Part shown: positions 1 through 64,000 of the stretch, piece after piece
Layout: each line of letters begins with the position of its first letter
Position numbering within the stretch: position 1 is the stretch's first letter
Assembly: GCF_020217425.1 (NCBI RefSeq)
Contig: NZ_CP084090.1
Span: 1,302,001 to 1,366,000, forward strand
Length of the DNA stretch: 64,000 nucleotides
From: Halomicrobium urmianum
Lineage (GTDB): Archaea; Halobacteriota; Halobacteria; Halobacteriales; Haloarculaceae
Direction: 5' to 3'
Program-made: the position numbers and the translations under genes
The notes under the pieces: generated by a model
Database searches by the model: none
What the model saw: only the letters and a program-made list of their open reading frames with translations
Told to the model about the DNA's origin: nothing

Positions 1-679
1 TGCGCTCCTCGAAGTCGAACTGGCCGACGCTGATCACGTCGTACAGCGCCTCCCGGAGCGCGTCCTGAACGAGGTTGCCGGTGCTCTCCAGCCGACGACG
101 GGTGTCGCCCACGAGGTTCTCCTTCACGCCGTCGAGGATCTCCTGGGCGACCCCCATCTCGACGTCGCTGGACAGCAGCGCTAGCTCGAGGTCGTCGAGG
201 TGCTTCTCGAGGTCCTCCTCGTCGATGACGGACTTGCCCGTCGCGAGGACCTTGGCGCGCCCGAGGACGCCACGGCCGCCGTCGTCCTCGTCCTCGTCTT
301 CCTCGTCGGCGTCGTCGGACTCGGCGTCGACCGTGTCCGGTTCCGTCTCGTCGGCGTCCGCCTCGCCGGCGTCCGCTTCCGCTGTCTCCGACGCAGCGGC
401 GTCCTCGACGCCCGGCTCGGCCGCTTCGTCGGCCGCCGCCTCGGACGACTCGGCTTCGGGAGTCGGCTCCGCCTCGGGCTCGACCGTCTCGGCCGCAGCG
501 CCGGCCTCGACGTCGGCCGCTCTGGACTCGGCTTCGGGTGTCTCAGCGGCGGCTTCCTCGTCAGCGGCGGCTTCCTCGGCAGCCGCCTCCTCCTCGGCAG
601 CCTCGGCGGCCTCCTCGTCCACGTCCTCCTCGACGTCGGACGTGAACCTGCCGAGCTTGTCTTTCAGTCCGTCGAACAT
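1..679 (-). CDS. ftsY: Signal recognition particle receptor FtsY (5' part, cut by window edge)
   Basis: Receptor GTPase that docks SRP-ribosome complexes at the membrane. About 226 residues are visible. The N-terminus MFDGLKDKLGRF is followed by a long Ala/Glu/Asp-rich acidic region (about residues 12-95), typical of haloarchaeal FtsY, then by the start of the N domain (VIDEEDLEKHLDDLELALL and following helices). The GTP-binding G domain lies beyond the window. It follows pfdA with a 9-nt gap, and the order rpl18a-pfdA-ftsY is usual in haloarchaea. The identification is from the N domain and the context, because the GTPase motifs cannot be seen here. Confidence 0.93.
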   Translation of the reverse strand, partial: MFDGLKDKLGRFTSDVEEDVDEEAAEAAEEEAAAEEAAADEEAAAETPEAESRAADVEAGAAAETVEPEAEPTPEAESSEAAADEAAEPGVEDAAASETAEADAGEADADETEPDTVDAESDDADEEDEDEDDGGRGVLGRAKVLATGKSVIDEEDLEKHLDDLELALLSSDVEMGVAQEILDGVKENLVGDTRRRLESTGNLVQDALREALYDVISVGQFDFEER

Positions 680-688
680 GTAGCCCCC

Positions 689-1147
689 TTACTCGTCGCC
701 CTGCTCTTCCTGCTGCATCATCTGCTGCATCTGCTGCTGCTGCATCTGCTGGGCCTGCTGCTCCAGCTGCTCCTTCTCGGACTCCAGCTCCGCGATCTGG
801 GACTGGAGCTCCTCGATCCGGTCGTCGATGGTGTCCTTCTTGGTCTCGAGGCTGTCGACGGCGCCGTCCTGGTCGCGCTCGGCGGAGTAGCCGCCGCCCA
901 GCGAGACGACGATCTCGTCGATGTCGGCGATCTCGGCGCGGGCGTAGGCGTCGCCGCCCAGCGGCACCTGCACCGTCGCGCCGGACTCGAGGGTGTCGAT
1001 GGCCTCGATGGCCTCGTCGATGTCGGTCTGCTCCTCGCGGAGTCCCTCGATCTCCTCCTCGACGGCCTCCTGCTCCTGCTCGATCTGCTCGATCTCCTGT
1101 GCGACCTGCTGCATCTGGCCGCCACCGCCGCCACCACCGAGGCTCAT
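689..1147 (-). CDS. pfdA: Prefoldin subunit alpha
   Basis: Subunit of the hexameric prefoldin chaperone, which holds unfolded proteins for the thermosome. The protein is 152 aa: a Gly-rich start (MSLGGGGGGGQMQQV), an N-terminal coiled coil (about 10-45), a central beta-hairpin region with the GATVQVPLGGDAYA and IVVSLGGGYSAE segments (about 52-90), then a second coiled coil ending in a Gln/Met-rich tail. A longer in-frame extension upstream exists, but the ATG at 1147 is chosen because it overlaps the rpl18a stop as ATGA, which implies translational coupling. Confidence 0.94.
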   Translation of the reverse strand: MSLGGGGGGGQMQQVAQEIEQIEQEQEAVEEEIEGLREEQTDIDEAIEAIDTLESGATVQVPLGGDAYARAEIADIDEIVVSLGGGYSAERDQDGAVDSLETKKDTIDDRIEELQSQIAELESEKEQLEQQAQQMQQQQMQQMMQQEEQGDE

Positions 1148-1317
1148 GCTGCCACCTCCTCGACCTCGATCTGCGTGCGCTTGAGGTTGTGCCGGGAGCC
1201 GAACTCGGCGTAGGCGCGCTCCTCGGCCACGTCCTCGTTCGGTGCCTCGATGCCGGTCTCGAATGCCTGCCAGCCCTCTCGAGCCTTGAACGAACCCGTC
1301 ACAGTATACTCGGTCAT
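1144..1317 (-). CDS. rpl18a: 50S ribosomal protein L18a (LX/L20a)
   Basis: Small 57-aa archaeal large-subunit ribosomal protein. The sequence begins MTEYTVTGSFKAREGWQAFE and contains the EDVAEERAYAEFGSRHNLKR segment typical of the LX/L18ae family. Its stop overlaps the pfdA start by 4 nt (ATGA). A TATA-like box about 29 nt upstream of the ATG suggests a leaderless transcript for rpl18a-pfdA-ftsY. The family is also named rplX or rpl20a in haloarchaeal annotations. Confidence 0.92.
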   Translation of the reverse strand: MTEYTVTGSFKAREGWQAFETGIEAPNEDVAEERAYAEFGSRHNLKRTQIEVEEVAA

Positions 1318-1670
1318 GTGTTCCCGTGCGTCTGGGGCAGGGAAGTATCTTCCGTCTCCCGGTCTCCCGCCCGCTCGCCCGCTTCGCGGCGATAGCGCGA
1401 TTGACAGCGCCGATCAGCGCTCTGTCTGGTCGTCTCGTGCACTGTGCCCGCCGTAGTGATTTCTCTGCGTCGGGTGGCGAGAGCAACGGCGAGGACAGCC
1501 GTGCACGTGGGTCGGTGATGGGAACGGACGGAGTCGGGAGCGGGCGGCCGGTTCGAGGGCCGCGGGGAGACTGTCTCCGACGAGCACGGCACCGACGACG
1601 ACAGCGGTATGAGAGAGACTACGCGGATCTGGTCGATCCGCTCGAGCGGGTCCGGAAAGCGACCGCCGGG
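1318..1670. other. Intergenic region between tif6 and rpl18a
   Basis: About 350 nt without a gene I can support. Open frames exist on both strands, but they are shadows with no family resemblance. On the minus strand it contains the tif6 3' end, an imperfect GACAGCGC/GCGCTCTGTC hairpin near 1404-1424 and the promoter of rpl18a. This is unusually long for this compact cluster. Confidence 0.5.
1341..1350 (-). promoter_or_regulatory. Putative TATA box of rpl18a
   Basis: On the minus strand AGATACTTCC is centred about 29 nt before the rpl18a ATG, the archaeal TATA-to-start spacing, so transcription would begin at or next to the start codon. Seen by inspection only. Confidence 0.4.
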
Positions 1671-2336
1671 TCAATCGATGTAGCCCAGCGCGTCCTCGAT
1701 GCGGCCCAGTTCCGGTCCGGTCGTGTCCCGGCCGACGACGTAACCGCTGTCGTTGGCCAGCAGGCCCGAACCGACGAGCGGCGCGCCGTAGTTGACCGTC
1801 CCGATGTCCGCGGGGACGCCCAGTAGCTCCTCGAGGGCGTCGAGTTCGGGGTCGGTGGCCTTGGGGTGACAGAGCACGCCGCGGTCGGTCGCGACGGCGG
1901 CGGTCCCTACTGTCTCGACGTCGGCCAGCGTCCCGCGCTCGACGGGGACTTCGAGAGCGTCCTCGACGGCCTGGACGGCCTCCCGCGAGAGGTCGGCGTG
2001 GACGTACGCCCCCGCGTCGTTGCAGAGGACGACGTTGCCGGCGGCGTTGATCCGCCCCGGCAGTTCGTAGACCGGCAGGTCCACGGCCGCAGCGATGCGC
2101 TCGCGCTCCGTCTCGCGGACGCGACTGGAGACCAGCAGGCCGTTGTCGTTGCCGACCGCTAGCGCGCCGACGGTGCCGGACCCGCCGATGGTCGTGGGGA
2201 CGACCGGGACCTCCAGTTCCGCCTCGAGGTCCGCGGCGAGGTCGTCCTCGACGTCGGGACGGACCAGCAGGCACTGGTCGGTCGCGCGCGCGAAGACGCC
2301 GACGTACGCCGAACCGGAGAAGGCCGCGCGGAGCAA
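1671..2336 (-). CDS. tif6: Translation initiation factor aIF-6
   Basis: Anti-association factor that binds the 50S subunit and controls subunit joining. The protein is 221 aa, the normal length. It has the pentameric-repeat fold sequence hallmarks: [20 protein letters not shown] at the start, [22 protein letters not shown] near residue 50, and later repeats ending in [15 protein letters not shown]. It follows rpl31e with a 4-nt gap, so it is in the rpl39e-rpl31e-tif6 operon. Confidence 0.96.
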
Positions 2337-2340
2337 GATT

Positions 2341-2616
2341 CTACGCCGTCTCTGCCTCGACGATGCTCTCGCCCTCTTCGTCGAAGCGGGCGGCCCGGAC
2401 GCGGAGCTTCCGCGGCGGGTTCGAGCGGCCCTGCTCCCAGATCGTCTCGTTGATCGAGGGGTCCAGGCGCACGGCGTCCTCGTCGACTGCGAAGTGCTTG
2501 GCTAGGTGCTCGCGGACGATGGACATCGCCTTGTCTGCCCGCTCCTGGCTCGGTGCCGCGTTCGCGTCGCGGAGCGGAACCGTGACGACCCGCTCCTCGA
2601 AGTCGCTCGCGCTCAT
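2341..2616 (-). CDS. rpl31e: 50S ribosomal protein L31e
   Basis: Eukaryote-type large-subunit protein located near the peptide exit tunnel. It is 91 aa with the L31e core ([54 protein letters not shown]). Its ATG shares one base with the rpl39e stop (TAATG), so the two are translationally coupled. Confidence 0.96.
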
Positions 2617-2768
2617 TATTCGTCCGTGCTGCTACGCCGCCAGTTGCGACGCTTGGGGTTGCGCTGCGTTTCGCGGTCCGTCTTGAGGATGACCCACGCC
2701 GGGACTCGGCTGTTCTGGTTGTCGAGTTTCGCGAGGCGCTGTTTCTTGGCCTTCGACTTCTTACCCAT
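2616..2768 (-). CDS. rpl39e: 50S ribosomal protein L39e
   Basis: Tiny basic exit-tunnel protein of 50 aa, below many ORF length cut-offs. Translation gives [20 protein letters not shown] then [20 protein letters not shown] and a [11 protein letters not shown] end, which matches the L39e family closely. It is one of the few strongly basic proteins in the window. It is the first gene of the rpl39e-rpl31e-tif6 set. Confidence 0.97.
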
Positions 2769-2816
2769 GGTGTAGGTGACTTCCGCGGCGGGGCATAAAT
2801 GGGTTTCTTTTGGGTA

Positions 2817-2843
2817 CGAGGCCCGCCCTTCGGGCGCGCCTCG
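2817..2843. other. GC-rich hairpin between rpl39e and the divergent lipoprotein gene
   Basis: CGAGGC and CGCCC pair with GGGCG and GCCTCG around a 3-nt loop, with one internal mismatch. It lies in the divergent promoter region upstream of rpl39e. Its role is unknown. Confidence 0.35.
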
Positions 2844-2937
2844 GTAATGCGAGCGGGAGCCGAACGGATGCCGCTCGTTATCAACCGCTGGAATCGGGGC
2901 CCGAGAGTTATACCGGGAGAGCCGAGAGGGGAGAGAG

Positions 2938-3447
2938 ATGAGGCGGCGGACGCTGCTCCGGTCGCTCGGTGCGGGCGCGGCCGCGTTCGGAGCGGGCTGT
3001 CTGGGATTCGGCGGGGAGGTCCTCGTCAGCGTCCAGAAGAGCGTGCGCGTGCCCGCCGGCGGCGGCTGGTCCCGGGAGCTACCGGACGTGTCCGACCAAG
3101 GCGGAGCGATTTCCTACGAGGCCACGTCCGAGGACGGGTCGTTCGACGTCTACCTCTTCCGGGAGGCGGAGTTCCGGTATTACGACGAGTACGTGACGGG
3201 GCGCGACCCGGAGCGGACGCCGAAGGGCCTGCAGCAGTTCAGCAAAGTCGCCGTGGAAGCCGACGGCGGCGTCTACGAGGCCGCGACCGAGAACGACGGG
3301 GCGCGGGAGCCGCTGGACACCGAGGGACCGTACCACTTCGTCGTCGACCACTCGAATTACCGGCTGGGACGACGGATGGACGACCACGCGGAGCGGCTGT
3401 CGGCGTTCGTCGACCTCGAACTCGTCGAGCAGCGGATCGGGCTCTAG
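2938..3447 (+). CDS. Tat-exported lipoprotein of unknown function
   Basis: 169-aa secreted, lipid-anchored protein. The N-terminus [21 protein letters not shown] is a twin-arginine signal ending in a lipobox with Cys21. The mature part resembles many haloarchaeal small lipoproteins: beta-rich, with [20 protein letters not shown] and a [16 protein letters not shown] segment. I do not recognise a named family. Its stop overlaps the convergent ZIP gene stop by 4 nt, so neither gene has room for its own terminator. Confidence 0.75.
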
Positions 3448-4247
3448 ACGAACGCCAGCGGGACCATCGCGAGGACGCCGGCTGCGACGCCCGCCGTCAG
3501 CTCGCGGCGACCGCCACCGGGGAGATCTCGGCCCTGTTCCAGCGCCTCCGGGAGGAACTCCGTAGCGACGAGGTAGACCATCGCGCCGGCCGCGAAGCCG
3601 AAGCCCAGCGGGAGGAACTCGCGAGCCAGCGAGACGAACGCATAAGCGATCACGGCGCCGATCGGCTGAGGCAGCGAGGAGAAGACGGCCCACCACACCA
3701 TCCGCCACTCGCTGACGCCCATCGATCGCAGCGGGATGGAGACGGCCACGCCCTCGGGGACGTTGTGAATCGAGATGGCGACCGTCATGAACGCGGCGAG
3801 CACCGGAATCGAGACCCCGAGCGTCTCGACCGTCTCGGCACCCCCCAGACCGAGTTCCGCGAAGGAGACGCCCACCGCGACGCCCTCGGGGAAGCTGTGG
3901 ACCGTCAGCACGCCCAGGATCAGCAGGAGCTTCCTGAAGTCCGCGCGCTCGTACTGCTCGGGATGGTGATCGATCCCCTCCGCGACCTCGTGTCCGACCG
4001 CGACGAGAGCGATGCCGGCGAGCGCGCCCGGCACCAGTAGCCAGGTCGACCCGTAAGCCAGCCCCTCCTGGACCAGCCCGAACAGCGACGCCGCGAGCAT
4101 GATGCCCGACGCGACCCCCCAGAGTGCGACGTTCCACCGGTCCGAGAACTCATCGACGACGAAGAAGGGCATCGCCCCGAGCCCCGTCGCCAGCGCGGTG
4201 ACCAGCCCCGCGACGAAGACTATCGAGAGGTACTCGATCGAGGCCAT
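3444..4247 (-). CDS. ZIP-family divalent metal transporter
   Basis: Membrane importer (or exporter) of Zn2+/Fe2+-type ions, 267 aa with about eight hydrophobic segments. The two signature metal-site motifs are present: HSFPEG at residues 117-122 (helix 4) and HNVPEG at 161-166 (helix 5). The loop between helices 3 and 4 has a short His pair (GIDHHPEQYE). The ATG at 4247 begins directly before the first helix (MASIEYLSIVFVAGL); a longer upstream frame adds a non-conserved hydrophilic tail and is not used. The metal specificity cannot be read from sequence. Confidence 0.92.
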   Translation of the reverse strand: MASIEYLSIVFVAGLVTALATGLGAMPFFVVDEFSDRWNVALWGVASGIMLAASLFGLVQEGLAYGSTWLLVPGALAGIALVAVGHEVAEGIDHHPEQYERADFRKLLLILGVLTVHSFPEGVAVGVSFAELGLGGAETVETLGVSIPVLAAFMTVAISIHNVPEGVAVSIPLRSMGVSEWRMVWWAVFSSLPQPIGAVIAYAFVSLAREFLPLGFGFAAGAMVYLVATEFLPEALEQGRDLPGGGRRELTAGVAAGVLAMVPLAFV

Positions 4248-4412
4248 ACCGGCGCTTGGCGGCGGCCGCAAGTAAGAGTTATCACTAACCTGATTACTTT
4301 CGGTCAGCCTAGATCGGTCGCGGAGCGCGTGCACGGACGGTGGCTGCGGCGTCAGCTGGGCAGAAGTGATACGCGAATTTCATTATCTCCCGGCCGCCGG
4401 CGTAGCGCGCAG

Positions 4413-4982
4413 TCAGTTCTCGCCGTCGAGCGGAATCCGCTCCAGCGCCGTGTACTCGGGTCCCTCGCTCCGCAGCACGCTCTCGGTCAGCCGGATCTCG
4501 TCGACCCACAGCGTCCCGACCTCGGGGTGGCGCTCCTCGACGACCTCCTGAACCAGCTCCTTGCCGCCGGCGTGCTCCATCCGGGCGAGGGTGGCGTGCG
4601 GCGTGAAGTCGTGGTCCTCCGGATCGAAGCCCATCGCCGTGGTGCGGTCCTCGATGGCCTCGTGGAGGCGGGTCAGCTGCTCGCTCCCGTCCTCGACGCC
4701 GAGCCACACCACGCTGATGTAGTCCAGGCTCGGGAACACGCCCAGCCCGGCGAAGCGGGCCTCGAAGGGGTCGACGCCGGCGTCATCGACCGCCGACGCC
4801 AGTTCCGTCGCGAGGTCGTCGGCGCGGTCCGGGTCGGTGTCCCCGAGGAACTTCATCGTCACGTGGGCCTGCTCCGGGTCCGTGAAGTTCAGCCCCGACG
4901 CGTCGGTCAGCATGTCCTGCACCGCGGCGACCTCCTCGGCGAGGCCGTCGAGGTCGACGCTGACGAACAGTCGCTTGCCCAT
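4413..4982 (-). CDS. thpR: RNA 2',3'-cyclic phosphodiesterase (LigT/ThpR family)
   Basis: Two-histidine phosphoesterase acting on RNA 2',3'-cyclic phosphate ends; some homologues also ligate tRNA halves in vitro. It is 189 aa. Both catalytic HxT motifs are intact: His40-Thr42 (HVTMKFLGD) and His129-Thr131 (HATLARM). It starts MGKRLFVSVDLD at 4982; the longer upstream frame has no family support. It is monocistronic between the ZIP gene and the divergent TPR gene. Confidence 0.92.
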   Translation of the reverse strand: MGKRLFVSVDLDGLAEEVAAVQDMLTDASGLNFTDPEQAHVTMKFLGDTDPDRADDLATELASAVDDAGVDPFEARFAGLGVFPSLDYISVVWLGVEDGSEQLTRLHEAIEDRTTAMGFDPEDHDFTPHATLARMEHAGGKELVQEVVEERHPEVGTLWVDEIRLTESVLRSEGPEYTALERIPLDGEN

Positions 4983-5148
4983 AGCGGCGGTCCGGGCGCT
5001 AGCGTCTTGAGTGTTCGACACCGGCCGGCTTTTTTCCGGACCGCCGGGGAAACATTCATCGACGACCCGGCAGGCGGCGACGAACACGGATCCGAGCGGC
5101 CGTGAGCGTGACGTAGCCCTTATTCGGCTGCCCCAACAAGGGGCGTTC

Positions 5149-5880
5149 ATGACTGACCGAGAGCGCGACGACCACGAGTTCTCCTCGGGGCAGGGGTTCG
5201 ACGACCCCTACGAGGGGTTCGACCTCGAGACGCCCGAACTGTCCGTGGACACGGACAAGGTCGATCCCGTCGACTCGCGGGTCCTCACGGACATGCTCGA
5301 CGAGGACAGCGTCGCCACCGAGGAGGTCGACGCCGAGCAACTGATCGACGTCGGCGTCTCCTACGTGCACATCAACCGCCACGAGCAGGCCGCGGACACC
5401 TTCGAGCGGGCCGCCCGCTTCGCGGAGGACGACCGGCTCGAACAGGAGGCCTGGACTAACAAGGGCGCGGCCCACGCCGAGATGGAGGAGTGGGACGCCG
5501 CCGTCGGCGCGTACAGGGAGGCGCTGAACGTCGCCGAGGAGTCCGACCACGCCGCCACGGCCGAGACGAACCTCGCCTACGCCCTCTGGGAGTCCGGCCG
5601 CACCGAACAGGCCCTGGAGCACGCCGAGCGGGCCGTCGAGATCGACCCCCGCTTCGCCGAGGGCTGGTACAACCGCGGATTCTTCCTGCTGGAGCGCGGC
5701 CTGGCCGAAGACGCCGTCAACGCCTTCGACAACGCCATCCGCCTGGGCTTCCGGAACGCGGACATCCTGGAGGAGAAGGCCCGCGCGCTGGAGGAGATGG
5801 GCGAGTACGACCGCGCCGAGGAAGTCGCCGAGGAGGCCGAGGAGCTGCGCGAGGAGGCCGAAGAGCAGCTGCTGGAATGA
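5149..5880 (+). CDS. Tetratricopeptide-repeat protein
   Basis: 243-aa acidic cytoplasmic protein. After a disordered Asp/Glu-rich N-terminus (about 1-65) there are four to five TPR units: SYVHINRHEQAADTFERAAR, NKGAAHAEMEEWDAAVGAYR, NLAYALWESGRTEQALEHAE, YNRGFFLLERGLAEDAVNAF and a last weaker one, followed by a Glu-rich coiled-coil tail. It is presumably a protein-interaction scaffold. The stop overlaps the DUF424 start by 4 nt (ATGA), so the two are co-translated. Confidence 0.9.
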   Translation: MTDRERDDHEFSSGQGFDDPYEGFDLETPELSVDTDKVDPVDSRVLTDMLDEDSVATEEVDAEQLIDVGVSYVHINRHEQAADTFERAARFAEDDRLEQEAWTNKGAAHAEMEEWDAAVGAYREALNVAEESDHAATAETNLAYALWESGRTEQALEHAERAVEIDPRFAEGWYNRGFFLLERGLAEDAVNAFDNAIRLGFRNADILEEKARALEEMGEYDRAEEVAEEAEELREEAEEQLLE

Positions 5881-6167
5881 TACTCAACGAGCGCGAGACC
5901 GAGGAGGGGCTGCTCGTCTCCGTCTGCGACCCCGACGTGATGGGCGAGACCTTCGAGAGCGGCGCGGTCTCGCTGACCGTCGACGAGGAGTTCTACGGCG
6001 GCGAGGAGGCCGACGAGCAGGCGGTCGTCGAGAGCCTCGCGAAGTGCACGACGGCCAACCTCGTCGGCGAGGAGAGCGTCGCCCTGGCCATCGAACACGG
6101 ATTCGTCGACGAGGAGAACGTCCTCGACCTCGGCGGGACCCGCCACGCGCAACTGCTCTGGATGTGA
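5877..6167 (+). CDS. DUF424 family protein
   Basis: 96-aa archaeal protein of unknown function, recognised as DUF424 from its layout: MILNERETEEGLLVSVCDPD, then ESLAKCTTANLVGEESVALA and DLGGTRHAQLLWM at the end. The ATG overlaps the TPR gene stop (ATGA). Known homologues are archaea-specific and sit near translation genes, so a translation-linked role is plausible but is inference. Confidence 0.88.
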   Translation: MILNERETEEGLLVSVCDPDVMGETFESGAVSLTVDEEFYGGEEADEQAVVESLAKCTTANLVGEESVALAIEHGFVDEENVLDLGGTRHAQLLWM

Positions 6168-6222
6168 GCGCCGCTCCCGCGACGTCGACCGCCACTCCGG
6201 CGACGGCCACCCGACGTGGGAG

Positions 6223-6720
6223 CTACTCGATTCGCAGCGAGCTCAGGTTCCAGCCGCCGGTGAGGACCACCAGCCGCAGCGTGTGCAGGCCGGCGGGGAG
6301 TTCGACGGTCGTCCCGGCGGTCTCCCAGTCGTACCACCCGCCGGTGGCGTCGAACGTGACGGCCTTCAGCGGCGTCCGGTCGACCACGACGCCGAACGTG
6401 CCGCCGCCGTAGTCGGCCTCCGCGGCGACCCGGGCGCTGACCTCGTACTCGCCGGCGCGCTCGACCTCGACGTCGTAGGCGAGCCACTCGTCGCTGGCGA
6501 GCCAGCCGACCCCGCCCTCTTCGGCGATGGGGCCGTCTTCGTTCTCGCGGACGTAGCGGTACTCGTGATAGCTCCCGCCGGGGACCCGCCCGGGGACCCC
6601 GTGGCGCTCCCGACCGGGGCGCTCGTCGCCGCCGCCCCGCTCGGTCCGGTCGTCCGACGGCTCCGACGGGCCGGTCTCGCTGACGCTCCCCCCGCCCTCC
6701 CGACCGGTCGAACCCACCAT
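6223..6720 (-). CDS. Stand-alone CBM6-like carbohydrate-binding protein
   Basis: 165 aa with no catalytic domain and no signal peptide. Residues about 45-165 have the CBM6 pattern: a degenerate GVPGRVPGGSYHEYRYV start, GWLASDEWLAYDVEVERAGEYEV, ARVAAEADYGGGTFGVVVD, and the GWYDWETAGTTVELPAGLHT-LRL-GGWNLSSLRIE end. The first 45 residues are low-complexity Gly/Ser/Asp. The usual IEAEDYD opening is lost. It may be the surviving C-terminal part of a larger glycoside hydrolase, although an AT-rich, TATA-like element about 28 nt upstream suggests the present start is used. Confidence 0.7.
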   Translation of the reverse strand: MVGSTGREGGGSVSETGPSEPSDDRTERGGGDERPGRERHGVPGRVPGGSYHEYRYVRENEDGPIAEEGGVGWLASDEWLAYDVEVERAGEYEVSARVAAEADYGGGTFGVVVDRTPLKAVTFDATGGWYDWETAGTTVELPAGLHTLRLVVLTGGWNLSSLRIE

Positions 6721-6824
6721 CGTGGGTTTTTCTCATCAGTAATCGACAATACTTTTTCGGTCTAGTGGGTAATGCTACGGTCGCGGCCGGAGGATATTTC
6801 GGCCGTCGCCTCCGACGCCCCGGC

Positions 6825-7271
6825 ATGTACTCGCGGGATCATCTGTTGCTCTCGATCGCCGTCGGCGCCGTGGCGACCCGTCTACTCGACCTCCCAGTGC
6901 CCTGGTGGGTAGCGATCGGCATCGCCGCCGTCGTGGGCGTCGGCATCGACGTCGATCACTTCCTCGTGGCGCGGCTGACCACCGGCGAGTGGGCGGCCGT
7001 GCGACGGGCGCTGGCGAACCCGCGGGCCGTCTTCGTCGATCAGGATGCCCTCTTCGAGCCCGGCGAAATCTGGCCGATCCAGCGGCTCTGTAGCCACGTG
7101 GCGCTGGCGGGACCGCTGGTCGGTGGCACCTGGCTGGTCGACGCCGGCCTGGGAGTCCTGATCGCGGTAGTCCTGTACGCACACCTCCTCTCGGACCTGC
7201 TCTGGGACGTCGCTCGGCTCGACGTCTATCGAGAGCGACACGTGGCGTACGCTCGCGAACGGAGAGACTGA
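6825..7271 (+). CDS. Membrane-bound metal-dependent hydrolase-like protein (DUF457/YdjM type)
   Basis: 148-aa integral membrane protein with about four hydrophobic helices. It carries the family's acidic/His cues: a GVGIDVDHFLVARL motif after the second helix and YAHLLSDLLWDV near the C-terminus. The ATG at 6825 (MYSRDHLLLSIAVG) begins just before the first helix; the longer frame upstream adds an unsupported Arg-rich leader. Enzymatic activity has not been shown for this family in archaea. A second DUF457-like gene is at 55839. Confidence 0.75.
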   Translation: MYSRDHLLLSIAVGAVATRLLDLPVPWWVAIGIAAVVGVGIDVDHFLVARLTTGEWAAVRRALANPRAVFVDQDALFEPGEIWPIQRLCSHVALAGPLVGGTWLVDAGLGVLIAVVLYAHLLSDLLWDVARLDVYRERHVAYARERRD

Positions 7272-7280
7272 TCCCCCACC

Positions 7281-7315
7281 CGGCACCGCCGGACCGCACC
7301 AGATCCGCGGTGCCG
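7281..7315 (+). terminator. Hairpin after the DUF457-like gene
   Basis: A perfect 9-bp inverted repeat, CGGCACCGC/GCGGTGCCG with a 17-nt loop, begins 10 nt after the stop at 7271. There is no clear T-tract, so termination is only plausible. Confidence 0.35.
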
Positions 7316-7377
7316 CCGGGAGCGCAGCAGGTGTTGTGCCCGTGAGGGGGTCGCCGTCGGTCGGGTTTCCCTGATAA

Positions 7378-7398
7378 CTCCCGGCACCCCACCGGGAG
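7378..7398 (+). other. Small hairpin upstream of sufS
   Basis: CTCCCGG (7378-7384) and CCGGGAG (7392-7398) form a perfect 7-bp stem with a 7-nt loop in the 235-nt gap before sufS. It may be a second terminator or part of a regulated leader. AT-rich DNA with promoter character follows at about 7420-7480. Confidence 0.3.
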
Positions 7399-7506
7399 AT
7401 GCCGCTACCCTCGCATAAGCATTGTGCTAGTTTTTCATTATCGATATCGCCAGGATGTTTTGGCGAACCGAAATAATGTTCCCCGTCGAGCCCCTCCCCA
7501 TACGTA

Positions 7507-8748
7507 ATGGGACAGAGCGAACGGGACGGGCTAGACGTGGAGCGCATCCGCGAGGACTTCCCGATCCTCCAGCGGGAGTTCCGGGGCGAGCAGGTGGCCT
7601 ACCTCGACAACGCGGCGACGAGCCAGACGCCGGACCAGGTCGTCGACGCCATCGCTCACTACTACCGGCAGACGAACGCGAACGTCCACCGCGGGCTCCA
7701 TCACCTCAGCCAGGAGGCCTCCATCGCCTACGAGGAGGCCCACGACCGCGTCGCCGAGTTCGTTGGTGCGGAGGGCCGCGAGGAGGTCGTGTTCACCAAG
7801 AACACCACGGAGGCGATCAACACCGTCGCCTACGCCTGGGGGCTGGCCGAACTGGGCCCCGGCGACGAGGTCGTCCTGACGGAGATGGACCACCACGCCA
7901 CGCTTGTCACCTGGCAGCAGATCGCGAGGAAGACCGGCGCGGAGGTGAAGTTCGCCCGCGTCGACGATGACGGCTACCTCGACGTGGACCACCTCCGGGA
8001 GCTCGTCACCGACGACACCGAACTGGTGGGCGTCCCCCACGTCTCGAACACGCTCGGGACGATCGCGCCCGTCGAGGAGATCGGCGAGATCGCCCACGGC
8101 CACGGGGCGCTGTACTTCGTCGACGGCGCCCAGTCGGTGCCGCACATGCCCGTCGACGTCCAGGCGATGGACGCCGACTTCTTCGCCTTCTCCGGGCACA
8201 AGATGTGCGGCCCGACCGGCATCGGCGTCCTCTACGGGAAAGAGCACCTGCTGGCGGAGATGCAGCCGTACCTCTACGGCGGCATGATGATCGAGAAGGT
8301 CACCTTCGAGGAGTCGACCTGGCACGAGCTGCCGTGGAAGTTCGAGGCCGGCACGCCGCCCATCGCCCAGGGCATCGCGCTGGCGGAGGCCTGCGACTAC
8401 CTCGACGACATCGGCATGGAGCGGGTCCAGCGCCACGGCGAGCGCCTGGCCGAGTACGCCCACGACCGCCTCTCGGAGTTCGACGACGTCACCATCCTCG
8501 GCCCGCCGGCCGACGACCGGGCCGCGCTGGTCTCCTTTAACCTCGATACCGTCCACGCCCACGACGCCTCCGAGATCCTCAACGACTACGCCGTCGCCGT
8601 CCGCGCCGGCGACCACTGCACCCAGCCGCTGCACGACAAGCTCGGCGTTCCCGCCTCCACCCGCGCCTCGTTCTACATCTACAACACGGAGGAAGAGGTC
8701 GACAGGCTCGTCGCCGCCCTCGACGAGGCCCGCCAGCTGTTCGCCTGA
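7507..8748 (+). CDS. sufS: Cysteine desulfurase SufS
   Basis: PLP enzyme of class V aminotransferase fold that removes sulfur from cysteine for Fe-S assembly. It is 413 aa, normal length. The PLP-binding lysine is Lys232 in AFSGHKMCGPTGIGVLYG, and the catalytic cysteine is Cys371 in RAGDHCTQPLH, placed as in group II (SufS) enzymes. The N-terminus has AYLDNAATSQTP and the HRGLHHLS segment. The scaffold SufU lies 3.4 kb downstream on the same strand; the SufBCD genes are not in the window. Confidence 0.95.
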   Translation: MGQSERDGLDVERIREDFPILQREFRGEQVAYLDNAATSQTPDQVVDAIAHYYRQTNANVHRGLHHLSQEASIAYEEAHDRVAEFVGAEGREEVVFTKNTTEAINTVAYAWGLAELGPGDEVVLTEMDHHATLVTWQQIARKTGAEVKFARVDDDGYLDVDHLRELVTDDTELVGVPHVSNTLGTIAPVEEIGEIAHGHGALYFVDGAQSVPHMPVDVQAMDADFFAFSGHKMCGPTGIGVLYGKEHLLAEMQPYLYGGMMIEKVTFEESTWHELPWKFEAGTPPIAQGIALAEACDYLDDIGMERVQRHGERLAEYAHDRLSEFDDVTILGPPADDRAALVSFNLDTVHAHDASEILNDYAVAVRAGDHCTQPLHDKLGVPASTRASFYIYNTEEEVDRLVAALDEARQLFA

Positions 8749-8856
8749 CCGCGAGCGAAGTCCGTTCCTGCGTTTCCGTACCGATTCCGGGCCAGTTGCG
8801 GCCGTCTCCGTCGCATTTATGTGATTATGTATCAAACCCCACTGGCCGGAGCAAGT

Positions 8857-9156
8857 ATGTCAGAGCAAAGCACAGAGGACTTCCTGATCCTCCGGTCGCT
8901 GGATGACCCGATCACCGAGGAGGAACTACGAGCGGCGGGCGAGGAGTCGGGGGAGGCCCTGAAAGCACTCCGCGATGACGGGGTCGACATCGAGTGGGTC
9001 GAGTCGGAGGTACTCACCGACGAGGACGGACGGGTGACGGGGACGTTCTGCCACTACCGCGCCGAGGACGAGGACGCGATCCGGGAACACGCCGACCGGG
9101 CCGGCCTCCCCGCCACTCGCATCGACCGCCGCGGCGAGCCGCTGGACGGCGAGTGA
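8857..9156 (+). CDS. DUF4242 (SCO4226-like nickel-binding) family protein
   Basis: 99-aa ferredoxin-fold-like protein. Recognisable family features are EDFLILRSLDDPITEEELRA, GVDIEWVESEVLTDEDGRVT, GTFCHYRAEDEDAIREHADR and AGLPATRIDRR. The ATG at 8857 is used rather than the one at 8821, because an AT-rich promoter-like stretch lies between about 8815 and 8835 and the MSEQSTEDF start fits the family. Nickel binding is known for a Streptomyces homologue only; here it is inference. Confidence 0.8.
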   Translation: MSEQSTEDFLILRSLDDPITEEELRAAGEESGEALKALRDDGVDIEWVESEVLTDEDGRVTGTFCHYRAEDEDAIREHADRAGLPATRIDRRGEPLDGE

Positions 9157-9226
9157 CGCGGCGAGCGCCAGCCCACCACGAGCCGTCCGTGCCCGGTACG
9201 TGAGTGTCTGAGGACTGTCAGTAACG

Positions 9227-9481
9227 ATGTGGCGGTCGACGACGCGCTCAGGACAGGGTGATATCGAGGACCGGAGACAGCAGGTCGGACGGTTCACCTG
9301 GATCCTGAAGGCGGGGTTCGGGACGATCCTGGCCGCCTTCCCGCTGACCGCCGCCGGCAGCCTGCCGGCCAACCTTGACGGCGTCGCCAGCCCCGTCGAG
9401 GCGGTCCTGCTGCCGCTGATCTTCGTCGGCGTGGGACTGCTGCTGTTCGGACCGGCACGCACCTTCGCATCACGCACCTGA
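9227..9481 (+). CDS. Small two-helix membrane protein, unknown
   Basis: 84 aa with a charged N-terminus and two hydrophobic segments (about 27-48 and 60-78: WILKAGFGTILAAFPLTAAG and EAVLLPLIFVGVGLLLFGPA). I do not recognise a family. The composition and start fit a real haloarchaeal membrane protein, but there is no strong independent evidence. Confidence 0.5.
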   Translation: MWRSTTRSGQGDIEDRRQQVGRFTWILKAGFGTILAAFPLTAAGSLPANLDGVASPVEAVLLPLIFVGVGLLLFGPARTFASRT

Positions 9482-9566
9482 ACCTCGTCCGGCAACTGGC
9501 GATCGGGACGACTAGTGGTCGAGCAACGGCCAGGCACGTAGAACGGGGAGCCCGTCGGGAGTGCCG

Positions 9567-10649
9567 TCAGTACTCGCCCGTGGGCGCGACGTCGCCCTGG
9601 TCGATCGGATCGTCGAGGTCGCCCATGATGGCCTCCAGCATGTCCGTCACGGTGACCATGCCGACGACCTCGCCGTCCTCGATGACGAGCGCGAGCTCCT
9701 GGTTCTCAGCCTGGAACTGGTCGACGGCGTCGCTGACGTCGACGTCGGGCGAGAGGGTCATCGGCGGCGCGGCCAGCGCCGCGAAGTCGACGTCGCCTTC
9801 GGTCAGCGCCTCCCGCTGGCCGCCCAGAACCGGCGTGTAAACGATGCCCTCGAACTCGGTCAGCTCCTCGCCGATCAGCGGGTAGCGCGTGTGGGGGTTC
9901 TCGGCCATCCGCCGGAAGTTCTCCTCGGGGTCGACCGCCGTCGAGAGTGCGACGATCTCCTCCGACGGGAGCATCACCTCGCGGACGGGCTGTTCGCCGA
10001 CGGCCAGCGCGTTCAGCACCTCCTCGCGGCGCTCCTCGGAGACGTCGCCCTCCTCGAGGACCGACCCGACCCGGTTCCGGAGATCGGCGCGGGACTCGAT
10101 GACGTCCTCCTCGGTCTCCAGCCACGCGCCGGTCATCTCGACGCCCATCAGCCGCAGCGTCCACTTGGCGACGGCGTCGCCCAGCGTGATGACCGGCGAG
10201 ATCAGCCAGTGAAACCAGTACAGCGGCGTCGCACCGTACCGGCACACCGTCCGGGAGCGCTCGACGCCGAGGTACGTCGGCGTCTGCTCGCCGTGGGTCA
10301 GGTGGACGAGGTTGATCAGCAGGAAGGCCAGGATGCCGCCGGAGCCGATCGAGGCCAGCACCGTGTTCGCGAACAGCGGCTCGAAAATGGCTGCCAGCGC
10401 CGGTTCGGCCACGATACCGACCGCGATGCTGGAGGCCGTGATCCCGACCTGGCAGGTGGTGAGGTATATCTCCAGGTCCTGGGTCATCTCCCAGGCGCGC
10501 TCCAGCGCCCCGTCGGCGTCGCCGACGAACTCCGCCTCGGTGTACTGTCTGGCGCGAGTCAGCGCGAACTCGATGGCGACGAAGAAGGCGTTCGCCAGGA
10601 TGAGCCCCACGCCCGCTGCGATCCGTACCGCCACCTCGAGTGTGTTCAT
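9567..10649 (-). CDS. CNNM/hemolysin-like CBS-domain membrane protein
   Basis: 360 aa. Residues 1-190 are a DUF21/CNNM transmembrane domain (start MNTLEVAVRIAAGVGLILAN, with the CQVGITASSIAVGI region). Residues about 210-345 are a CBS pair including EVMLPSEEIVALS and VIEDGEVVGMVTVTDMLEAI. The C-terminal CorC_HlyC domain found in many relatives is absent. CNNM proteins are associated with Mg2+ efflux and its nucleotide-sensed control; that role is inferred here from the family. Confidence 0.88.
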   Translation of the reverse strand: MNTLEVAVRIAAGVGLILANAFFVAIEFALTRARQYTEAEFVGDADGALERAWEMTQDLEIYLTTCQVGITASSIAVGIVAEPALAAIFEPLFANTVLASIGSGGILAFLLINLVHLTHGEQTPTYLGVERSRTVCRYGATPLYWFHWLISPVITLGDAVAKWTLRLMGVEMTGAWLETEEDVIESRADLRNRVGSVLEEGDVSEERREEVLNALAVGEQPVREVMLPSEEIVALSTAVDPEENFRRMAENPHTRYPLIGEELTEFEGIVYTPVLGGQREALTEGDVDFAALAAPPMTLSPDVDVSDAVDQFQAENQELALVIEDGEVVGMVTVTDMLEAIMGDLDDPIDQGDVAPTGEY

Positions 10650-10710
10650 CGTACGGGGGTTGTCGGCGGACCGTCAAATGAGCGGCGGAACCTGTCGCTC
10701 GGCTCGGCGC

Positions 10711-10763
10711 TATAGCAGCAACTGAAACTGTCTACACAGAGTCACTGCGTCCAATTTCTACGT
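10711..10763 (+). repeat. Palindromic MITE-like element, copy 3 (central hairpin missing)
   Basis: The left arm TAGCAGCAACTGAAACTGTC and right arm GTCACTGCGTCCAATTTCTA match the arms of the 80-bp elements at 14988-15067 and 28043-28122, but the central palindrome of roughly 28 nt is absent. It has the same orientation as copy 2. It abuts the stop codon of the gene at 10763. Confidence 0.7.
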
Positions 10764-12037
10764 TAGTCGGCCGTGCCCCACTGCCACTGTGCCAGTTCGA
10801 ACTTCTCCTGAACGCGGTCGAGGGGCTCCTCGAGGGCGGCGCCGCTGGAGTGGGGATGCTCCCGGGCGAGCCGGTGGGCCCGCCGGAGCCAGTCCCGGGC
10901 GGCCTCGTAGCGGTCGGCGCTGTCGTCGTGGTCCTCGCCGAGGTCGTCGCCGGCGCGCTCGCACTCCTCGGCGGCCGCGACCAGCGCGTCGATGAGGTTG
11001 CCGACGACCCAGGCCAGCTGGAAGCGCAGCGCCTCGGGGTCGGGACCGACCGCACCGGCCCAGTCGGCGGCCAGCGCGGCCCGGTACCGGTCCAGCGCGT
11101 CCTCCCAGGCCGCGACGGCCTCGGCCGGGTCGTCGGTGTCGAGCCCGACGTGGCAGGCGTCCTCCGCCTCGTCGAACAGGTCGGCCGCGACCGCCTCCAG
11201 GTCGGCCGACAGGTCCTCGATCGTCCCGGCGAGGTCGCTGTCCGCGGAGGCGTCCGCCTCGCTGTCACCGAGCGCCTCGCGCGCGGCGTCGATCCGGTCG
11301 GCGGCCTCGACTGCGACCTCGAACGCCGCGTCGTAGTCACCGCTCGCCCTCGCCTTGCGGGCGTCCTCGAGCAGCTCGGCCACGCGGTCGGTCCAGGTGA
11401 CCACCTGCAGGTTCTCCAGTTCGTCCTCGATGGGCTCGATGGCTGCCTCCATCAGCTCGGTGGGCGCCGCGTCGTCGTGGGTCGCGCAGTGGTGGGCCTT
11501 CGAGAGGCGCATCTGAGCGCGCTGGACGTCGCCGGTCGGGTCCTCGCCCGCCCGGATCGTCTCGCGGGCCTCGGCCATGGCCTCGCGAGCGCCGGCCAGC
11601 GTCCCCTCGAGGTCGGCCCACGCGGACCCGACGCGAGAGACGTACGACGCCAGCGCCTCGGCCCGGTCGGCGTCGACCGGCGAGAACCGGACTGACTCGT
11701 CGGCCGTCCTGACGTGCAGCGTCGAGCTGAGCAGCCCGTCGCGCAGCTCGGCGCCGGTGACCGCCGCCAGCCGGTAGGTGATCTCCGGCGACTCGGGCTC
11801 GCCGCCCAGCAGGAAGTGGATACGCCGGTTCGTGGCCACGGCGTAGGCGTGGCTGCCGTCCTCGGGTTCGATAGTCGTCGTGCGATCGTCGGTAGCGTGC
11901 TCGATCCCCTCGGCGCTGGCCGCCGCGGCCTGGACGGCCTCACCCTCCGCGAGCAGCGGTGCCAGCCGGTCGGCGTCGACCTCCGCCGCCGTCGACCCGG
12001 AACCGAACGCGTTTGCGATGTCGACTCTGTTTAGCAT
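10763..12037 (-). CDS. PH-like domain protein with helical repeat region, unknown
   Basis: 424-aa acidic protein without signal or membrane segments. Residues about 20-150 look like a bacterial-type pleckstrin-homology domain (EGEAVQAAAASAEGI, YAVATNRRIHFLLGG, TYRLAAVTGAELRDGLLSST, LHVRTADESVRFSP). The remainder is Ala/Glu-rich amphipathic helices with TPR-like spacing (for example WEDALDRYRAALAADW and YEAARDWLRRAHRLA). No function can be assigned. Similar PH + helical proteins in haloarchaea are hypothetical. Confidence 0.78.
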   Translation of the reverse strand: MLNRVDIANAFGSGSTAAEVDADRLAPLLAEGEAVQAAAASAEGIEHATDDRTTTIEPEDGSHAYAVATNRRIHFLLGGEPESPEITYRLAAVTGAELRDGLLSSTLHVRTADESVRFSPVDADRAEALASYVSRVGSAWADLEGTLAGAREAMAEARETIRAGEDPTGDVQRAQMRLSKAHHCATHDDAAPTELMEAAIEPIEDELENLQVVTWTDRVAELLEDARKARASGDYDAAFEVAVEAADRIDAAREALGDSEADASADSDLAGTIEDLSADLEAVAADLFDEAEDACHVGLDTDDPAEAVAAWEDALDRYRAALAADWAGAVGPDPEALRFQLAWVVGNLIDALVAAAEECERAGDDLGEDHDDSADRYEAARDWLRRAHRLAREHPHSSGAALEEPLDRVQEKFELAQWQWGTAD

Positions 12038-12157
12038 GACCAGCCCCCGGTATCAATTGGCACACTGACTCAATTATAAGCTTCGATGAGGTCGAAACCA
12101 AGGCCCACGAGCTGCCCCGGAACCCTTTTGCCCCGCACTCGCCTATTTCGGTCTACG

Positions 12158-12604
12158 ATGGGCATCGGCGGCTCCGACATGTACCGACAGCAGATTCTCG
12201 ACCACTACAAGAACCCGCGCAACTCCGGGGAGCTGGAGGACCCCACCTTCACGCACATCGGGGAGAACCCCATGTGCGGCGACGAGATCGAGATGGACGT
12301 CCGCCTCGACGACGACGAGGAGACCATCGAGCGGGTGGCCTTCCGCGGCGACGGCTGCGCCATCTCGCAGGCCTCCGCCTCCATGCTCTCCAAGAAGCTC
12401 CACGGCATGAGCGTCGACGAGCTCGAGGAGCTGGACCGGGACGACGTCGTCGACATGCTCGGCGTCGACATCTCCCCCATGCGGATCAAGTGCGCGGTAC
12501 TGGCCGAGAAAGTGGCACAGGACGGCGCGGAGATCTACTTCGGCGAGAAGGACCTCGACAAGACATCGACAGAGGACGACGAAGAGACGCCCGACGAAGC
12601 GTAG
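12158..12604 (+). CDS. sufU: Fe-S cluster scaffold SufU (IscU/NifU-like)
   Basis: 148-aa zinc-dependent sulfur acceptor/scaffold of the SUF system. The three conserved cysteines are visible: NPMCGDEIEMDV, FRGDGCAISQASASMLS and RIKCAVLAEKV. The N-terminal MYRQQILDHYKNPRNSGEL is diagnostic. The start at 12158 is taken because it lies at archaeal promoter spacing; an internal ATG at 12179 is possible. It is followed by a strong terminator hairpin. Confidence 0.95.
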   Translation: MGIGGSDMYRQQILDHYKNPRNSGELEDPTFTHIGENPMCGDEIEMDVRLDDDEETIERVAFRGDGCAISQASASMLSKKLHGMSVDELEELDRDDVVDMLGVDISPMRIKCAVLAEKVAQDGAEIYFGEKDLDKTSTEDDEETPDEA

Positions 12605-12680
12605 CGGCTGTCTTCTGCGGTGCTGTCTCTGCGGTTCCAAGCATACCGCGAGCGAACGAAGTGAGCGAGCGGTTTCACCG

Positions 12681-12714
12681 CAAGCGCGCCGGAGGCGCGC
12701 TTGCGGGTGTTTTT
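12681..12714 (+). terminator. Terminator of sufU
   Basis: A perfect 10-bp stem CAAGCGCGCC/GGCGCGCTTG with a 3-nt loop is followed by a TTTTT run at 12710-12714 and another at about 12722-12726. It lies about 77 nt after the sufU stop. Confidence 0.65.
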
Positions 12715-12731
12715 CGCGCACGTTTTTGCAA

Positions 12732-12772
12732 GGGGGGTTCCCGCAGCGAGCGCAGCGAGCGAGGAACCCCCC
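12732..12772. repeat. Perfect 10-bp inverted repeat enclosing GCAGCGAGC units
   Basis: GGGGGGTTCC (12732-12741) and GGAACCCCCC (12763-12772) are exact complements. The loop holds GCAGCGAGCGCAGCGAGC, the mini-repeat class seen elsewhere in the window. It could act as a bidirectional terminator for the convergent sufU and pitA genes. Confidence 0.55.
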
Positions 12773-12790
12773 GCAGTAAAAAGGTGATAG

Positions 12791-12836
12791 GCCAGGAACA
12801 CGTGCCGCGGCTGGTCGGCCAGCACCTCGCAGCCCC
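12791..12836 (-). repeat. Intergenic duplicate of the 3' end of the PitA-like gene
   Basis: 46 nt identical at 45 positions to 12943-12988, which encodes the last codons (VLADQPRHVFLA) of the PitA-like gene. The same peptide would be encoded here, but the stop codon is not conserved (the copy reads on). The spacing between copies is 152 nt. Confidence 0.85.
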
Positions 12837-12938
12837 GACACCACCTTTTTTCCCGTCGGGTGCGCTCCTGGCGTCGCGCACCACTCGGGCAAAAACGTGG
12901 GCGAAAAAGCGGACACTCGCTTCGCTCGTGTCCGGACT

Positions 12939-14939
12939 CTATGCCAGGAACACGTGCCGCGGCTGGTCGGCCAGCACCTCGCGGCCCCACTCGACGGTCT
13001 CGCGGAACTCGTCGCTGCGGAAGAACGCCATGGCGTCCTCCTTCGAGTCCCACTGGCTGGCGATGAACATGTCGGTCTCGTCCTCGCGGTTGGCCAGCAG
13101 CGTGGTCTCGCGGTGGCCGTCCATCTCGGTGAGCATGCCGCCGACCTCGCGGAAGGTGTCGACGAACTCCTCGCGGTAGTCGGGCTCGACGGCGTAGAAC
13201 ATGCCCATAGTGCCGAAGCCGTCACCGGCGTCGGGGCGGCCGACGACCTCGGGGAGGTCGGTCAGGAACCCGGCGGCGGTGTCCGCGGCGTCCTGCGTCT
13301 CCCAGAGGCTGACCACGGCGGTCCGGTCGCCGTCGACGGCCCCGTAGACGGCAGTCTTGACGTGGGTGTCGTAGTGGTCGAAGTTCCCCCGGAGGTCGGT
13401 CACCTCCTCGAACAGGTCGTCCGGGTCGGCCTCGGAGTACAGCGCCAGCGCGTACACGTCCTCGCCGTGGGGCTGGCCGGCGTAGACGTCCTCCTCGGCG
13501 AGCTGCTCGCGGATAGCGTCGGCGTCGCGGTCGCCGGTCCCGGCGGCGTCACTGCCGTCTGGCGCGGCCGCGTCCCCGCCCGCGTCGTCCGCGGCCAGCG
13601 GCCCGCCGTAGCGCTCGTCGACACCGGGCAGGTCGCCGAGGAAGCCCGCGGCCGTCTCGGCGGCCTCCTTCGCGGTCCAGACGCTGACGGCAGCGGCCCG
13701 GCCGTCGCTGGCGCGGACGCCGGTCAGCACGTGGCGGTCGTAGTGGTCGAAGTTCTCGCGCAGGCCAGAGATCTCGTCGGCCAGCTCCTCGGCGTCGGCG
13801 TCGGAGTAGAAGACCAGCCCGTAGTCGCCGGGGTCGTAGTCGGCGCCGGGGCGGACGCCCAGCGTCGCGAGGCGCTCGGTGGCGTCGTCGACGTCCCGGA
13901 AGTCGCCGCCGCCGACCGGCGGACGGCCGCCGGAGGACGCCGAATCGTCGCCGTCGTCGTCCGCTTCGTCGCTGCCCTCGTCGGCGGCTCCGCCGTCGTC
14001 GCCGGCGGCCTCGCCGCCGTGGGGGTGGTCGCCCTCGGCGGCGGAGCCGGGGTGGGCGCCGCCCGCGTGGCCGGCGTCGGCGGCGTGGCCGTCCGCGGCG
14101 GTCGCGCCGGCGGTGGACGCCGCGGCCGGGGACGACCGCTCCTCGCCCTCACCGGTGGGCACGCGATCACCGGCCAGCACGGCCGGCAGGTCCTCGGGCG
14201 GGAAGCGCCGGCCCACGTAGAAGGGGCCGAACTCGGCGTACTTCGAGGAGGAGGGGTCGAACCGCATCCGCGTCAGCAGATCCTTGATGTCGGTCACGTC
14301 GTCGGCCCACAGCGTGATGCCCCACTCCCAGTCGTCCAGCCCGGTCGAGCCGGCGATCATCTGCTTGACCTTGCCGCCGTACTCGCGGCCGATCTCGCCG
14401 TGGCGCTTGATGTGCTCGGCCCGCTCCTCGAAGGGCAGGTCGTACCAGTTCTGGTCGGGCTGGCGGCGCTTGTCCATCGGGTAGAAGCAGACGAACTCCT
14501 CGTCCGGCACGTCCGGGTGGAGCCGGGCCTGGATGTACTGGGCCAGCCCGGAGTCCTCGTCGAGGTCGCCCTCGAAGTACTCCCGGGACTTCTCGGTGTA
14601 GCCCGACGCCTCCGTGACGGAGACGTAGGACTCCGTCCGTTCCGTGAAGCGGGCGAACTCGGTCCGCTCGAAGCGCCGCTCGGCGGCGTCCAGGTCGGCC
14701 ATCGTCGGCCGGAGGTGCAGGACCATGAGGTCGGCGTCGGCCCCGAGGACGGTGTAGACGGCCGACTGGCCCTCGTCCGCGTCCTCGACGGCCTCGTGGG
14801 ACCGCAGGTACTCGACGCCCTCTGCGAGGGCGCGTTCGCGCTCGCGGTCCGGGGCCGCCCGCCAGGCGTCCCAGTCGACGGACCGCAGGTCGTGGAGGAC
14901 GTACCAGCCTTCCTCCGTCTGCGGCGGCTCTCGTTGCAT
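12939..14939 (-). CDS. PitA-type heme protein: chlorite dismutase-like/HemQ domain, two repeated modules, ABM domain
   Basis: 666 aa. Residues 1-245 are a chlorite-dismutase/HemQ-family domain with the FYPMDKRRQPDQNWYDLPFE motif, the HGEIGREYGGKVKQMIAGS heme-pocket region and DWEWGITLWADD. HemQ decarboxylates coproheme in some bacteria; the haloarchaeal homologue PitA is a Cld-ABM fusion of unclear role. A disordered Ala/Gly/Asp/His-rich linker (about 250-325) follows. Two similar modules come next (about 340-420 and 460-540), each with the core NFDHYDxHV and a following V-S-[VL]-W-x5-A-x-TAAGFL pattern. The C-terminal ABM-like domain (about 560-666) ends VLADQPRHVFLA. The extra duplicated module makes it longer than a simple two-domain fusion. 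Confidence 0.88.
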   Translation of the reverse strand: MQREPPQTEEGWYVLHDLRSVDWDAWRAAPDRERERALAEGVEYLRSHEAVEDADEGQSAVYTVLGADADLMVLHLRPTMADLDAAERRFERTEFARFTERTESYVSVTEASGYTEKSREYFEGDLDEDSGLAQYIQARLHPDVPDEEFVCFYPMDKRRQPDQNWYDLPFEERAEHIKRHGEIGREYGGKVKQMIAGSTGLDDWEWGITLWADDVTDIKDLLTRMRFDPSSSKYAEFGPFYVGRRFPPEDLPAVLAGDRVPTGEGEERSSPAAASTAGATAADGHAADAGHAGGAHPGSAAEGDHPHGGEAAGDDGGAADEGSDEADDDGDDSASSGGRPPVGGGDFRDVDDATERLATLGVRPGADYDPGDYGLVFYSDADAEELADEISGLRENFDHYDRHVLTGVRASDGRAAAVSVWTAKEAAETAAGFLGDLPGVDERYGGPLAADDAGGDAAAPDGSDAAGTGDRDADAIREQLAEEDVYAGQPHGEDVYALALYSEADPDDLFEEVTDLRGNFDHYDTHVKTAVYGAVDGDRTAVVSLWETQDAADTAAGFLTDLPEVVGRPDAGDGFGTMGMFYAVEPDYREEFVDTFREVGGMLTEMDGHRETTLLANREDETDMFIASQWDSKEDAMAFFRSDEFRETVEWGREVLADQPRHVFLA

Positions 14940-14985
14940 GCGTTACCCTTGCGGACGCCGCGTTAGGAAAGTTGCCTTTCCGGGC

Positions 14986-15068
14986 TATAGTAGCAATCGA
15001 GCGCAGTGACACACTCGAGGGGTACCCGGGGTGCCCCTCGATGTGTGAATAGTTTCAATTTCTACTAT
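14986..15068 (-). repeat. Palindromic MITE-like element, copy 1
   Basis: 80-bp core at 14988-15067, bounded by TAGTAGCAAT and ATTTCTACTA, with the central palindrome CTCGAGGGGTACCCGGGGTG. Its reverse complement matches copy 2 (28043-28122) at 74 of 80 positions. It lies between the divergently placed 5' end of the PitA-like gene and the 3' end of the esterase-like gene. Confidence 0.85.
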
Positions 15069-15122
15069 CCGCGCTACAGCGGCCGGATCACGGAGACCGC
15101 GTAGCGATCGACGGGGTGCCCC

Positions 15123-16457
15123 TCAGACGCCCCAGGGGAAGGTGTCGGGCGCCTCCGTCCGGTAGGGCTCCATGTGCATCGGGTGCAGCGCCGAGGACTC
15201 CTGGACGTGGAGGTAGGCGTCGTAGCGCTCCGGCAGGTCCGTCGGGACGTAGTTGCCCAGCTCGCGCTTGGGGTGGTACACGACGCCGATGGCGCGGTGG
15301 CCGCGCTCGCGGGCCAGCGGTTCGGGGTCGTCGACGTCGTCGAACAGCAGGTAGGAGTCGCCGACGCCGGCGCGGTCGAAGACGTCCTCGTAGCTGGTGT
15401 CCTGCGCGCGCGGGACCGTCATCTCCTCCATCGGCGCGTCCCAGGCGTCGCCGGCGACGACGGAGCCGTGGTGGGTGCCGAAGCCCACGAGGAGGACGTC
15501 GTCCGCCCCGTGGCGCTCGCGGGCCAGCTGGCCGACGTTGAGCCGCCCGCGATCGACCATGTCCGTCGCCCGCGCGTCGCCGACGTGGGTGTTGTGCGCC
15601 CAGACGACGGCCGTGCCGTCGATCTCGGGCCGGTCCAGCAGGCGGTCGACCGTCTCCATCATGTGCTCGTCGCGGACGTTCCAGGACTCCTCGTCGGCCG
15701 AGACCATCGCACGGTAGTACGCCTCGGCGTTCTTCGCGACCAGCGCGTTCTGCTCGGCGTCGAACTCCGCCTCGGGGCCGTCGGCGTCGTAGCTCCGGGC
15801 CCGCTCCCGGACGTCCGTCAGCACGTCGAGCACCTCGGCCTCGCAGTTCTCGGGGACCAGTCGCGTCTCCCGGGCGTACTCGCGGGCGTCCTCGCCGTAG
15901 GGCTCGAAGCAGTGGTAGGCGTCCCGGGCGCGCTCGGCGCCCTCGAGGTCGACGCCCTCGAGGTAGTCGACGACGGCGTCCATCGACTCGAACAGGTTGT
16001 AGACGTCGATCCCGTAGAATCCGGTCTGGTCGCCGAGGTCCCGGCCATCGTTGTGCTCGCGGAGCCACTCGACGAACTCGGCGACCTCCCAGTTGGCCCA
16101 CATCCAGGTCGGCCAGCGGTCGAACTCGTGTAGGACCTCCCGCGTCTCGTCGGGCGCGTCGTCGTACCCCCGGACGTGGCGGTTGACGGCGAAGCAGTCG
16201 GTCCAGTCGCCCTCGACGCCGACGAACGCGACGTCGGTCTCGCGGATCAGCCGCGCGGTCAGCCGCGCCCGCCAGCGGTAGAACTCGCTCGTGCCGTGAG
16301 AGGCCTCGCCGATCAGGACGTACGACCGGTCCGCCGCGGCCTCGACGATCGGGTCGAGGTCGGCCGGCTCCGCCAGGCCCCGTGCGTTCCGCCGGACCGC
16401 GTCGACGGCCTCGTCCAGCCCCTCCTCGCGTCGGTTGCCGCGCTGGAGCGAACTCAT
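15123..16457 (-). CDS. Erythromycin esterase family protein
   Basis: 444 aa, normal for the family. The conserved catalytic-site stretches are visible: VLIGEASHGTSEFYRWRARL (Glu-x-x-His), VAFVGVEGDWTDCFAVNRHV, and VWAHNTHVGDARATDM with a later FGTHHGSVVAG. Family members hydrolyse the macrolide lactone ring, but archaeal homologues have no shown substrate and are unlikely to serve macrolide resistance. It is flanked by a repeat element downstream-side of pitA and by the TrmB gene. Confidence 0.9.
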   Translation of the reverse strand: MSSLQRGNRREEGLDEAVDAVRRNARGLAEPADLDPIVEAAADRSYVLIGEASHGTSEFYRWRARLTARLIRETDVAFVGVEGDWTDCFAVNRHVRGYDDAPDETREVLHEFDRWPTWMWANWEVAEFVEWLREHNDGRDLGDQTGFYGIDVYNLFESMDAVVDYLEGVDLEGAERARDAYHCFEPYGEDAREYARETRLVPENCEAEVLDVLTDVRERARSYDADGPEAEFDAEQNALVAKNAEAYYRAMVSADEESWNVRDEHMMETVDRLLDRPEIDGTAVVWAHNTHVGDARATDMVDRGRLNVGQLARERHGADDVLLVGFGTHHGSVVAGDAWDAPMEEMTVPRAQDTSYEDVFDRAGVGDSYLLFDDVDDPEPLARERGHRAIGVVYHPKRELGNYVPTDLPERYDAYLHVQESSALHPMHMEPYRTEAPDTFPWGV

Positions 16458-16538
16458 CGGTCGACGGTAGCCCGCTGCCCGACAAGAGGGCGCGGCAAGC
16501 TATGGCAAGTCGGGAGGCGGGTGGGCGGGAGGGGCGAA

Positions 16539-17597
16539 TCAGTCCGCGTCGCTCCGGTCGAGGGCGACCCTCCGGGTCTCGTAGTTCTCGAGGAAGGCGG
16601 CGTTCCCGCCGACGCTGACGACCTCGTCGCCGCGGTCGACGAGCAGCGAGTGCTCGACGGGGAAGTCGTTGGTCGCCGGTTCGACGAGGCCCTGCCTGGT
16701 GTCGACGACCGTTCCCGAGAGCGTGTCCCACTCGTCGCCGTCGACCGGCCGGGCCGTGGCCTCGACGGCGAGGGACTCGCCCTCGCGCAGGCGCAGCGTG
16801 GCGTCGAGGACGGCGTGACGGAAGTTGTCGTAGACGGCCGGCAGCGGTCGGGGATCGGCGACGTACGTCTCGGCCCCCATCGGCCAGTAGTTCCCCATGA
16901 ACGAGCCGACCAGCACCGGCACGATCTGCTCCTGGCCGAAGGCGATGGCCTCCTGGTCGGACTTCGTCCGGGTGACCATCTCGACCGGCGCGACCACGCC
17001 GTAAGTGGCGTCGACGGTCAGCAGCAGGGGCGTCGGGTACTCCCAGGCCCGCGCGACCGTCGCGATGCCGTCGACGTCAGGCGACTCGTCGGTCGGCGCG
17101 TCGACCACGAGCACTCGGGAGACGACCCCGCGGTCGACGGCGGCCCGGAGGTCGGGAGCCAGCTCCTCCAGGTGGGCGTGGGGGATCGAGAGCGTGATCT
17201 CCGTCTCCGCGCGGGCGACGAACGCCGAGATGCGATCGAGCATCGTCGGCCGCGACTTGACGACGTCGAACTCCCTGACGTCGGGGTCGACCCGGGCGAA
17301 CCGGTCGTCCAGCGCCGACTCGATGGCCGAGAGGTCCCCGGTCAGCGCGTCGATGGCCTCTTCGGGCGGGCGGGCGCGGATCTCCGTCGGGACCGCGTGG
17401 TCGGCGACGTCGACAAAGCCGCGCTCCTCCAGGCGCTCGCTGATGCTGTAGACGTACCGCTTCGATACCCCCGTCGCGTCGGCGACCTCCGCCGCCGTCC
17501 CCGACCCCCGCTCGAGGATCGACAGGTAGGTCTCCACCGCCTTCTCGGAGAACCCCAGTCGTTCGAGTCGCTCTACGAGCGTCGCGTCGTCCATCAT
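16539..17597 (-). CDS. TrmB-family transcriptional regulator
   Basis: 352-aa regulator: N-terminal winged helix (LERLGFSEKAVETYLSILER, GVSKRYVYSISERLEERGFV), a coiled-coil linker, and a C-terminal effector domain with PLD-like and sugar-binding halves, as in TrmB proteins that control sugar uptake and gluconeogenesis. A TTG at 17621 would add eight residues, but the ATG at 17597 (MMDDATLVERLERLGF) is preferred as the family start. The neighbours are a binding lipoprotein and an alpha-glucosidase, the probable targets. Confidence 0.9.
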   Translation of the reverse strand: MMDDATLVERLERLGFSEKAVETYLSILERGSGTAAEVADATGVSKRYVYSISERLEERGFVDVADHAVPTEIRARPPEEAIDALTGDLSAIESALDDRFARVDPDVREFDVVKSRPTMLDRISAFVARAETEITLSIPHAHLEELAPDLRAAVDRGVVSRVLVVDAPTDESPDVDGIATVARAWEYPTPLLLTVDATYGVVAPVEMVTRTKSDQEAIAFGQEQIVPVLVGSFMGNYWPMGAETYVADPRPLPAVYDNFRHAVLDATLRLREGESLAVEATARPVDGDEWDTLSGTVVDTRQGLVEPATNDFPVEHSLLVDRGDEVVSVGGNAAFLENYETRRVALDRSDAD

Positions 17598-17767
17598 CTT
17601 GTACCGATCGGTCGTTAGCAATTAATGGTACGTCTCGGATCGGCCCGCGGTCGCGATGCCGCCGGGCCCGGTTCGAACCGCGGCGGGGACACCGGGGAAA
17701 CGGCGCGGCGGTCGACGCCGGCCGCGAGACCTCGGGGCCGTCGTGGCAGACAGCTCCGGTCGTGCGC

Positions 17768-19630
17768 CTACTCGCCGGCGTAGCTCAGGTCGCCCTGCTT
17801 GGTGAGCCAGTAGGGCGCCCAGTGGACCTGGTAGGCTTCGGAGCCCTGCTCGGGGACGTCCCACTCGTCGTTCGTCAGGAACGTCTGATCCTGCTTCTCC
17901 ATCACGGTGATGATCGGCAGGTCGACGTTGGTCACCCAGGCGAGTTCCGTGATGATCTCCTGGGTGAGCTCGTCGTCGGTGGTCTGGGAGAGCTCCTCCA
18001 GGCGGTCGCTGGGGTTGACGGTCATCTCGTTGCCGTCCATGTCCGGCACGGTCACGTCACCCTCGGACCCGCCCTGTGCCTCTACCAGCGACGGGTAGTT
18101 GAACGGCACCGTGTTGTGCTGGAGCAGCTGCTGCTGCAGCGAGAAGTAGGGGAACGCCGCCTGGGCGCCGCCGGGGATCCAGGCGCCGGCCGTCAGCACG
18201 AAGTCGCCGTTGGGCCAGGCCGTGCTGGCCAGCGAGTCGAAGCTCCGCGCGTCGACCGTGGCGTCGAAGCCGAACGAGGCGAGCTGGTCGACGATGGTCT
18301 CCGTCGCCGTCACCCAGTCGCTCCAGCCCTGTGGGGCGCTGACGGGGAGCTTGACCGCGTTGCCGTCCGGATCCTGCCAGGTACCGTTGTTCTTCGAGTA
18401 GCCGGCCTCCTCGAGGACGGCCGTCGCCTCGTCGGTCATCGACTCGTCGACGCCGTACGCGTTGAAGTCGCTCATGGCGTCGCCGAGCCACCGCTCCTGG
18501 TCGGCGGAGGGAATGGCCACCGGCAGCGGCGGAACCGTCTTCAGCGTGTTCCCGACGTTGTTTACGACCTGTTCGCGGTTGATCACGTACTGGATAGCCT
18601 GTCGCACCGCGCGGTCGCCGGCGTGCTCGTGGTCGTGGTTGGGGACGAGCCCGTACCCCCACTTCCCGGGGATGGTCTCCATCTGGACGCTGTCGGGCAT
18701 CTGATCGACCACCTCGGGGGAGGCGAACAGCGTGTGCACGGAGTCGATCTCCATGTTGATCAGCGCCTGGTGGGTCTGCTGGTTGCCATCGATGTACCGG
18801 AACGCGAACTCGCTGAAGTTGATGTTCCCCGAGTCGGGGTGGTCGTCGCGGCGGGTAGTGAGCAGCTGCTGCTGGCCGGCCCGCTCCAGCGAGAACGGTC
18901 CCGAGGCGACGACGTCCTGGTAGGCGAACTCCTGAAGCTGTCGAGCGGCCTCGTCGTTGCCCTCGTTCTCCATGACCTCCAGGTACTCGCCGAAGATGTC
19001 GGCCTTCTGCTGGACCCAGTTGTCCGTCAGCGCGTCGTACTCGACGATGGTCGGGTTGACGTCGCCGTCGATGTTGAGCACGACCGTCTTGTCGTCCGGC
19101 GTGTCGATGCTCGACACGTAGTTCCACAGCGAGCCGCCGGTCAGCTGGTTGAGCCGGAGCTGGACCGCGAGGTCCTCGCTCGTGACGTCGTCGCCGTTGT
19201 CCCAGGTCAGGTCCTCCCGGATCGCCATCTCGAAGGTGTCGCCGGTGAACTCCCAGTCCTGGATGGCGTGGGGCGTCATCTCCCCTTTCGCGTAGTTGAA
19301 CTTCACGAACTCGTCGAAGAGGACGTTGAACGCGACCGCGGAGTAGCTGTTGGGGTTCTGCTCGTTGAACTGGACGTTCGCCGGGACCAGATTCGCCCAG
19401 CCGAGGTGCGTGACGTCGTGGACCTGCTGGCTCCCGCCGTCGCCGCCGTCTCCGTCCGATCCGTTACCGCCGTCCGACCCGTCGGACCCGTCACCGCCGT
19501 CGGACCCGTCACCGTCGTCGCCGCCACCGCCGTCTCCGCCACAGCCGGCGAGGGCGGCCACACCCGACGCGCCCGCGAGTCGCACGAACTGGCGGCGGTT
19601 GAGGAGGTCTCGGTATCGGTCATATGTCAT
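17768..19630 (-). CDS. ABC transporter family-5 substrate-binding lipoprotein (orphan)
   Basis: 620-aa extracellular binding protein. The Tat signal RRQFVRLAGASGVAALAGC places the lipid-anchored Cys at residue 30; a Gly/Asp/Ser-rich tether (about 31-66) follows. The fold is SBP_bac_5 (DppA/OppA type), with LTWDNGDDVTSEDLAVQLRL, DDKTVVLNIDGD, DRAVRQAIQYVINREQVVNN and a late GYSKNNGTWQDPDGNAVKL segment. No permease or ATPase gene adjoins it, which is unusual for this family. The substrate could be peptides or oligosaccharides; a TrmB regulator downstream and a divergent GH13 enzyme favour sugars. Confidence 0.9.
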   Translation of the reverse strand: MTYDRYRDLLNRRQFVRLAGASGVAALAGCGGDGGGGDDGDGSDGGDGSDGSDGGNGSDGDGGDGGSQQVHDVTHLGWANLVPANVQFNEQNPNSYSAVAFNVLFDEFVKFNYAKGEMTPHAIQDWEFTGDTFEMAIREDLTWDNGDDVTSEDLAVQLRLNQLTGGSLWNYVSSIDTPDDKTVVLNIDGDVNPTIVEYDALTDNWVQQKADIFGEYLEVMENEGNDEAARQLQEFAYQDVVASGPFSLERAGQQQLLTTRRDDHPDSGNINFSEFAFRYIDGNQQTHQALINMEIDSVHTLFASPEVVDQMPDSVQMETIPGKWGYGLVPNHDHEHAGDRAVRQAIQYVINREQVVNNVGNTLKTVPPLPVAIPSADQERWLGDAMSDFNAYGVDESMTDEATAVLEEAGYSKNNGTWQDPDGNAVKLPVSAPQGWSDWVTATETIVDQLASFGFDATVDARSFDSLASTAWPNGDFVLTAGAWIPGGAQAAFPYFSLQQQLLQHNTVPFNYPSLVEAQGGSEGDVTVPDMDGNEMTVNPSDRLEELSQTTDDELTQEIITELAWVTNVDLPIITVMEKQDQTFLTNDEWDVPEQGSEAYQVHWAPYWLTKQGDLSYAGE

Positions 19631-19659
19631 GGTCTACCACGGTTCGAGGATTGAGGAGA

Positions 19660-19672
19660 TAGATAATAAAAA
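19660..19672 (-). promoter_or_regulatory. Putative promoter of the binding-lipoprotein gene
   Basis: AT-rich tract (minus strand AATTTTTATTATC) centred about 36 nt before the ATG at 19630, in an otherwise GC-rich background. This is consistent with a TATA box and a short leader. Confidence 0.4.
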
Positions 19673-19882
19673 TTTGGTCCATATTTGCGTCGTCACCCGC
19701 GACCTGTGAGAGCAGATCGCTCACGTCCGATTCAGTTGTACGCCGTTTACCGGGTGCGAGAGCCCTGTTCCGAGATGCGATCCGTTTCGTGACCAGTCGG
19801 CTGAGACACTGCTGTTCGAATCGCGAAAATCGAGTTCAACACAGACAGAACCTTCTATAGCCGGGACGGCGAACGATCAGGC

Positions 19883-21589
19883 ATGACAGACCGCGCGTGG
19901 TGGAAGGAGGCCGTCGTCTATCAGGTCTACCCGCGGAGCTTCAACGACACGGACGGCGACGGGGTCGGGGACCTCCCCGGCGTCGTCGAGAAGGTCGACT
20001 ACCTCGACGAGCTGGGCGTCGACGTCGTCTGGCTCAACCCGGTCTACGAGTCGCCGATGGCCGACAACGGCTACGACATCGCCGACTACCGGTCGATCCA
20101 CCCCGAGTTCGGGGACATGAACGTCTGGGAGCGGCTACTGGACGAACTGCACGACCGTGACATGCGGCTCATCATGGACCTCGTGGTCAACCACACCTCC
20201 GACGAGCACGAGTGGTTCCGGCGCTCGCGGGAGGGCGAGGACCCCTACGACGACTACTACTACTGGGCGGACGGCACGCCGCCGGGCGAGGGCGACGCGG
20301 GCGACAGTGCTGACGCAGACGGGGCCGCCGGCCAGCCCCCGAATAACTGGGAGTCGTTCTTCGAGGCCTCCGCCTGGACCTACGACGAGGAGCGCGGCCA
20401 GTACTACCTCCACCTGTTCGACCGGAAGCAACCGGACCTCGACTGGCGCAACCCCGAGGTCCGCGAGGCAGTCTACGACATGATGACCTGGTGGCTGGAG
20501 AAGGGCATCGACGGCTTCCGGATGGACGTGATCAACCTCATCTCAAAGACCGAGGGGCTGCCCGACGGCGACCCCGACGCCGGGATGACCGGCGCCGAGC
20601 ACTTCGTCAGCGGTCCCCGCTTCCAGGAGTACCTCGACGAGATGGTCGACCGCACCGTCGGGAACTACGACGTGATGACCGTCGGCGAGATGGTCGGCGT
20701 CGACGCCGCGGAGGCCCGCGAGTACGTCGGCGAGAGCGGCCTCTCGATGCTGATCCACTTCGAGCACATGACCGTCGACACCGGCGACGGCGGCAAGTGG
20801 GACGTCACCGACCTCGACCTGCTCGAACTCAAGGACGTCGTCACCGACTGGCAGGAGCAACTGGCCGACGAGGGCTGGAACTGCCTGTACCTCAGCAACC
20901 ACGACCAGCCGCGCGCCGTCTCGCGGTTCGGCGACGACGGGGAGTACCGCCGCGAGTCCGCGAAGATGCTCGCCACGTTCCTGTTCACCCTGCAGGGCAC
21001 GCCCTTCGTCTTCCAGGGGCAGGAGATCGGGATGACCAACGCGACGTTCGAGTCGCGCGAAGACGTCCGCGACGTCGAGGCGGCGAACTTCGTCGACCGG
21101 GCGCTGGCCTCCGGCGAGTACGATAGCTACGACGAGGTCCGCCCGCTGATCGAGTCCCGGAGCCGCGACAATGCCCGGACGCCCATGCAGTGGACCGACG
21201 GCGAGAACGCCGGCTTCACCGAAGGCGACCCCTGGATCCACGTCAACGAGAACCGCGACGAGGTCAACGTCGCGGCGGCCCGCGCCGATCCGGACTCCGT
21301 CTGGCACTACTACCGGAAGCTGATCGACCTCCGCGAGGAGCGGGACGTGTTCGTCTACGGCGACTACGAACTGCTGTTGCCCGACCACCCCGACGTGTTC
21401 GCCTACCGGCGGACCCTCGAAGACGATGCCCTGCTCGTCGCCTGCAACTTCTCCGGCGAGGAACAGGCCGTCTCGCTGCCCGCCCCCGACGGCCGCGTCG
21501 GCCGGGTGATCGGCAACTACCCCGAGGCGGACGAGTCGCCCGGCGACGCCACCCTCCGGCCGTACGAGGCGCGCGTCTGGGAGCGCTGA
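19883..21589 (+). CDS. GH13 alpha-glucosidase (oligo-1,6-glucosidase type)
   Basis: 568-aa cytoplasmic glycoside hydrolase of the alpha-amylase clan. It begins WWKEAVVYQVYPRSFNDTDG, typical of alpha-glucosidases. The catalytic triad is intact: nucleophile Asp215 (GFRMDVINL), acid/base Glu269 (VGEMVG) and Asp341 (SNHDQPR). The calcium/loop motif NDTDGDGVGDLPGV and DLVVNHTSDEHEWF are also present. A small Ala/Asp/Gly-rich insert (about residues 133-150) is a haloarchaeal feature. It is divergent from the binding-lipoprotein gene, sharing its 250-nt promoter region. Confidence 0.95.
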   Translation: MTDRAWWKEAVVYQVYPRSFNDTDGDGVGDLPGVVEKVDYLDELGVDVVWLNPVYESPMADNGYDIADYRSIHPEFGDMNVWERLLDELHDRDMRLIMDLVVNHTSDEHEWFRRSREGEDPYDDYYYWADGTPPGEGDAGDSADADGAAGQPPNNWESFFEASAWTYDEERGQYYLHLFDRKQPDLDWRNPEVREAVYDMMTWWLEKGIDGFRMDVINLISKTEGLPDGDPDAGMTGAEHFVSGPRFQEYLDEMVDRTVGNYDVMTVGEMVGVDAAEAREYVGESGLSMLIHFEHMTVDTGDGGKWDVTDLDLLELKDVVTDWQEQLADEGWNCLYLSNHDQPRAVSRFGDDGEYRRESAKMLATFLFTLQGTPFVFQGQEIGMTNATFESREDVRDVEAANFVDRALASGEYDSYDEVRPLIESRSRDNARTPMQWTDGENAGFTEGDPWIHVNENRDEVNVAAARADPDSVWHYYRKLIDLREERDVFVYGDYELLLPDHPDVFAYRRTLEDDALLVACNFSGEEQAVSLPAPDGRVGRVIGNYPEADESPGDATLRPYEARVWER

Positions 21590-21608
21590 TCCGGCGTCCC
21601 CGGGCCGC

Positions 21609-22466
21609 TCACTCGCGCCGGAACTCGTCGGCGTAGTCGCGCACGTAGTCCCGGATCGTCCGGGGCGGCCGGTTGAGGAGGCGCTCGACGTCGCCTGTCA
21701 CGCGGTCTGCCAGCCCCAGTCGTGCCGTCGTGTAGACGCCGACCATCAGCAGGGCGAACCCGAGCGGCCGGCCGCTGGCGTATTCCCGTCGGATGAAGGC
21801 GGGTATCGAGGGGTCGCCGTAGGTGATCCGACGCCCGAGCGCGTCCGAGAAGGCGGCCGCCACCTCGTCGTAGGTCAGCGCCTCGGGACCGGTCAGGTCG
21901 TACGCGACGTTCCGGTGGCCCCGCTCCGTCAGGACGGCCGCACCGACGGCGCCGACGTCGCGGGCGTCGACGAAGCTGGTCGCCCCGTCGCCGGCCGGCA
22001 CGGATATCTCGTCGCGCTCGACGACGTCCCGGGCGTGGACCTCGTGCAGGTTCTGCGCGAAGAAGGAGGCCCGCAGGAACGCGTGATCGACCGCCGCGTC
22101 CGCGAGGTGGCGCTCGATCCGGTGGTGGGGGATCAGGGGATTCCGCTCCGCGCCCAGCGTCGAGAGGTAGGCGACCCGCCCGACGCCGACGCGGGCGGCG
22201 GCGTCCGCGAAGTCCGTCAGGCGGCCCCGGGCCACGCCCGGCGGACGGACGAGGAAGAGTCCGTCGACGCCCTCCAGCGCGGAGCCCCACGTCTCAGGCC
22301 GCTCGAAGTCGAATGCGACGGGTCGGGCGCCTCCCGAGAGCGCGTCGCCGGCGCCGTCGGGGTCGCGGGTCCCGGCCAGCGCCGTCGCCCCGCGGTCGAC
22401 CAGTTCCGTGACGACGTGCCGGCCGACGGTGCCCGTCGCGGCCGTGACGAGGACCGTCTCGGCCAT
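21609..22466 (-). CDS. NmrA-like NAD(P)-binding oxidoreductase
   Basis: 285 aa, atypical short-chain dehydrogenase of the NmrA/SDR-a5 kind. The Rossmann start is TVLVTAATGTVGRHVVTEL. YLSTLGAERNPLIPHHRIER lies in the middle, and LTGPEALTYDEVAAAFSDAL and the NRPPRTIRDYVRDYADEF end are typical. The usual catalytic YxxxK is replaced by an HHRIER stretch, as in NmrA-like regulators and quinone reductases. It is convergent with the GH13 gene (19-nt gap). The substrate is unknown. Confidence 0.88.
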   Translation of the reverse strand: MAETVLVTAATGTVGRHVVTELVDRGATALAGTRDPDGAGDALSGGARPVAFDFERPETWGSALEGVDGLFLVRPPGVARGRLTDFADAAARVGVGRVAYLSTLGAERNPLIPHHRIERHLADAAVDHAFLRASFFAQNLHEVHARDVVERDEISVPAGDGATSFVDARDVGAVGAAVLTERGHRNVAYDLTGPEALTYDEVAAAFSDALGRRITYGDPSIPAFIRREYASGRPLGFALLMVGVYTTARLGLADRVTGDVERLLNRPPRTIRDYVRDYADEFRRE

Positions 22467-22661
22467 CGGTCACCGCCCTCCCGTCCGTAGCGGTCGGACG
22501 GGCCGCCCGGGGCAGTCGCTCCGCACTGTCGCGCCGAACTCCGTGGTACCCATGTCACCCCGTAGGGCGCGAGCCGTGAAATGCGTGAAGCTTCGCGGGG
22601 CCGAAGCATCGAGCCGCTCTCCGGGGGTCGCCGACCGCGACGCCCGAGTCCCGCCCGGCAG

Positions 22662-23504
22662 CTATAGCCCCGCCCGCTCGAAGGCCTCGTCCAGAGACTC
22701 TTTCGTCCGCCGCGCCGCCGCCTCGTCGTCCATCGCCTCGACCTCGTCGCTGAACGGTTCGACCGTCACCGCGCCCTCGTAGCCGATCCGGTCGAGGTGC
22801 CCCAGGAACGCCTCGACGTCGATCACGCCGGTCTCGGCGGGGAGGCGCCGCTCCGTGTCGATCTGCTCCTCCCGGGGGATCCCCTCGGGCGCGTCGTTGA
22901 GGTGGACGTCGACGACGTCGTCCCGGTCCAGCGACTCGAGCGCGTCGATCGATCCGCCGGCGGCGTACCAGTGCCAGCTGTCGAGCTGGAGTCCCACGGT
23001 GTCGGGGTCGACGGCGTCGCACAGCTCCAGCATCCCCTCGGCGGTGTGGACGAAGTCGTGCTCGTGGCCCTCGCGCAGGGTCTCCGGCCCGAGGAACTCC
23101 AGGCCGAGTTCGAGGCCGTGGTCAGCCAGGATCCCGGCCGGTCGCTCCAGGCGCTCCCGGTGGAACCGGAAGTTGTCCTCGAAGTCGCGCTCGTCGCTGA
23201 ACGACCAGATGAACTGGGTCGCGCAGTCGCAGCCGATCGCCGCGAGGTCGGACGCGACGGTCTCCAGCGCGTCGACGTCGTCCTCGTACTCGTCCTCGTC
23301 GGCCGTGACCGCGACCGGGAGCCCGGCGCTGCCCGTCCGCAGGCCGTGTTCGTCGAGCACCGCGCGGTACTCGTCGGGCCCGTGCTCGGTGAGGTAGTCG
23401 AGGTCGACCTGAATCGCGTCGAAGCCCGCGTCAGCGGCGAGTTCGGCCGCCTCGGGGAACGGGCGGTCGATGCCGATGTCGCCGGGACCGAGTGAGGTGT
23501 ACAT
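22662..23504 (-). CDS. Sugar phosphate isomerase/epimerase family TIM-barrel protein
   Basis: 280-aa AP-endonuclease-2/xylose-isomerase-like barrel. Supporting segments are FDAIQVDLDYLTEHGPDEYR, LGLEFLGPETLREGHEHDFV, TVGLQLDSWHWYAAGGSIDA and DVVDVHLNDAPEGIPREEQI, ending with GYEGAVTVEPFSDEVEAMDD. The metal ligands expected of the family (Glu, Asp, His, Glu) are present in those motifs. The substrate is not known; nearby MFS and GH genes suggest sugar metabolism. Confidence 0.9.
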   Translation of the reverse strand: MYTSLGPGDIGIDRPFPEAAELAADAGFDAIQVDLDYLTEHGPDEYRAVLDEHGLRTGSAGLPVAVTADEDEYEDDVDALETVASDLAAIGCDCATQFIWSFSDERDFEDNFRFHRERLERPAGILADHGLELGLEFLGPETLREGHEHDFVHTAEGMLELCDAVDPDTVGLQLDSWHWYAAGGSIDALESLDRDDVVDVHLNDAPEGIPREEQIDTERRLPAETGVIDVEAFLGHLDRIGYEGAVTVEPFSDEVEAMDDEAAARRTKESLDEAFERAGL

Positions 23505-23565
23505 CGATCCACACCACGGCGTGGTGCCTGTTGCATCTTGCCATTCGTAGCCCGTCGCGTGATCG

Positions 23566-23640
23566 GACCGGCGACGGGATGGACTGGCAACGGAGACTGG
23601 TGACTGGAGAGACTGGCGACGGGAGGGACTGGCGGCGGGG
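23566..23640. repeat. Degenerate tandem repeat, unit about 14-16 nt
   Basis: About five imperfect units of the form GACTGGCGACGGGA occur head to tail in the 216-nt gap between the isomerase and MFS genes. They are divergent in sequence and unit length. No coding potential is supported. Confidence 0.55.
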
Positions 23641-23694
23641 ACCGAGCAGAAACCGTGTCGGTCCCGGCCGAATTGTCCGGTGACGGGAGCGTTT

Positions 23695-23712
23695 TGACTG
23701 AACGTCCAGTCA
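23695..23712 (+). promoter_or_regulatory. Palindromic operator candidate upstream of the MFS gene
   Basis: TGACTG-AACGTC-CAGTCA is a perfect inverted repeat with 6-bp arms and a 6-nt spacer ending 9 nt before the MFS start. The sequence type resembles operators of TetR/AcrR repressors. No TetR gene is in the window. Confidence 0.5.
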
Positions 23713-23720
23713 GCCGCGGT

Positions 23721-24959
23721 ATGGCCGATCGCTTCCAGTTCTATCCCCTCTACCTGACGCGGTTCGTCGCGAGTCTCGGCTACATCACGCTACTGACGCT
23801 GTTGCCGACGTACATCGAGGCCCTGGGCGCGACGGGCGTCGTGGCCGGCCTGTTCGTCACGGCCCTGGGGGTCGGCCGGACGGTAGCCATCCTCCCGCTG
23901 GGCTGGGCGGCCGACCGCTACGACAAGCGCGCTATCCTACTGTTCTCGCTGCTGCTCAGCGGCGTCTCCTACGGCCTCTTTACCCTCGTTGACTCGTCGC
24001 TCGGGTTCATCGTCGCCCGGACGCTCCAGGGTCTGGGCATGGTCGGCACCGGGATGGTGAGCCTCGCGCTGGTCGGCGACCTCGCGGCGGCCGACGACCG
24101 GGCCAACCAGATCGGGAAGTACAACTCCTGGCGGATGGCCGCCGGCGTCATCGGCACGCTCGGCGCGGGCGTCCTCTACGACTACTACGGGTTCGACCCC
24201 ATCTTCGCCGTCCTCGTGGTGCTGTTCGCGCTGGCGCTCGTCGGCGTCTGGTGGCTCGTCGACAGCGACGACACGACGGTCACCTCCTTCGCCTTCTTCG
24301 ACCTGGCGCTGAACGACCGGATCCTCACGGTCACGAGCTTCCGGGCGCAGTACGCCGTCTCCGTGACGCTGGTCCGCAACTGGATGCCCATCTTCGTCGG
24401 CGTCGCCGTGGCGCGGGGCGGGCTGGCGCTTTCCGCCACCGCCGTCGGCGTCGTCGTCGCCACCGAGAAGTTCACCAACATGCTCGGCCAGCCGTTCGCA
24501 GGCCGGCTCTCGGACCGCTACGGCCGCGGCCTGTTCATGGCGGTGGGCGGCGGCGCCTACGGGCTGGTCGCGCTGGCCATCCCGCTAGCGCCCGCCGCGG
24601 GCGAGGCGCTGGGGCTCGCCGCGACGCTCCCCGTCCTCGGGACGATGCCGGCCGCCTTCTTCGTCGCCGTCGCGCTCAACGGGCTGCTCGGGCTGGCCGA
24701 CAGCCTCCGCGAGCCGGCCAGCATGGCGCTGTTCGCCGACGAGGGGAAGGGCAGCGGCATCACCAGTAGCTTCGGCATCCGCGGGCTGGTCTGGCGGCCC
24801 GGCGCACTGATCGCGCCGCTCGTGGGCGGGTACCTGATGGACACCGCCGGCATGAACTGGGTGTTCGTCCTCGCGGGCGTCACCGCGCTGACCGGCGTCG
24901 CGACGTTCCTCGGCATCGTCTCGAAGCGGTACGGCCCGCGGGAACTCGCGCGCTGGTAG
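23721..24959 (+). CDS. MFS transporter
   Basis: 412-aa, 12-helix major facilitator. The A-motif is visible as GWAADRYDKRAILLFS after helix 2 and again as GRLSDRYGRGLFMAVG in the second half. The start ATG at 23721 (MADRFQFYPLYLTRFVASLG) sits right after the palindromic operator candidate; the longer frame upstream would run through that operator and is not used. Resembles drug/metabolite exporters; the substrate is unknown. Confidence 0.9.
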   Translation: MADRFQFYPLYLTRFVASLGYITLLTLLPTYIEALGATGVVAGLFVTALGVGRTVAILPLGWAADRYDKRAILLFSLLLSGVSYGLFTLVDSSLGFIVARTLQGLGMVGTGMVSLALVGDLAAADDRANQIGKYNSWRMAAGVIGTLGAGVLYDYYGFDPIFAVLVVLFALALVGVWWLVDSDDTTVTSFAFFDLALNDRILTVTSFRAQYAVSVTLVRNWMPIFVGVAVARGGLALSATAVGVVVATEKFTNMLGQPFAGRLSDRYGRGLFMAVGGGAYGLVALAIPLAPAAGEALGLAATLPVLGTMPAAFFVAVALNGLLGLADSLREPASMALFADEGKGSGITSSFGIRGLVWRPGALIAPLVGGYLMDTAGMNWVFVLAGVTALTGVATFLGIVSKRYGPRELARW

Positions 24960-25012
24960 TCGCCCGGGGGACCGCGGGAGAGGCCAGGACGACCGTCCGG
25001 CGGCTGGCGGGA

Positions 25013-26594
25013 CTACGTGCTGCGGAACAGGTCGTGGTAGAACTCGAGGATGTCGTACTCGTCGACCGTGCCGTCGCCGTTGTAGTCGTGCTGACTGGCG
25101 TTCGACCTGATCTCGTCCGACTCGTACCGGTCGGCGAACGCCCGCATGTCGTCGATGTCGTGGTCGCCGTCGCCGTCGACGTCCTCGACGAGGTCGTCGC
25201 CGTCGAGGTCGCCCGCGGGTCCGGACGGCTCGTCCGCCGACTCCTCGCCGGTCGAATCGCCGTCGGCCGAAGGTGAGTCGGCCGACGCACCGTCGGGCGC
25301 GAGCAAGTCCTTGACCGTGTCGCCCATGTACTGATCGCCGGTCAACAGGGTCCACTCGGCCGGCCGCTCCGAGACGAGTTCCGGGACCTCCTGGTCGGGG
25401 TCGTAGGGGTTGGTGAATCCCTCGCCTTCGAAGTCGCGCTCGAACATGCGCGGCGCCCAGATCGGGTCGAAGTTCCGGGCCGTCGAGTGGACGGGCCGGG
25501 TGGAGAGCCACTCGGCGACGTGCTTGCCGTAGTCGGGGTCGTGCTCCGCCCAGTTGGCCTCGCGAGCGCCCTCCATGGTGATCGCGCCGCCGACGGCCAC
25601 GGAGGCGTCCGGATCGAATCCCCAGGAGGTCAGGACGACGGGGGCGACGTCGTAGGCGGGCGTCTGGTCGTCGTAGGACACGTCGCCGTCGTAGTTGACC
25701 GGGACGAGGAAGTCGTCGTAGTCCTCGGGCGTGGTCGGTCCGTGAGCCGGGTAGAGTTGCAGCGTGTACCCGATGTTCTCGCCGTCGAACTCCTCGATGA
25801 CCGCGCCGAAGGTCGCCTGCGAGTACCGCGGTGATCCCATCAGCGTCAGGTTGTCAGCGTGGTTCCGGATGGCGTCGACCCACGGCTGGGCCGCGTCCAG
25901 CCACTCGTTCCACCAGTCGACCAGCGCCTGGCCGCTGACTCCGTAGTTAGAGTTGCCGTGCGGCGTGTGAAACGGCTCGAAGACGACGTGGTCGCGGTCC
26001 GCGTACCGCTCGGCGACGACGTCCCAGAACAGCTGGACCTCCTCGCTCAGCGTCTCGTCCGTCCACGCCCGGTTCGTGTCGCGGTGGTAGCTGACGAGCG
26101 CGTACGCGCCCTCCTCGGCGCACTTCCGGACCGTCGGGTCGAGGTAGGCCCGGACCTGGGCCTCGTCGAAGGCGACCGGCTCCGGGTTCCCGTCCGACTC
26201 GTGTTCAGCGATGTCGAAGGCCTTGACGGGCAGTCGGATCACGTTCGCGTGCCAGCCCCGCTCGGCGTCGGTCGCCAAGTCGATCACCTGCTCCGTGTTC
26301 TCGCCCCGGGCCTGCGCGGTCACGTCGATCCGCTTCGGGTCCGCGATTGCGACCCCGTGCAGTTCCACCTTCTGGCCGTCGGGATCGACGATCTCGTTCC
26401 CGTCCCGCTCGAGGCCGCGGCGGCGATTCCCCGTCGTGGTCTGCGGCGGCGCTGCCCGCCGCGCCGGCACCCAGTCCCACCGCGAGCGCGCCCGCGCCGG
26501 CGGCCGTCCGCATGAAGTGCCGCCGAGACGCAGTGGCTCGCTCCCGGGTTCGCATCCGATCCGTATCGCCAGTCCGTTCGATGTCGTCTGCCAT
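25013..26594 (-). pseudogene. GH5-like secreted protein with dockerin-type repeats, frameshifted and lacking catalytic Glu
   Basis: The Tat signal (SRRHFMRTAAGAGALAVGLG, from the ATG at 26594) is in one frame; the rest (RGLERDGNEIVDPDGQKVEL onward) is in another. The shift lies within the GC run at about 26415-26440. The body is a GH5 subfamily-2 barrel: LYPAHGP and MGSPRYSQATFGAVIEEF match that group. However, the acid/base NEP motif reads HTP in VVFEPFHTPHG, and the nucleophile TEWG motif reads TSWG in VVLTSWGFDPDAS. The C-terminus has two dockerin-like calcium loops, DVDGDGDHDIDD and DYNGDGTVDEYD. The frameshift could be a true mutation or a sequencing error; the substituted active site is independent of it. 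Confidence 0.75.
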
Positions 26595-26717
26595 GGTATC
26601 GATCTCCCTCCCTTGATCCCCAGTCCGTCCCTGGAAGGTTACCAGAACAATCCACTCCAGTACTAAATAACTAGTTGCGATTCGGAAACATATCTCCCGT
26701 TCCGATTCAGGTCAGTG

Positions 26718-26747
26718 ACTGATACCGCCGAAGAAGCGGGTATCAGT
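26718..26747. terminator. Hairpin between the GH5-like and M50 protease genes
   Basis: ACTGATACC-GC pairs with GCGGGTATCAGT around a 7-nt loop with one bulged base. On the plus strand it is followed by CCGTTTTCC. It is located upstream of the GH5-like gene and downstream of the protease gene, so it could end the latter's transcript. The surrounding 26595-26841 gap is AT-rich and carries promoter-like sequences for the GH5-like gene near 26660-26670. Confidence 0.4.
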
Positions 26748-26841
26748 CCGTTTTCCGGGACCGACGGCAGGAGGACGATCACATATTATTTTTTATACGT
26801 GTGGCTCGCAACGATCGAGGGGTGTATCGGCTTCCGGCCGG

Positions 26842-28002
26842 TCAGTGCTCGACAGACGCGGATCGTCCGGGCCGGGTCCCGTCGGTCCGGGCGATCTCGA
26901 GCACCGTCATCAGGTCCGTCCGGGAGACGAGGCCGGCGAGTCGGCCGTCGGTGTCGGTCACGAGCACCCGACCGACCCCCTCGCGCTGGAGCGCCGACAG
27001 CGCCTCGGTCGCCTCGGCGTCGCGGGGGACCGTGACGAGGTCCGTCGACATCACGTCCGCGACTGCGGCCCCGTCGCGGGCTCCTGGGGACCGCTCCTGG
27101 ACGTCCTCCAGCGTGACGACGCCCGCCAGTTCGCTGCCCGCGAGCACGGGGTAGCCGGTGTGGCGCTCGCGGAGCATCCGGTCCAGCAGCTCGTCTAGCG
27201 GGGTCTCCGGCGCGACCGTGTCCAGCTCCGCGGCGGGCGTCATGATCTCGCCGACGGTCAGCCCCTCAAAGGCCGCCTCAACGAGGACCTGCCGGGTCTC
27301 GCCGGAGGCGGCGATGAAGATGAAGAAGGCGATCAGGACCCAGAAGAGGTTGAAGGCGAGGACGCCCGCCAGACCGAGCAGCACGGCGAAGCCCTTCCCG
27401 ACGGCGGCGGCGATCTGCGTCGCCTCCAGCCGCGAGCGGTTGCGCGACAGCAGCGCCCGCAGCACGCGGCCCCCGTCCATCGGGAACCCCGGCAGCATGT
27501 TGAACGCGGCCAGCGCCACGTTCAGAATCGCCAGGTAGCCGAAGACGAACAGCGCGGCGGGCGCGGTGGGCGGCAGCGCGACGACGGCCGCGTAGCCCGC
27601 CAGCCCGAGGGCCACGCTGACGGCCGGCCCGGCGACGGCGATGACCAGTTCGTGCCGCCAGTCGTCGGGCATCTCGGCGAACTGCGCGAGGCCGCCGAGG
27701 AACCACAGCGTGATCGACTCGATCGCCAGGCCGTACCGCCGCGCCACCAGCGAGTGGCCCAGTTCGTGTAGCAGGACGCTGACGAACAGGCCGAGGGCGG
27801 CGGCCGTCCCGAGTAGCCACGGTTGAGCCCCGCCGGTCAGCGCTGCGGCGTCGATACCCGCGTCGAAGAGCCCGTTGAGCAGCTCCGCCGTCGGTCCCAC
27901 CTGCGCGCCGATGAGGTAGGCCAGCACCGGCAACACGAGCAGGAACGACGCGCCGAGCTTGATCGGGATGCCGAACAGCGATCCGATGCGGACACTGGCC
28001 AT
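26842..28002 (-). CDS. Site-2-protease-type (M50) membrane metalloprotease with CBS pair
   Basis: 386 aa. About six hydrophobic segments carry the zinc motif HELGH (79-83) and the third-ligand motif NMLPGFPMDGGR (168-179, Asp176). Residues about 245-370 are two CBS domains (VGEIMTPAAELDTV..., VADVMSTDLVTVPR...). Such proteases cleave transmembrane segments of regulators, and the CBS pair is thought to sense adenine nucleotides or ions. Standard architecture for archaeal S2P. The promoter region lies next to MITE-like copy 2. Confidence 0.94.
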   Translation of the reverse strand: MASVRIGSLFGIPIKLGASFLLVLPVLAYLIGAQVGPTAELLNGLFDAGIDAAALTGGAQPWLLGTAAALGLFVSVLLHELGHSLVARRYGLAIESITLWFLGGLAQFAEMPDDWRHELVIAVAGPAVSVALGLAGYAAVVALPPTAPAALFVFGYLAILNVALAAFNMLPGFPMDGGRVLRALLSRNRSRLEATQIAAAVGKGFAVLLGLAGVLAFNLFWVLIAFFIFIAASGETRQVLVEAAFEGLTVGEIMTPAAELDTVAPETPLDELLDRMLRERHTGYPVLAGSELAGVVTLEDVQERSPGARDGAAVADVMSTDLVTVPRDAEATEALSALQREGVGRVLVTDTDGRLAGLVSRTDLMTVLEIARTDGTRPGRSASVEH

Positions 28003-28040
28003 GTTCGGGTATAGGGGCCCGAGCCCTATACGGACTGTTG

Positions 28041-28124
28041 TATAGTAGAAATTGAAACTATTTACACATCGAGGGGCACCCGGGGTGCCCCTCGAGTGTG
28101 TCAGTGCGTTCGATTTCTACTATA
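28041..28124 (+). repeat. Palindromic MITE-like element, copy 2
   Basis: 12-bp perfect terminal inverted repeats TATAGTAGAAAT/ATTTCTACTATA bound an element whose centre is a second palindrome, CGAGGGGCACC...GGTGCCCCTCG. The two nested palindromes would give a cruciform. It is the best preserved of the three copies in the window and lies between the M50 protease and the UspA gene. Confidence 0.85.
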
Positions 28125-28289
28125 GCTCAGCACCGGTACGACAGCCTGTCCTCGGCGGACGAACCGGAAGACGGCGACGACAGTCCGTATCAGCCACCGC
28201 CTCGCGTCCGAAGGCGATACTGGTCCGCTCCCGGCCGTAACTGTCGGGTCGGGAACAGCTCTTTCCCGCTGGCGACCGAACCCTCGCGC

Positions 28290-28772
28290 GTGTACGACCG
28301 CGTGCTCTACCCGACCGACGGCAGCGACGGCGCGGAGGTCGCCACGGCCCACGCAATCGAGGTCGCCCGCAGGTTCGAGGCCCCGCTGCACGTCCTGTAC
28401 GTCGTCGACGTCTCGGCCGCCCAGTCGACCGACGCCTATGACAGGGTGCCGCTGGACGCGACCGTCGAGGCCCTGGAGGGCGCCGGCGAGGAGATCGTCG
28501 ACCGCGTCCGCGAGCGGGCCGCCGAGGCCGGCCTCGCGGTCGACGCCTCCGTCGTCGAGGGGATGCCCGCCAGCGCTATCGTCGGGTTCGCCGAGGCCGA
28601 CGACGTCATCGTGATGGGGACCCACGGCCGCACCGGCCTCGACCGGTACCTCATCGGCAGCACGACCGAGAAGGTCGTCCGGACGGCCGACGTGCCGGTG
28701 GTGACCGTCCCGATGACGGAGACGCAGGCGCCCGACGACGCCCCCGGTGTGGGGGACGGGGACGCGGTCTGA
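28290..28772 (+). CDS. Universal stress protein (UspA family)
   Basis: 160 aa, single Usp domain. It starts VYDRVLYPTDGSDGAEVATA, and the ATP-binding signature GTHGRTGLDRYLIGS is followed by VVRTADVPVVTVP, so it belongs to the ATP-binding subgroup. The GTG at 28290 is chosen: the longer open frame upstream runs through the MITE-like repeat and has no Usp similarity. The final 15 residues are an acidic tail. Confidence 0.93.
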   Translation: MYDRVLYPTDGSDGAEVATAHAIEVARRFEAPLHVLYVVDVSAAQSTDAYDRVPLDATVEALEGAGEEIVDRVRERAAEAGLAVDASVVEGMPASAIVGFAEADDVIVMGTHGRTGLDRYLIGSTTEKVVRTADVPVVTVPMTETQAPDDAPGVGDGDAV

Positions 28773-28916
28773 GACGGGCGGCGACGGGAGCGCGGTGCGG
28801 TCCGGCGTTCCACGTGAGCCGCCGACCGCCGCGACCCGGCGTCTGACGATCGTCTGACGCCGATCGATCAGTCCGGCCGCCGTCACCCGATTTTCACTTC
28901 CGGGCCGGCAGGCAGA

Positions 28917-28924
28917 CATATATA
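28917..28924 (+). promoter_or_regulatory. TATA box of the small zinc-ribbon gene
   Basis: CATATATA is centred about 28 nt before the ATG at 28949, the spacing for a leaderless archaeal transcript. Confidence 0.55.
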
Positions 28925-28948
28925 CTCGTCAGTCTCCTGTGGTCGACC

Positions 28949-29098
28949 ATGATCGAGACGCTGCGGCGGACCGTCACTGGCTGTTACCCGTTCAGGTCGG
29001 GGCAGTTCCGCGAGTGCCGGCGGTGCGGGACGACCGTCGACGACGACCGGGACTGTCCGGCCTGCGGGTCGTCGGACATCGTGCAGTACGACCTCTGA
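28949..29098 (+). CDS. Small zinc-ribbon protein, 49 aa
   Basis: A short gene starting MIETLRRTVTGCYPF with two knuckles: CRRC (Cys23, Cys26) and CPAC (Cys36, Cys39), ending GSSDIVQYDL. The well-placed TATA box and the CxxC...CxxC arrangement make it a convincing gene despite its size. Haloarchaea have many such micro-zinc-finger proteins; their roles are mostly unknown, with nucleic-acid or protein contacts proposed. Confidence 0.8.
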   Translation: MIETLRRTVTGCYPFRSGQFRECRRCGTTVDDDRDCPACGSSDIVQYDL

Positions 29099-29156
29099 AC
29101 GGTCCTCGTGCCACAGTCAGCGCGTCCGAACGCCCGGCAGCGGCGAGTCCGGAGCC

Positions 29157-30113
29157 CTACGAGAACGACGGGAGGACCTCCTCCTCGTAGAGGTCGAACA
29201 GCGCCGCCTGATCGTCGCCGATCTGGTGGACGTAGACGTGGTCGTACCCCGCGTCGACGGCCTCCTGGATGCTGTCGATGTGCTGTTGAGCGTCCGGGCC
29301 GGTCATCGTCGACCCCTCGGCGATGTCCTCCTCGTCGACCATCTCCACCGCCTGCTCGAAGTGCGCGGGCGACGGTAGCTCGGCGCTGAGTTCCCCCGGC
29401 AGGCTCGTGTTGGGCCACTGCTCGTGGACGGTCGAGATCGCCTCGTCCTCGCTGTCGGCGACGCAGGCCGACAGCTGGCAGAGCCGCGGCCCCTCGCCCC
29501 CGTTGTCCTCCCACGTCTCGACGGTGTCCTGCGGCCCGACCGACCAGAAGCCGTCGCCGAAGTCGGCCGCGGCCGTCGCCGCCTTCGCCCCGTAGGCCGA
29601 CACGCAGATGGGCGGCTCCTCCTCGGGGAGCGTGAACAGCTTCGCGTTCTCGACGGTGTAGTGTTTCCCGTGGTGGGAGACGTTCTCCCCGCTCCAGAGC
29701 TTTCGGATCACCTCGACCGCCTCCTCGAGCATCTCCAGGCGGACCTCGTGCTCGGGCCAGTGGTCGCCCAGCACGTGCTCGTTGAGGTTCTCGCCGGTGC
29801 CGACGCCGGCGAAGAACGTCCGGCCGTCGAACATCGCCGCCGCCGTCGCGGCCGCCTGCGCGTAGATCGCCGGGTGGATCCGGATGATCGGCGCCGAGAC
29901 GCCCACGCCGACGTCGACGTCGTCAGTCGCCGCCGCGACGCCGCCCAGCGTCGACCAGACGAACGGCGCGTTCCCCTGCGCGCTGACCCACGGGTGGAAG
30001 TGGTCCGAGGCGGAGACGAAGTCGAAGCCCACCTCCTCCGCCCGCGCGGCGTGCTCGACCAGGTCGTTCGGGCTGTGCTCCTCGCTGGAGAGAGTGTATC
30101 CGATCTGGGGCAT
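29157..30113 (-). CDS. F420-dependent LLM-class oxidoreductase
   Basis: 318-aa luciferase-like TIM barrel. MPQIGYTLSSEEHSPNDLVE, SASDHFHPWVSAQGNAPFVW, and GVGTGENLNEHVLGDHWPEH identify the F420-dependent glucose-6-phosphate dehydrogenase-like subgroup (family often labelled TIGR03557). F420 is abundant in haloarchaea. The physiological substrate is unknown. The ATG at 30113 starts at the family-conserved MPQIGY; the longer frame is a shadow. Confidence 0.9.
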   Translation of the reverse strand: MPQIGYTLSSEEHSPNDLVEHAARAEEVGFDFVSASDHFHPWVSAQGNAPFVWSTLGGVAAATDDVDVGVGVSAPIIRIHPAIYAQAAATAAAMFDGRTFFAGVGTGENLNEHVLGDHWPEHEVRLEMLEEAVEVIRKLWSGENVSHHGKHYTVENAKLFTLPEEEPPICVSAYGAKAATAAADFGDGFWSVGPQDTVETWEDNGGEGPRLCQLSACVADSEDEAISTVHEQWPNTSLPGELSAELPSPAHFEQAVEMVDEEDIAEGSTMTGPDAQQHIDSIQEAVDAGYDHVYVHQIGDDQAALFDLYEEEVLPSFS

Positions 30114-30296
30114 TGATGACTCCGGGGCGGTCTGGCGGCCGCCGACTCCCTCCGCTTCACGTGTCAGCAAGGTAATTCTATTGCCGGCGTGAGCGGGGTG
30201 CTTGTGGGGCGGGCGTGTGGTGACGGACAGGCCCGCCCTCGCCGAGTGAGTCACCCGCAACGGTATTGGTTACGCAGCCAATCGGCTGTAATCGGA

Positions 30297-31448
30297 ATGG
30301 GGGTGCCCTCCGCCCGGCGGAGTCCCACCGCGTTGATCGCAGTCAACGTCTTCCTGATCGCGATCATCGCCGCTGGGCTCGGATTCCGGGTCGCCAGCGG
30401 GGCGGAGCTGTCGGGCGCGTGCCTCGCCAGCGTGGCCACCGGCGTCCCCGCCCACGTCGCCTTCGCCGTCGGCGCCTATCGGCTCGGCCGCTCGGAGGTC
30501 ACACCGGAGTCCTATCCTCGGATCGTCCGGTGGACGCTCGTCGGCGCGGGACTGCTCGCCGCGCTCGTCGGCGTCTTCGCGGTCACGCTGCACGAGTCGT
30601 GGGTCGCGGTGGCCGGGACGATCAGGTGGGCGGTGGGGATCGGCGGCGGCGCTGGCTTCTTCGCCGGCTTCGTCAGCGCTCGCCTGACCGAGCAGCGCCT
30701 CGCGGCCGAGCGTGCCTCCGTCCGCGCCGAGGAGGCCAGGCGGCGACAGGAGTCGCTGGAGTACCTCAACGCGCTCCTCCGTCACGAGGTCCTGAACGCG
30801 GCGACCGTCGTCTCGGGGCGGACGGCACACCTCCAGTCGCAGTCCGAGGACGACGACCTCGCCGAGCACCTCGCGGCCATCAGGCGCCAGGCCGACGACA
30901 TGGCCGCGACCGTCGACGACGTCCGCACCCTGATTCAGGCGAGCACGGACGCGGCGGACCTCGAACCGATCGACGCCGTACCGATCGTCGAGGAGCAGCT
31001 CCGGACGCTCGACGAGCAGTACGACCGCCTCCGGACGGAGTCGGACCTGCCGGCGACGGCGGTCGTGCGCGCCGACGACCTCCTCGGGCGGCTCTTCGAG
31101 GAGCTGTTCCGGAACTGTATCGAGCACGCCGACGCCGCCCCCGTCCGCCTCACCGTCACGGGCCGGACGACCGACGAGCACCTCGTCGTCGAGGTGGCCG
31201 ACGACGGGCCGGGGATTCCGCCCGACCTGCGCGAGGGGTTGTTCGCGCAGGGCGTCGATCGGCTGGACGAGAAGAGCCGGCTGGGAGCGGCCATCGTCGG
31301 CCAGCTGACCGAGACGTACGGTGGGGACGTCGAACTGACCGAGACTGGCCCGGACGGGACGGTCGTCACGGTCCGGTTGCCACTGGCGACGCCGCGGACG
31401 GGGAGCGGCGGAAGCCGGTCGACGACGGCGGACGACGGTCGCGAGTAG
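30297..31448 (+). CDS. Membrane sensor histidine kinase
   Basis: 383 aa. Four hydrophobic helices (about residues 10-135) form a membrane sensor with little extracellular sequence. A short coiled coil leads to the HisKA region with LNALLRHEVLNAATVVSG (phosphoacceptor His in RHEV), then an HATPase_c domain with N-box LFEELFRNCIEHAD and G1 motif VADDGPGIP. Typical of haloarchaeal kinases; no response regulator adjoins it. The ATG at 30297 is selected directly before the first helix. The downstream gene taw1 begins 41 nt later, so co-transcription is possible. Confidence 0.9.
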   Translation: MGVPSARRSPTALIAVNVFLIAIIAAGLGFRVASGAELSGACLASVATGVPAHVAFAVGAYRLGRSEVTPESYPRIVRWTLVGAGLLAALVGVFAVTLHESWVAVAGTIRWAVGIGGGAGFFAGFVSARLTEQRLAAERASVRAEEARRRQESLEYLNALLRHEVLNAATVVSGRTAHLQSQSEDDDLAEHLAAIRRQADDMAATVDDVRTLIQASTDAADLEPIDAVPIVEEQLRTLDEQYDRLRTESDLPATAVVRADDLLGRLFEELFRNCIEHADAAPVRLTVTGRTTDEHLVVEVADDGPGIPPDLREGLFAQGVDRLDEKSRLGAAIVGQLTETYGGDVELTETGPDGTVVTVRLPLATPRTGSGGSRSTTADDGRE

Positions 31449-31489
31449 CTGCGAAAGCCTGTTTTGCCTCGGGGCGCTGGTCCACGACA

Positions 31490-32473
31490 ATGAGCGACAG
31501 CGACTCTGGTGGTCCCAAGCAGGTCTCCGACCCGGAGTACCACAGCGAGAACCACACGGCCGCCCAGACGTGTGGCTGGACCGCCAACGCCGTCCGGGGG
31601 GAGGGCAAGTGCTACAAGTACATCTTCTATGGGATCGAGTCGCACAGGTGCATCCAGATGACGCCCGTCGTGAAGTGCAACGAGCGGTGCGTCTTCTGCT
31701 GGCGGGACCACGCCGGCCACGCCTACGAACTGGACGGCGTCGAGTGGGACGACCCGGCCGCGGTCGCCGAGGCCTCGCTGGACCTCCAGAAGCGGCTCCT
31801 CTCGGGGTTCGGCGGCAACGACGAGGTGCCCGACCAGGTGTTCGAGGAGGCCATGGAGCCGCGCCACGTCGCCATCTCGCTGGACGGCGAACCCACGCTC
31901 TACCCCTACCTGCCGGAGCTCATCGAGGAGTTCCACGACCGCGACATCACCACCTTCCTCGTCTCGAACGGCACCAACCCCGACGTGCTCGCCGACTGTG
32001 ACCCGACGCAGCTGTACGTCTCCGTCGACGCCCCCGACCGCAAGACGTTCGACTCGACCGTCAAGGCCGTCGAGGACGGCGCCTGGGACTCGCTGATCGA
32101 CACGCTAGACGTCCTCGCCGAGAAGGAGGAGACACGCACCGTAATCCGGACGACGCTGGTCAAGGGCCACAACATGCACCACCCCGCGTGGTACGCGGCG
32201 ATGTGCGACCGCGCGAACGCCGACTTCGTCGAGATGAAGGCCTACATGCACGTCGGACACTCGCGGGGCCGGCTGGACCGGGACTCGATGCCCAGTCACG
32301 ACGAGGTCCGCGCGTTCACCGAGGACGTCCAGCAGTTCCTGCCCGACCACGACGTCATCAAGGAGGTCGAGGAGTCCCACGTCGCGGTGCTCGCGCGCGA
32401 CGAGGAGACTTGGGTCCCGAAGCTGGAGAAGGGCAGCGAGTTCTGGGAGCGGGATCCGGTGGTTAGTTACTGA
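31490..32473 (+). CDS. taw1: 4-demethylwyosine synthase Taw1 (TYW1)
   Basis: 327-aa radical SAM enzyme that converts N1-methylguanosine-37 of tRNA-Phe to 4-demethylwyosine using pyruvate. The radical SAM cluster motif is Cys63-x3-Cys67-x2-Cys70 (KCNERCVFCW). A second cluster is expected from Cys28/Cys41/Cys54, which are all present (QTCGW, GKCYKY, HRCIQM). AISLDGEPTLYPYLPELI and TTLVKGHNMHHPAWYA are diagnostic. Normal archaeal length. Confidence 0.96.
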   Translation: MSDSDSGGPKQVSDPEYHSENHTAAQTCGWTANAVRGEGKCYKYIFYGIESHRCIQMTPVVKCNERCVFCWRDHAGHAYELDGVEWDDPAAVAEASLDLQKRLLSGFGGNDEVPDQVFEEAMEPRHVAISLDGEPTLYPYLPELIEEFHDRDITTFLVSNGTNPDVLADCDPTQLYVSVDAPDRKTFDSTVKAVEDGAWDSLIDTLDVLAEKEETRTVIRTTLVKGHNMHHPAWYAAMCDRANADFVEMKAYMHVGHSRGRLDRDSMPSHDEVRAFTEDVQQFLPDHDVIKEVEESHVAVLARDEETWVPKLEKGSEFWERDPVVSY

Positions 32474-32498
32474 GTGCGAGGTTCCGACCGACGGGAGG

Positions 32499-32625
32499 CC
32501 TCGGACAGAGCGAGCGGGAGCGACCGCAGGGAGCGACACGCGAGCCGCGAGGTTCCGACCGCGGGGAGGAACCTCGGACAGAGCGAGCGGGAGCGACCGC
32601 AGGGAGCGACACGCGAGCCGCGAGG
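32499..32625. repeat. 54-bp perfect direct repeat, two units 73 nt apart
   Basis: The unit at 32499-32552 recurs exactly at 32572-32625 (CCTCGGACAGAGCGAGCGGG...GAGCCGCGAGG). Partial flanking copies (GAGGTTCCGACCG) occur before each unit. It is made of GAGCG-type words like those inside coding regions at 35687 and 47950. It fills the taw1-kinase gap together with an AT-rich promoter-like stretch at 32640-32698. Confidence 0.85.
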
Positions 32626-32698
32626 ACCTCGGACGGTGACGAGTGAATCGTATCTTAACCTATGTGTTTTAGTGACAGAATCGTTGTAATGTGCTAGA

Positions 32699-35600
32699 AT
32701 GGGATCCTCGTCGCCCTCAGAATCGCCACTTCGTACTCGGGCCCAGCGGCAGGAATTCGTTGCCGATATCGGTCGGCTGGCCCTGGAGGCGGGCGACTTC
32801 GAGCGGCTACTGGACGAGGTCGTGGTGGGGATTGCGGCGGGGCTGGACGTCCCGCTGAGTCAGGCACTGGAACTGCGGCCCGACGGCGACGAAGCGCTCC
32901 TCAGACGCGGCGCGGGCTGGGACGACGGGCTCGTCGGCACCGCCGCCGTCCCGACGGAGGGGTCGACGGCGGGACGGGCCCTCGAGACCGGCGAACCGGT
33001 CGCCGTCGACGACCTGCGCGCGGACGAGCGGTCCGCCGCGGCCGGGGCGCTCACGGATCGCGACGTCGTCGCCGCCGTCAGCGTCGTCGTCGGCCCGAGG
33101 GACGACCCGTGGGGCGTCCTGGAGGCGTACGCGACCGAGGATGGGGCGTTCGCAGACGCCGACGTGGCCTTCCTCCGGAGCGTCGCGAACGCCCTGGCGG
33201 CGGCCGTCGAGACCGACCGCGTCCGGGACGACCGCGACCGGGAGCTGGAGCGCTACGAGCGCCTCGTCGACCGGCTCCCGGTCGGCGTCTACCGCAACAC
33301 GCCCGGCCACGACGGGGAGTTCGTCGAGGTCAACGACGCGATGCTGTCGATCTTCGACGCCGACAGCGAGTCTGAGCTGCTGGACTGCGACGTCAGCGCG
33401 CTCTACCCCGACCCCGAGCAGCGCAGCGAGTTCAGCGAGCGGCTCGAGCGCGAAGGGGTCGTCGAGGACGTGGAACTAAAGCAGGAGACCCTCGACGGAC
33501 GGCCGATCTGGATATCGGTGACCGCGATCCGGACCGAGGAGGACGGCGAGGTCTACTTCGACGGCATCGTTCGCGACGTCACCGAGCGCAAGCGCACCCA
33601 GCAGCGACTGGCGGAGGAGCGCGACACGTTCGCCGAGGGGCCGGCGGTCGTCTTCCGGTGGAAGAACGAGGAGGGGTGGCCGGTCGAGTACGTCTCCGAG
33701 AACGTCGAGGACGTGTTCGGCTACGCGCCGGCGGAGCTGGAGTCCGGCGACGTCCCGTACACGGACCTGCTCCTCGAGGGGGAGATCGACCGGATCGCCG
33801 CCGAGGTCGCCGAACACAGCGACGAGACGACCGAGCGGTTCAGCCACGAGCCCTACCGCGTCCGGACGAAGGACGGCGAGGTCCGCTGGGTGAAGGACAC
33901 CACGAAGGTCGTCCGCGACGAGGCCGGCGAGATCACCCACTACATGGGGTACCTAGTCGACATCACCGAGCGCACGGTCCGGGAGCGGGAGCTGGAGGAG
34001 TCCGAGCAGCGCTACCGCACGCTGATCGATCACTTCCCCAACGGCGCCGTCGCCCTGGTCGACGAGGACCTCCGCTACCGGACCGTGGGCGGCGAACCGG
34101 AGCGGATCGCGGACCTGACCGCCGACGAACTGGAAGGGGAGCCGGTCGCCGAAGCGGTGTCGCCGGAGCTGGCGGCCGAACTCGTCCCCCGCTACGAGGC
34201 CGCCCTCGAAGGGACAGCCGACTCGTTCGAAGCGGAACTGGACGGGCGGTGCTTCCAGTTTCAGGTCGTGCCCGTCCGCGACGGGGACGGCGAGGTCTTC
34301 GCCGCGCTCGGCACCTCGCAGGACGTCACCGAACGGACGAAGCACGAGCGGATGCTGACCAAGTACGAGGCCATCGTCGAGACGATCGACGACGGCATCT
34401 ACGTGAAAGACGAGGACGGCCGGTTCACGATCGTCAACGAGGCCTACGCCGAGATGACCGGCTACGACCGCGAGGAGCTGATCGGCGAGCACGCCTCCAT
34501 GGTAGTCGACGAGTCGACCATCCAGCGGTCGCGGGCGACGTTGGACAGCGGCGACGGGAACCGGGTCATGGAGGCCGACATCGAGACGGCCGGCGGCGAC
34601 CGGTTGCCGGCCGAGGCGACGTTCGCGACGCTGGAGACGGGCGACGGCGAGTCGGAGGAGATCGGCGTGGTGCGGGACGTGAGCGAACGCAAGGAGCGCG
34701 AGCGCGAACTGGAGCGCTACGAGACCATCGTCGAGGCCGTCAACGACGGCGTGTACGTGGTCGACGAGGACGGCCGGTTCACGATGGTCAACGACTCGTA
34801 CGCCGAGATGACCGGCTACGACCGCGAGGAGCTGATCGGCGAGCACGTCACGACGGTCGTCGACCGGGACGTCGCCGAGGCGGCCCGCGGGGTCGAGGCC
34901 GAGATGCGCGACGGGCGCTTCGACGGGACGCCGATCGAGGCCGAACTCGAGACGAGGGACGGCGACCGGGTCCCCGCGGAGGCGACGTTCGCGATACTGG
35001 AGACCGGCGACGGCGGGGAGCAGCGCGTCGGCGTCGTGCGAGACGTCACCGACCGACGGGAGTACGAGCGCCGGCTCGAGGCGTCCAACGAGCGACTCGA
35101 ACAGTTCGCGTACGCCGCCTCCCACGACCTCCAGGAGCCCCTTCGGATGGTCTCCAGCTACCTCCAGCTGATCGAGCGCCGCTACGCCGACGAGCTGGAC
35201 GACGAGGGCCGGGAGTTCCTGGCGTTCGCGGTCGACGGCGCCGACCGCATGCGGGAGATGATCGAGGGACTGCTCGAGTACTCCCGCATCGAGACCCGGG
35301 GCGAGCCGTTCGAGCCCGTCGACCTCGACGACGTGCTCGCGGAGGTCCGCGACGACCTGCAGATCCGGATCGAGGAGACGAACGCCGAGATCGACGCCGA
35401 GTCGCTGCCGACCGTCGAGGGCGACCGCGGCCAGCTTCGACAGGTGCTCCAGAACCTGATCGACAACGCCATCGAGTACTCCGGCGACGCGCCGCCCAGG
35501 ATCCACGTCGGCGCAGAGCGGAACGGAAGCGAGTGGGCAATCTCGGTCAGCGACAGGGGGATCGGCATCGATCCGGACGACGCCGACCGCGTCTTCGAGG

Positions 35601-35881
35601 TGTTCCAGCGCCTCCACACCCACGAGGAACACGAGGGCACCGGCATCGGCCTCGCGCTGTGTCGCCGCATCGTCGAGCGCCACGGCGTCCAACCGAGCGA
35701 AGCGAGGCTGGGCTCGGAGGACGAACAGAGCGAGTCCCGCGGCGTCCGCGCGAACGGGGTGAGCGCGGGCTCGACAGACGGGCGAAGCGAGTCTGTCGGC
35801 GGCGACATCCGGATCGACTCCGAACCCGGCGAGGGGACGACGGTCACCTTCACGCTGCCAGCGGCGGACGGCGACCGGTGA
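32699..35881 (+). CDS. Soluble GAF/PAS multisensor histidine kinase
   Basis: 1060 aa, no membrane helices. Order: GAF (about 15-175), five PAS/PAC modules (about 180-300, 305-425, 430-545, 550-665, 670-785), HisKA with AASHDLQEPLRMVSSYLQL (about 800-870), and HATPase (about 910-1060) with NLIDNAIEYSGD, DRGIGIDPDD and GTGIGLALCRRIVERHG. The fourth and fifth PAS modules share the string YAEMTGYDREELIGEH and are a recent tandem duplication. A 38-residue low-complexity insert (nt 35687-35800) splits the ATPase between RIVERHG and GDIRIDSEPGEG. No partner regulator is nearby. Confidence 0.92.
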   Translation: MGSSSPSESPLRTRAQRQEFVADIGRLALEAGDFERLLDEVVVGIAAGLDVPLSQALELRPDGDEALLRRGAGWDDGLVGTAAVPTEGSTAGRALETGEPVAVDDLRADERSAAAGALTDRDVVAAVSVVVGPRDDPWGVLEAYATEDGAFADADVAFLRSVANALAAAVETDRVRDDRDRELERYERLVDRLPVGVYRNTPGHDGEFVEVNDAMLSIFDADSESELLDCDVSALYPDPEQRSEFSERLEREGVVEDVELKQETLDGRPIWISVTAIRTEEDGEVYFDGIVRDVTERKRTQQRLAEERDTFAEGPAVVFRWKNEEGWPVEYVSENVEDVFGYAPAELESGDVPYTDLLLEGEIDRIAAEVAEHSDETTERFSHEPYRVRTKDGEVRWVKDTTKVVRDEAGEITHYMGYLVDITERTVRERELEESEQRYRTLIDHFPNGAVALVDEDLRYRTVGGEPERIADLTADELEGEPVAEAVSPELAAELVPRYEAALEGTADSFEAELDGRCFQFQVVPVRDGDGEVFAALGTSQDVTERTKHERMLTKYEAIVETIDDGIYVKDEDGRFTIVNEAYAEMTGYDREELIGEHASMVVDESTIQRSRATLDSGDGNRVMEADIETAGGDRLPAEATFATLETGDGESEEIGVVRDVSERKERERELERYETIVEAVNDGVYVVDEDGRFTMVNDSYAEMTGYDREELIGEHVTTVVDRDVAEAARGVEAEMRDGRFDGTPIEAELETRDGDRVPAEATFAILETGDGGEQRVGVVRDVTDRREYERRLEASNERLEQFAYAASHDLQEPLRMVSSYLQLIERRYADELDDEGREFLAFAVDGADRMREMIEGLLEYSRIETRGEPFEPVDLDDVLAEVRDDLQIRIEETNAEIDAESLPTVEGDRGQLRQVLQNLIDNAIEYSGDAPPRIHVGAERNGSEWAISVSDRGIGIDPDDADRVFEVFQRLHTHEEHEGTGIGLALCRRIVERHGVQPSEARLGSEDEQSESRGVRANGVSAGSTDGRSESVGGDIRIDSEPGEGTTVTFTLPAADGDR

Positions 35882-36026
35882 CGGTCCCCGCTGTCGGCCC
35901 CCACGGCTTCGCAGAACCGGCCGAGAACGACCAAAACGCAGGAGTTATCCTCCGGACGACACTAGTTACGGGCACCTCTATGGACGCGACGTCAGCCAGT
36001 CGTCGTCGGGCCGCGCCAGCGAAGGC

Positions 36027-38375
36027 ATGACGGCGGGCCCGGACCTGCCGGTCGTTCTCGTCGCGGTCGCGCTCCCGTTCACAGCCGTGGCGCTGGTTCC
36101 GACGGCCTACCGCCTGCTCGGGACGCAGACCGGCTATCTCGGCGCGGCCGTCGCCGCTGCCTGCTTCGCCTTGCTGGCGACCCAGTACGGCGCGACTGGC
36201 ACCGTCGGGCTGGAGTGGGTCCCGTCGCTGGGGATCGGCCTCCGGTTCCGCGTCGACGGCTGGGGACTGCTCTTCGCGCTGCTGGCCAGCGGCATCGGCG
36301 TCCTCGTGTTCACCTACTCGGCCGGCTACCTGCACGGCGGGCGGGAACTCGTCCGCTACTACGGCGCCCTGCTGGCCTTCATGGGCTCGATCCTGGGCGT
36401 CGCGCTGGCGGCGGACCTGGTCGCGCTGTTCCTGTTCTGGGAGCTGACCAGCGTCGCCTCGTTCGTCCTGATCGGCTACCACGACGACGACCCCGAGTCG
36501 CGGTACGCCGCGCGGATGGCGATGTTCGTCACCGTCGGCGGCGGCCTGTTCCTGCTCGTGGCCCTCCTGTTGCTGTGGCAGGCCTCGGGCGCGGCGTTCG
36601 GGTCACCCACGCTCTCGCTGACGGCGATGCTGGAGAACGCCGACGCGATGCGGGCAGCCCTCCGCGAGCGAGGGGCGTTCGTCCCGGTCCTCGCCCTGGT
36701 CGCCGTCGGCGCGGGGTCGAAGTCCGCGCAGGTGCCGCTGCACTTCTGGCTGCCCAACGCGATGGCCGCGCCGACGCCCGTCTCCGCCTTCCTGCACTCC
36801 GCGACGATGGTGAAGGTCGGCGTCTACTTCCTCGGCCGGGTCCGCCCGCTGCTCTCCAGCCCCGAGTGGACGCTGCTGTTCGCCACGGTCGGGCTGGTGA
36901 CCATGACGGTCACCGCGGTGCTGGCCGTCGCCGCGACCGACGTCAAGGAGCTGCTGGCCTACTCGACGGCGAGCCACCTCGGACTGATGGTCGCCGCGTT
37001 CGGGTTCACGACGGCCTACGGCGCGGCCGGCGGTACGTTTCACCTGCTCAATCACGCCGCGTTCAAGGCCGCCCTGTTTCTCGTGGCCGGTATCGTGGCC
37101 CACGAGGCCGGCACGCGGCGGATCAACGACCTCGGCGGCCTCTGGCGGGACCTCCCGATCACGGCCGCCATCACCGCGGTCGCGGCGCTCGGGATGGCGG
37201 GCATCCCCTTCTTCAACGGCTTCTACTCCAAGGAGCTGGTCTTCGCAGCGGCCTACGAGGCGGCCAGCGAACTCGGCGGCCTCGCTTGGGCGTTCCCCGT
37301 CCTCGCGACGCTGGCCAGCGTGTTCACGGTGCTGTACTCGCTTCGCTTCCTCGCGATGTTCGTCGGCGAGAAGCCGACCGCGCTGGGCGAGGTCCACCGG
37401 CCGCCGCTCGCGATGCTCGTTCCGCCGGCCGTCCTCGCCGTCGTCGCCGGGACGATCGGGATCGCGCCCGAAATCGCCGTCGGCCCGGTGATCGAACCGG
37501 CCATCGCGGCCGTCGGCGGCGGGCCCGGGGACCCACACTATGTGGTTCCGACGGAACTGTCCCCCGCGGTGGCGATGACGGCCGTCGCCATCGGCGGCGG
37601 CGCGGCGGCCTACCCGTCGTACGACCGCCTCCACCGCGGGATCCGGGGAGCGGTCGCCGGCGCGCCGCCCGCGCGGGCGAACTGGTGGTACGACCGCGCG
37701 CTCGACGGCGTCGACCGGCTCGGGGCGGCGTCGGTCCCGCGGATCCAGAACGGCCTGCTGCGGACCTACGTGGGCTGGTTCGTCGGGCCGGCCTGCGGGC
37801 TCGCACTGCTGGGCTACGCCGCGACCGGGCTGGCACTGCCCGCGGTCGACCTGATCAGCGTCTCCCCGACCGTACTGCTGGTGTTGCTGGTGGCCGTCAT
37901 CGCGGCCGGCACGGCGACCACGGGCCCGTCGCACGTGACGGGCGTCCTGCTGCTCTCCGTGCTGGGGTTCATGCTCGCCATCTTCTACATCCTGGCCAGC
38001 GCGCCCGACCTCGCGCTGACGCAGCTGGTCGTCGAGACGCTGACGCTGGTGATCTTCCTGCTCGTGATCGAGGAACTGCCGGCCTACTACCGCGAGGTTG
38101 AGGAGTCGATCGCGGTCAGGGACGTCGTCCTCTCGCTGGGCGTGGGCACCACCGTCTTCGTGACCGTCCTCCTGACGGCCGGGCGGACCGAGTCCGCGCT
38201 CGCTGGCTACTTCACCGAGCAGGCGATCCCGGAGGGCGGCGGGCACAACGTCGTGAACGTGATCCTCACGGACTTCCGCGCGTTCGACACGCTCGGGGAG
38301 TCGGCGGTGATCATCGTCGCCGCGATCGCGATCCTGACGCTCGTCCTGACCCGAGACAGGGGTGAGTCGCCGTGA
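36027..38375 (+). CDS. mnhA: Na+/H+ antiporter subunit A (Mrp/Mnh)
   Basis: 782-aa integral membrane protein related to complex I NuoL. It holds the proton-pumping core (FWELTSVASFVLIGYHDDDP, VPLHFWLPNAMAAPTPVSAF with the Lys/His helix, NHAAFKAALFLVAGIVAHEA) and a C-terminal part of about 150 residues with DUF4040/MbhE-like helices. It opens a seven-gene run A-G in which almost every junction overlaps by 1-4 nt. The complex exports Na+ in exchange for protons, fitting a salt-loving cell. Confidence 0.95.
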   Translation: MTAGPDLPVVLVAVALPFTAVALVPTAYRLLGTQTGYLGAAVAAACFALLATQYGATGTVGLEWVPSLGIGLRFRVDGWGLLFALLASGIGVLVFTYSAGYLHGGRELVRYYGALLAFMGSILGVALAADLVALFLFWELTSVASFVLIGYHDDDPESRYAARMAMFVTVGGGLFLLVALLLLWQASGAAFGSPTLSLTAMLENADAMRAALRERGAFVPVLALVAVGAGSKSAQVPLHFWLPNAMAAPTPVSAFLHSATMVKVGVYFLGRVRPLLSSPEWTLLFATVGLVTMTVTAVLAVAATDVKELLAYSTASHLGLMVAAFGFTTAYGAAGGTFHLLNHAAFKAALFLVAGIVAHEAGTRRINDLGGLWRDLPITAAITAVAALGMAGIPFFNGFYSKELVFAAAYEAASELGGLAWAFPVLATLASVFTVLYSLRFLAMFVGEKPTALGEVHRPPLAMLVPPAVLAVVAGTIGIAPEIAVGPVIEPAIAAVGGGPGDPHYVVPTELSPAVAMTAVAIGGGAAAYPSYDRLHRGIRGAVAGAPPARANWWYDRALDGVDRLGAASVPRIQNGLLRTYVGWFVGPACGLALLGYAATGLALPAVDLISVSPTVLLVLLVAVIAAGTATTGPSHVTGVLLLSVLGFMLAIFYILASAPDLALTQLVVETLTLVIFLLVIEELPAYYREVEESIAVRDVVLSLGVGTTVFVTVLLTAGRTESALAGYFTEQAIPEGGGHNVVNVILTDFRAFDTLGESAVIIVAAIAILTLVLTRDRGESP

Positions 38376-38836
38376 GCACGGTCATCACCCGGACGACGAC
38401 GCGGGCCGTCGTCCCGCTGATCGTCGTCGTCGCCGTCTCGCTGTTCGTCCAGGGGCACAACCTGCCCGGCGGCGGGTTCATCGGCGGCGTCCTCACGGCC
38501 GTCGCGTTCGTGCTGATCTACATCACCTACGGACTGGACTTCCTCGAGCTGGCGCTGCTGGGCAGCGTCGCCGAGACCGGCGGGGACCCGTTCGAGGACC
38601 GCATCGTCGACGCCTACCGGCGGCTGTTCGTGTTCGGCCTAGCGCTGGCCGTCGGCAGCGGCCTGACCGCGATGGCCTTCGGCTTCCCCTTCCTCAGCCA
38701 GTCGTTCGTGATCTACCACGACGTGCCGCTGTACCACGAGATCGAACTCGCCAGCGCGCTCGCCTTCGACCTCGGCATCTACTGCGTGGTCGTCGGCGGC
38801 CTGCTAACGATCCTCTCGGTGGTGGGATCGGAATGA
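38372..38836 (+). CDS. mnhB: Na+/H+ antiporter subunit B
   Basis: 154 aa, four helices, MnhB domain with HNLPGGGFIGGVLTAVAFVL. It starts with GTG overlapping the mnhA stop (GTGA). This stand-alone B subunit is in addition to the MbhE-like helices at the end of MnhA. Confidence 0.93.
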   Translation: MSTVITRTTTRAVVPLIVVVAVSLFVQGHNLPGGGFIGGVLTAVAFVLIYITYGLDFLELALLGSVAETGGDPFEDRIVDAYRRLFVFGLALAVGSGLTAMAFGFPFLSQSFVIYHDVPLYHEIELASALAFDLGIYCVVVGGLLTILSVVGSE

Positions 38837-39186
38837 CGCTCGTACTCGCCACGCTGCTGGGACTGTTGTTCGCCTTCGGCACCTACCTGCTGTTGCGCCG
38901 TGACCTCGTGTGGGTGATCTGGGGACTGGCCATCGTCAGCCAGGCGGCCAACGCCTACCTGCTGACGGTCGCCGGGATCGCCGTTCCGGGCGTCGAGTCC
39001 GTCCCCGTCCTCGGTCACGGGGCCGAGGGAGCGGTCCCGGAGACGGCCGACCCGCTCGTCCAGGCGCTGGTGCTGACGGCCATCGTCATCAGCTTCGGGA
39101 TGACCGCCTTCGCGCTGGTGGTCACCTACCGCGTCTACGAGGAGCACGACACCATCGACGTGTTCGAGATCGGGGGTGAGCGCTGA
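38833..39186 (+). CDS. mnhC: Na+/H+ antiporter subunit C
   Basis: 117 aa, NuoK-like three-helix subunit. The SQAANAYLLTVAG and TAIVISFGMTAFALVVTYRV segments match MnhC, including the family's Ala/Asn helix. The start overlaps the mnhB stop (ATGA). Confidence 0.93.
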   Translation: MTLVLATLLGLLFAFGTYLLLRRDLVWVIWGLAIVSQAANAYLLTVAGIAVPGVESVPVLGHGAEGAVPETADPLVQALVLTAIVISFGMTAFALVVTYRVYEEHDTIDVFEIGGER

Positions 39187-40772
39187 TGGCGGCCGACGCG
39201 CTCGCCGTCGCGCCGCTTCTGGTCCCGCTGCTCGCGGCCACCGCGGCGCTGCTGACGCGGCGCTGGCCCGTGATCCGGACGTCGGTCAGCGTGGCCGGCG
39301 TCGTCGCGTACGCCGGCGTCGTCGCGCTGGTCGCGTGGCGGGTCGTCGTCGCCCCGGACGCCCCCGGGGCCGTGGCCTACCAGGTCGGCGACTGGCCGGC
39401 GCCGTTCGGCATCACGCTGGTCGTCGACGCGCTGTCGGCGTTCGTGCTCGTCCTGACCGCGGCCGTCGCCCTGCCGGCGATGCTGTCCTCGGTCCGGTAC
39501 CTCCTGCCGGAGGACGAGGACGTCTACTACCACCCGCTGTACCACTTCCTGCTGGTGGGCATCACCGGCGCCCTGCTGACGGGCGACCTGTTCAACCTGT
39601 TCGTCTGGTTCGAGGTGCTGCTGATGGCGACCTACGTCCTCGTCTCGTTCTACGGCGGCGTCGCGCACACGCGGGCGACGCTGTGGTTCCTGGTGCTCAA
39701 CATCGTCGCCAGTGCGGTCATGCTCGTCGCTATCGGCGGCCTGTACGCGACGACGGGGACGCTCAACATGGCCGACATGGCCCGGCGGCTGGCCCGGCCG
39801 GCGGCCTCCGGCGTCGCCGTGGGGCCGGTCGTCGGGCTGTCGGCGCTCCTGTTCGCCGTCTTCGCGCTGAAGGCCGGCCTCGTTCCCTTCCAGTTCTGGG
39901 TCCCCAGCGCCTACACGGCAGCGCCGCTGCCGGCCACCGCGCTGCTGGCCGGCGCCGTCAAGAAGGTGGGCGTCTACGCCATCCTGCGGCTGTACTTCAC
40001 CGTCCTGTCCCCGGCGAGCGTCCCCGTGAGCCTGCCGGGCGTCGCAGGCGACTCGCCGCTGGCCTTCCTCGGGCCCGTGCTGCTGCTCATGGCTGCCGCG
40101 AGCGTCGTCTTCGGCGGTCTGGGCGCGATCCGGGGCCGCTCCGTCGAGGAGGTGCTGGCCTACTCCAGCATCGGCCAGGTCGGGTTCATCGCGATCCCAG
40201 TGGCCATCGCCGCGCTCGTCCCGTCGCCGGCCCGGGAGCTGGCCGTCGCCGCCGGGCTGGTGTACGCGCTGAACCACACGCTCGCGAAGGGGATGCTGTT
40301 CCTGGCCGCGGCGACCGTCCGGAGCGCGGCGGGCACGAGCCGGCTGTCGGAACTGGGCGGCCTCGCCGGCCGGTTCCCGGCGCTGTCCAGCGCGTTCATG
40401 GTCGGCGCGCTGGCGCTGATCGGGATCCCGCCGCTGTCGGGCTTCTTCGGCAAGTTCCTCGTGTTCGACGCGGCCGTCCGGGCCGACCGCTCGCTGACGC
40501 TCGCGGTGCTGGTCGGCGGGTCGCTTTTGACCATCGCCTACACGACCCGGGCCTGGCTCCGCGGGTTCTGGGGGGAGCGGACGGCCGCGGTGGAGACGGC
40601 GGTCCGCGACCCGGCACAGGTCGCCGTCGTCGTCGCCATGGCGCTGGCCGTGGCGGCCGTCGGCGTCGGCTTCGAGGTGGTCTTCGCGTTCGCGGAGGCC
40701 GCGGCCGAGGCGGCGACCGACACCGACGCGTACGTGGAGGTCGTCGCTCCGACCGGAGGTGTCGAGGAATGA
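39186..40772 (+). CDS. mnhD: Na+/H+ antiporter subunit D
   Basis: 528 aa, NuoN/NuoM-like proton-translocating subunit with about 14 helices. Characteristic stretches: LFNLFVWFEVLLMATYVLVS, GLVPFQFWVPSAYTAAPLPA, EEVLAYSSIGQVGFIAIPVA and LIGIPPLSGFFGKFLVFDAA. The start shares one base with the mnhC stop (TGATG). Confidence 0.95.
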   Translation: MAADALAVAPLLVPLLAATAALLTRRWPVIRTSVSVAGVVAYAGVVALVAWRVVVAPDAPGAVAYQVGDWPAPFGITLVVDALSAFVLVLTAAVALPAMLSSVRYLLPEDEDVYYHPLYHFLLVGITGALLTGDLFNLFVWFEVLLMATYVLVSFYGGVAHTRATLWFLVLNIVASAVMLVAIGGLYATTGTLNMADMARRLARPAASGVAVGPVVGLSALLFAVFALKAGLVPFQFWVPSAYTAAPLPATALLAGAVKKVGVYAILRLYFTVLSPASVPVSLPGVAGDSPLAFLGPVLLLMAAASVVFGGLGAIRGRSVEEVLAYSSIGQVGFIAIPVAIAALVPSPARELAVAAGLVYALNHTLAKGMLFLAAATVRSAAGTSRLSELGGLAGRFPALSSAFMVGALALIGIPPLSGFFGKFLVFDAAVRADRSLTLAVLVGGSLLTIAYTTRAWLRGFWGERTAAVETAVRDPAQVAVVVAMALAVAAVGVGFEVVFAFAEAAAEAATDTDAYVEVVAPTGGVEE

Positions 40773-41341
40773 AGACGCGCACCTGGCCGGTGTTCGGCGT
40801 CGCGCTCGGGGCGCTGCTCGTGTTCGTCCGGGGCGTCCAGCCGACCGCCGAGGCGCTCGCCGGCCAGTTCCTGTTCGGACTGGCCATCGGACTGCCCATC
40901 GCGTACCTGTTCCGGCGGTTCTACCCCGACCGGATCGACCCGGTCCGCGGCGTCCGGGCGCTCCCGTACGTGGCGCTGTACCTCCTCGCCTTCGGCCGCG
41001 AGGTCGTCGTCGCCAACCTCGACCTCGCGTACCGGGCGCTCGCGCCGGACCCGCCGCTGGCCCCTGAGGTCATCTACGTCCCGCTGCGGGTCGAGACGGA
41101 ACTGGGGATCACCAGCATCGCCAACACCGTCACGCTCACGCCCGGAACGGTCGCGCTGGACTACGACGACGACCGCAACGCCATCTACGTCCACGTGATC
41201 GACGAGCGGGACCTGTCCGACGTCGTGGCCGCCATCCGCGAGTGGGAGGACTATGCGCTCGTGGCGCTGAACGAACGGCGCCGCCCGGGCGACGAGGCCG
41301 GCGACGTCATCGTCACGGGAGGTGAGGAGAGTGGCGACTGA
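40769..41341 (+). CDS. mnhE: Na+/H+ antiporter subunit E
   Basis: 190 aa. Two N-terminal helices, then the cytoplasmic domain with EVIYVPLRVETELGITSIAN, TVTLTPGTVALDYDDDRNAI and YVHVID, all MnhE hallmarks. The start overlaps the mnhD stop by 4 nt; the 3' end overlaps the mnhF start region. Confidence 0.95.
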   Translation: MKTRTWPVFGVALGALLVFVRGVQPTAEALAGQFLFGLAIGLPIAYLFRRFYPDRIDPVRGVRALPYVALYLLAFGREVVVANLDLAYRALAPDPPLAPEVIYVPLRVETELGITSIANTVTLTPGTVALDYDDDRNAIYVHVIDERDLSDVVAAIREWEDYALVALNERRRPGDEAGDVIVTGGEESGD

Positions 41342-41624
41342 GGCGCCGGCCCCGGTGCTCGAACTGGCGGTCCAGGGTGCGCTGCTGCTGATCGCCGGAC
41401 TCTGCGTCCTCTGTGCCTACCGCGTCGTCGCGGGGCCGACCATCCCGGACCGCGTCGTCGGCCTCGACGCCATCGCGACGAACGTCGTCGCCATCGCCGT
41501 CCTCTTCGCCGTCCTGACCGGCCGGCCGCTGTTCGTCACGGTGTCGCTCGTACTCGCGATCATCGGGTTCATCGCGACCGTCACGGTCGCGAAGTTCGTC
41601 GTCGAGGGAGACATCATCGAGTAA
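41331..41624 (+). CDS. mnhF: Na+/H+ antiporter subunit F
   Basis: 97 aa, three helices, with [20 protein letters not shown], the MnhF signature. Two in-frame GTG codons (41322, 41331) are possible. 41331 is preferred because GGAGGTGAGG lies just upstream of it; either overlaps the mnhE end. Confidence 0.9.
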
Positions 41625-41626
41625 CC

Positions 41627-41974
41627 ATGGCCGCCACGCTCACCACCTGGATCGAGATCGCACTGATCGCCGTCGGCGCGTTCTTCCTGACCGTCGGGAC
41701 CATCGGACTCCTGCGGTTCCCGAACGTATACAACCGGATGCACGCGACGAGCAAGCCGACGACGCTCGGGACCGCCACCATCTTCCTCGCCGGGTTCGTC
41801 CACTTCGGCCCCGGCACCGGCCTGCCCGCGCTGGTCGGCATCGCCTTCCTGTTCCTGACGGTCCCGACCGGCGCGCACATGATCGCCCGCTCGGCCAAGC
41901 GGATGGGCATCCCCTTCGAGTCCAACGTCACCTGGCCCGAACTGCCGGGGACGCCGGAGGACGACGAGGAGTGA
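41627..41974 (+). CDS. mnhG: Na+/H+ antiporter subunit G
   Basis: 115 aa, three helices, with [20 protein letters not shown] and [11 protein letters not shown], the MnhG hallmark. It is separated from mnhF by 2 nt and is the last gene of the operon; it ends with an acidic tail. Confidence 0.94.
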
Positions 41975-42147
41975 CAAGGCCCCGAACGGATTCGGCACAA
42001 GAGCCGTGGGTGGCACGGTCGAACGTCCACCCGTCGGCCCGCGGCCGGCGAGCGGTGACCTGCGTTCCGGTCTGCCTTCCTTTTTCCACTTCTGGAACGT
42101 GTGCCACTTCCGTTATCCTTATCCCCCGAGGCGAGCAATCGCCGGGT

Positions 42148-42843
42148 ATGGCAGAGACAGCGCGGGGCGTCGGGTACGCCGAGCTTGCGACGCTGAAACT
42201 GCTCGCGGTCGAGGGGGCCCTCGACCGCGAGCGCAAGGTCTCCTGTGCCGACCTGGCCGACAGCCTCGATGCCTCGAACCAGACCGCCTCCAGGCGCCTC
42301 CAGCGCCTGGAGGAGGCCGGACTGGTCGAGCGCGACATCGTGAGCGACGGCCAGCTGGTGTCGATCACCGGGACGGGCGAGCAGCGACTCCAGCGCGAGT
42401 ACGCCGACTACCGGCGGATCTTCGAGGGGGCGTCCGGCGTCGACCTGACTGGCGTGGTCACCTCGGGCATGGGCGAGGGACGGCACTACATCACCCTCCC
42501 GGGATACATGGAGCAGTTCATCGACAAGCTCGGCTACGAGCCCTTCGCCGGGACGCTGAACGTCGACCTCGTCGGCGAGAGCGTCCGCAGGCGGGCGCGG
42601 CTGGGCGCCGTCGAGCCGGTCACCATCGAGGGGTGGGAGGACGACGAGCGCACCTACGGGCCGGCCTACTGCTACCCCGCCTCCGTCGTCGCGGGCGACG
42701 GCGAGTACGAGCCCGCTCACGTCGTCGCGCCCGAGCGGACCCACCACGGCGAGGACCAGCTGGAGATCATCGCGCCGGAGAAGCTCCGCGAAGTGCTCGG
42801 GCTGGCCGACGGCGACGAGGTGACCATCCATGTCGAGGAGTAG
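42148..42843 (+). CDS. ribK: CTP-dependent riboflavin kinase with N-terminal HTH (RbkR type)
   Basis: 231 aa. Residues 1-90 are a winged helix ([40 protein letters not shown]). Residues about 95-231 are the archaeal riboflavin kinase that uses CTP to make [54 protein letters not shown] and [20 protein letters not shown]. Fusions of this kind (RbkR) are known as bifunctional enzyme/regulators of riboflavin genes. The 3' end overlaps ribB by 14 nt. A palindrome upstream of gch3 is a candidate target. Confidence 0.94.
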
Positions 42844-43525
42844 CGACCGCGCCGCCGGCGCCGTCGAGGACGCCGTCGCCGCGTTCGGCCGGGGGCGACC
42901 GGTGCTGGTCCACGACGCCGCCGACCGCGAGGGCGAGACGGACCTGATCTACCCCGCCGACGCCGTCGAACCGGCGGACGTCGCGCGCATGCGCAACGAC
43001 GCCGGCGGCCTGGTCTGCGTTGCACTCCCCGACGAGGTGGCCGCGACCTACGACCTCCCGTTCGTCCGCGGGGAACTCGACCACCCCGCCGCCGACGGGC
43101 ACGACGTCGACTACGACGAGCGCTCGTCCTTTTCGATCACGGTCAACCACCGCGACACCTTCACCGGCATCACCGACGAGGACCGCTCGCAGACCATCAC
43201 GGCGCTGGCGGACGCCGCCGCGGACGGCCGGGACGCCGCGGGCGACGAGGGGCCCGGCGCAGACGACTTCGCGGCGTCGTTCCGCTCGCCCGGCCACGTC
43301 CACCTCCTCCGGGCCGCGCCCGGCGGACTCGCCGACCGCCGCGGCCACACGGAGCTCGGTCTCGCCCTGGCGGACGCGGCGGACCGCCCGCCCGCGGTCG
43401 TCGTCTGCGAGATGCTCGACGACGAGTCCGGCGAGGCGCTCTCGCCCGGCGCTGCGAAGGCCTACGCCGACCGCGAGGGCCTGGCCTACGTCGAGGGCGC
43501 GGCGCTGGTCGAGCGGTTCGAGTAG
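42830..43525 (+). CDS. ribB: 3,4-dihydroxy-2-butanone 4-phosphate synthase
   Basis: 231-aa Mg2+ enzyme converting ribulose 5-phosphate to the four-carbon riboflavin precursor and formate. The substrate loop [20 protein letters not shown], the middle [20 protein letters not shown], the [20 protein letters not shown] block and [12 protein letters not shown] are present. It includes haloarchaeal acidic insertions ([16 protein letters not shown]). It overlaps ribK by 14 nt, so the two are surely co-transcribed. Confidence 0.95.
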
Positions 43526-43578
43526 CGGCCGGTCGCCTCCCCCGACGCCAGACGCCACTCGACCAGCCGCGACCACGT

Positions 43579-43596
43579 CGTAACGATAACGTTACG
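43579..43596. promoter_or_regulatory. Palindrome, candidate operator of gch3
   Basis: CGTAACG-ATAA-CGTTACG is a perfect inverted repeat of 7 bp with a 4-nt spacer, 214 nt upstream of the gch3 ATG and 53 nt after ribB. Placement in a riboflavin cluster next to an HTH-RibK protein makes it a possible RbkR site (inference). Confidence 0.4.
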
Positions 43597-43659
43597 CGTG
43601 ACGATTATGGAAACCGTTTTGTACGGCCTGTCCCTCCCTCCGATAGATGAACGCAGGCG

Positions 43660-43760
43660 CCAGCGAGACGGCTGCGAGGCCGAGCGAGGCGAGGCCTCGG
43701 GCAGGGCGAGCGGGAGCGACCTCGGAAACGCGAGCGGTGAAACCGCAAGCGGCGCGGCCC
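43660..43760. repeat. GAGCG-type mini-repeat region upstream of gch3
   Basis: GCGAGGCCGAGCGAGGCGAG and GGGCGAGCGGGAGCGACCTC continue as GAAACGCGAGCGGTGAAACC. The sequence class is the same as at 12649, 32499, 35687 and 47950. A 55-codon open frame (43647-43814) runs through it and abuts the gch3 start but is entirely repeat-derived. Confidence 0.5.
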
Positions 43761-43810
43761 GCGCGACGGTCGACGGCGGGCCCGCCCCGGACGGGAGGTG
43801 AGTCGTCCCG

Positions 43811-44578
43811 ATGATCCAGGCGACGCTGTTCCAGCTCGACAACTACGGTCCCTGGACGACGACGCCGGCCCCGCGGCGCGAGATGGACCTCCAGACGCTC
43901 CAGTCGCGCCTCTACGCCGACGTCGCGTCCGCCGTCGGCCGGCACGACGGCTACGCCTTCTACACGCGGGGCGACAACATCGTCGCCTTCACCGGCGGGA
44001 TGGACCGCGAGGACCACCGCGCCCTCCAGCGCACAGTTCGAAACCGCTATCCCGTCACGCTCAGCGCCGGTATCGGGGGCAGCGAGACACCCCAGGCGGC
44101 CGTCGCCGACGCGACCGAGCGCCTCCAGGCCGCCGGCAGCGCCCAGGACGCCGACCGGACCGAAGTGCTCCGCGGCGACCCGGTCGACGCCGGCGGCGAG
44201 TTCCACGTCGCCCACTACGACGTCGTCGACGCGACGGGCCGGTACACCGACAGCCGGGACGCTTTCGGCACCTACCTGACCGTCTCGCGGGTCTACGCCG
44301 CCGTCGCCGAGAAGCTCTACCGCGAGGACGACGCGCTGGCCTTCTTCGTCGGGGGCGACAACGTGATCGCCGTCTGCCCGGCGCTCTCGCGGTCGACCTA
44401 CCGGGACCACGTCGACGCCGTCGCGGAGGAGACGGGCGTCGAGCTACGCGTCGGCGTCGGCGCCGGCACCCGCGCCGTCGAGGCCGGATCGACCGCGAAG
44501 GAGGCGCTCGAACTGGCCCGCGAGGACGATGTGAGCGTCGTCTCTGGCACCGACGAGGCCGTCGAGGCGCGGACGTGA
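43811..44578 (+). CDS. gch3: GTP cyclohydrolase III
   Basis: 255 aa. Archaeal enzyme (GCH III, arfA) that hydrolyses GTP to the formylated pyrimidine that starts riboflavin and F420 synthesis. Two related halves carry FYTRGDNIVAFTGGM and FFVGGDNVIAVCP, the GGDN-type metal motifs of this family, preceded by MIQATLFQLDNYGPWTTTPA. Third gene of the riboflavin group; a 285-nt leader separates it from ribB. Confidence 0.95.
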   Translation: MIQATLFQLDNYGPWTTTPAPRREMDLQTLQSRLYADVASAVGRHDGYAFYTRGDNIVAFTGGMDREDHRALQRTVRNRYPVTLSAGIGGSETPQAAVADATERLQAAGSAQDADRTEVLRGDPVDAGGEFHVAHYDVVDATGRYTDSRDAFGTYLTVSRVYAAVAEKLYREDDALAFFVGGDNVIAVCPALSRSTYRDHVDAVAEETGVELRVGVGAGTRAVEAGSTAKEALELAREDDVSVVSGTDEAVEART

Positions 44579-44693
44579 ACCGGTAGAATCGAAACCGTGA
44601 GGTGGCCGCCGTCGATAGGGTCGGCGATGTGAGCCACGCGAGCGAGGCGTCGACGGCCGATCGCTCTCCCGCGCCGGCAGGGAGGGGACCGGC

Positions 44694-45965
44694 GTGGTAG
44701 CGGGACGGCTCGGTCGGCTGGCGCGGTTCGACGCGCTCGCCGCCGTCGCGGTGCTGTGGTTCCTCGGGAAGTTCGTCCGCTACGCCCTCCCGCCGCTGTT
44801 CGGCACCATCGGCGACACCTACGGCGTCTCGCGGGCGGCGCTGGGCGGCGTGTTCACCGCGTTCATGCTCGTCTACGCGCTCATGCAGTTCCCGTCCGGG
44901 CTGCTGGCCGACCGGTTCGGGTCGGTCCGCGTGCTCGCCGCCGGTGGAGTGGTAGCGGCCGCGGGCGCGCTGGTGCTCGTCGTCGACTCCCCCTTCCCTG
45001 TGCTCGTCGGTGCCGTCGCGCTCATGGGGCTGGGGACGGGCACGTACAAGACCGTCGCCGTCGAACTGCTCTCCCGCGCGTATCCGGCGCGCCGCGGGCG
45101 GACGCTGGGGATCTTCGACACCTTCGGTACCTTCGGCGGCGTCGCCGCGCCGGCCGCGGTGGTGGCCGTCACCGCGCTGCCGCCCGTCCTGGGAGCGCCC
45201 TGGCGGACGCTGTTCCTGCTGGCCGGCGTCGCGACGGTCGGACTGGCCGCGGCGGTCGTCGCGCGTGTACCACGGCGGCTGCCCGAACCGGACTCGGCGC
45301 CCGGGGCACCGGACCGCGACGGCGCTGACGCTCCGAACCCGGGTGCGGACGGCGACGCCGCCCCCGGCTCCGCGGGCGCTTCGCTTCGGACCTACCTCGA
45401 CCTCTTTCGCGACGTCCGCTTCTCGGCGTTCGTCGCCGTGACCGTCTGCTTCGGGTTCGCCTACAACGGCGCCGTCGCCTTCCTGCCGCTGTACCTCACC
45501 GGCGAGACGGCCGTCTCCGAGGCGACTGCGAACCTCCTCTTCTCCGTGCTCTTCCTCGTGACCTTCGTCCAGTTGGTGACCGGCGAGGCCAGCGACCGGG
45601 TCGGCCCGCTGCCGGTGCTGGCCGCCGCGCTCGCGCTCGCGACGGCCGGCCTCGTCGCGGTGCTGGCCCTCTCGTCGACGGGCGGGCCGCTCGCGCTGGG
45701 GGCCGCCGTCGTCGCGCTCGGCCTCGGCTCCCACGGGTTCCGCCCGGTCCGCGGCGCCTACCTGATGGCCGTCCTCCCCGACGACGTCGCCGGCGGCGGG
45801 CTGGGCGCGGTTCGGACGCTGCTGATGGGCGCCGGCGCCGTCGGGCCGAGCGTCGTCGGCTACGTCTCCGAGGCCGTCGGCTTCCGTGCCGCCTTCGGCC
45901 TGCTGGCCGCGGCGCTGGTCGCCGCGCTCGCGCTGACGGTGCTGCTGTGGGCGCTGGAGCGGTGA
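44694..45965 (+). CDS. MFS transporter
   Basis: 423 aa, 12 helices. The first A-motif is GLLADRFGSVRVLAAGG. A large acidic loop (about residues 195-225, Gly/Ala/Asp-rich) divides the halves. The GTG start is supported by GGAGGGGACC 5-14 nt upstream. It resembles sugar/nitrate-type MFS members; the substrate is unknown. Confidence 0.88.
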   Translation: MVAGRLGRLARFDALAAVAVLWFLGKFVRYALPPLFGTIGDTYGVSRAALGGVFTAFMLVYALMQFPSGLLADRFGSVRVLAAGGVVAAAGALVLVVDSPFPVLVGAVALMGLGTGTYKTVAVELLSRAYPARRGRTLGIFDTFGTFGGVAAPAAVVAVTALPPVLGAPWRTLFLLAGVATVGLAAAVVARVPRRLPEPDSAPGAPDRDGADAPNPGADGDAAPGSAGASLRTYLDLFRDVRFSAFVAVTVCFGFAYNGAVAFLPLYLTGETAVSEATANLLFSVLFLVTFVQLVTGEASDRVGPLPVLAAALALATAGLVAVLALSSTGGPLALGAAVVALGLGSHGFRPVRGAYLMAVLPDDVAGGGLGAVRTLLMGAGAVGPSVVGYVSEAVGFRAAFGLLAAALVAALALTVLLWALER

Positions 45966-46006
45966 CGCGGCGCGGGCGGTATCGCTGACGCCGCCGCGGA
46001 CGCGGC

Positions 46007-47329
46007 TCAGTGCAGGTACGGGTCGGCCGGCAGCACGCCGTCCTCGAAGGTCATCGGCCGCAGCTCCCCGACCGTGACGTCGTCCCGGTCGGCCAGTTCC
46101 CGCGCGACGGGCTCGGAGACGACCAGCTCCCCGGGCTCCATCGTGTTCGGGACGCGGGCGATCCGTAGCTCGCCGGGGTCGGGCGTCCCCGTCGTCGATG
46201 GCGCCAGCAGGACGGCCGTCTCGTCGTCCGGCGCGACGAGGGGGAGCTTCGCCCGCCGCAGTTCCCCGCTGGTGGCGATGTTGAGGTACGTGTCCGCCAG
46301 GTCGACCTCGGCAGCTAGGTCGCGGTGGACCATATCGGCCAGTCCCACCCCCAACGCGTTGCCGTGCGAGGGCGGCGTCAGCGAGCGCACGTAGATGCGC
46401 GTGTAGTCGGGTGACTCGGGCTCGTCCTCGCCGCGGAAGTACGTGCGCCCGATGACGTTGGTGTCGAGGCCGGTGCCGCTGACCTCCTTGCCCATCTCGT
46501 CGACGATCAGCAGGTCCAGGTCGTCGACGGGCAGCGTCGGCAGCTCCTCGTAGGCCCGGTCGCGCAGTTCGGGCTCGCGGTCGAGAATCGCCCCGGTCGG
46601 CACGCCCTCGACGTGGGTCGCCCGGTCCGCGGCGTTCTCGATCAGCGCGAGGCCGCCGAGAATCGGTAGCTCCTCGAAGAGGATCGCCGCCCGCTCGCGG
46701 ATCTCCTCGCCCATGTCCCCCGCCAGCGCCGCGTTGTGCATCGTCTCCGCCCCCTCCTGTTTCCCCATCCCGATCACGGCCATCTTGCAGAGGCCGGACT
46801 CCACCTCGTCGGAGAAGTCGGTGTGGGGCTTGACCCGGTTTGCCAGCAGTACGCCGTCGGCCTCGCTGGCGATCCGGTCGGCGTAGATCGGACGCCCCTC
46901 GCGCTCGCCCACTTCGACGACGTCCATGCTCGCCCGGATCGGACAGCCGATCGACGCCTCGGTGACCCCCAGGTCTGCCAGCACCTCGCGTTGGCCCTCG
47001 GCGGTCGCCCCGCCGTGGCTCCCCATCGACGGGAAGACGAACGGCTCGTACCCCCGCTCCTGCAGTTCGGCGACGGCGCCCGCGAGCATCTCGGGGACGT
47101 CGCGGATGCCTCGGCTCCCGGCCGTGACGGCGACGCTGGCTCCCACCGGGAGCGACTCCAGCGCCGGCAGGCCGGCCACCGCCTCGCGGCCCGCGGCACG
47201 GACGTCCGCGATGGAATCTGCGTCCCACTCGACCCTGGCCGGAGCTACCCGCGGGAGGTCCGCCGCCGTGGCGTCGTTGGCCTGCGCCAGGTGCTCCGGG
47301 TCGGGCACGTCGAGCGAAATCTCGGTCAT
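46007..47329 (-). CDS. LarA-like (DUF2088) racemase/epimerase family protein
   Basis: 440 aa, related to the nickel-pincer lactate racemase LarA. Recognisable: SVAVTAGSRGIRDVPEMLAG, VFPSMGSHGGATAEGQREVL, ANRVKPHTDFSDEVESGLCK and MAVIGMGKQEGAETMHNAAL. The LarB/C/E cofactor genes are not in the window. LarA homologues isomerise various 2-hydroxy acids; together with the acid-sugar kinase 71 nt upstream this suggests catabolism of a sugar acid. That is an inference from context. The ATG at 47329 precedes a TATA-like stretch; the longer frame is unsupported. Confidence 0.85.
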   Translation of the reverse strand: MTEISLDVPDPEHLAQANDATAADLPRVAPARVEWDADSIADVRAAGREAVAGLPALESLPVGASVAVTAGSRGIRDVPEMLAGAVAELQERGYEPFVFPSMGSHGGATAEGQREVLADLGVTEASIGCPIRASMDVVEVGEREGRPIYADRIASEADGVLLANRVKPHTDFSDEVESGLCKMAVIGMGKQEGAETMHNAALAGDMGEEIRERAAILFEELPILGGLALIENAADRATHVEGVPTGAILDREPELRDRAYEELPTLPVDDLDLLIVDEMGKEVSGTGLDTNVIGRTYFRGEDEPESPDYTRIYVRSLTPPSHGNALGVGLADMVHRDLAAEVDLADTYLNIATSGELRRAKLPLVAPDDETAVLLAPSTTGTPDPGELRIARVPNTMEPGELVVSEPVARELADRDDVTVGELRPMTFEDGVLPADPYLH

Positions 47330-47400
47330 AGCCGGTCTAGCGCGCGATAGAATATGAAGGTCCGCGTCGGCCCCGGGGCTCCGCCGCGGCCGCGATCGGG

Positions 47401-48753
47401 TCACCCGCCATCGAGCAGGTCCAGCGCGTCGACGAGCGTCGATTCGCTCCCGAACCCGCCGGCCTTGGTGACCAGCGGCGTCCCGGCGGCGGGGCCGTCG
47501 AGCAGGCGGCCGACGGGGACGCCGTCCTCGACGGCCCGGCCGGTCAGTCGGACGCCGGTCGCGCCGAGTTCCCGGAGGACGTCGACGGCCACGTCGCCGC
47601 CCGTCGCCAGGAGCCCCGAAGGCGATCCCTCGTCGACGGCGACGCCAGCCGCCGCCGCGAGCGTGCCTGCGATCCGTTCGCGGACGGCGTCGTCTCCCAG
47701 TCCGCGCTCGGCGCCGGCCGAGAGGGCGCGCTCGACGGCGTCGCGGTCGGTCGCCGCCGTCAGAACGGCCGCCTCGCCGCGGCGGAGGCGGTCGGCGGCC
47801 GCGCTCCCGGCGCGAGTCGCCTCGTCCCCGCCCGCGAGGGCGGCGGCCCCGTCGAGTTCGATCACGGTGTCGCCGGGGACCCGCGCCAGCTGGGCCAGCG
47901 TCGTCTCGTTGACGCTGCCGACGACGCCCAGCGGCGCGCCCGGACCGATGGATCGCTCGTCGCGGTCGTCCGCGCTGCTCGCGTGTCGGTCACTTCGCTC
48001 ACTCCCGCTCGCCCTGTTCGCGGACTCCCTGCGGTCGTCCGCGCTGCTCGCGACCTCGCTGCTCGCACCCGGGACGCGGACGCGCTCGGCGAGACCGCCG
48101 CTGCCGACGTACAGCGCGTCGAACTCGCTCCCGGCGGCCGCGATGGCTTCCAGGTGGTCCGCCGTCGTCGCGTCGCAGACCAGGATCGGCGGGCGGTCGG
48201 TCGCGGCGACGGCCTCGCCGACAACCGCGGCGACCCGGTCGCTGCCCGCCGCGACGGCGTCCAGCGGGACGGCCTCGACGGGGTGGGCGGCGTCGGCGAA
48301 CAGGTCGGCGAGCGACGAACTCGTCGGTCCCGTCGGGTCGTCGGCGTGCTCCGTCTCTGCGACGGGGGTCCCGCGGACGCGGTGGACGCCGCCCTCGGTC
48401 GTCCTACCGGTGGCGGGGAAGGCCGGGGCGACCAGGGCGACGGCGGCGCCGGAGGCGGACAGCGCCGCCTCGACTTCTGGGACGAGGTTGCCCCGGAGCG
48501 TCGAGTCGACCTTCTTGTAGACGACGCGCGCGGGCGCGGCCGTCACCGCGTTCGCGACGGCGTCGCGGGCCGCCGACGGGTCGGCGTACCGGCTGTCCGC
48601 GTTGATGGCGACGACGGGTTCGTCGAGGGCGCCGGCGCTCCCCGCGGCCGACGGGTCGACGACAACGGCCGTACCGTAGCCCCGGGCGGCGAAGCCCTGG
48701 GCCGTGTCCATCGCCCCCGTCAGGTCGTCGGCGACGACGGCCACCGAGTGCAT
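47401..48753 (-). CDS. Four-carbon acid sugar kinase family protein (OtnK/DUF1537)
   Basis: 450 aa. It begins AVVADDLTGAMDTAQGFAAR, followed by VVYKKVDSTLRGNLVPEVEA, ALVAPAFPATGRTTEGGVHR and a C-terminal GLLATGGDVAVDVLRELGAT plus LVTKAGGFGSESTLVDAL nucleotide-binding region. Members phosphorylate D-threonate, D-erythronate and similar acids. About 45 residues of low-complexity Ser/Arg/Asp sequence (nt about 47947-48075) are inserted before GAPLGVVGSVNETT, encoded by GAGCG-type repeats. It is probably the first gene of an operon with the LarA-like gene. Confidence 0.9.
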   Translation of the reverse strand: MHSVAVVADDLTGAMDTAQGFAARGYGTAVVVDPSAAGSAGALDEPVVAINADSRYADPSAARDAVANAVTAAPARVVYKKVDSTLRGNLVPEVEAALSASGAAVALVAPAFPATGRTTEGGVHRVRGTPVAETEHADDPTGPTSSSLADLFADAAHPVEAVPLDAVAAGSDRVAAVVGEAVAATDRPPILVCDATTADHLEAIAAAGSEFDALYVGSGGLAERVRVPGASSEVASSADDRRESANRASGSERSDRHASSADDRDERSIGPGAPLGVVGSVNETTLAQLARVPGDTVIELDGAAALAGGDEATRAGSAAADRLRRGEAAVLTAATDRDAVERALSAGAERGLGDDAVRERIAGTLAAAAGVAVDEGSPSGLLATGGDVAVDVLRELGATGVRLTGRAVEDGVPVGRLLDGPAAGTPLVTKAGGFGSESTLVDALDLLDGG

Positions 48754-48831
48754 ACACGCTCATCAGCGGCCGGGGACAAAACTGCGGCGGCGACCGGGGA
48801 CTACAAGGCACCGACGGGCCAAGCGGGGTCC

Positions 48832-49089
48832 ATGAGCGAGACCCGGTGCTGGCTCGTCGAGCGCGACTACTGGGACAAGAACCTCGTGACGCTCGTGTAC
48901 GCGACCCCGGACGGGGAGTACCAGCACACCCAGCAGCGGTCGACCCAGATGCTGCGCCAGAAGCCGACGACCGCCGCCGTCGACGTGGCCGAGGACGACC
49001 TCGAACCCGTCCCCGAGGAGGATCGGGAGCGCTACGCCGCGGAGGCCGCGCGCATCGCCGAGCGGCACGACCCCGACGAGGAGGTGTAA
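48832..49089 (+). CDS. Conserved haloarchaeal small protein
   Basis: 85 aa: MSETRCWLVERDYWDKNLVT, LVYATPDGEYQHTQQRSTQM, then an acidic tail. I do not recognise a named domain, but the sequence looks constrained rather than low-complexity, and the codon usage is normal. It has divergent promoters with the acid-sugar kinase (78-nt gap). Confidence 0.7.
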   Translation: MSETRCWLVERDYWDKNLVTLVYATPDGEYQHTQQRSTQMLRQKPTTAAVDVAEDDLEPVPEEDRERYAAEAARIAERHDPDEEV

Positions 49090-49181
49090 GCGACTGCCGC
49101 GACGAGGGGGGCGACGGTGGCGAGAGCCGCCAGAGAGTCCGAGCAGCGGGCGTCTCGGCCCGGTTCGTTCCAGTCCAAGAA

Positions 49182-49191
49182 GGATTATACG
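49182..49191 (+). promoter_or_regulatory. TATA box of the ABC exporter operon
   Basis: GGATTATACG is centred about 28 nt before the ATG at 49215, consistent with a leaderless transcript. Confidence 0.55.
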
Positions 49192-49214
49192 TCGGGACGG
49201 TAAAGACCTCGCCA

Positions 49215-50138
49215 ATGAGTGCAATCGAACTCGACGGGGTGACGAAGCGGTACGGGGACGTCACCGCCCTCGAGGACGTCGACCTCACGGTCGAAGACGG
49301 CGAGATCTTCGGCTTCCTGGGTCCCAATGGGGCGGGCAAGTCGACGACGATCAACGTGCTGCTCGACTTCGTGCGCCCGACTTCGGGGACCGCTCGGGTG
49401 CTGGGATACGACGTCCGCGAGGGGTCCCAGCGGATCCGCGACCGGACGGGCTTCCTCCCCGAGGGGTACGACGTCTACGATCGGCTGAGCGGCCGCAAGC
49501 ACGTCGAGTTCGTGATCGACTCCAAGGACGCCGACGACGACCCGATGGTCCTGCTGGACCGGGTCGGACTGGACGCCGAGGACGCCCGCCGGAAGGCCGG
49601 CGACTACTCGAAGGGGATGGCCCAGCGCCTCGTGCTCGCGATGGCGCTGGTCGACCAGCCGGACCTGCTGATCCTCGACGAGCCCTCCACCGGACTGGAC
49701 CCCAACGGGGCCCGCCGGATGCGCGAGATCATCCGCGAGGAGGCCGAGCGCGGCGCGACGGTCTTCTTCTCCTCGCACATCCTCGGCCAGGTCGAGGCCG
49801 TCTGCGACACCGTGGGCATCCTCCAGGACGGGCAGGTCATCGCCAAGGACAGCGTCGAGGGACTGCGCGACGCCGCCGACACCGGCACGACGCTCGTCGT
49901 GACCGTCGCGGGGCCGCTCGACGCCGCCGTCGACGCGGTCGAACCCCTCGGACCGGTCTCGGCCGTGGCGACGGCGGGCGAGGACCGCCTCCGGGTCACC
50001 TGCGACGGCGACGCGAAGATGACCGTCCTGAGCGCCCTGGAAGAGGCCGGGGTCGAGGTGTCCGACTTCGAGACGGAGGAGGCCTCGCTGGACGACGTCT
50101 TCGCCGCCTACGTCGACCGCACTGAGGTGGAAGCATGA
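49215..50138 (+). CDS. ABC transporter ATP-binding protein
   Basis: 307 aa. Walker A GPNGAGKST, signature DYSKGMAQRLVLA (variant of LSGGQ), Walker B LLILDEPSTGLDP and the H-loop FSSHILGQ. The C-terminal 80 residues form the accessory domain of DRI/natA-like exporters. Coupled to the permease by an ATGA overlap. Likely an exporter for a hydrophobic or lipid-like substrate; the substrate is unknown. Confidence 0.94.
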   Translation: MSAIELDGVTKRYGDVTALEDVDLTVEDGEIFGFLGPNGAGKSTTINVLLDFVRPTSGTARVLGYDVREGSQRIRDRTGFLPEGYDVYDRLSGRKHVEFVIDSKDADDDPMVLLDRVGLDAEDARRKAGDYSKGMAQRLVLAMALVDQPDLLILDEPSTGLDPNGARRMREIIREEAERGATVFFSSHILGQVEAVCDTVGILQDGQVIAKDSVEGLRDAADTGTTLVVTVAGPLDAAVDAVEPLGPVSAVATAGEDRLRVTCDGDAKMTVLSALEEAGVEVSDFETEEASLDDVFAAYVDRTEVEA

Positions 50139-51091
50139 GCGCCGACGACGCGACTGCGAGCCTCCGCCAGGCAGTCGCGCCCATCGACGAGCGCCTCCAG
50201 GGGTTCGACTGGTACCCCATCGCGAAGAAGGAGTTCGCAGACACGATCCGCTCCCGGGCGCTGGTGATCCTGGCGGTCGTCTTCGCCGTCCTGTTCGTCG
50301 TCCCGCCGATCATCGCGCTGTACACCGACTTCGGGAGCGCACAGAGCATCTCCGCCGTGCTGATCGCCGGCCGCCTGCGCATCATGTCCGTCGTCGTCCC
50401 CATCGCCGCCATCGCGCTGGGGTACGCGGCCATCTCCGGTGAGCGGGAGTCGGGCTCGATGAAGCTACTGCTATCCCTGCCCTACGACCGGCTCGACGTC
50501 GTGATCGGGAAGTTCGTCGGCCGGTCGGCAGTGTTGCTCGTCCCCCTGCTCGGGGCGCTCGTCCTCCAGTACGCCGTCGTCATTCCGGAACTCGCCGGGG
50601 CCGATGCGAACGTCCAGGCGGAGTCGCTGCTGGCGTTCTTCGCGCTGACGATGCTGCTCGGCGTCGTCTTCGTCGGTGCCGCCGTCGGCATCTCCGCGGG
50701 CACCTCGACGACGCGGCGCTCGCTGGCCGTGGTCGGCGGGCTGTGGATCTACTTCTTCGCCCTCTGGAACAGCGCCGCCCGCGGGACGGGCTCGCTGCTC
50801 CGGGAGTACACCGACGTCGAGTCGCTGACGACGATCAAGGCCGAGCTGGCGGTGAAGCTGCTCAACCCCACGCAGGCCTACCAGACGCTGGTCCAGTCCC
50901 TGTCCGGGAACGCCGAGCACGCCGCGCGCGCGCAGATGTTCGGCGGACTGCGCAGCCAGGTCGTCGCCCAGGAGCTTCAGGGATCGGTCCCGTTCTACCT
51001 CTCCGACGGCGCGGCCGTCGCCGTGCTCCTGTTCTGGATGCTCGTGCCGCTGTACCTGGGATACCAGGTGTTCGAGCGGTCGGACATGTAG
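50135..51091 (+). CDS. ABC transporter permease (ABC-2 / NosY type)
   Basis: 318 aa with six hydrophobic helices and a charged N-terminus (DWYPIAKKEFADTIRSRALV). AISGERESGSMKLLLSLPYD is the conserved loop of this permease family. The protein pairs with the ATPase at 49215. The stop abuts the convergent galactonate dehydratase stop with no spacer. Confidence 0.92.
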   Translation: MSADDATASLRQAVAPIDERLQGFDWYPIAKKEFADTIRSRALVILAVVFAVLFVVPPIIALYTDFGSAQSISAVLIAGRLRIMSVVVPIAAIALGYAAISGERESGSMKLLLSLPYDRLDVVIGKFVGRSAVLLVPLLGALVLQYAVVIPELAGADANVQAESLLAFFALTMLLGVVFVGAAVGISAGTSTTRRSLAVVGGLWIYFFALWNSAARGTGSLLREYTDVESLTTIKAELAVKLLNPTQAYQTLVQSLSGNAEHAARAQMFGGLRSQVVAQELQGSVPFYLSDGAAVAVLLFWMLVPLYLGYQVFERSDM

Positions 51092-52246
51092 CTACCACTC
51101 GGCGACGCTGCCGTCCTCGTGGCGCCAGACGGGGTTGTGCCAGTCGACGGTCTTCTCGGCCTGCTCGCGGACGTGGTCCTCGTCGATCTCGATGCCCAGG
51201 CCCGGATCGCTTGGAATCCCGACGTAGCCGTCGCGGTACTCGAAGACGGAGGGGTCGGCGAGGTAATCCAGGACGTCCGTCGTCTCGTTGTAGTGGATGT
51301 TGAGGCTCTGCTCCTGGACGAGCGCGTTGGGCGAGCAGGCGTCGACCTGCACGCAGGCGGCCAGCGCGATGGGTCCGAGCGGGCAGTGGGGCGCCAGCGC
51401 CACGTCGTAGGCCTCGGCCATGGACGCGATCTTGTTGACCTCGGTGATGCCGCCGGCGTGGGAGAGGTCGGGCTGGATCACGTCCACCGCGCCGTCCTCG
51501 AGGACGTCCCGGAAGTCCCACCGCGAGTACATGCGCTCGCCCGTCGCGATGGGGATCGTGGTGTGCGCGGCGATCTCCGGCAGGGCGTCGTTGTGCTCGG
51601 GGAGGACGGGCTCCTCAACGAACATCGGCTCGTGGGGTTCCAGCGCGGCGGCGAGGCGCTTGGCCATGGGTTTCGTCGCGCGGCCGTGGAAGTCGACGCC
51701 GACGTCGACCTCGTCGCCCACCGCCTCGCGGACCTCGCACAGTCGGTCGACCGCCGCCTGCACGCTGGCGGGGTCGTCGATCCGTTCGAGTTCGGAGACG
51801 GCGTTCATCTTGAGGGCGGTGAAGCCCGCATCGACCTTCTGGCGGGCCTCGTCGGCGACCTCGCTGGGGCGGTCGCCGCCGATCCACTGGTAGACGCGGA
51901 CGCGGTTCCGCGCGTTGCCGCCCAGTAGCTCGTGGACGGGCGCGCCCAGCTGCTTGCCCTTGATGTCCCACAGCGCCTGGTCGACGCCCGCGATAGCGCT
52001 CATCAGGACGGGACCGCCGCGGTAGAACCCGCCGCGGTACATCGTCTGCCAGTGGTCCTCGATGTCCGTCGGGTCCTCGCCCAGCAGGTAGTTGTCCATC
52101 AGCTCCTCGACGGCGGCCCGGACGGTCTTCGCGCGGCCCTCCACGACGGGCTCGCCCCAGCCGACGGTGCCGTCGGCCGTCTCCACCCGGAGGAACAGCC
52201 ACCGCGGCGGGACCTCGAACAGTTCGTAATCGGCGATGCGAGTCAT
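51092..52246 (-). CDS. dgoD: D-galactonate dehydratase family protein (DgoD-like, enolase superfamily)
   Basis: 384 aa (E. coli DgoD is 382). Residue patterns match DgoD end to end: RWLFLRVETADGTVGWGEPV, MYRGGFYRGGPVLMSAIAGV, VDFHGRATKPMAKRLA, PMFVEEPVLPEH, IATGERMYSRWDFRDVLEDG, QPDLSHAGGITEVNKIA, LAPHCPLGPIALAACVQVD and the C-terminal NPVWRHEDGSVAEW. The reaction is D-galactonate to 2-keto-3-deoxygalactonate. Haloarchaea use related dehydratases in semi-phosphorylative sugar breakdown, so gluconate may also be accepted. No KDPG/KDGal aldolase is in the window. Confidence 0.93.
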   Translation of the reverse strand: MTRIADYELFEVPPRWLFLRVETADGTVGWGEPVVEGRAKTVRAAVEELMDNYLLGEDPTDIEDHWQTMYRGGFYRGGPVLMSAIAGVDQALWDIKGKQLGAPVHELLGGNARNRVRVYQWIGGDRPSEVADEARQKVDAGFTALKMNAVSELERIDDPASVQAAVDRLCEVREAVGDEVDVGVDFHGRATKPMAKRLAAALEPHEPMFVEEPVLPEHNDALPEIAAHTTIPIATGERMYSRWDFRDVLEDGAVDVIQPDLSHAGGITEVNKIASMAEAYDVALAPHCPLGPIALAACVQVDACSPNALVQEQSLNIHYNETTDVLDYLADPSVFEYRDGYVGIPSDPGLGIEIDEDHVREQAEKTVDWHNPVWRHEDGSVAEW

Positions 52247-52471
52247 TATCACGTCACAAATGCGCGAGCGCGGATAGGCCTTCCTGAAGGTCCAGAGGCC
52301 CCCGCGGGCCCCGGAGTGGCGGCCCCGCACTGGTCGGACGCGGCCGTCGGGCCCGCTCTCTTACCCGTGGCGTGGGTCCCGGAGCGCTTTGACGGCGGTA
52401 GGCCGCCGTCGGCTGCGGTCGCACCGCCTCGTGCGGGATCGTTTGCCGCCGATTATTCCGGCACGACTGGA

Positions 52472-52479
52472 TTAATATA
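52472..52479 (+). promoter_or_regulatory. TATA box of the three-gene unknown operon
   Basis: TTAATATA is centred about 27 nt before the ATG at 52502. It lies in an AT-rich island (52470-52504) with GC-rich DNA on both sides. This supports 52502 as the start and a leaderless mRNA. Confidence 0.6.
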
Positions 52480-52501
52480 CATGTTAGCATTTAGTAAATA
52501 T

Positions 52502-54142
52502 ATGGAAAACAGACGACGGGTACCTGGTAGCGGGTCGGAGAGGGACGGCTGTGGGCGTCGCACGTTCCTCCGGACGGTCGGCGGCCTCGGTGCCGTCGGC
52601 GGGGCAGTGGCCGGCGGGGCGTCGACCGGGGCCGCGCATCACGTCGAAGACATCGACCTGGAACCCGAGGGGGCCACGCTGATTCCCGGCGAGACGACCG
52701 AGTTCACCGTCCACTGGGTGTCGGGCCACGGGTCGCAGGCGTACTTCGTGTTCGCCATTCAGATCGACGGCGAGTGGCGCGAGATCGACAGGGCCGAACA
52801 GAGCGCGCTCAGCACCGGGGAACACGTCCACCCCCAGAAGGAACTGACCGTCCCCGGAGACGTGCCAGAGGGCGAGTACACGCTGCGCGTGAGCGCGTCC
52901 GAGGCCTACCACCGCTCTCCCTATCCGGGCGAAAAGAGCTACCCCATCCTCGCCGCCGACGCCGGCGTCACCGTCGCTGACGCGGTCTCCGTCGAGCGCA
53001 AGCGCGGGCTGATCGACACGATCCGAGCAAACGCCGGCGGGATTCTCACGCAGGATGTCGCAAACCCGCTGGACGCACGGGCGGACGATCTGCTAGACGA
53101 CGTCGAGGTGGCGCTCTCTGGCGGGCCGACGGCCCCGCAGTACGAGGAAGCGCTCAGCCGGATGATCAACGCCGAGCTAGCGGCGGAGTCCGCCGTGTCG
53201 ATCGCTCGAGACCCAGCGAGGAAGTTGAGCGAGTCGATCACCGAACTCGTAACGCTGCTCGCCTTCGCCAAGCTAGCGAAGGGACTGGTACGAGTGGGGG
53301 GACGCGCCGGAGCAGTGGTGGCCAGCAAGTTCGACGACGTAATAGCCTACGTGAGCCGTGGAATCAGTCGGTTGTCCGGAAAGCCGATCCTTCCCGTCAA
53401 CGCTCGACGACGGTTCGACGAGATCGTCACCAATGCGAGCCGGCGGGTCGGGAACTTACTGGACGAGCATCAGAACGGATTCACCGACGCCGGGAAGAAG
53501 ATCGTCTCGGGGTCAGCCAAAATCAACGAGGCGCTGGACATCCTCACCGGACCGATTGTCGACGCTCTCTCGACGATCAAGGAATCCACGGAAGTGGCAC
53601 TTACCGTGTTGTATTACAAACAGTATCTCACGCAGTCACGGCAGACGAACGAGGACGGAGAAGTGACCCGGCCACGCGGAGTAGACGAGAGCATCAACCA
53701 GCGGACGGACGAACTCTCACAGGCCATCGCGTCGAACGATCTCGGAGAGGAGGGAGGATCCGACAGAGAGCGGGCACGTCGGAAGCGGGTTTCGGCATTC
53801 GAGGACAGACGGGACGCGTTCATGTCGAAGATGAGTATAGTCGACGAGATACAGGACACCGGATCTCTCGCGGTCATTGCCGCTGCCGGCTTCTCGATCA
53901 TGCTGTACATGGTGTCAGTCGTCGTCTCCGCGACCGGTATCGGCATCATCGGCGCGGCGACACTCGCGGGTATCGCGTCGAAGCTCTCGACCGTCGCATC
54001 GCTCATCTCCTTCTTTATAATCACAGTCACTGGGTTCGCGATAGCGGTCGGCTACGACTTCCTTCAGGAGAGGATGCGGGACTACGAGGAGACGGTGAAC
54101 TACATCGTCAACTACGAGCGCGTCGGGAGTGACCTGCCGTGA
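52502..54142 (+). CDS. Tat-exported protein with Ig-like domain and C-terminal membrane hairpin, unknown
   Basis: 546 aa, not recognised. It has a twin-arginine signal (CGRRTFLRTVGGLGAVGGAV, cleavage near residue 45 at STGAAHH). An immunoglobulin-like beta domain follows (about 50-155; GATLIPGETTEFTVHW, GDVPEGEYTLRVSASEAYHR), then a long helical region (about 165-430). Two or three hydrophobic helices near 455-525 (VIAAAGFSIMLYMVSVVVSA, LISFFIITVTGFAIAVGYDF) come before a short tail. This suggests an extracytoplasmic protein anchored or inserted through a C-terminal hairpin. Third codon positions carry more A/T than in the surrounding genes. The stop overlaps the next gene by 4 nt. Confidence 0.78.
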   Translation: MENRRRVPGSGSERDGCGRRTFLRTVGGLGAVGGAVAGGASTGAAHHVEDIDLEPEGATLIPGETTEFTVHWVSGHGSQAYFVFAIQIDGEWREIDRAEQSALSTGEHVHPQKELTVPGDVPEGEYTLRVSASEAYHRSPYPGEKSYPILAADAGVTVADAVSVERKRGLIDTIRANAGGILTQDVANPLDARADDLLDDVEVALSGGPTAPQYEEALSRMINAELAAESAVSIARDPARKLSESITELVTLLAFAKLAKGLVRVGGRAGAVVASKFDDVIAYVSRGISRLSGKPILPVNARRRFDEIVTNASRRVGNLLDEHQNGFTDAGKKIVSGSAKINEALDILTGPIVDALSTIKESTEVALTVLYYKQYLTQSRQTNEDGEVTRPRGVDESINQRTDELSQAIASNDLGEEGGSDRERARRKRVSAFEDRRDAFMSKMSIVDEIQDTGSLAVIAAAGFSIMLYMVSVVVSATGIGIIGAATLAGIASKLSTVASLISFFIITVTGFAIAVGYDFLQERMRDYEETVNYIVNYERVGSDLP

Positions 54143-55173
54143 GCGTGAGCGCGTTACAGGAACTGAAAGAACAGATCACTGCCGGTCAGCGGGCGGCAGC
54201 GCTGGCTGCGGTCGACGACTTGCTGGCATCGTTCGACTCAGATCGCCGAACCGCGGCCAGAGACGACGCCCTCGCAACAGTCGTCAGATACAACGCCGCG
54301 CCCGAATCCGAACCGGCAGCGGTAGCGGACAGGTACACGGAAACGGCCACCGAACTCGAACAGACGCGCATCGAATTGCACGAGGCGTTGCTCGGATATC
54401 TCGGCGAAGAAACGACTGCGAGTACCGTCGTCGACAAGATCGAGGAGACTATATCGTCCTACGAGACGTTACAGACCGAACGCGAGGCGCTGACGGAACA
54501 CGCGGACTCGGTCTCACTCGGCCCAGTGCTTCACATGTACGGAGTCGAAGACGCGCGCGTCCCGTACGGAGGTTCGACCGGCGTCGGAACGGAACTGGAG
54601 AACGTCGGCGACTCCAGCGTGACAGACGTCGATCTGCAGACGAGCGGCGACCAGATCGTTACCACATCGGTTTCGCCGGACACCGTCGAAACGGTCGCTC
54701 CCGAGTCGAAGGAAGCGATCGGGCTCTCGCTGACCGGTGCAGCGACCGGTCAGGGGCGGTTACGACTGTCCGCCGACGGGGCGGAGGCGCGAGAATCGAC
54801 TGAGATCGGCGTCGAGGTCCTCGACAAGATCGACTACCTCAGGCGGGTAGATTCGATCGCGAACCGAGTCCTCACCGACGCCGAGAAACGGATCGAAGAG
54901 CGCTCGCCCGATCGGGCCGACGAGTTCAAGAACCGCATCGAGACCGCTCGAACGTGGCTCGACCGAACGATAGAACGGGCAGAGAACGGCGAAATAGGCG
55001 AGGCACAGGTGGACAACCGGATCGAAACTGCCACCTACTGGCTCGTCGCCCTCCTCAAGGTCGCGTCGGATCGAGAGATGGACGCGATCAGCGACGCAGC
55101 CCTCGCCGAGTACACCGCGCTCATCAAAGAGGCACTAGATCTATTGGAAGAGAGCAAGGAAGCGAAGATGTAG
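54139..55173 (+). CDS. Helical/CARDB-like protein of the unknown operon
   Basis: 344 aa, no signal or membrane helix. Residues about 1-125 are amphipathic helices (LQELKEQITAGQRAAALAAV, ETATELEQTRIELHEALLGY). Residues about 130-225 form a beta domain of CARDB/Ig-like type (GTELENVGDSSVTDVDLQTS). Residues about 230-344 are helical again, with RTWLDRTIERAENGEIGEAQ. The GTG start overlaps the upstream stop. I do not recognise the family. Codon usage is AT-shifted as in the first gene. Possibly a cytoplasmic partner of the membrane proteins. Confidence 0.75.
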   Translation: MSVSALQELKEQITAGQRAAALAAVDDLLASFDSDRRTAARDDALATVVRYNAAPESEPAAVADRYTETATELEQTRIELHEALLGYLGEETTASTVVDKIEETISSYETLQTEREALTEHADSVSLGPVLHMYGVEDARVPYGGSTGVGTELENVGDSSVTDVDLQTSGDQIVTTSVSPDTVETVAPESKEAIGLSLTGAATGQGRLRLSADGAEARESTEIGVEVLDKIDYLRRVDSIANRVLTDAEKRIEERSPDRADEFKNRIETARTWLDRTIERAENGEIGEAQVDNRIETATYWLVALLKVASDREMDAISDAALAEYTALIKEALDLLEESKEAKM

Positions 55174-55175
55174 TC

Positions 55176-55751
55176 ATGCCGGCCCACCCGCCCGAAGTGG
55201 ACGTACCCGACGATGTCTTCTTCTGGCGGTTCAAGAACCAGACGCGTCTGGGCCACGCGCTGGTCGCGCTCGGCGGCGTCGCCGTCTGGATCGCCGTGTA
55301 CACGTACTGGTTAGATGCCACCTGGGGAACCCCCCAGTTGATGATCGTCGAGACGGGCGAAGCGGCCGCTGCACGACGTGACGCGATGCGGATGGCGACC
55401 ACGGCCTGCATGGCCTGGTTCAGTCTGACGTTCATGGTCGGCAAGGGCGGACCGTTCCTCAACACAGTGACCTATCCGATCGTCCTGATCGTCACTGGTC
55501 CCTGGGCGGCCGCTCTGGTCGTTTACGGAACGACGCCCGGGAGCATCTCCGGCGGGTCGCCGATATCCGCGAGATTCGTGGTAGACGGGTTCGCGATGTT
55601 CCTTCCAGGTGCTCTGCTGACGATAGCCCTCGTGGGCGGGTTCCTGCTCGTCATCTATTTCGTGACGGGGACAGGTCCGGCGTGGGAGGAGAAACACATG
55701 CCCGACGCCTGGCACGATCTCGAACTCGAAAATCCCGAGAAGTGGGAGTAG
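55176..55751 (+). CDS. Four-helix membrane protein of the unknown operon
   Basis: 191 aa, starting 2 nt after the preceding stop. Hydrophobic segments lie at about 27-47 (HALVALGGVAVWIAVYTYWL), 72-90, 92-116 (PIVLIVTGPWAAALVVYG) and 132-160 (FAMFLPGALLTIALVGGFLL). A TAT-less N-terminus begins MPAHPPEVDVPDDVFFWRFK. The C-terminal tail is acidic and Trp-rich. Unassigned family; no known enzyme motif. Confidence 0.78.
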   Translation: MPAHPPEVDVPDDVFFWRFKNQTRLGHALVALGGVAVWIAVYTYWLDATWGTPQLMIVETGEAAAARRDAMRMATTACMAWFSLTFMVGKGGPFLNTVTYPIVLIVTGPWAAALVVYGTTPGSISGGSPISARFVVDGFAMFLPGALLTIALVGGFLLVIYFVTGTGPAWEEKHMPDAWHDLELENPEKWE

Positions 55752-55838
55752 CGAGGGCCGTCGATCCGAGCGCACGGCGACCGCTCGGCCGGGCCGAAAG
55801 CATAACCGCGCGAGCGCCGTATCGCCCGGACGACCGTG

Positions 55839-56459
55839 ATGGTGTTCACCCACGTGCTGGTCGGCCTGCTGGTCGCGGTCCTGGCAGCAGGCGGTGCGCC
55901 GAGCGGGCCCTTGCTGCTGGCCGGCGCGGTCGGCGGCCTCCTGCCCGACCTCGACATGGTGGCGGCCCACCGGCGGACGCTGCACTTCCCGGTGGGCTAC
56001 CCGGTCGCTGCGGCCCTCGCCGGCATCGCGTGGGCGGCGACCGGAACGCCAGCCGTCCTGCTCGCCGCCGTCCTCCTCGCGGCGGCGGCCGTCCACAGCC
56101 TGATGGACCCCTTCGGTGCGGGACTGGAACTGCGGCCCTGGAACCGGGACAGCCAACGGGCCGTGTACAACCACGCCCTCGGGCGGTGGCACCGACCGCG
56201 GCGGGTCGTCTACGACGGATCGCCCGGCGACGCGGCGCTGTGCGTGGGACTGGCGGCCGCCGCCGCGGCGGTGGGCGGGCCGACCGTCCGTCCCGCCGCC
56301 GTCGCGCTGGCCGGCCTGGGCGTCGGCTACGCGCTGGTGCGCCGCCGACTCGCCGACGTCATTCCCGAGGAGTTCCAGTCGCTGTCGCCCTATCTGAAGC
56401 ACCTGCTGGCCCGGGGCTGGCGGGCGATCCGGGGGCGGACGGGAAAGCACGAACTTTAA
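55839..56459 (+). CDS. DUF457/YdjM-type membrane-bound hydrolase-like protein
   Basis: 206 aa. About five hydrophobic helices with the family's His/Asp markers FTHVLVGLLVAVL, GGLLPDLDMVAAHRRTLHFP and AAAAVHSLMDPFGAG. The ATG at 55839 is chosen over the GTG three nucleotides upstream. Its stop region contains a TATA-like CTTTAA that may serve the sulfatase-like gene. Confidence 0.85.
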   Translation: MVFTHVLVGLLVAVLAAGGAPSGPLLLAGAVGGLLPDLDMVAAHRRTLHFPVGYPVAAALAGIAWAATGTPAVLLAAVLLAAAAVHSLMDPFGAGLELRPWNRDSQRAVYNHALGRWHRPRRVVYDGSPGDAALCVGLAAAAAAVGGPTVRPAAVALAGLGVGYALVRRRLADVIPEEFQSLSPYLKHLLARGWRAIRGRTGKHEL

Positions 56460-56484
56460 CCCCGTGCGCGGCCGGGGGTGAACC

Positions 56485-57999
56485 ATGACCGACGCGGACG
56501 GGGCGAACGTCCTCTTCGTCGTGCTGGACACGGTCAGGAAGGACCACCTGTCCGTCTACGGCTACGACGAGCCGACCACGCCCCACCTCGCCGAGTTCGC
56601 CGAGGAGGCCGCCGTCTACGACCAGGCCGTCGCGCCGGCCCCGTGGACGCTGCCCGTCCACGCCTCCCTGTTCACCGGGCTGTACCCCTCCGAGCACGGG
56701 GCCACGCAGGAGAACCCCTACCTGGAGGGGGCGACGACGCTGGCCGAGTCGCTGTCGGCGGCGGGCTACGACACCGCCTGCTACTCCTCGAACGCCTGGA
56801 TCACGCCCTACACGAACCTCACCGCCGGGTTCGACGACCAGGACAACTTCTTCCAGGTCATGCCCGGGGACTTGCTCTCGGGGCCGCTGGCCCGCGCCTG
56901 GAAGGCGATGAACGACAGCGACGCCCTCCGGGGGATCGCCGACCGTCTCGTCCAGCTGGGTAACAAGGTCCACGAGCACCTCGCCGAGGAGGGCGGCGGC
57001 GACACCAAGACGCCGCAGGTGATCGACCGGACGATGGACTTCGTCGACGACTCCGACCAGTTCTTCGCGTTCGTGAACCTGATGGACGCCCACCTCCCCT
57101 ACCACCCGCCGGAGGAGTACGCCGAGGAGTTCGCTCCGGGCGTCGACTCCACGGAGGTGTGCCAGAACTCCAAGGAGTACAACTGCGGCGCTCGCGACAT
57201 CGACGACGAGGAGTGGGAGGACATCGTCGGCCTCTACGACGCCGAGATCCGGCACATCGACGATCAACTGGACCGCCTGTTCTCGCATCTCAAGGAGACC
57301 GGACAGTGGGAGGACACCATGGTCGTGGTCTGCGCCGACCACGGCGAGCTCCACGGCGAGCACGACCTCTACGGCCACGAGTTCTGCATCTACGACCCGC
57401 TCGTCAACGTCCCGCTGATGGTCAAACACCCCGAGATGGACGAGGGCCGGGACGACGAGACCACCGTCGAGCTCGTGGACCTCTACCACACCGTGCTGGA
57501 CGCGACGGGCGCGACCGGGCGGGGCCGCGCGCTCGACGAGCGCCGGTCGCTGCTCTCCGCGGACTACCGCGACTTCGCCGAGCCCGCCGCCGAGGGAGCC
57601 GACGTCGGCCGCGGCGAGGTGGGCTTCGTCGAGTACCACCAGCCCGTCGTCGAACTGCGCCAGCTGGAGGGCAAGGCCAGCGCGGCCGGCATCGACCTCG
57701 ACACCGACTCCCGGTTCTACTCCCGGATGGGCGCCGCGCGCACCCCCGAGGGGAAGTACATACACAACACGCGCATCCCCGACGAGGCCTACCGGGTCGA
57801 CGAGGACCCCGACGAGCGCGATGACCTCGCGGGCTCGGACGACCCGCTGCTGGCCGACCTCCGGGACGCTCTCTTCGCCTTCGTCGACGAGGTCGACGCC
57901 GACTGGCCGGACGAGGCCGACGGCGCCGACGGCGAGGTGCTCGACGAGATGGACGAGACGGCCAAGGACCGCCTGCAGGACCTGGGCTACATCGACTGA
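56485..57999 (+). CDS. Alkaline phosphatase superfamily enzyme (sulfatase-like, Thr nucleophile)
   Basis: 504 aa. N-terminal ADGANVLFVVLDTVRKDHLS carries the metal-binding Asp. The nucleophile stretch is PAPWTLPVHASLFTGLYPSE, where true sulfatases have Cys/Ser-x-Pro-x-Arg; here it is Thr-Leu-Pro-Val-His, as in phosphoglycerol/phosphoethanolamine transferases. The second metal site is VVCADHGELHGEHDL. Thus a phosphotransferase or phosphodiesterase is more likely than a sulfatase. The gene is followed by a flippase-like membrane protein 4 nt later, suggesting cell-surface lipid or glycan work. Confidence 0.85.
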   Translation: MTDADGANVLFVVLDTVRKDHLSVYGYDEPTTPHLAEFAEEAAVYDQAVAPAPWTLPVHASLFTGLYPSEHGATQENPYLEGATTLAESLSAAGYDTACYSSNAWITPYTNLTAGFDDQDNFFQVMPGDLLSGPLARAWKAMNDSDALRGIADRLVQLGNKVHEHLAEEGGGDTKTPQVIDRTMDFVDDSDQFFAFVNLMDAHLPYHPPEEYAEEFAPGVDSTEVCQNSKEYNCGARDIDDEEWEDIVGLYDAEIRHIDDQLDRLFSHLKETGQWEDTMVVVCADHGELHGEHDLYGHEFCIYDPLVNVPLMVKHPEMDEGRDDETTVELVDLYHTVLDATGATGRGRALDERRSLLSADYRDFAEPAAEGADVGRGEVGFVEYHQPVVELRQLEGKASAAGIDLDTDSRFYSRMGAARTPEGKYIHNTRIPDEAYRVDEDPDERDDLAGSDDPLLADLRDALFAFVDEVDADWPDEADGADGEVLDEMDETAKDRLQDLGYID

Positions 58000-58003
58000 A
58001 GCC

Positions 58004-59032
58004 GTGACCGAGGAGCCGTCCGGGCTGCTGGCGCTGCTCGATCGCAAGACCGTCGCCCAGATCGCCCTGGGCTTTCTGGTCGCCGTCGTCGTCCTCGGGC
58101 TGTTCGCCGTCGGGATCGGCGTCGACGAGATCCGAGCGGCGCTGTCCGGCGCACAGCTGGAGTGGCTGGTGCTGGGCTGTCTCTCGACGCTGCTGTGTCT
58201 CACCGCGTGGGGGAAGGCCTGGCAGATCGTCCTCCGCGTCGCGGGCGTCGAGGAGTCCTTTCGCCGGCTGGCGGTCACCTACTACGCGGCGACGTTCGCC
58301 AACTACGTGACGCCGCTGGGCCAGGCCGGCGGCGAGCCCTTCATCGCCTACGTCCTCTCGCGGGACACCGACGCCAGCTACGAGGGCGCGCTCGCGTCGG
58401 TCGTCACGGCGGACCTGCTGAACATGCTGCCGTTCGTGACCTTCTCCGGCGTGGGCTTCGCCGCGCTGGTCTACCAGTCGTCGCTGCCGGCGGCGTTAGA
58501 GCCGCTGGCGGCCGGTCTGATGGGGCTCGCGGTCGGCGTCCCCGCCCTGGCCGCGGTCGGGTGGCGCTACCGGTTCTCGCTGGGCCGGCTCGCGCTCCGG
58601 CTGGCCGCGCCCGTCGCGCGCCGGACGAAGCGGCTGGGCCTCGAGGGCCTGCGCGAGCGCCTGCGGGAGCTGAACGACGCCTTCCAGCGCATCGCGCAGG
58701 ACCGCCGGGCGCTGGTCTCGGTGCTGGCCTTCGCCTACCTCGGGTGGCTCTTCTTCGCCCTCCCGCTGTACTTCGCGGGCCTGACGATCGGTCGGGACCT
58801 CGACCTGCTGCTGGTGCTGTTCATCGTCCCCGCGAGCACGCTCGCCGGCCTGGTCCCCTCGCCGGGCGGCCTCGGCGGCGTCGAGGCGGCCATGATCGCC
58901 CTGCTGGTGGGTCTGCTCGGCGTGACCACCGCCACCGGTTACGCCGTCGCGCTGATCTACCGGCTGGCCAGCTACTGGTTCGCGCTGGGGCTGGGCGGAG
59001 TCGCCGCGCTGTACGTCATCGCGCGGAACTGA
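58004..59032 (+). CDS. Flippase-like/lysylphosphatidylglycerol-synthase-TM family membrane protein (UPF0104)
   Basis: 342 aa, eight or so helices. Family cues are TYYAATFANYVTPLGQAGGE, VLFIVPASTLAGLVPSPGGL and GGVEAAMIALLVGLLGV. GTG start 4 nt after the preceding stop. These proteins usually accompany glycosyl/lipid transferases of the cell envelope; here the partner is the alkaline-phosphatase-superfamily gene. Confidence 0.9.
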   Translation: MTEEPSGLLALLDRKTVAQIALGFLVAVVVLGLFAVGIGVDEIRAALSGAQLEWLVLGCLSTLLCLTAWGKAWQIVLRVAGVEESFRRLAVTYYAATFANYVTPLGQAGGEPFIAYVLSRDTDASYEGALASVVTADLLNMLPFVTFSGVGFAALVYQSSLPAALEPLAAGLMGLAVGVPALAAVGWRYRFSLGRLALRLAAPVARRTKRLGLEGLRERLRELNDAFQRIAQDRRALVSVLAFAYLGWLFFALPLYFAGLTIGRDLDLLLVLFIVPASTLAGLVPSPGGLGGVEAAMIALLVGLLGVTTATGYAVALIYRLASYWFALGLGGVAALYVIARN

Positions 59033-59144
59033 CCGGCGTGGCGGCCGTCGGCCACCGAGGTCCGGCCGGGACGTACCAGCGGCCGCCGGCAGTCGTGACG
59101 TCTCAGACCCGGAACCTATTGGCCTCGCGGCCGGACGCTGTGAT

Positions 59145-59648
59145 ATGGTACAACTCGACAACGTCGACCGGGGGATCCTCCACGAGCTTCAGGTCGACGC
59201 ACGCAACCGGACGGCCCAGGAGATCGCCGACAAAGTCGACGTCTCCGCGAGCACGGTCCGCAACCGGATCAAGGAGCTAGAGGACGGCGGCGTCATCGAG
59301 GGGTATCACCCGAAGATCGACTACGAGGCCGCCGATCTCCCGCTCCAGATCATGTTCGTCTGCTCGGCCCCGCCGAACGAGCGATCCGAGATGGTCGAGC
59401 AGATCCTCGACGTCCGCGGGATCGTCGACGTCCGGGAGACGCTAACCGGCAGCCGGAACCTCTACGTCGAGGCCGTCGGGACCGGGACGAGAGACACCGT
59501 CCGCATCACCGACGCGCTCCACGAGACCGGCCTCTCCATCGAGAGCTCCGAGATCATCCGCCAGCGCCGGGTCCAGCCGTTCAACCACTTCTTCTTCACC
59601 GACCCCTACGCCAGCGGAGAGAGCGAGGACGGGACGGAGGACGAGTGA
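59145..59648 (+). CDS. Lrp/AsnC-family transcriptional regulator
   Basis: 167 aa. The HTH (residues about 5-55: ILHELQVDARNRTAQEIADK, VSASTVRNRIKELEDGGVIE) is followed by a RAM-like effector domain (GIVDVRETLTGSRNLYVEAV). Haloarchaeal Lrp proteins regulate amino-acid and redox genes. No target is evident among its neighbours. Confidence 0.93.
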   Translation: MVQLDNVDRGILHELQVDARNRTAQEIADKVDVSASTVRNRIKELEDGGVIEGYHPKIDYEAADLPLQIMFVCSAPPNERSEMVEQILDVRGIVDVRETLTGSRNLYVEAVGTGTRDTVRITDALHETGLSIESSEIIRQRRVQPFNHFFFTDPYASGESEDGTEDE

Positions 59649-59824
59649 GCGATCGGTCGCCCAGCGACGCCGGTTGCGGAAAGCGAAGTTTCGCGCCGTC
59701 AGATGCGGCTTCTCACATCGACCGCTGTGGGATCCATGATCAGACTGTCGTCAACTGTCACATCTCGAAGCCGTGATATATTTTACAAATAACACTTATC
59801 CGCACAAGCGCCCACCGTTCTGAT

Positions 59825-60190
59825 ATGGCAAACAGGGACTCTGAGGCGGACGCACCGGAGATAGACGTCGGTGGTGACCGACAGGACGGTCTCTTCGACG
59901 TCCTGTCCGACCCCCAGCGTCGCTTCGCGCTCCAGTACCTCCGGGGCGCGAGCGGGTCCGTCACGGTGGGCGAGCTGGTGACCGAGCTCGTCGCGTGGGA
60001 GGTCGGGCGGCCGGTGAGCGAGCGGACGAGCGTCGACAGGAGCGCGGTCGAGATCGCGCTGGTACACACGCACCTCCCGAAGCTGGCAGAGGCGGGGCTC
60101 GTCTCGTACGACGCCGCCGAGGGATCGGTGGCTCTCGCGGACCGCACCGACGAGGTCCGTGCGCAGCTCGAAGTGATGGCGACGGATTGA
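59825..60190 (+). CDS. DUF7344 winged-helix regulator-like protein
   Basis: 121 aa. GLFDVLSDPQRRFALQYLRG, VTVGELVTELVAWEVGRPVS and VHTHLPKLAEAGLVSYDAAE are the core of the DUF7344 haloarchaeal winged-helix family. A TATA-like AACACTTATCC lies about 28 nt upstream. The gene lies on the same strand as, and 113 nt before, the bacterioopsin-activator-type gene. Confidence 0.88.
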   Translation: MANRDSEADAPEIDVGGDRQDGLFDVLSDPQRRFALQYLRGASGSVTVGELVTELVAWEVGRPVSERTSVDRSAVEIALVHTHLPKLAEAGLVSYDAAEGSVALADRTDEVRAQLEVMATD

Positions 60191-60303
60191 CGCTTCGCGA
60201 CGCGTGTGACCGCCGCTCGGTCGCGGACGGCGTCCCGGCCGCGCACGGCGGCGGGACTGGCGAGTCGCTTATCTGGCCCCACGCCGAACGCCGCCGCGTG
60301 ACG

Positions 60304-60969
60304 ATGAGCGTCATCGGCGAGTTCGCGGTGCCCGCCAGCGCGGTCGCGATGCACCGGACGCTGGCGGCCGCACCGGAGATGACTGTCGAGATCGAGCGCG
60401 TCGTGGCCCACGAGGGCGGGACGCTCACGCCGTACTTCTGGATCCGCGGCGGCGACGCCGACGCGTTCGAGGCGGCCATCCGCGAGGATCCGTCCGTCTC
60501 GGACGCGACGAGACTCGACGTCCACGAGGGCGGGACGCTCTATCGGGCGAAGTGGCCGCCCGACGTCGAGTCCGTCGGCCACGCCTACCTCCAGACCGGC
60601 GCGACCATCCTCGAGGCGACCGGCCGCGACGACGAGTGGGAACTGCGCCTGCGATTCGACACCCACCGGGACGTCGCGGAGTTCCGCGAGTACTGCGCGG
60701 ACCACGGCGTCGCCTTCGACGTCGAGCGCGTCTACAACCCCTCTGCGCCGAAGGCGGGCGGCCAGTTCGGGCTCACGCCCAAGCAGCGCGAGGCGCTGGT
60801 CACCGCGCTGGAGAACGGCTTCTACGAGGTGCCCCAGAATGCGACGATGGACGACGTGGCGGACGCCATCGGCGTCAGCCAGCAGGCCGTCTCGAAGCGC
60901 CTCCGGCGGGCCCACGGCAACCTCGTCGGCAACGTCCTCACCGTCGAGGAGATCGCGTCCGGCGACTGA
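60304..60969 (+). CDS. Bacterioopsin-activator-type HTH regulator
   Basis: 221 aa. N-terminal BAT/GAF-like sensor half (MSVIGEFAVPASAVAMHRTL, then RLRFDTHRDVAEFREYCADH) and a C-terminal HTH_10 domain: GQFGLTPKQREALVTALENG, FYEVPQNATMDDVADAIGVS, QQAVSKRLRRAHGNLVGNVL. Haloarchaeal family of many paralogues; the regulated genes are unknown. It has no CBS/PAS extension. Confidence 0.92.
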   Translation: MSVIGEFAVPASAVAMHRTLAAAPEMTVEIERVVAHEGGTLTPYFWIRGGDADAFEAAIREDPSVSDATRLDVHEGGTLYRAKWPPDVESVGHAYLQTGATILEATGRDDEWELRLRFDTHRDVAEFREYCADHGVAFDVERVYNPSAPKAGGQFGLTPKQREALVTALENGFYEVPQNATMDDVADAIGVSQQAVSKRLRRAHGNLVGNVLTVEEIASGD

Positions 60970-61032
60970 CTGCGACGCGGTACTTAAATTGGTTGTATAT
61001 ATCACCCGTCCTCTCATCGGGGTGGCGCTACT

Positions 61033-61075
61033 CGGTGGCACCAGAGATGGGGACGGCGAACCGACGGTGCCACCG
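61033..61075 (+). promoter_or_regulatory. Leader hairpin upstream of the zinc-ribbon gene
   Basis: CGGTGGCACC (61033-61042) and GGTGCCACCG (61066-61075) form a perfect 10-bp stem. A TATA-like ACTTAAATT at about 60982-60990 would start a transcript near 61012, giving a leader of about 145 nt that contains this stem before the ATG at 61157. Long leaders are rare in haloarchaea. Confidence 0.4.
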
Positions 61076-61156
61076 GACGGAACAGACGGCGACGACCGAC
61101 GGGGGAGATGACCCGACAAGCGCGGCCGACGCACGGCCAGTTCGGTCCAGCCGACC

Positions 61157-61351
61157 ATGACGCGCGACTTCCGCGACTGGCTCTCGTGCCCGGAGTGCGG
61201 CGAGGACGGGGACGTCTCCGCACTCGCGTACAAGACGGACCTCGTGCTCGAGTGCCGCAACTGCGAGTGCACCTCGGAGTTCGTCATCGGTGAGGACGCC
61301 CCGCTGCGTGACGTGGAAGTCGAGGAAGCAGACGGAATCGATTGCGACTGA
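61157..61351 (+). CDS. Small zinc-ribbon protein, 64 aa
   Basis: DFRDWLSCPECGEDGDVSAL with Cys11/Cys14, then VLECRNCECTSEFVIGEDAP with Cys33/Cys36 (and Cys38), followed by an acidic tail. A single treble-clef or ribbon of the Trm112-like or rubredoxin-like kind. No assigned function. Confidence 0.8.
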   Translation: MTRDFRDWLSCPECGEDGDVSALAYKTDLVLECRNCECTSEFVIGEDAPLRDVEVEEADGIDCD

Positions 61352-61445
61352 ACGCCGGCGAAGCGACCGCTCGCGAGTGACCGGGGTCCGACCTCGGCGC
61401 CGGGAATCCGCAAAGTACGTGTCCTGGTCTCGTCAACGCGGTCGC

Positions 61446-61952
61446 ATGCGCATTCCCCGCAGACGAGCGGTCGCCCTCCTCGCCGGCGCTGCCCTCCCCG
61501 CGATCGCCGGATGTACGGAGGACGGCGCGGCCACGGACGAGGTGATGACGACCGACGCCGCGACCGACGACGCGACCGAACGGACGAGCGACTCGGCCCT
61601 GCGAGTCACCGTCTCGGGCCCCGACGGCGAGCGGACCTTCTTCGACGGGACGGACGTAGCCGACGTCGGCGAGGCGGAACGCGCCCGGAGCGGCGGCTAC
61701 CGGCTTCTGGTCGAACTGGACGACGAGGGCACGGCGAACGCCAGTGCGGCGTTCCGCGCGGTCGGCGGCGACGACGCGCCCGACGAGACGACGGTCGTCG
61801 TCGCGTTCGAGGGCGAAGAGAAGGGGTCGTTCGGCGTCCGCGAGGACCTCGCCCGGGAGATCGCGTCGGGCGAGTGGAACGGGGAGTTCGTCCTGACGTT
61901 CGCGAACGAGTCCGAGGCCGAGGCCGCCCGGGAGACGCTCGTCGAGGACTGA
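61446..61952 (+). CDS. Tat lipoprotein, SecD-P1-like domain, unknown
   Basis: 168 aa. Signal MRIPRRRAVALLAGAALPAI with lipobox Cys23. After a Thr/Asp/Ala linker the mature part (about 55-168; LRVTVSGPDGERTFFDGTDV, GGYRLLVELDDEGTANASAA, WNGEFVLTFANESEAEAARE) has the alternating pattern of the SecDF P1 head subdomain. That similarity is by eye. It is probably attached to the outer face of the membrane. Confidence 0.72.
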   Translation: MRIPRRRAVALLAGAALPAIAGCTEDGAATDEVMTTDAATDDATERTSDSALRVTVSGPDGERTFFDGTDVADVGEAERARSGGYRLLVELDDEGTANASAAFRAVGGDDAPDETTVVVAFEGEEKGSFGVREDLAREIASGEWNGEFVLTFANESEAEAARETLVED

Positions 61953-61972
61953 ACCGCCTGCCGCTACGGCTC

Positions 61973-62878
61973 CTACCGCAACCCCCGCTCGCGCTCCCAC
62001 GCCCGCACCAGCCGCGTCAGCGTCTCGTTGACCGGCACCGGCTCGTCGGCCCGCTCGACGACCGCGCCGTTGATCGCGTCTATCTCCGTCCGACGGCCCC
62101 GTTGCAGGTCCTGTCGCATCGAGGAGACGTTGTCGGCGGTGTCGGTGGCGACGCGCTCGACGGCCGCGACGGCCTCGTCGTCGGAGAGGTCGATCCCGTG
62201 GGCGCGGGCGACCCGGGCCGCCTCCCGCGCGGCAGCGCGGGCGAGGTCGTTCGCGGGCCCGTCGAGCAGCGCGCCGTTGGGCAGGTCAGCGAGCGCCGTC
62301 GCCACGTTGATCCCGGCGTTGACCGCCAGCTTCGCCCACAGTCGGCGGGGCACGTCGTCGGCGACGGTCGTCTCGATACCCGCGTCGTCGAACGCCGCGC
62401 CGACGCGCTCGGCCGCCGCGCTCTCGCCGCCCTCGTGCGGGCCCAGCGTCACCTCGCCGACGCCGGTGCACTCGACGCGACCGGGGTCCGCCAGGCGGGC
62501 GCCGTAGGTGCAGGTGCCCCCCAGCACGGGGCAGTCGAGTGCGGCCGCCAGGCGCTCCTCGTTGCCGAGCCCGTTCTGGACGGAGAGGCAGGCGTCGAGG
62601 TCGCAGTCGGCCAGCGCGGCGGCGGCCGCGTCGGTGTCGGAGGCCTTGACCGCGACGACGGCGAGGTCCCAGTCGGTCGTGCCGCCGTCGCCGTCCGCGA
62701 CGGCGGTGACGGCCTCGGGCCGGACGCGGGCCTCGACCGCCCCCGTGATCCGGAGCCCGTCCTCGCGGACTCGGGCGACGTGGGGGTCCCGGCCGACCAG
62801 CGTCACGTCGCGGTCGCGGGCGAGCAGGCCGCCCAGCAGGCTGCCGAGGCTGCCGGCGCCGAAGACGAGGACGTCCAT
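61973..62878 (-). CDS. panE: 2-dehydropantoate 2-reductase
   Basis: 301-aa NADPH-dependent ketopantoate reductase. Rossmann motif VLVFGAGSLGSLLGGLLARD. LSVQNGLGNEERLAAALDCP and VLGGTCTYGARLADPGRVEC, then WAKLAVNAGINVATALADLP with the catalytic Lys, and TSMRQDLQRGRRTEIDAING-type ending (here SSMRQDLQRGRRTEIDAING). In archaea it supports CoA synthesis. Confidence 0.93.
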   Translation of the reverse strand: MDVLVFGAGSLGSLLGGLLARDRDVTLVGRDPHVARVREDGLRITGAVEARVRPEAVTAVADGDGGTTDWDLAVVAVKASDTDAAAAALADCDLDACLSVQNGLGNEERLAAALDCPVLGGTCTYGARLADPGRVECTGVGEVTLGPHEGGESAAAERVGAAFDDAGIETTVADDVPRRLWAKLAVNAGINVATALADLPNGALLDGPANDLARAAAREAARVARAHGIDLSDDEAVAAVERVATDTADNVSSMRQDLQRGRRTEIDAINGAVVERADEPVPVNETLTRLVRAWERERGLR

Positions 62879-62917
62879 GGCCGAGCGTGGTCAGCGCGGC
62901 GGAAAAGCGCGTCGGGC

Positions 62918-64000
62918 TCAGGAGAACAGGCTGGTGTGGACGGGCGCGTAGTCGTTGCCGTCGTCGTCGTCATCGTCGTCGACGGTGTCGGAGATGGCGT
63001 TCCCGGAGAGGCCCACCTCGAGGAAGTCGGACAGCGGCGGGCCGACCTTGTCGGGTTCGACGAGGAAGGCGTCGTGGCCGTAGTCGGAGTCGACGACGTG
63101 GTGGGCGGTGTCGGTGCCCGTCTCGCGGAAGGCCTCGGCCAGCGCCTCGGACTGCTCGGTGGTGAAGTGCCAGTCGCCGGTAAAGGAGACCAGCAGGGCC
63201 TCGCCGTCGAACGCCGCGAGCGCGTCCGCGTCGGACTCGAAGCCGGACGACAGGTCGTAGTTGTCCATCGCGCGGGTCAGGTAGAGGTAGCTGTTGGCGT
63301 CGAACCGCTCGACGAACTTCGTCGAGTTGTAGTCGAGGAACGACTCGACGTCCCGATAGGGGAAGAAGCGCCCGGCGGGGTCGGTGGGGAACTCCCGCTC
63401 GAACTCGCGGGTGGCCGCGCGGCGACCGAACCGCCGCTCCATCGAGGACTTCGAGAAGTACATCACGTGGCCGAGCTGGCGGGCCAGCGCGAGGCCGTCG
63501 TCCGGCTGGCCGTCGTCCTCGCCGTAGTAGTGGCCGTCGTTCCAGTTCGGATCCGTGGTGATGGCGCGGCGGGCGACGGAGTCGAGCGCGAGGCACTGCG
63601 CGTCCAGGCGCGCCGCGGCGGCGACGGACGCCACCTTCTCGACGTGGTCGGGGTGGCGCTTGACCCACTCGAGGGCGTTCATGCCGCCGACGCTGCCGCC
63701 GACGACGGCGTGGAGGTGGGGAACGCCCAGTTCGTCGAGGACGAGCCGCTGGGCCTCAGTCCAGTCGGTGACCGTCACCGGCGGGAACTCCGTGGCGTAG
63801 GGCTCGCCGGTCTCGGGGTTCTCGGTGGCGGGCCCGCTCGTGCCGTAGCAGGACCCGGGGACGTTCACGCAGACGACGAAGTACTCGTTCGTGTCGACGG
63901 CCTTCCCCGGGCCGACGATGTCGTCCCACCAGGCGAACGCCTGGTCCGAGTCCTGGAAGCGGCCCTGCGAGGCGACGTGGGCGCTGCCGGTCAGCGCGTG
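62918..64000 (-). CDS. metX: Homoserine O-acetyltransferase MetX (5' part beyond window)
   Basis: C-terminal 361 residues or so; the frame is open to the window edge. An alpha/beta-hydrolase whose acyl-enzyme serine is in [20 protein letters not shown]. The visible N-terminal part [16 protein letters not shown] and [20 protein letters not shown] is typical. The acid and base are in [16 protein letters not shown] and [16 protein letters not shown]. Transfers acetyl to homoserine for methionine synthesis. The protein has an acidic (DDDDDDD) C-terminal insert. Confidence 0.94.

Follow-up and report, generated by a model that had tools for sequence, protein, structure and literature searches.

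Within the 64,000-nucleotide stretch of the Halomicrobium urmianum genome analysed here (the window), one gene for a GH5-like protein has, judging from its sequence, five of the eight canonical active-site residues replaced, a body under average purifying selection and a still recognisable export leader that is offset from this body by one base. In all likelihood, catalysis by classical GH5 chemistry has thus been lost. We further consider it rather probable that the gene represents a lineage-specific, selected GH5 pseudoenzyme that is exported, dockerin-tagged and would bind glycan without cutting it.

The initial annotation had read positions 25013–26594 as one protein and had overlooked the one-base offset. 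As the interval comprises 1582 bases, which is no multiple of three, it holds two reading frames. The parts of the gene are as follows.

25013–26413, minus strand: GH5-like body, a single open frame ending at the stop at 25013 (PF00150, codon usage, codon-position GC)
25301–26413, minus strand: barrel region, body residues 1–371, homologous to intact GH5 proteins (homologue alignments)
26425–26594, minus strand: Tat-type export leader with an SRRHF motif and a hydrophobic stretch (motif by eye)
25043–25186, minus strand: dockerin-like tail with two calcium-loop-like repeats (PF00404, E 0.017, below the cut-off)

The match of the body to PF00150 (Cellulase; E 1.4e-17, 64.6 bits, cut-off 23.5) places it in the GH5 family. 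A codon-usage scan located the body frame at 25025–26414, and its GC contents at codon positions 1/2/3 were 0.695/0.418/0.940. The leader ORF starts with the ATG at 26594 and ends at 26205 on the minus strand, shifted by one base relative to the body frame. A GTG start at 26470 in the ORF list is an out-of-frame reading of leader DNA. As sequenced, the twin-arginine leader is therefore not in frame with the mature protein, as Tat export would demand, and one protein cannot be made from both parts by ordinary translation. The four closest relatives, L047–L050, carry RR leader and body in one frame each.

The canonical GH5 active site, which we take to consist of Arg, His, Asn, Glu, His, Tyr, Glu and Trp, reads R H H T Q Y S R in the present protein, compared to R H N E H Y E W in a 42-row alignment of homologues. 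Three of the eight residues are thus kept. The alignment assigned them to the following codons.

26234–26236, minus strand: R60, kept
26084–26086, minus strand: H110, kept
25967–25969, minus strand: N149H, the Asn preceding the acid/base Glu
25964–25966, minus strand: E150T, acid/base glutamate lost
25757–25759, minus strand: H219Q
25751–25753, minus strand: Y221, kept
25625–25627, minus strand: E263S, nucleophile glutamate lost
25475–25477, minus strand: W313R, active-site tryptophan lost

The loss of both catalytic glutamates, which the initial annotation had proposed from the exchanges of NEP for HTP and of TEWG for TSWG, was borne out by this comparison: the first motif reads FEPFHTPHGN (FEVYNEPQGN in relatives) and the second VVLTSWGF (VFMTEWGF in relatives), with Thr and Ser where every homologue row covering the positions has Glu. 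The extent of the loss is wider than had been claimed, the two glutamates being among five replaced residues. All 42 homologue rows retain the Asn and first Glu, and all 39 rows reaching those positions the second Glu and Trp, although these counts are not independent given the close relationship among many of the rows. The rows were distinct, with E up to 1e-20 and more than 250 residues, and did not include the copies from the window itself; L006 was below the length limit, loci L094–L102 were absent from this alignment, and L013, L019 and L031 (truncated) were omitted from column counts, leaving 39 homologues. In L047–L050 all eight active-site residues are intact.

Phmmer matches of the body included the solved structures 1tvn, 1egz, 1g01 and 1a3h, presumably all members of GH5_2. 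In alignments to solved cellulases, these columns again faced the catalytic motifs (1tvn and 4hty for the first, 4hty for the second). Neither these nor the homologue alignments offered an alternative register with Glu at both positions. Compared to the nearest relative, the five replaced codons differ by eight bases in total, which can hardly be explained by a single event. In L039 (G000:C1:1521712-1522590), a further GH5 gene of this genome, the conserved Tyr of the active site, which follows strand 6, is exchanged for Phe; it is the one row with this exchange in the 42-row alignment.

One might assume that new residues stand in for the lost catalytic pair and that the protein follows another mechanism or acts on another substrate. 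Selection on the scaffold, the retention of Arg60, His110 and Tyr221, and the numerous replacements in the segment from residue 61 to 150 would be compatible with such an altered enzyme. However, both glutamates as well as the Asn, His and Trp are gone and neither catalytic position holds an Asp or Glu, which makes this explanation very unlikely.

Replacements at conserved positions were concentrated in the active site. Nine of the 56 columns that are at least 95% conserved in the 39 homologues differ in the present protein, namely five of the eight active-site columns versus four of the other 48 (p 0.0015). All nine conserved Gly columns and seven of eight conserved Trp columns were kept, the lost Trp being that of the active site. 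In a leave-one-out control, the homologues had a median of 0 and a maximum of seven changed columns, every one being compared with a column set of its own (50 to 60 columns where shown). With only the four close relatives as reference, the excess was modest (5/8 active-site columns versus 56/229 others, p 0.029), and for the surroundings of the sites the p values were 0.07 within two residues, 0.14 within three (not significant) and 0.044 within five. The same test on L050 gave no excess, with none of eight active-site columns changed.

Codon models pointed to selection on the body as a whole. With 331 codons and seven taxa, the branch leading to the gene had an omega of 0.094, with omega = 1 rejected (2lnL 35.1) and no difference from the background (p 0.53); five taxa yielded 0.095, with the same outcome (2lnL 27.9, p 0.41). 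The control branch, L050, had an omega of 0.037 (p 0.052 against background). These values come from a custom GY94-type script with F3x4 frequencies that leaves the difference in third-position GC between this genome and the relatives unmodelled. The third-position GC of the gene (0.93–0.94) lies within the range of four neighbouring genes (0.89–0.95), compared to 0.74–0.83 in the four close relatives, and its second-position GC is 0.42–0.43; the gene has acquired the host genome's third-position signature yet kept a low second-position GC. With its normal coding composition, an omega of about 0.09 and neutrality rejected, the body does not look like junk.

The same data bear on the assumption that the gene is a decaying pseudogene, i.e., an acquired or redundant cellulase whose active site drifted once selection had ceased and which the frame break has finally inactivated. 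In the tree, which groups the gene with the four close relatives (support of 66 only, for the branch separating L050 and the outgroups), its branch is long, 0.48 compared to 0.20 for L050. Moreover, 61 of the 237 columns invariant in the four relatives are changed here; the corresponding figures for L050 are 30/206 with the window gene included in the set, or 66/303 against the other three relatives alone. Long branch and changed columns together indicate that some relaxation is possible. The long branch, the offset between leader and body, the restriction of the gene to one genome out of seven in the genus and a role that six other GH5 genes could cover all speak for decay. They have to be set against the low omega and the rejection of neutrality, the clustering of losses at active-site columns in the family-wide comparison, the still recognisable leader and the state of the reading frame: within the first 975 bases of the body, no gap breaks the frame in comparison with L047 or L049, all gaps being multiples of three, while the comparison with L048 adds a lone base at position 5, and that with L050 a compensating pair. 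(Further on, in the barrel end, linker and tail, the nucleotide alignment becomes unreliable, and many of its gaps have lengths not divisible by three.) We therefore regard decay as possible but doubtful. An AlphaFold2 model built from a four-row alignment reached a pLDDT of 43.7 and was too poor for use.

The simplest explanation of the frame offset is an error in the sequence or a null mutation of very recent date. The source genome (4.25 Mb, six contigs) has seven genes matching PF00150, and the six other GH5 proteins retain the Asn-Glu pair and the second Glu (L038–L040 by alignment; L042, L043 and L044 by motifs only). A second GH5 gene, L042 (G000:C1 near 920141, about 919123–920719, outside the window), likewise looks split: the barrel and an FN3-like part share one frame, and a stretch judged cohesin-like by eye and a dockerin follow in a different one. 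With breaks in two of the seven GH5 genes, the other five having been examined within their matched parts, sequence errors are a serious possibility; recent real mutations behind the breaks are possible as well. Programmed +1 frameshifting could also join leader and body, and both parts are indeed recognisable across a single offset. By eye, however, neither a slippery site nor a stop-codon signal was discernible, the four relatives are single-frame, and the offset in L042 occurs at a different place, which points to sequence errors. We thus consider frameshifting barely plausible. Elsewhere in the genome, L088 (G000:C2:223872-225113), a copy with 66% identity to the MFS transporter gene at 23655–24959 of the window, contains two in-frame TAG codons.

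L047–L050 share 59–62% identity with the present protein and were, in the samples searched, the only matches above 47% outside this genome. They resemble it in the layout of leader and barrel and differ in their intact active site and single frame. Among the seven genomes of the genus, the gene was found in this one only, the next best match being 47%. The initial annotation had suggested looking for a conserved inactive clade. No such clade appeared in four overlapping samples, namely 145 relatives as well as 146 genomes from the family, 392 from the order and 391 from the class (one genome per species; E limits 1e-3, 1e-60, 1e-40 and 1e-75), the active-site residues being read in the 42 aligned rows, and the close relatives are all intact. 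With a single genome carrying it, the inactive form has no evolutionary replicate. A contig scan geared to close relatives returned one relative, from Natronobiforma cellulositropha, at 41% identity; viral contigs yielded zero relatives and plasmids three records (best 40.8%), all of them more distant than the four intact genes. The regions around three of the four relatives (G041, G027 and G012, the fourth being G007) contained no match to any of 11 window neighbours, which is compatible with transfer as well as with its absence. The protease and universal-stress genes occur together in two congeners, where the 10 kb examined lack the GH5 gene.

The earlier suggestion that the protein may bind polysaccharide without cutting it thus holds in part: there is strong support for the predicted loss of classical GH5 catalysis, and the average selection seen for the scaffold agrees with binding, while the expected inactive clade did not turn up in the samples searched. 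The tail matched PF00404 (Dockerin_1) at E 0.017 and 15.7 bits, below the cut-off of 22.9. Among five aligned proteins, PF00404 was matched in two, both close relatives (best E 2.5e-07), in an alignment whose window row ended before the tail; a dockerin-like tail stands at the end of L047–L049. Leaving this gene aside, the genome contains nine dockerin matches with E values of 0.001 or lower, together with one match to cohesin PF00963, in a 284-residue frame (L091:1375-2226, minus strand). The C-terminus of this cohesin protein is PGF-CTERM-like, scoring 22.0 bits, just below the cut-off of 24.5. Taken together, the lone cohesin with its PGF-CTERM-like tail and the dockerin matches make a surface-anchored cohesin that holds dockerin proteins possible.

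Under the pseudoenzyme reading that we favour, the gene would encode, or would have encoded until very recently, an exported protein whose catalytic centre is dismantled and whose fold is kept by selection. The former cleft or a conserved surface may hold beta-glucan or another glycan, and the tail may dock onto a cohesin, for example the genome's single cohesin protein with the PGF-CTERM-like tail. Its putative role would be that of a glycan-binding or scaffolding part alongside the six other GH5 proteins. A more elaborate version appears improbable to us: an archaeal cellulosome-like system in which a paralogue has turned into a dockerin-tagged, non-cutting receptor on a surface-anchored cohesin, holding substrate for its active siblings.

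The case adds to the non-catalytic GH5 proteins already described. Those named in the part of the work of Aspeborg et al. (2012, PMC3526467) considered here comprise GH5_30, a GH5_1-derived group from Xanthomonas with expansin, a GH5_8-like lipoprotein group and one member of GH5_48. As in the present protein, their catalytic machinery is lost, in some instances on long branches, and that paper's description of a GH5 module with incomplete catalytic machinery applies to the protein reported here. The GH5_48 case is the same in being a single inactive member among active relatives; its authors left open whether it reflects an emerging function or a sequencing error. Unlike the present gene, none of the cases named in this part of the paper is archaeal or dockerin-bearing. 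In Rsi24C-GH5 of Clostridium thermocellum, according to the same text, the acid/base residue is absent and the module interacts with crystalline cellulose non-catalytically (PMC3526467). That protein is an anti-sigma factor sensor, whereas the present gene combines a Tat-type leader with a dockerin-like tail. The inactive GH28 pectinases of leaf beetles are described, in the part of the source considered, as pseudoenzymes of an expanded polysaccharide-degrading family acting in the same pathway (PMC6549527); they differ in family and organism and in comprising several inactive members. A literature search, mostly at the level of titles and abstracts, found no haloarchaeal inactive GH5 protein.

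Transfer of annotation would misname this gene 'cellulase', which calls for caution. On the reading preferred here, it would offer a clear example of a cellulase relative with a dismantled active site on a selected scaffold, beside intact GH5 siblings and a small cohesin–dockerin set. If its product is made, the gene would provide a test of non-cutting cellulase relatives as archaeal glycan receptors.

Follow-up and report, generated by a model that had tools for sequence, protein, structure and literature searches.

Haloarchaea carry a conserved pair of genes, here termed P1 and P2, which as far as the searched literature shows was previously undescribed, surveys of archaeal toxins being a possible exception. 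The pair was found in a stretch of 64,000 nucleotides of the Halomicrobium urmianum genome (hereafter the window), where a third gene, P3, follows. The conserved unit is the P1-P2 pair and not the trio. With slightly better than even confidence, we propose from the sequences that P1 and P2 form a surface-display complex that is exported by Tat and anchored in the membrane, with P2 as a hitchhiker on P1. The proposal builds on computed features, namely linkage, correlated divergence, domain exchange, a Tat motif confined to P1, tails on some P2 proteins and one fusion; from these we infer a physical complex, hitchhiking, membrane topology and a binding role.

All features described here lie on the forward strand of the window. 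P1 (52502..54142, ATG start) encodes a putative Tat-exported protein of 546 aa, P2 (54139..55173, GTG start) a signal-less partner of 344 aa and P3 (55176..55751) a small polytopic membrane protein of 191 aa. P1 and P2 overlap by 4 nt (GTGA) and 2 nt separate P2 from P3, which confirms the position and tight spacing of the three genes in the original prediction. A candidate TATA-like element, TTAATATA (52473..52480), was spotted by eye 22-29 nt 5' of the P1 ATG; its spacing suggests that a leaderless haloarchaeal transcript is likely. GC content at third codon positions (GC3) is 0.80, 0.75 and 0.81 for P1, P2 and P3 versus a window mean of 0.93 (sd 0.04). These are the three lowest values among the 55 genes of the window, so that the raised A/T content claimed earlier for these positions holds. 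P1 and P2 were not found in six other genomes of the genus. In two genomes of the genus without the pair (G191, G338), the flanking enolase-family and sulfatase genes are kept, and an IclR-type regulator and a thioredoxin-reductase-like gene occupy the place between them. Low GC3, absence from the six genomes and the presence of other genes between the flanks make it likely that the operon was acquired by this genome, as had been suggested. The sulfatase-family gene of the window (56485-57999) matches 11 stretches of its own genome, a large expansion.

The order P1-P2-P3 recurs in two genomes of another family, intact in G050 and with P1 broken by an in-frame TGA in G029; the trio is thus not a chance arrangement. 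In G029 (L040:8344-8733, contig C4) the TGA at about 8734 ends the P1 homologue before its hairpin, and P2 and P3 are still open. Relatives of P1 and P2 in the same order were found in G050, G029, G008 (two loci) and G118. Profiles built from these loci (A1, A2) were run on 391 genomes of the class, of which 22 (5.6%) gave a long match to P2 (E below 1e-12). The P1 core of group A, a clade defined below, matched in eight genomes, and P2 adjoins it in all eight. Wider P2 profiles (A9), applied to three families, led to further loci, and a scan of genome contigs gave at least one locus. In about 35 haloarchaeal loci inspected, P1 is the immediate upstream gene of P2 on the same strand, mostly at a distance of -4 to +7 nt; the exceptions are the broken or truncated loci L040, L044 and L144. 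Genes in these loci were called by a codon-score caller, and their start sites are approximate. Among 177 genomes of the phylum, no full-length P2 was found outside the class Halobacteria; matches there covered only CARDB or part of the C-terminal half. The P2 calls at L048 and L049 were discarded as false positives, being CARDB genes next to an ABC exporter. In G435 (C118, L140:7854-16519) a P1-P2 pair with a LamG-type P1 is accompanied by a second pair with an N-less P1 and by scraps of a third; this cluster is a decaying tandem array. Both contig ends of G495 C1 (L152, L153) carry the same cassette with its flanks; the contig seems to be a circle that was not closed and is redundant at its termini, and a duplication is less likely.

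P1 and P2 also diverged together. The distance matrices of the P1 core and of P2 over 35 pairs correlate with a Spearman/Mantel r of 0.76, a value reached in 0 of 2000 permutations (best permutation 0.28), part of the correlation being expected from shared descent alone. Both trees recover a group of 12 rows with SH-aLRT support of 97 and 99. This group A comprises the window, L041-L043, L045, L101-L103, L107, L112, L140 and L141; the window pairs with L041 in the core tree as well as in the P2 tree. The conserved linkage that had been sought for all three genes is therefore seen for the first two at about 35 loci and fails for the third, which lies beside P2 in four genomes.

Profile searches of Pfam and NCBIfam with P1, P2 and P3 gave no match at cut-off, PADLOC none at E<=1 and PHROGs nothing significant, in line with the claim that the proteins match no known family. 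When six P1 cores were compared with PADLOC, the sole match was weak (RT_UG24, 0.0028). Sequence searches of solved structures returned chance helical or histone matches only. No relatives were found in IMG/VR or, with a group-A P2 as query, in phage records; plasmid records gave matches only for the group B loci of Halobaculum. Hence no viral origin was found. A search of the literature on haloarchaeal hitchhiker Tat or CARDB-Tat systems found nothing relevant. The undescribed conserved system of the original prediction thus stands as the P1-P2 pair, in which neither the P1 core nor P2 matches a named family apart from the CARDB-type Ig domain of P2.

P1 starts with a twin-arginine signal region (52502..52639, residues 1-46, RRTFLR), identified by motif scan as GRRTFLR. 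An N-terminal domain (52643..52978) follows, which is Ig-like in the window and resembles NPCBM_assoc/NEW3 below threshold (20.3 bits, Pfam cut-off 24.4). The structural model places strands at residues 51-158, although it is poor (pLDDT 41, two-row alignment). The remainder is a conserved helical core (52991..54139; KRxxIxxIR ... EALxRMxxAE ... hydrophobic hairpin). Its C-terminal hydrophobic hairpin (53870..54049, residues 457-516) spans 60 residues with a mean hydropathy of 1.9. Motif, model and hydropathy together are in line with the predicted layout of Tat signal, Ig-like domain, helical body and C-terminal hairpin. Relatives keep a helical core of ~390-460 residues with the hydrophobic hairpin at its end. 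The domain in front of it differs: LamG in L041, L112, L104 and L108; VWA in L103, L106 and L141 (the last assigned by similarity to L103); four PKD domains in L110; FG-GAP in L043 and L146; PA14 in L102; a PQQ propeller in L109, L118 and L149-L151; a DUF285/BspA-like domain in L150a; a carboxypeptidase-regulatory domain in L143; and M23 in L147. The PA14-type P1 (L102:6084-8788, G378 C2) is broken into a pair of ORFs with an overlap of at least 4 nt. The N-terminal domains of L112 and L104 share 64% identity over 275 aa, yet their cores do not match each other; those of L041 and L108 share 49% over 278 aa. Along the core tree the domain label switches at least 16 times. Similarity of N-terminal domains without a core match and these label changes show domain exchange: the N-terminal domain of P1 is swapped between genomes.

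Such exchange raises the possibility, to which we give a low probability, of a domain-shuffling surface recognition or antagonism system. Swappable N-terminal domains on a membrane-inserting core would leave through Tat with an Ig partner and serve self/non-self discrimination or cell-to-cell attack. It would mirror, in archaea, polymorphic toxins as well as VARTIG. Like VARTIG (PMC8416519), the loci combine a large exported protein with a following Ig/CARDB protein and membrane proteins, show modular variability and seem recently acquired. In VARTIG the variable part is the C-terminal Ig region, behind a conserved N-terminus; P1 shows the reverse, with a swapped N-terminal domain in front of a conserved helical C-terminal core. 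An arCOG07710-type protein with hypervariable C-terminal Ig region was not found, as judged by layout and not by homology to arCOG07710. Looking for hypervariable modules around CARDB genes of archaea, Makarova et al. found nothing closely resembling VARTIG outside Thermococcales (PMC8416519).

An AlphaFold2 model of P2 (two-row alignment, mean pLDDT 73) consists of five helices (residues 3-122), a CARDB-type Ig domain (about 127-230) and four helices (230-341). In fold searches the Ig domain matched Ig domains of CARDB/NEW3 type and others from extracellular proteins; the closest structures were Fusexin1 (Z 11.9), a NEW3-type sialidase and the S-layer protein SbsC, with Z about 10-12; the search is informative for the Ig domain only, the helical parts being barely probed. 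The P2 of the window has no Pfam match, its Ig domain being visible in the model, and several of its relatives exceed the Pfam gathering score for CARDB. A Tat-like motif was detected by motif scan in 30 of 35 P1 proteins, in 29 of 329 control genes and in none of the 35 P2 proteins, in which neither this motif nor a hydrophobic N-terminus was seen. Model and motif scan hence agree with the description of P2 as helical with a CARDB/Ig-like middle and without signal.

Several features of P2 relatives point outside the cell. The C-terminus of P2 in L146 is a Dockerin_1 domain (2.5e-8). In L154 it has the form PGFG-hydrophobic-Arg, seen by eye, and the Pfam model PGF-CTERM gave no match on this tail. 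In L142, L143 and L152, P2 ends in a hydrophobic segment followed by basic residues. According to the positive-inside rule, basic residues after a hydrophobic segment lie on the inner side, which would place the body of these P2 proteins outside. In L141 (4365-8021, G443 C2), a single reading frame of 1218 aa, which has a Tat signal and a VWA domain, comprises both P1 and P2; this fusion was found in one genome and may be a sequencing error, though such an error needs a frame change plus the loss of a stop. Dockerin and sorting-type tails are confined to group B P2, and the only extracellular hallmark of the window P2 is its Ig fold. From the dockerin, the PGF-like and membrane tails and the fusion, we propose that P2 leaves the cell with P1 and is probably an exported partner, not a cytoplasmic one. 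Of the soluble partner in the original prediction, the partnership stands through the linkage to P1, and a soluble cytoplasmic location fits the tails and the fusion poorly.

P2 could instead be a cytoplasmic chaperone that shields the P1 hairpin until Tat export and stays outside the surface complex. Its lack of a signal and its constant co-encoding and co-divergence with P1 would suit this role, and it is common for Tat substrates to have chaperones of their own in the cytoplasm. The model here would be the redox-enzyme maturation proteins, which are chaperones of Tat substrates. We consider it unlikely, however, given the dockerin and the PGF-like and membrane tails on P2 relatives, the fusion inside a Tat-exported chain and the CARDB Ig domain, a domain typical of surface proteins.

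In the proposed surface-display complex, P1 would fold in the cytoplasm, where P2 binds its helical core. The twin-arginine signal of P1 would then carry both proteins through the Tat translocase, the signal-less P2 as a hitchhiker. In group A, including the window, the hairpin of P1 would be the membrane anchor of the complex. In group B, with its weaker hairpin, the anchor may come from the P2 tail or from a third protein of archaeosortase type. The hydropathy values run in parallel: group A hairpins score 1.2-2.2 over 55 residues near the C-terminus and lack a P2 tail, and group B hairpins mostly score 0.4-1.15 and occur together with P2 tails, dockerin-like ends or an exported third protein. 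This complementarity is best explained by a complex whose one anchor comes from different subunits. The exchangeable N-terminal domain would be displayed to bind a surface, glycan, cell or ligand, with adhesion, recognition and antagonism as candidate roles. Tat substrates usually have one hydrophobic helix and not a hairpin, which counts against the display complex. The putative anchor segment of group A is of hairpin length near the C-terminus, in contrast to the single transmembrane helix of tail-anchored Tat substrates, and could instead be a pore-forming element.

The closest precedents of the display complex are the periplasmic Ni-Fe hydrogenases and formate dehydrogenases, hitchhiking Tat heterodimers with an anchor on either subunit (PMC10924467). 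Likewise, the signal is on one subunit here (30/35 P1 and 0/35 P2 by motif scan, with export of the partner inferred), and the putative anchor is on P1 in group A and on P2 in some of group B. Unlike these heterodimers, P1 and P2 lack a cofactor or redox domain, exchangeable binding domains sit on the exported subunit P1, and the group A anchor is of hairpin length instead of one helix. Substrates of ArtA carry a tripartite PGF-hydrophobic-basic tail (PMC7157517). Such a tail is present on some group B third proteins and on the L154 P2; the window proteins, in contrast, lack it.

P3 has 3-4 hydrophobic segments by hydropathy, consistent with the predicted small membrane protein of four helices. 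It scores 19.7 bits with DUF7322 of Pfam, below the gathering cut-off of 27. Homologues are present in 23 of 195 genomes, mostly stand-alone and often adjoining what we take, from the start of its sequence, to be carB. P3-like genes of several genera stand alone beside a carB-like gene at L046:8743-9258, L048:5361-5885, L049:5432-5956 and L055:8227-8751. Next to P2, P3 occurs only in the window, in G029, in G050 and in a decayed locus of G186. P3 is thus an accessory gene of the window's sub-lineage; in the display complex it would be a membrane-embedded accessory that perhaps docks or protects the hairpin. Elsewhere the third gene encodes an unrelated small membrane protein, an exported DUF11/NEW3 protein, in some cases with an archaeosortase-type (PGF-CTERM-type) tail, or nothing related. 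A membrane gene neighbouring P2 in L143 was rejected as P3-like, having no relation to P3.

The suggested secreted effector with immunity corresponds to a colicin-like killer. P1 would combine a swappable receptor-binding domain with pore-forming C-terminal helices, P2 would be a co-toxin or carrier, and P3 or unrelated small membrane proteins would confer immunity. Pore-forming colicins have a binding domain, a helical domain with a hydrophobic hairpin near the C-terminus and an immunity protein of 3-4 transmembrane (TM) segments. The layout of P1 and P3 matches theirs in the swappable recognition part, the helical C-terminal part with hairpin and the nearby small membrane protein. The cassettes are patchy and of foreign composition, and those of G435 lie in tandem and are decaying. 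In group A, a small multi-TM gene lies next to P2 in about 5 of 9 independent lineages versus 12.5% of control genes, a post hoc comparison that keeps the immunity idea alive and does not establish it. However, P3 is mostly stand-alone and untied to P1 and P2, the membrane genes beside P2 show no relation to each other and are missing at several loci, so that no dedicated immunity gene is linked to every effector gene as in colicins. None of the swapped domains is a toxin; they are of binding, propeller or adhesion type, and no toxin family was matched. The conserved partner P2 with its CARDB Ig domain also differs from colicins, and the weaker hairpin and surface anchors of group B suit retention rather than release. 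A colicin-like killer is thus improbable, and with P3 so rarely linked to P2, effector plus immunity does not hold as a general rule.

Least probable, and in our view very unlikely, is a transmembrane sensor whose swappable ectodomain responds to a ligand or to stress on the envelope and whose P3 or third genes relay inward; P3 is polytopic, the third protein of L117 combines PKD, a TM segment and a zinc ribbon, and in L103 the neighbour of P2 is a membrane gene of GIDE type, but no kinase, HAMP domain or regulator is conserved at the loci and the third genes are not conserved either. The zinc ribbon of the L117 protein would lie on the cytoplasmic side; the GIDE-domain protein (L103:3661-4563, Pfam 2.5e-7) is convergent with P2, and a membrane protein of 342 aa that looks similar to it but has no Pfam match comes after a P2 in L140.

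P1 and P2 represent two linked families for which no named model exists and which exchange has spread among haloarchaea. Proteins so far annotated separately as PKD, CARDB or NEW3 proteins are thereby brought together in one system. If P2 is co-exported, the pair would constitute a Tat complex with a hitchhiker but no redox cofactors, and a means by which archaea display interchangeable binding domains. Little is known of cell-cell recognition and antagonism in archaea, and the P1-P2 system is testable in genetically tractable haloarchaea.
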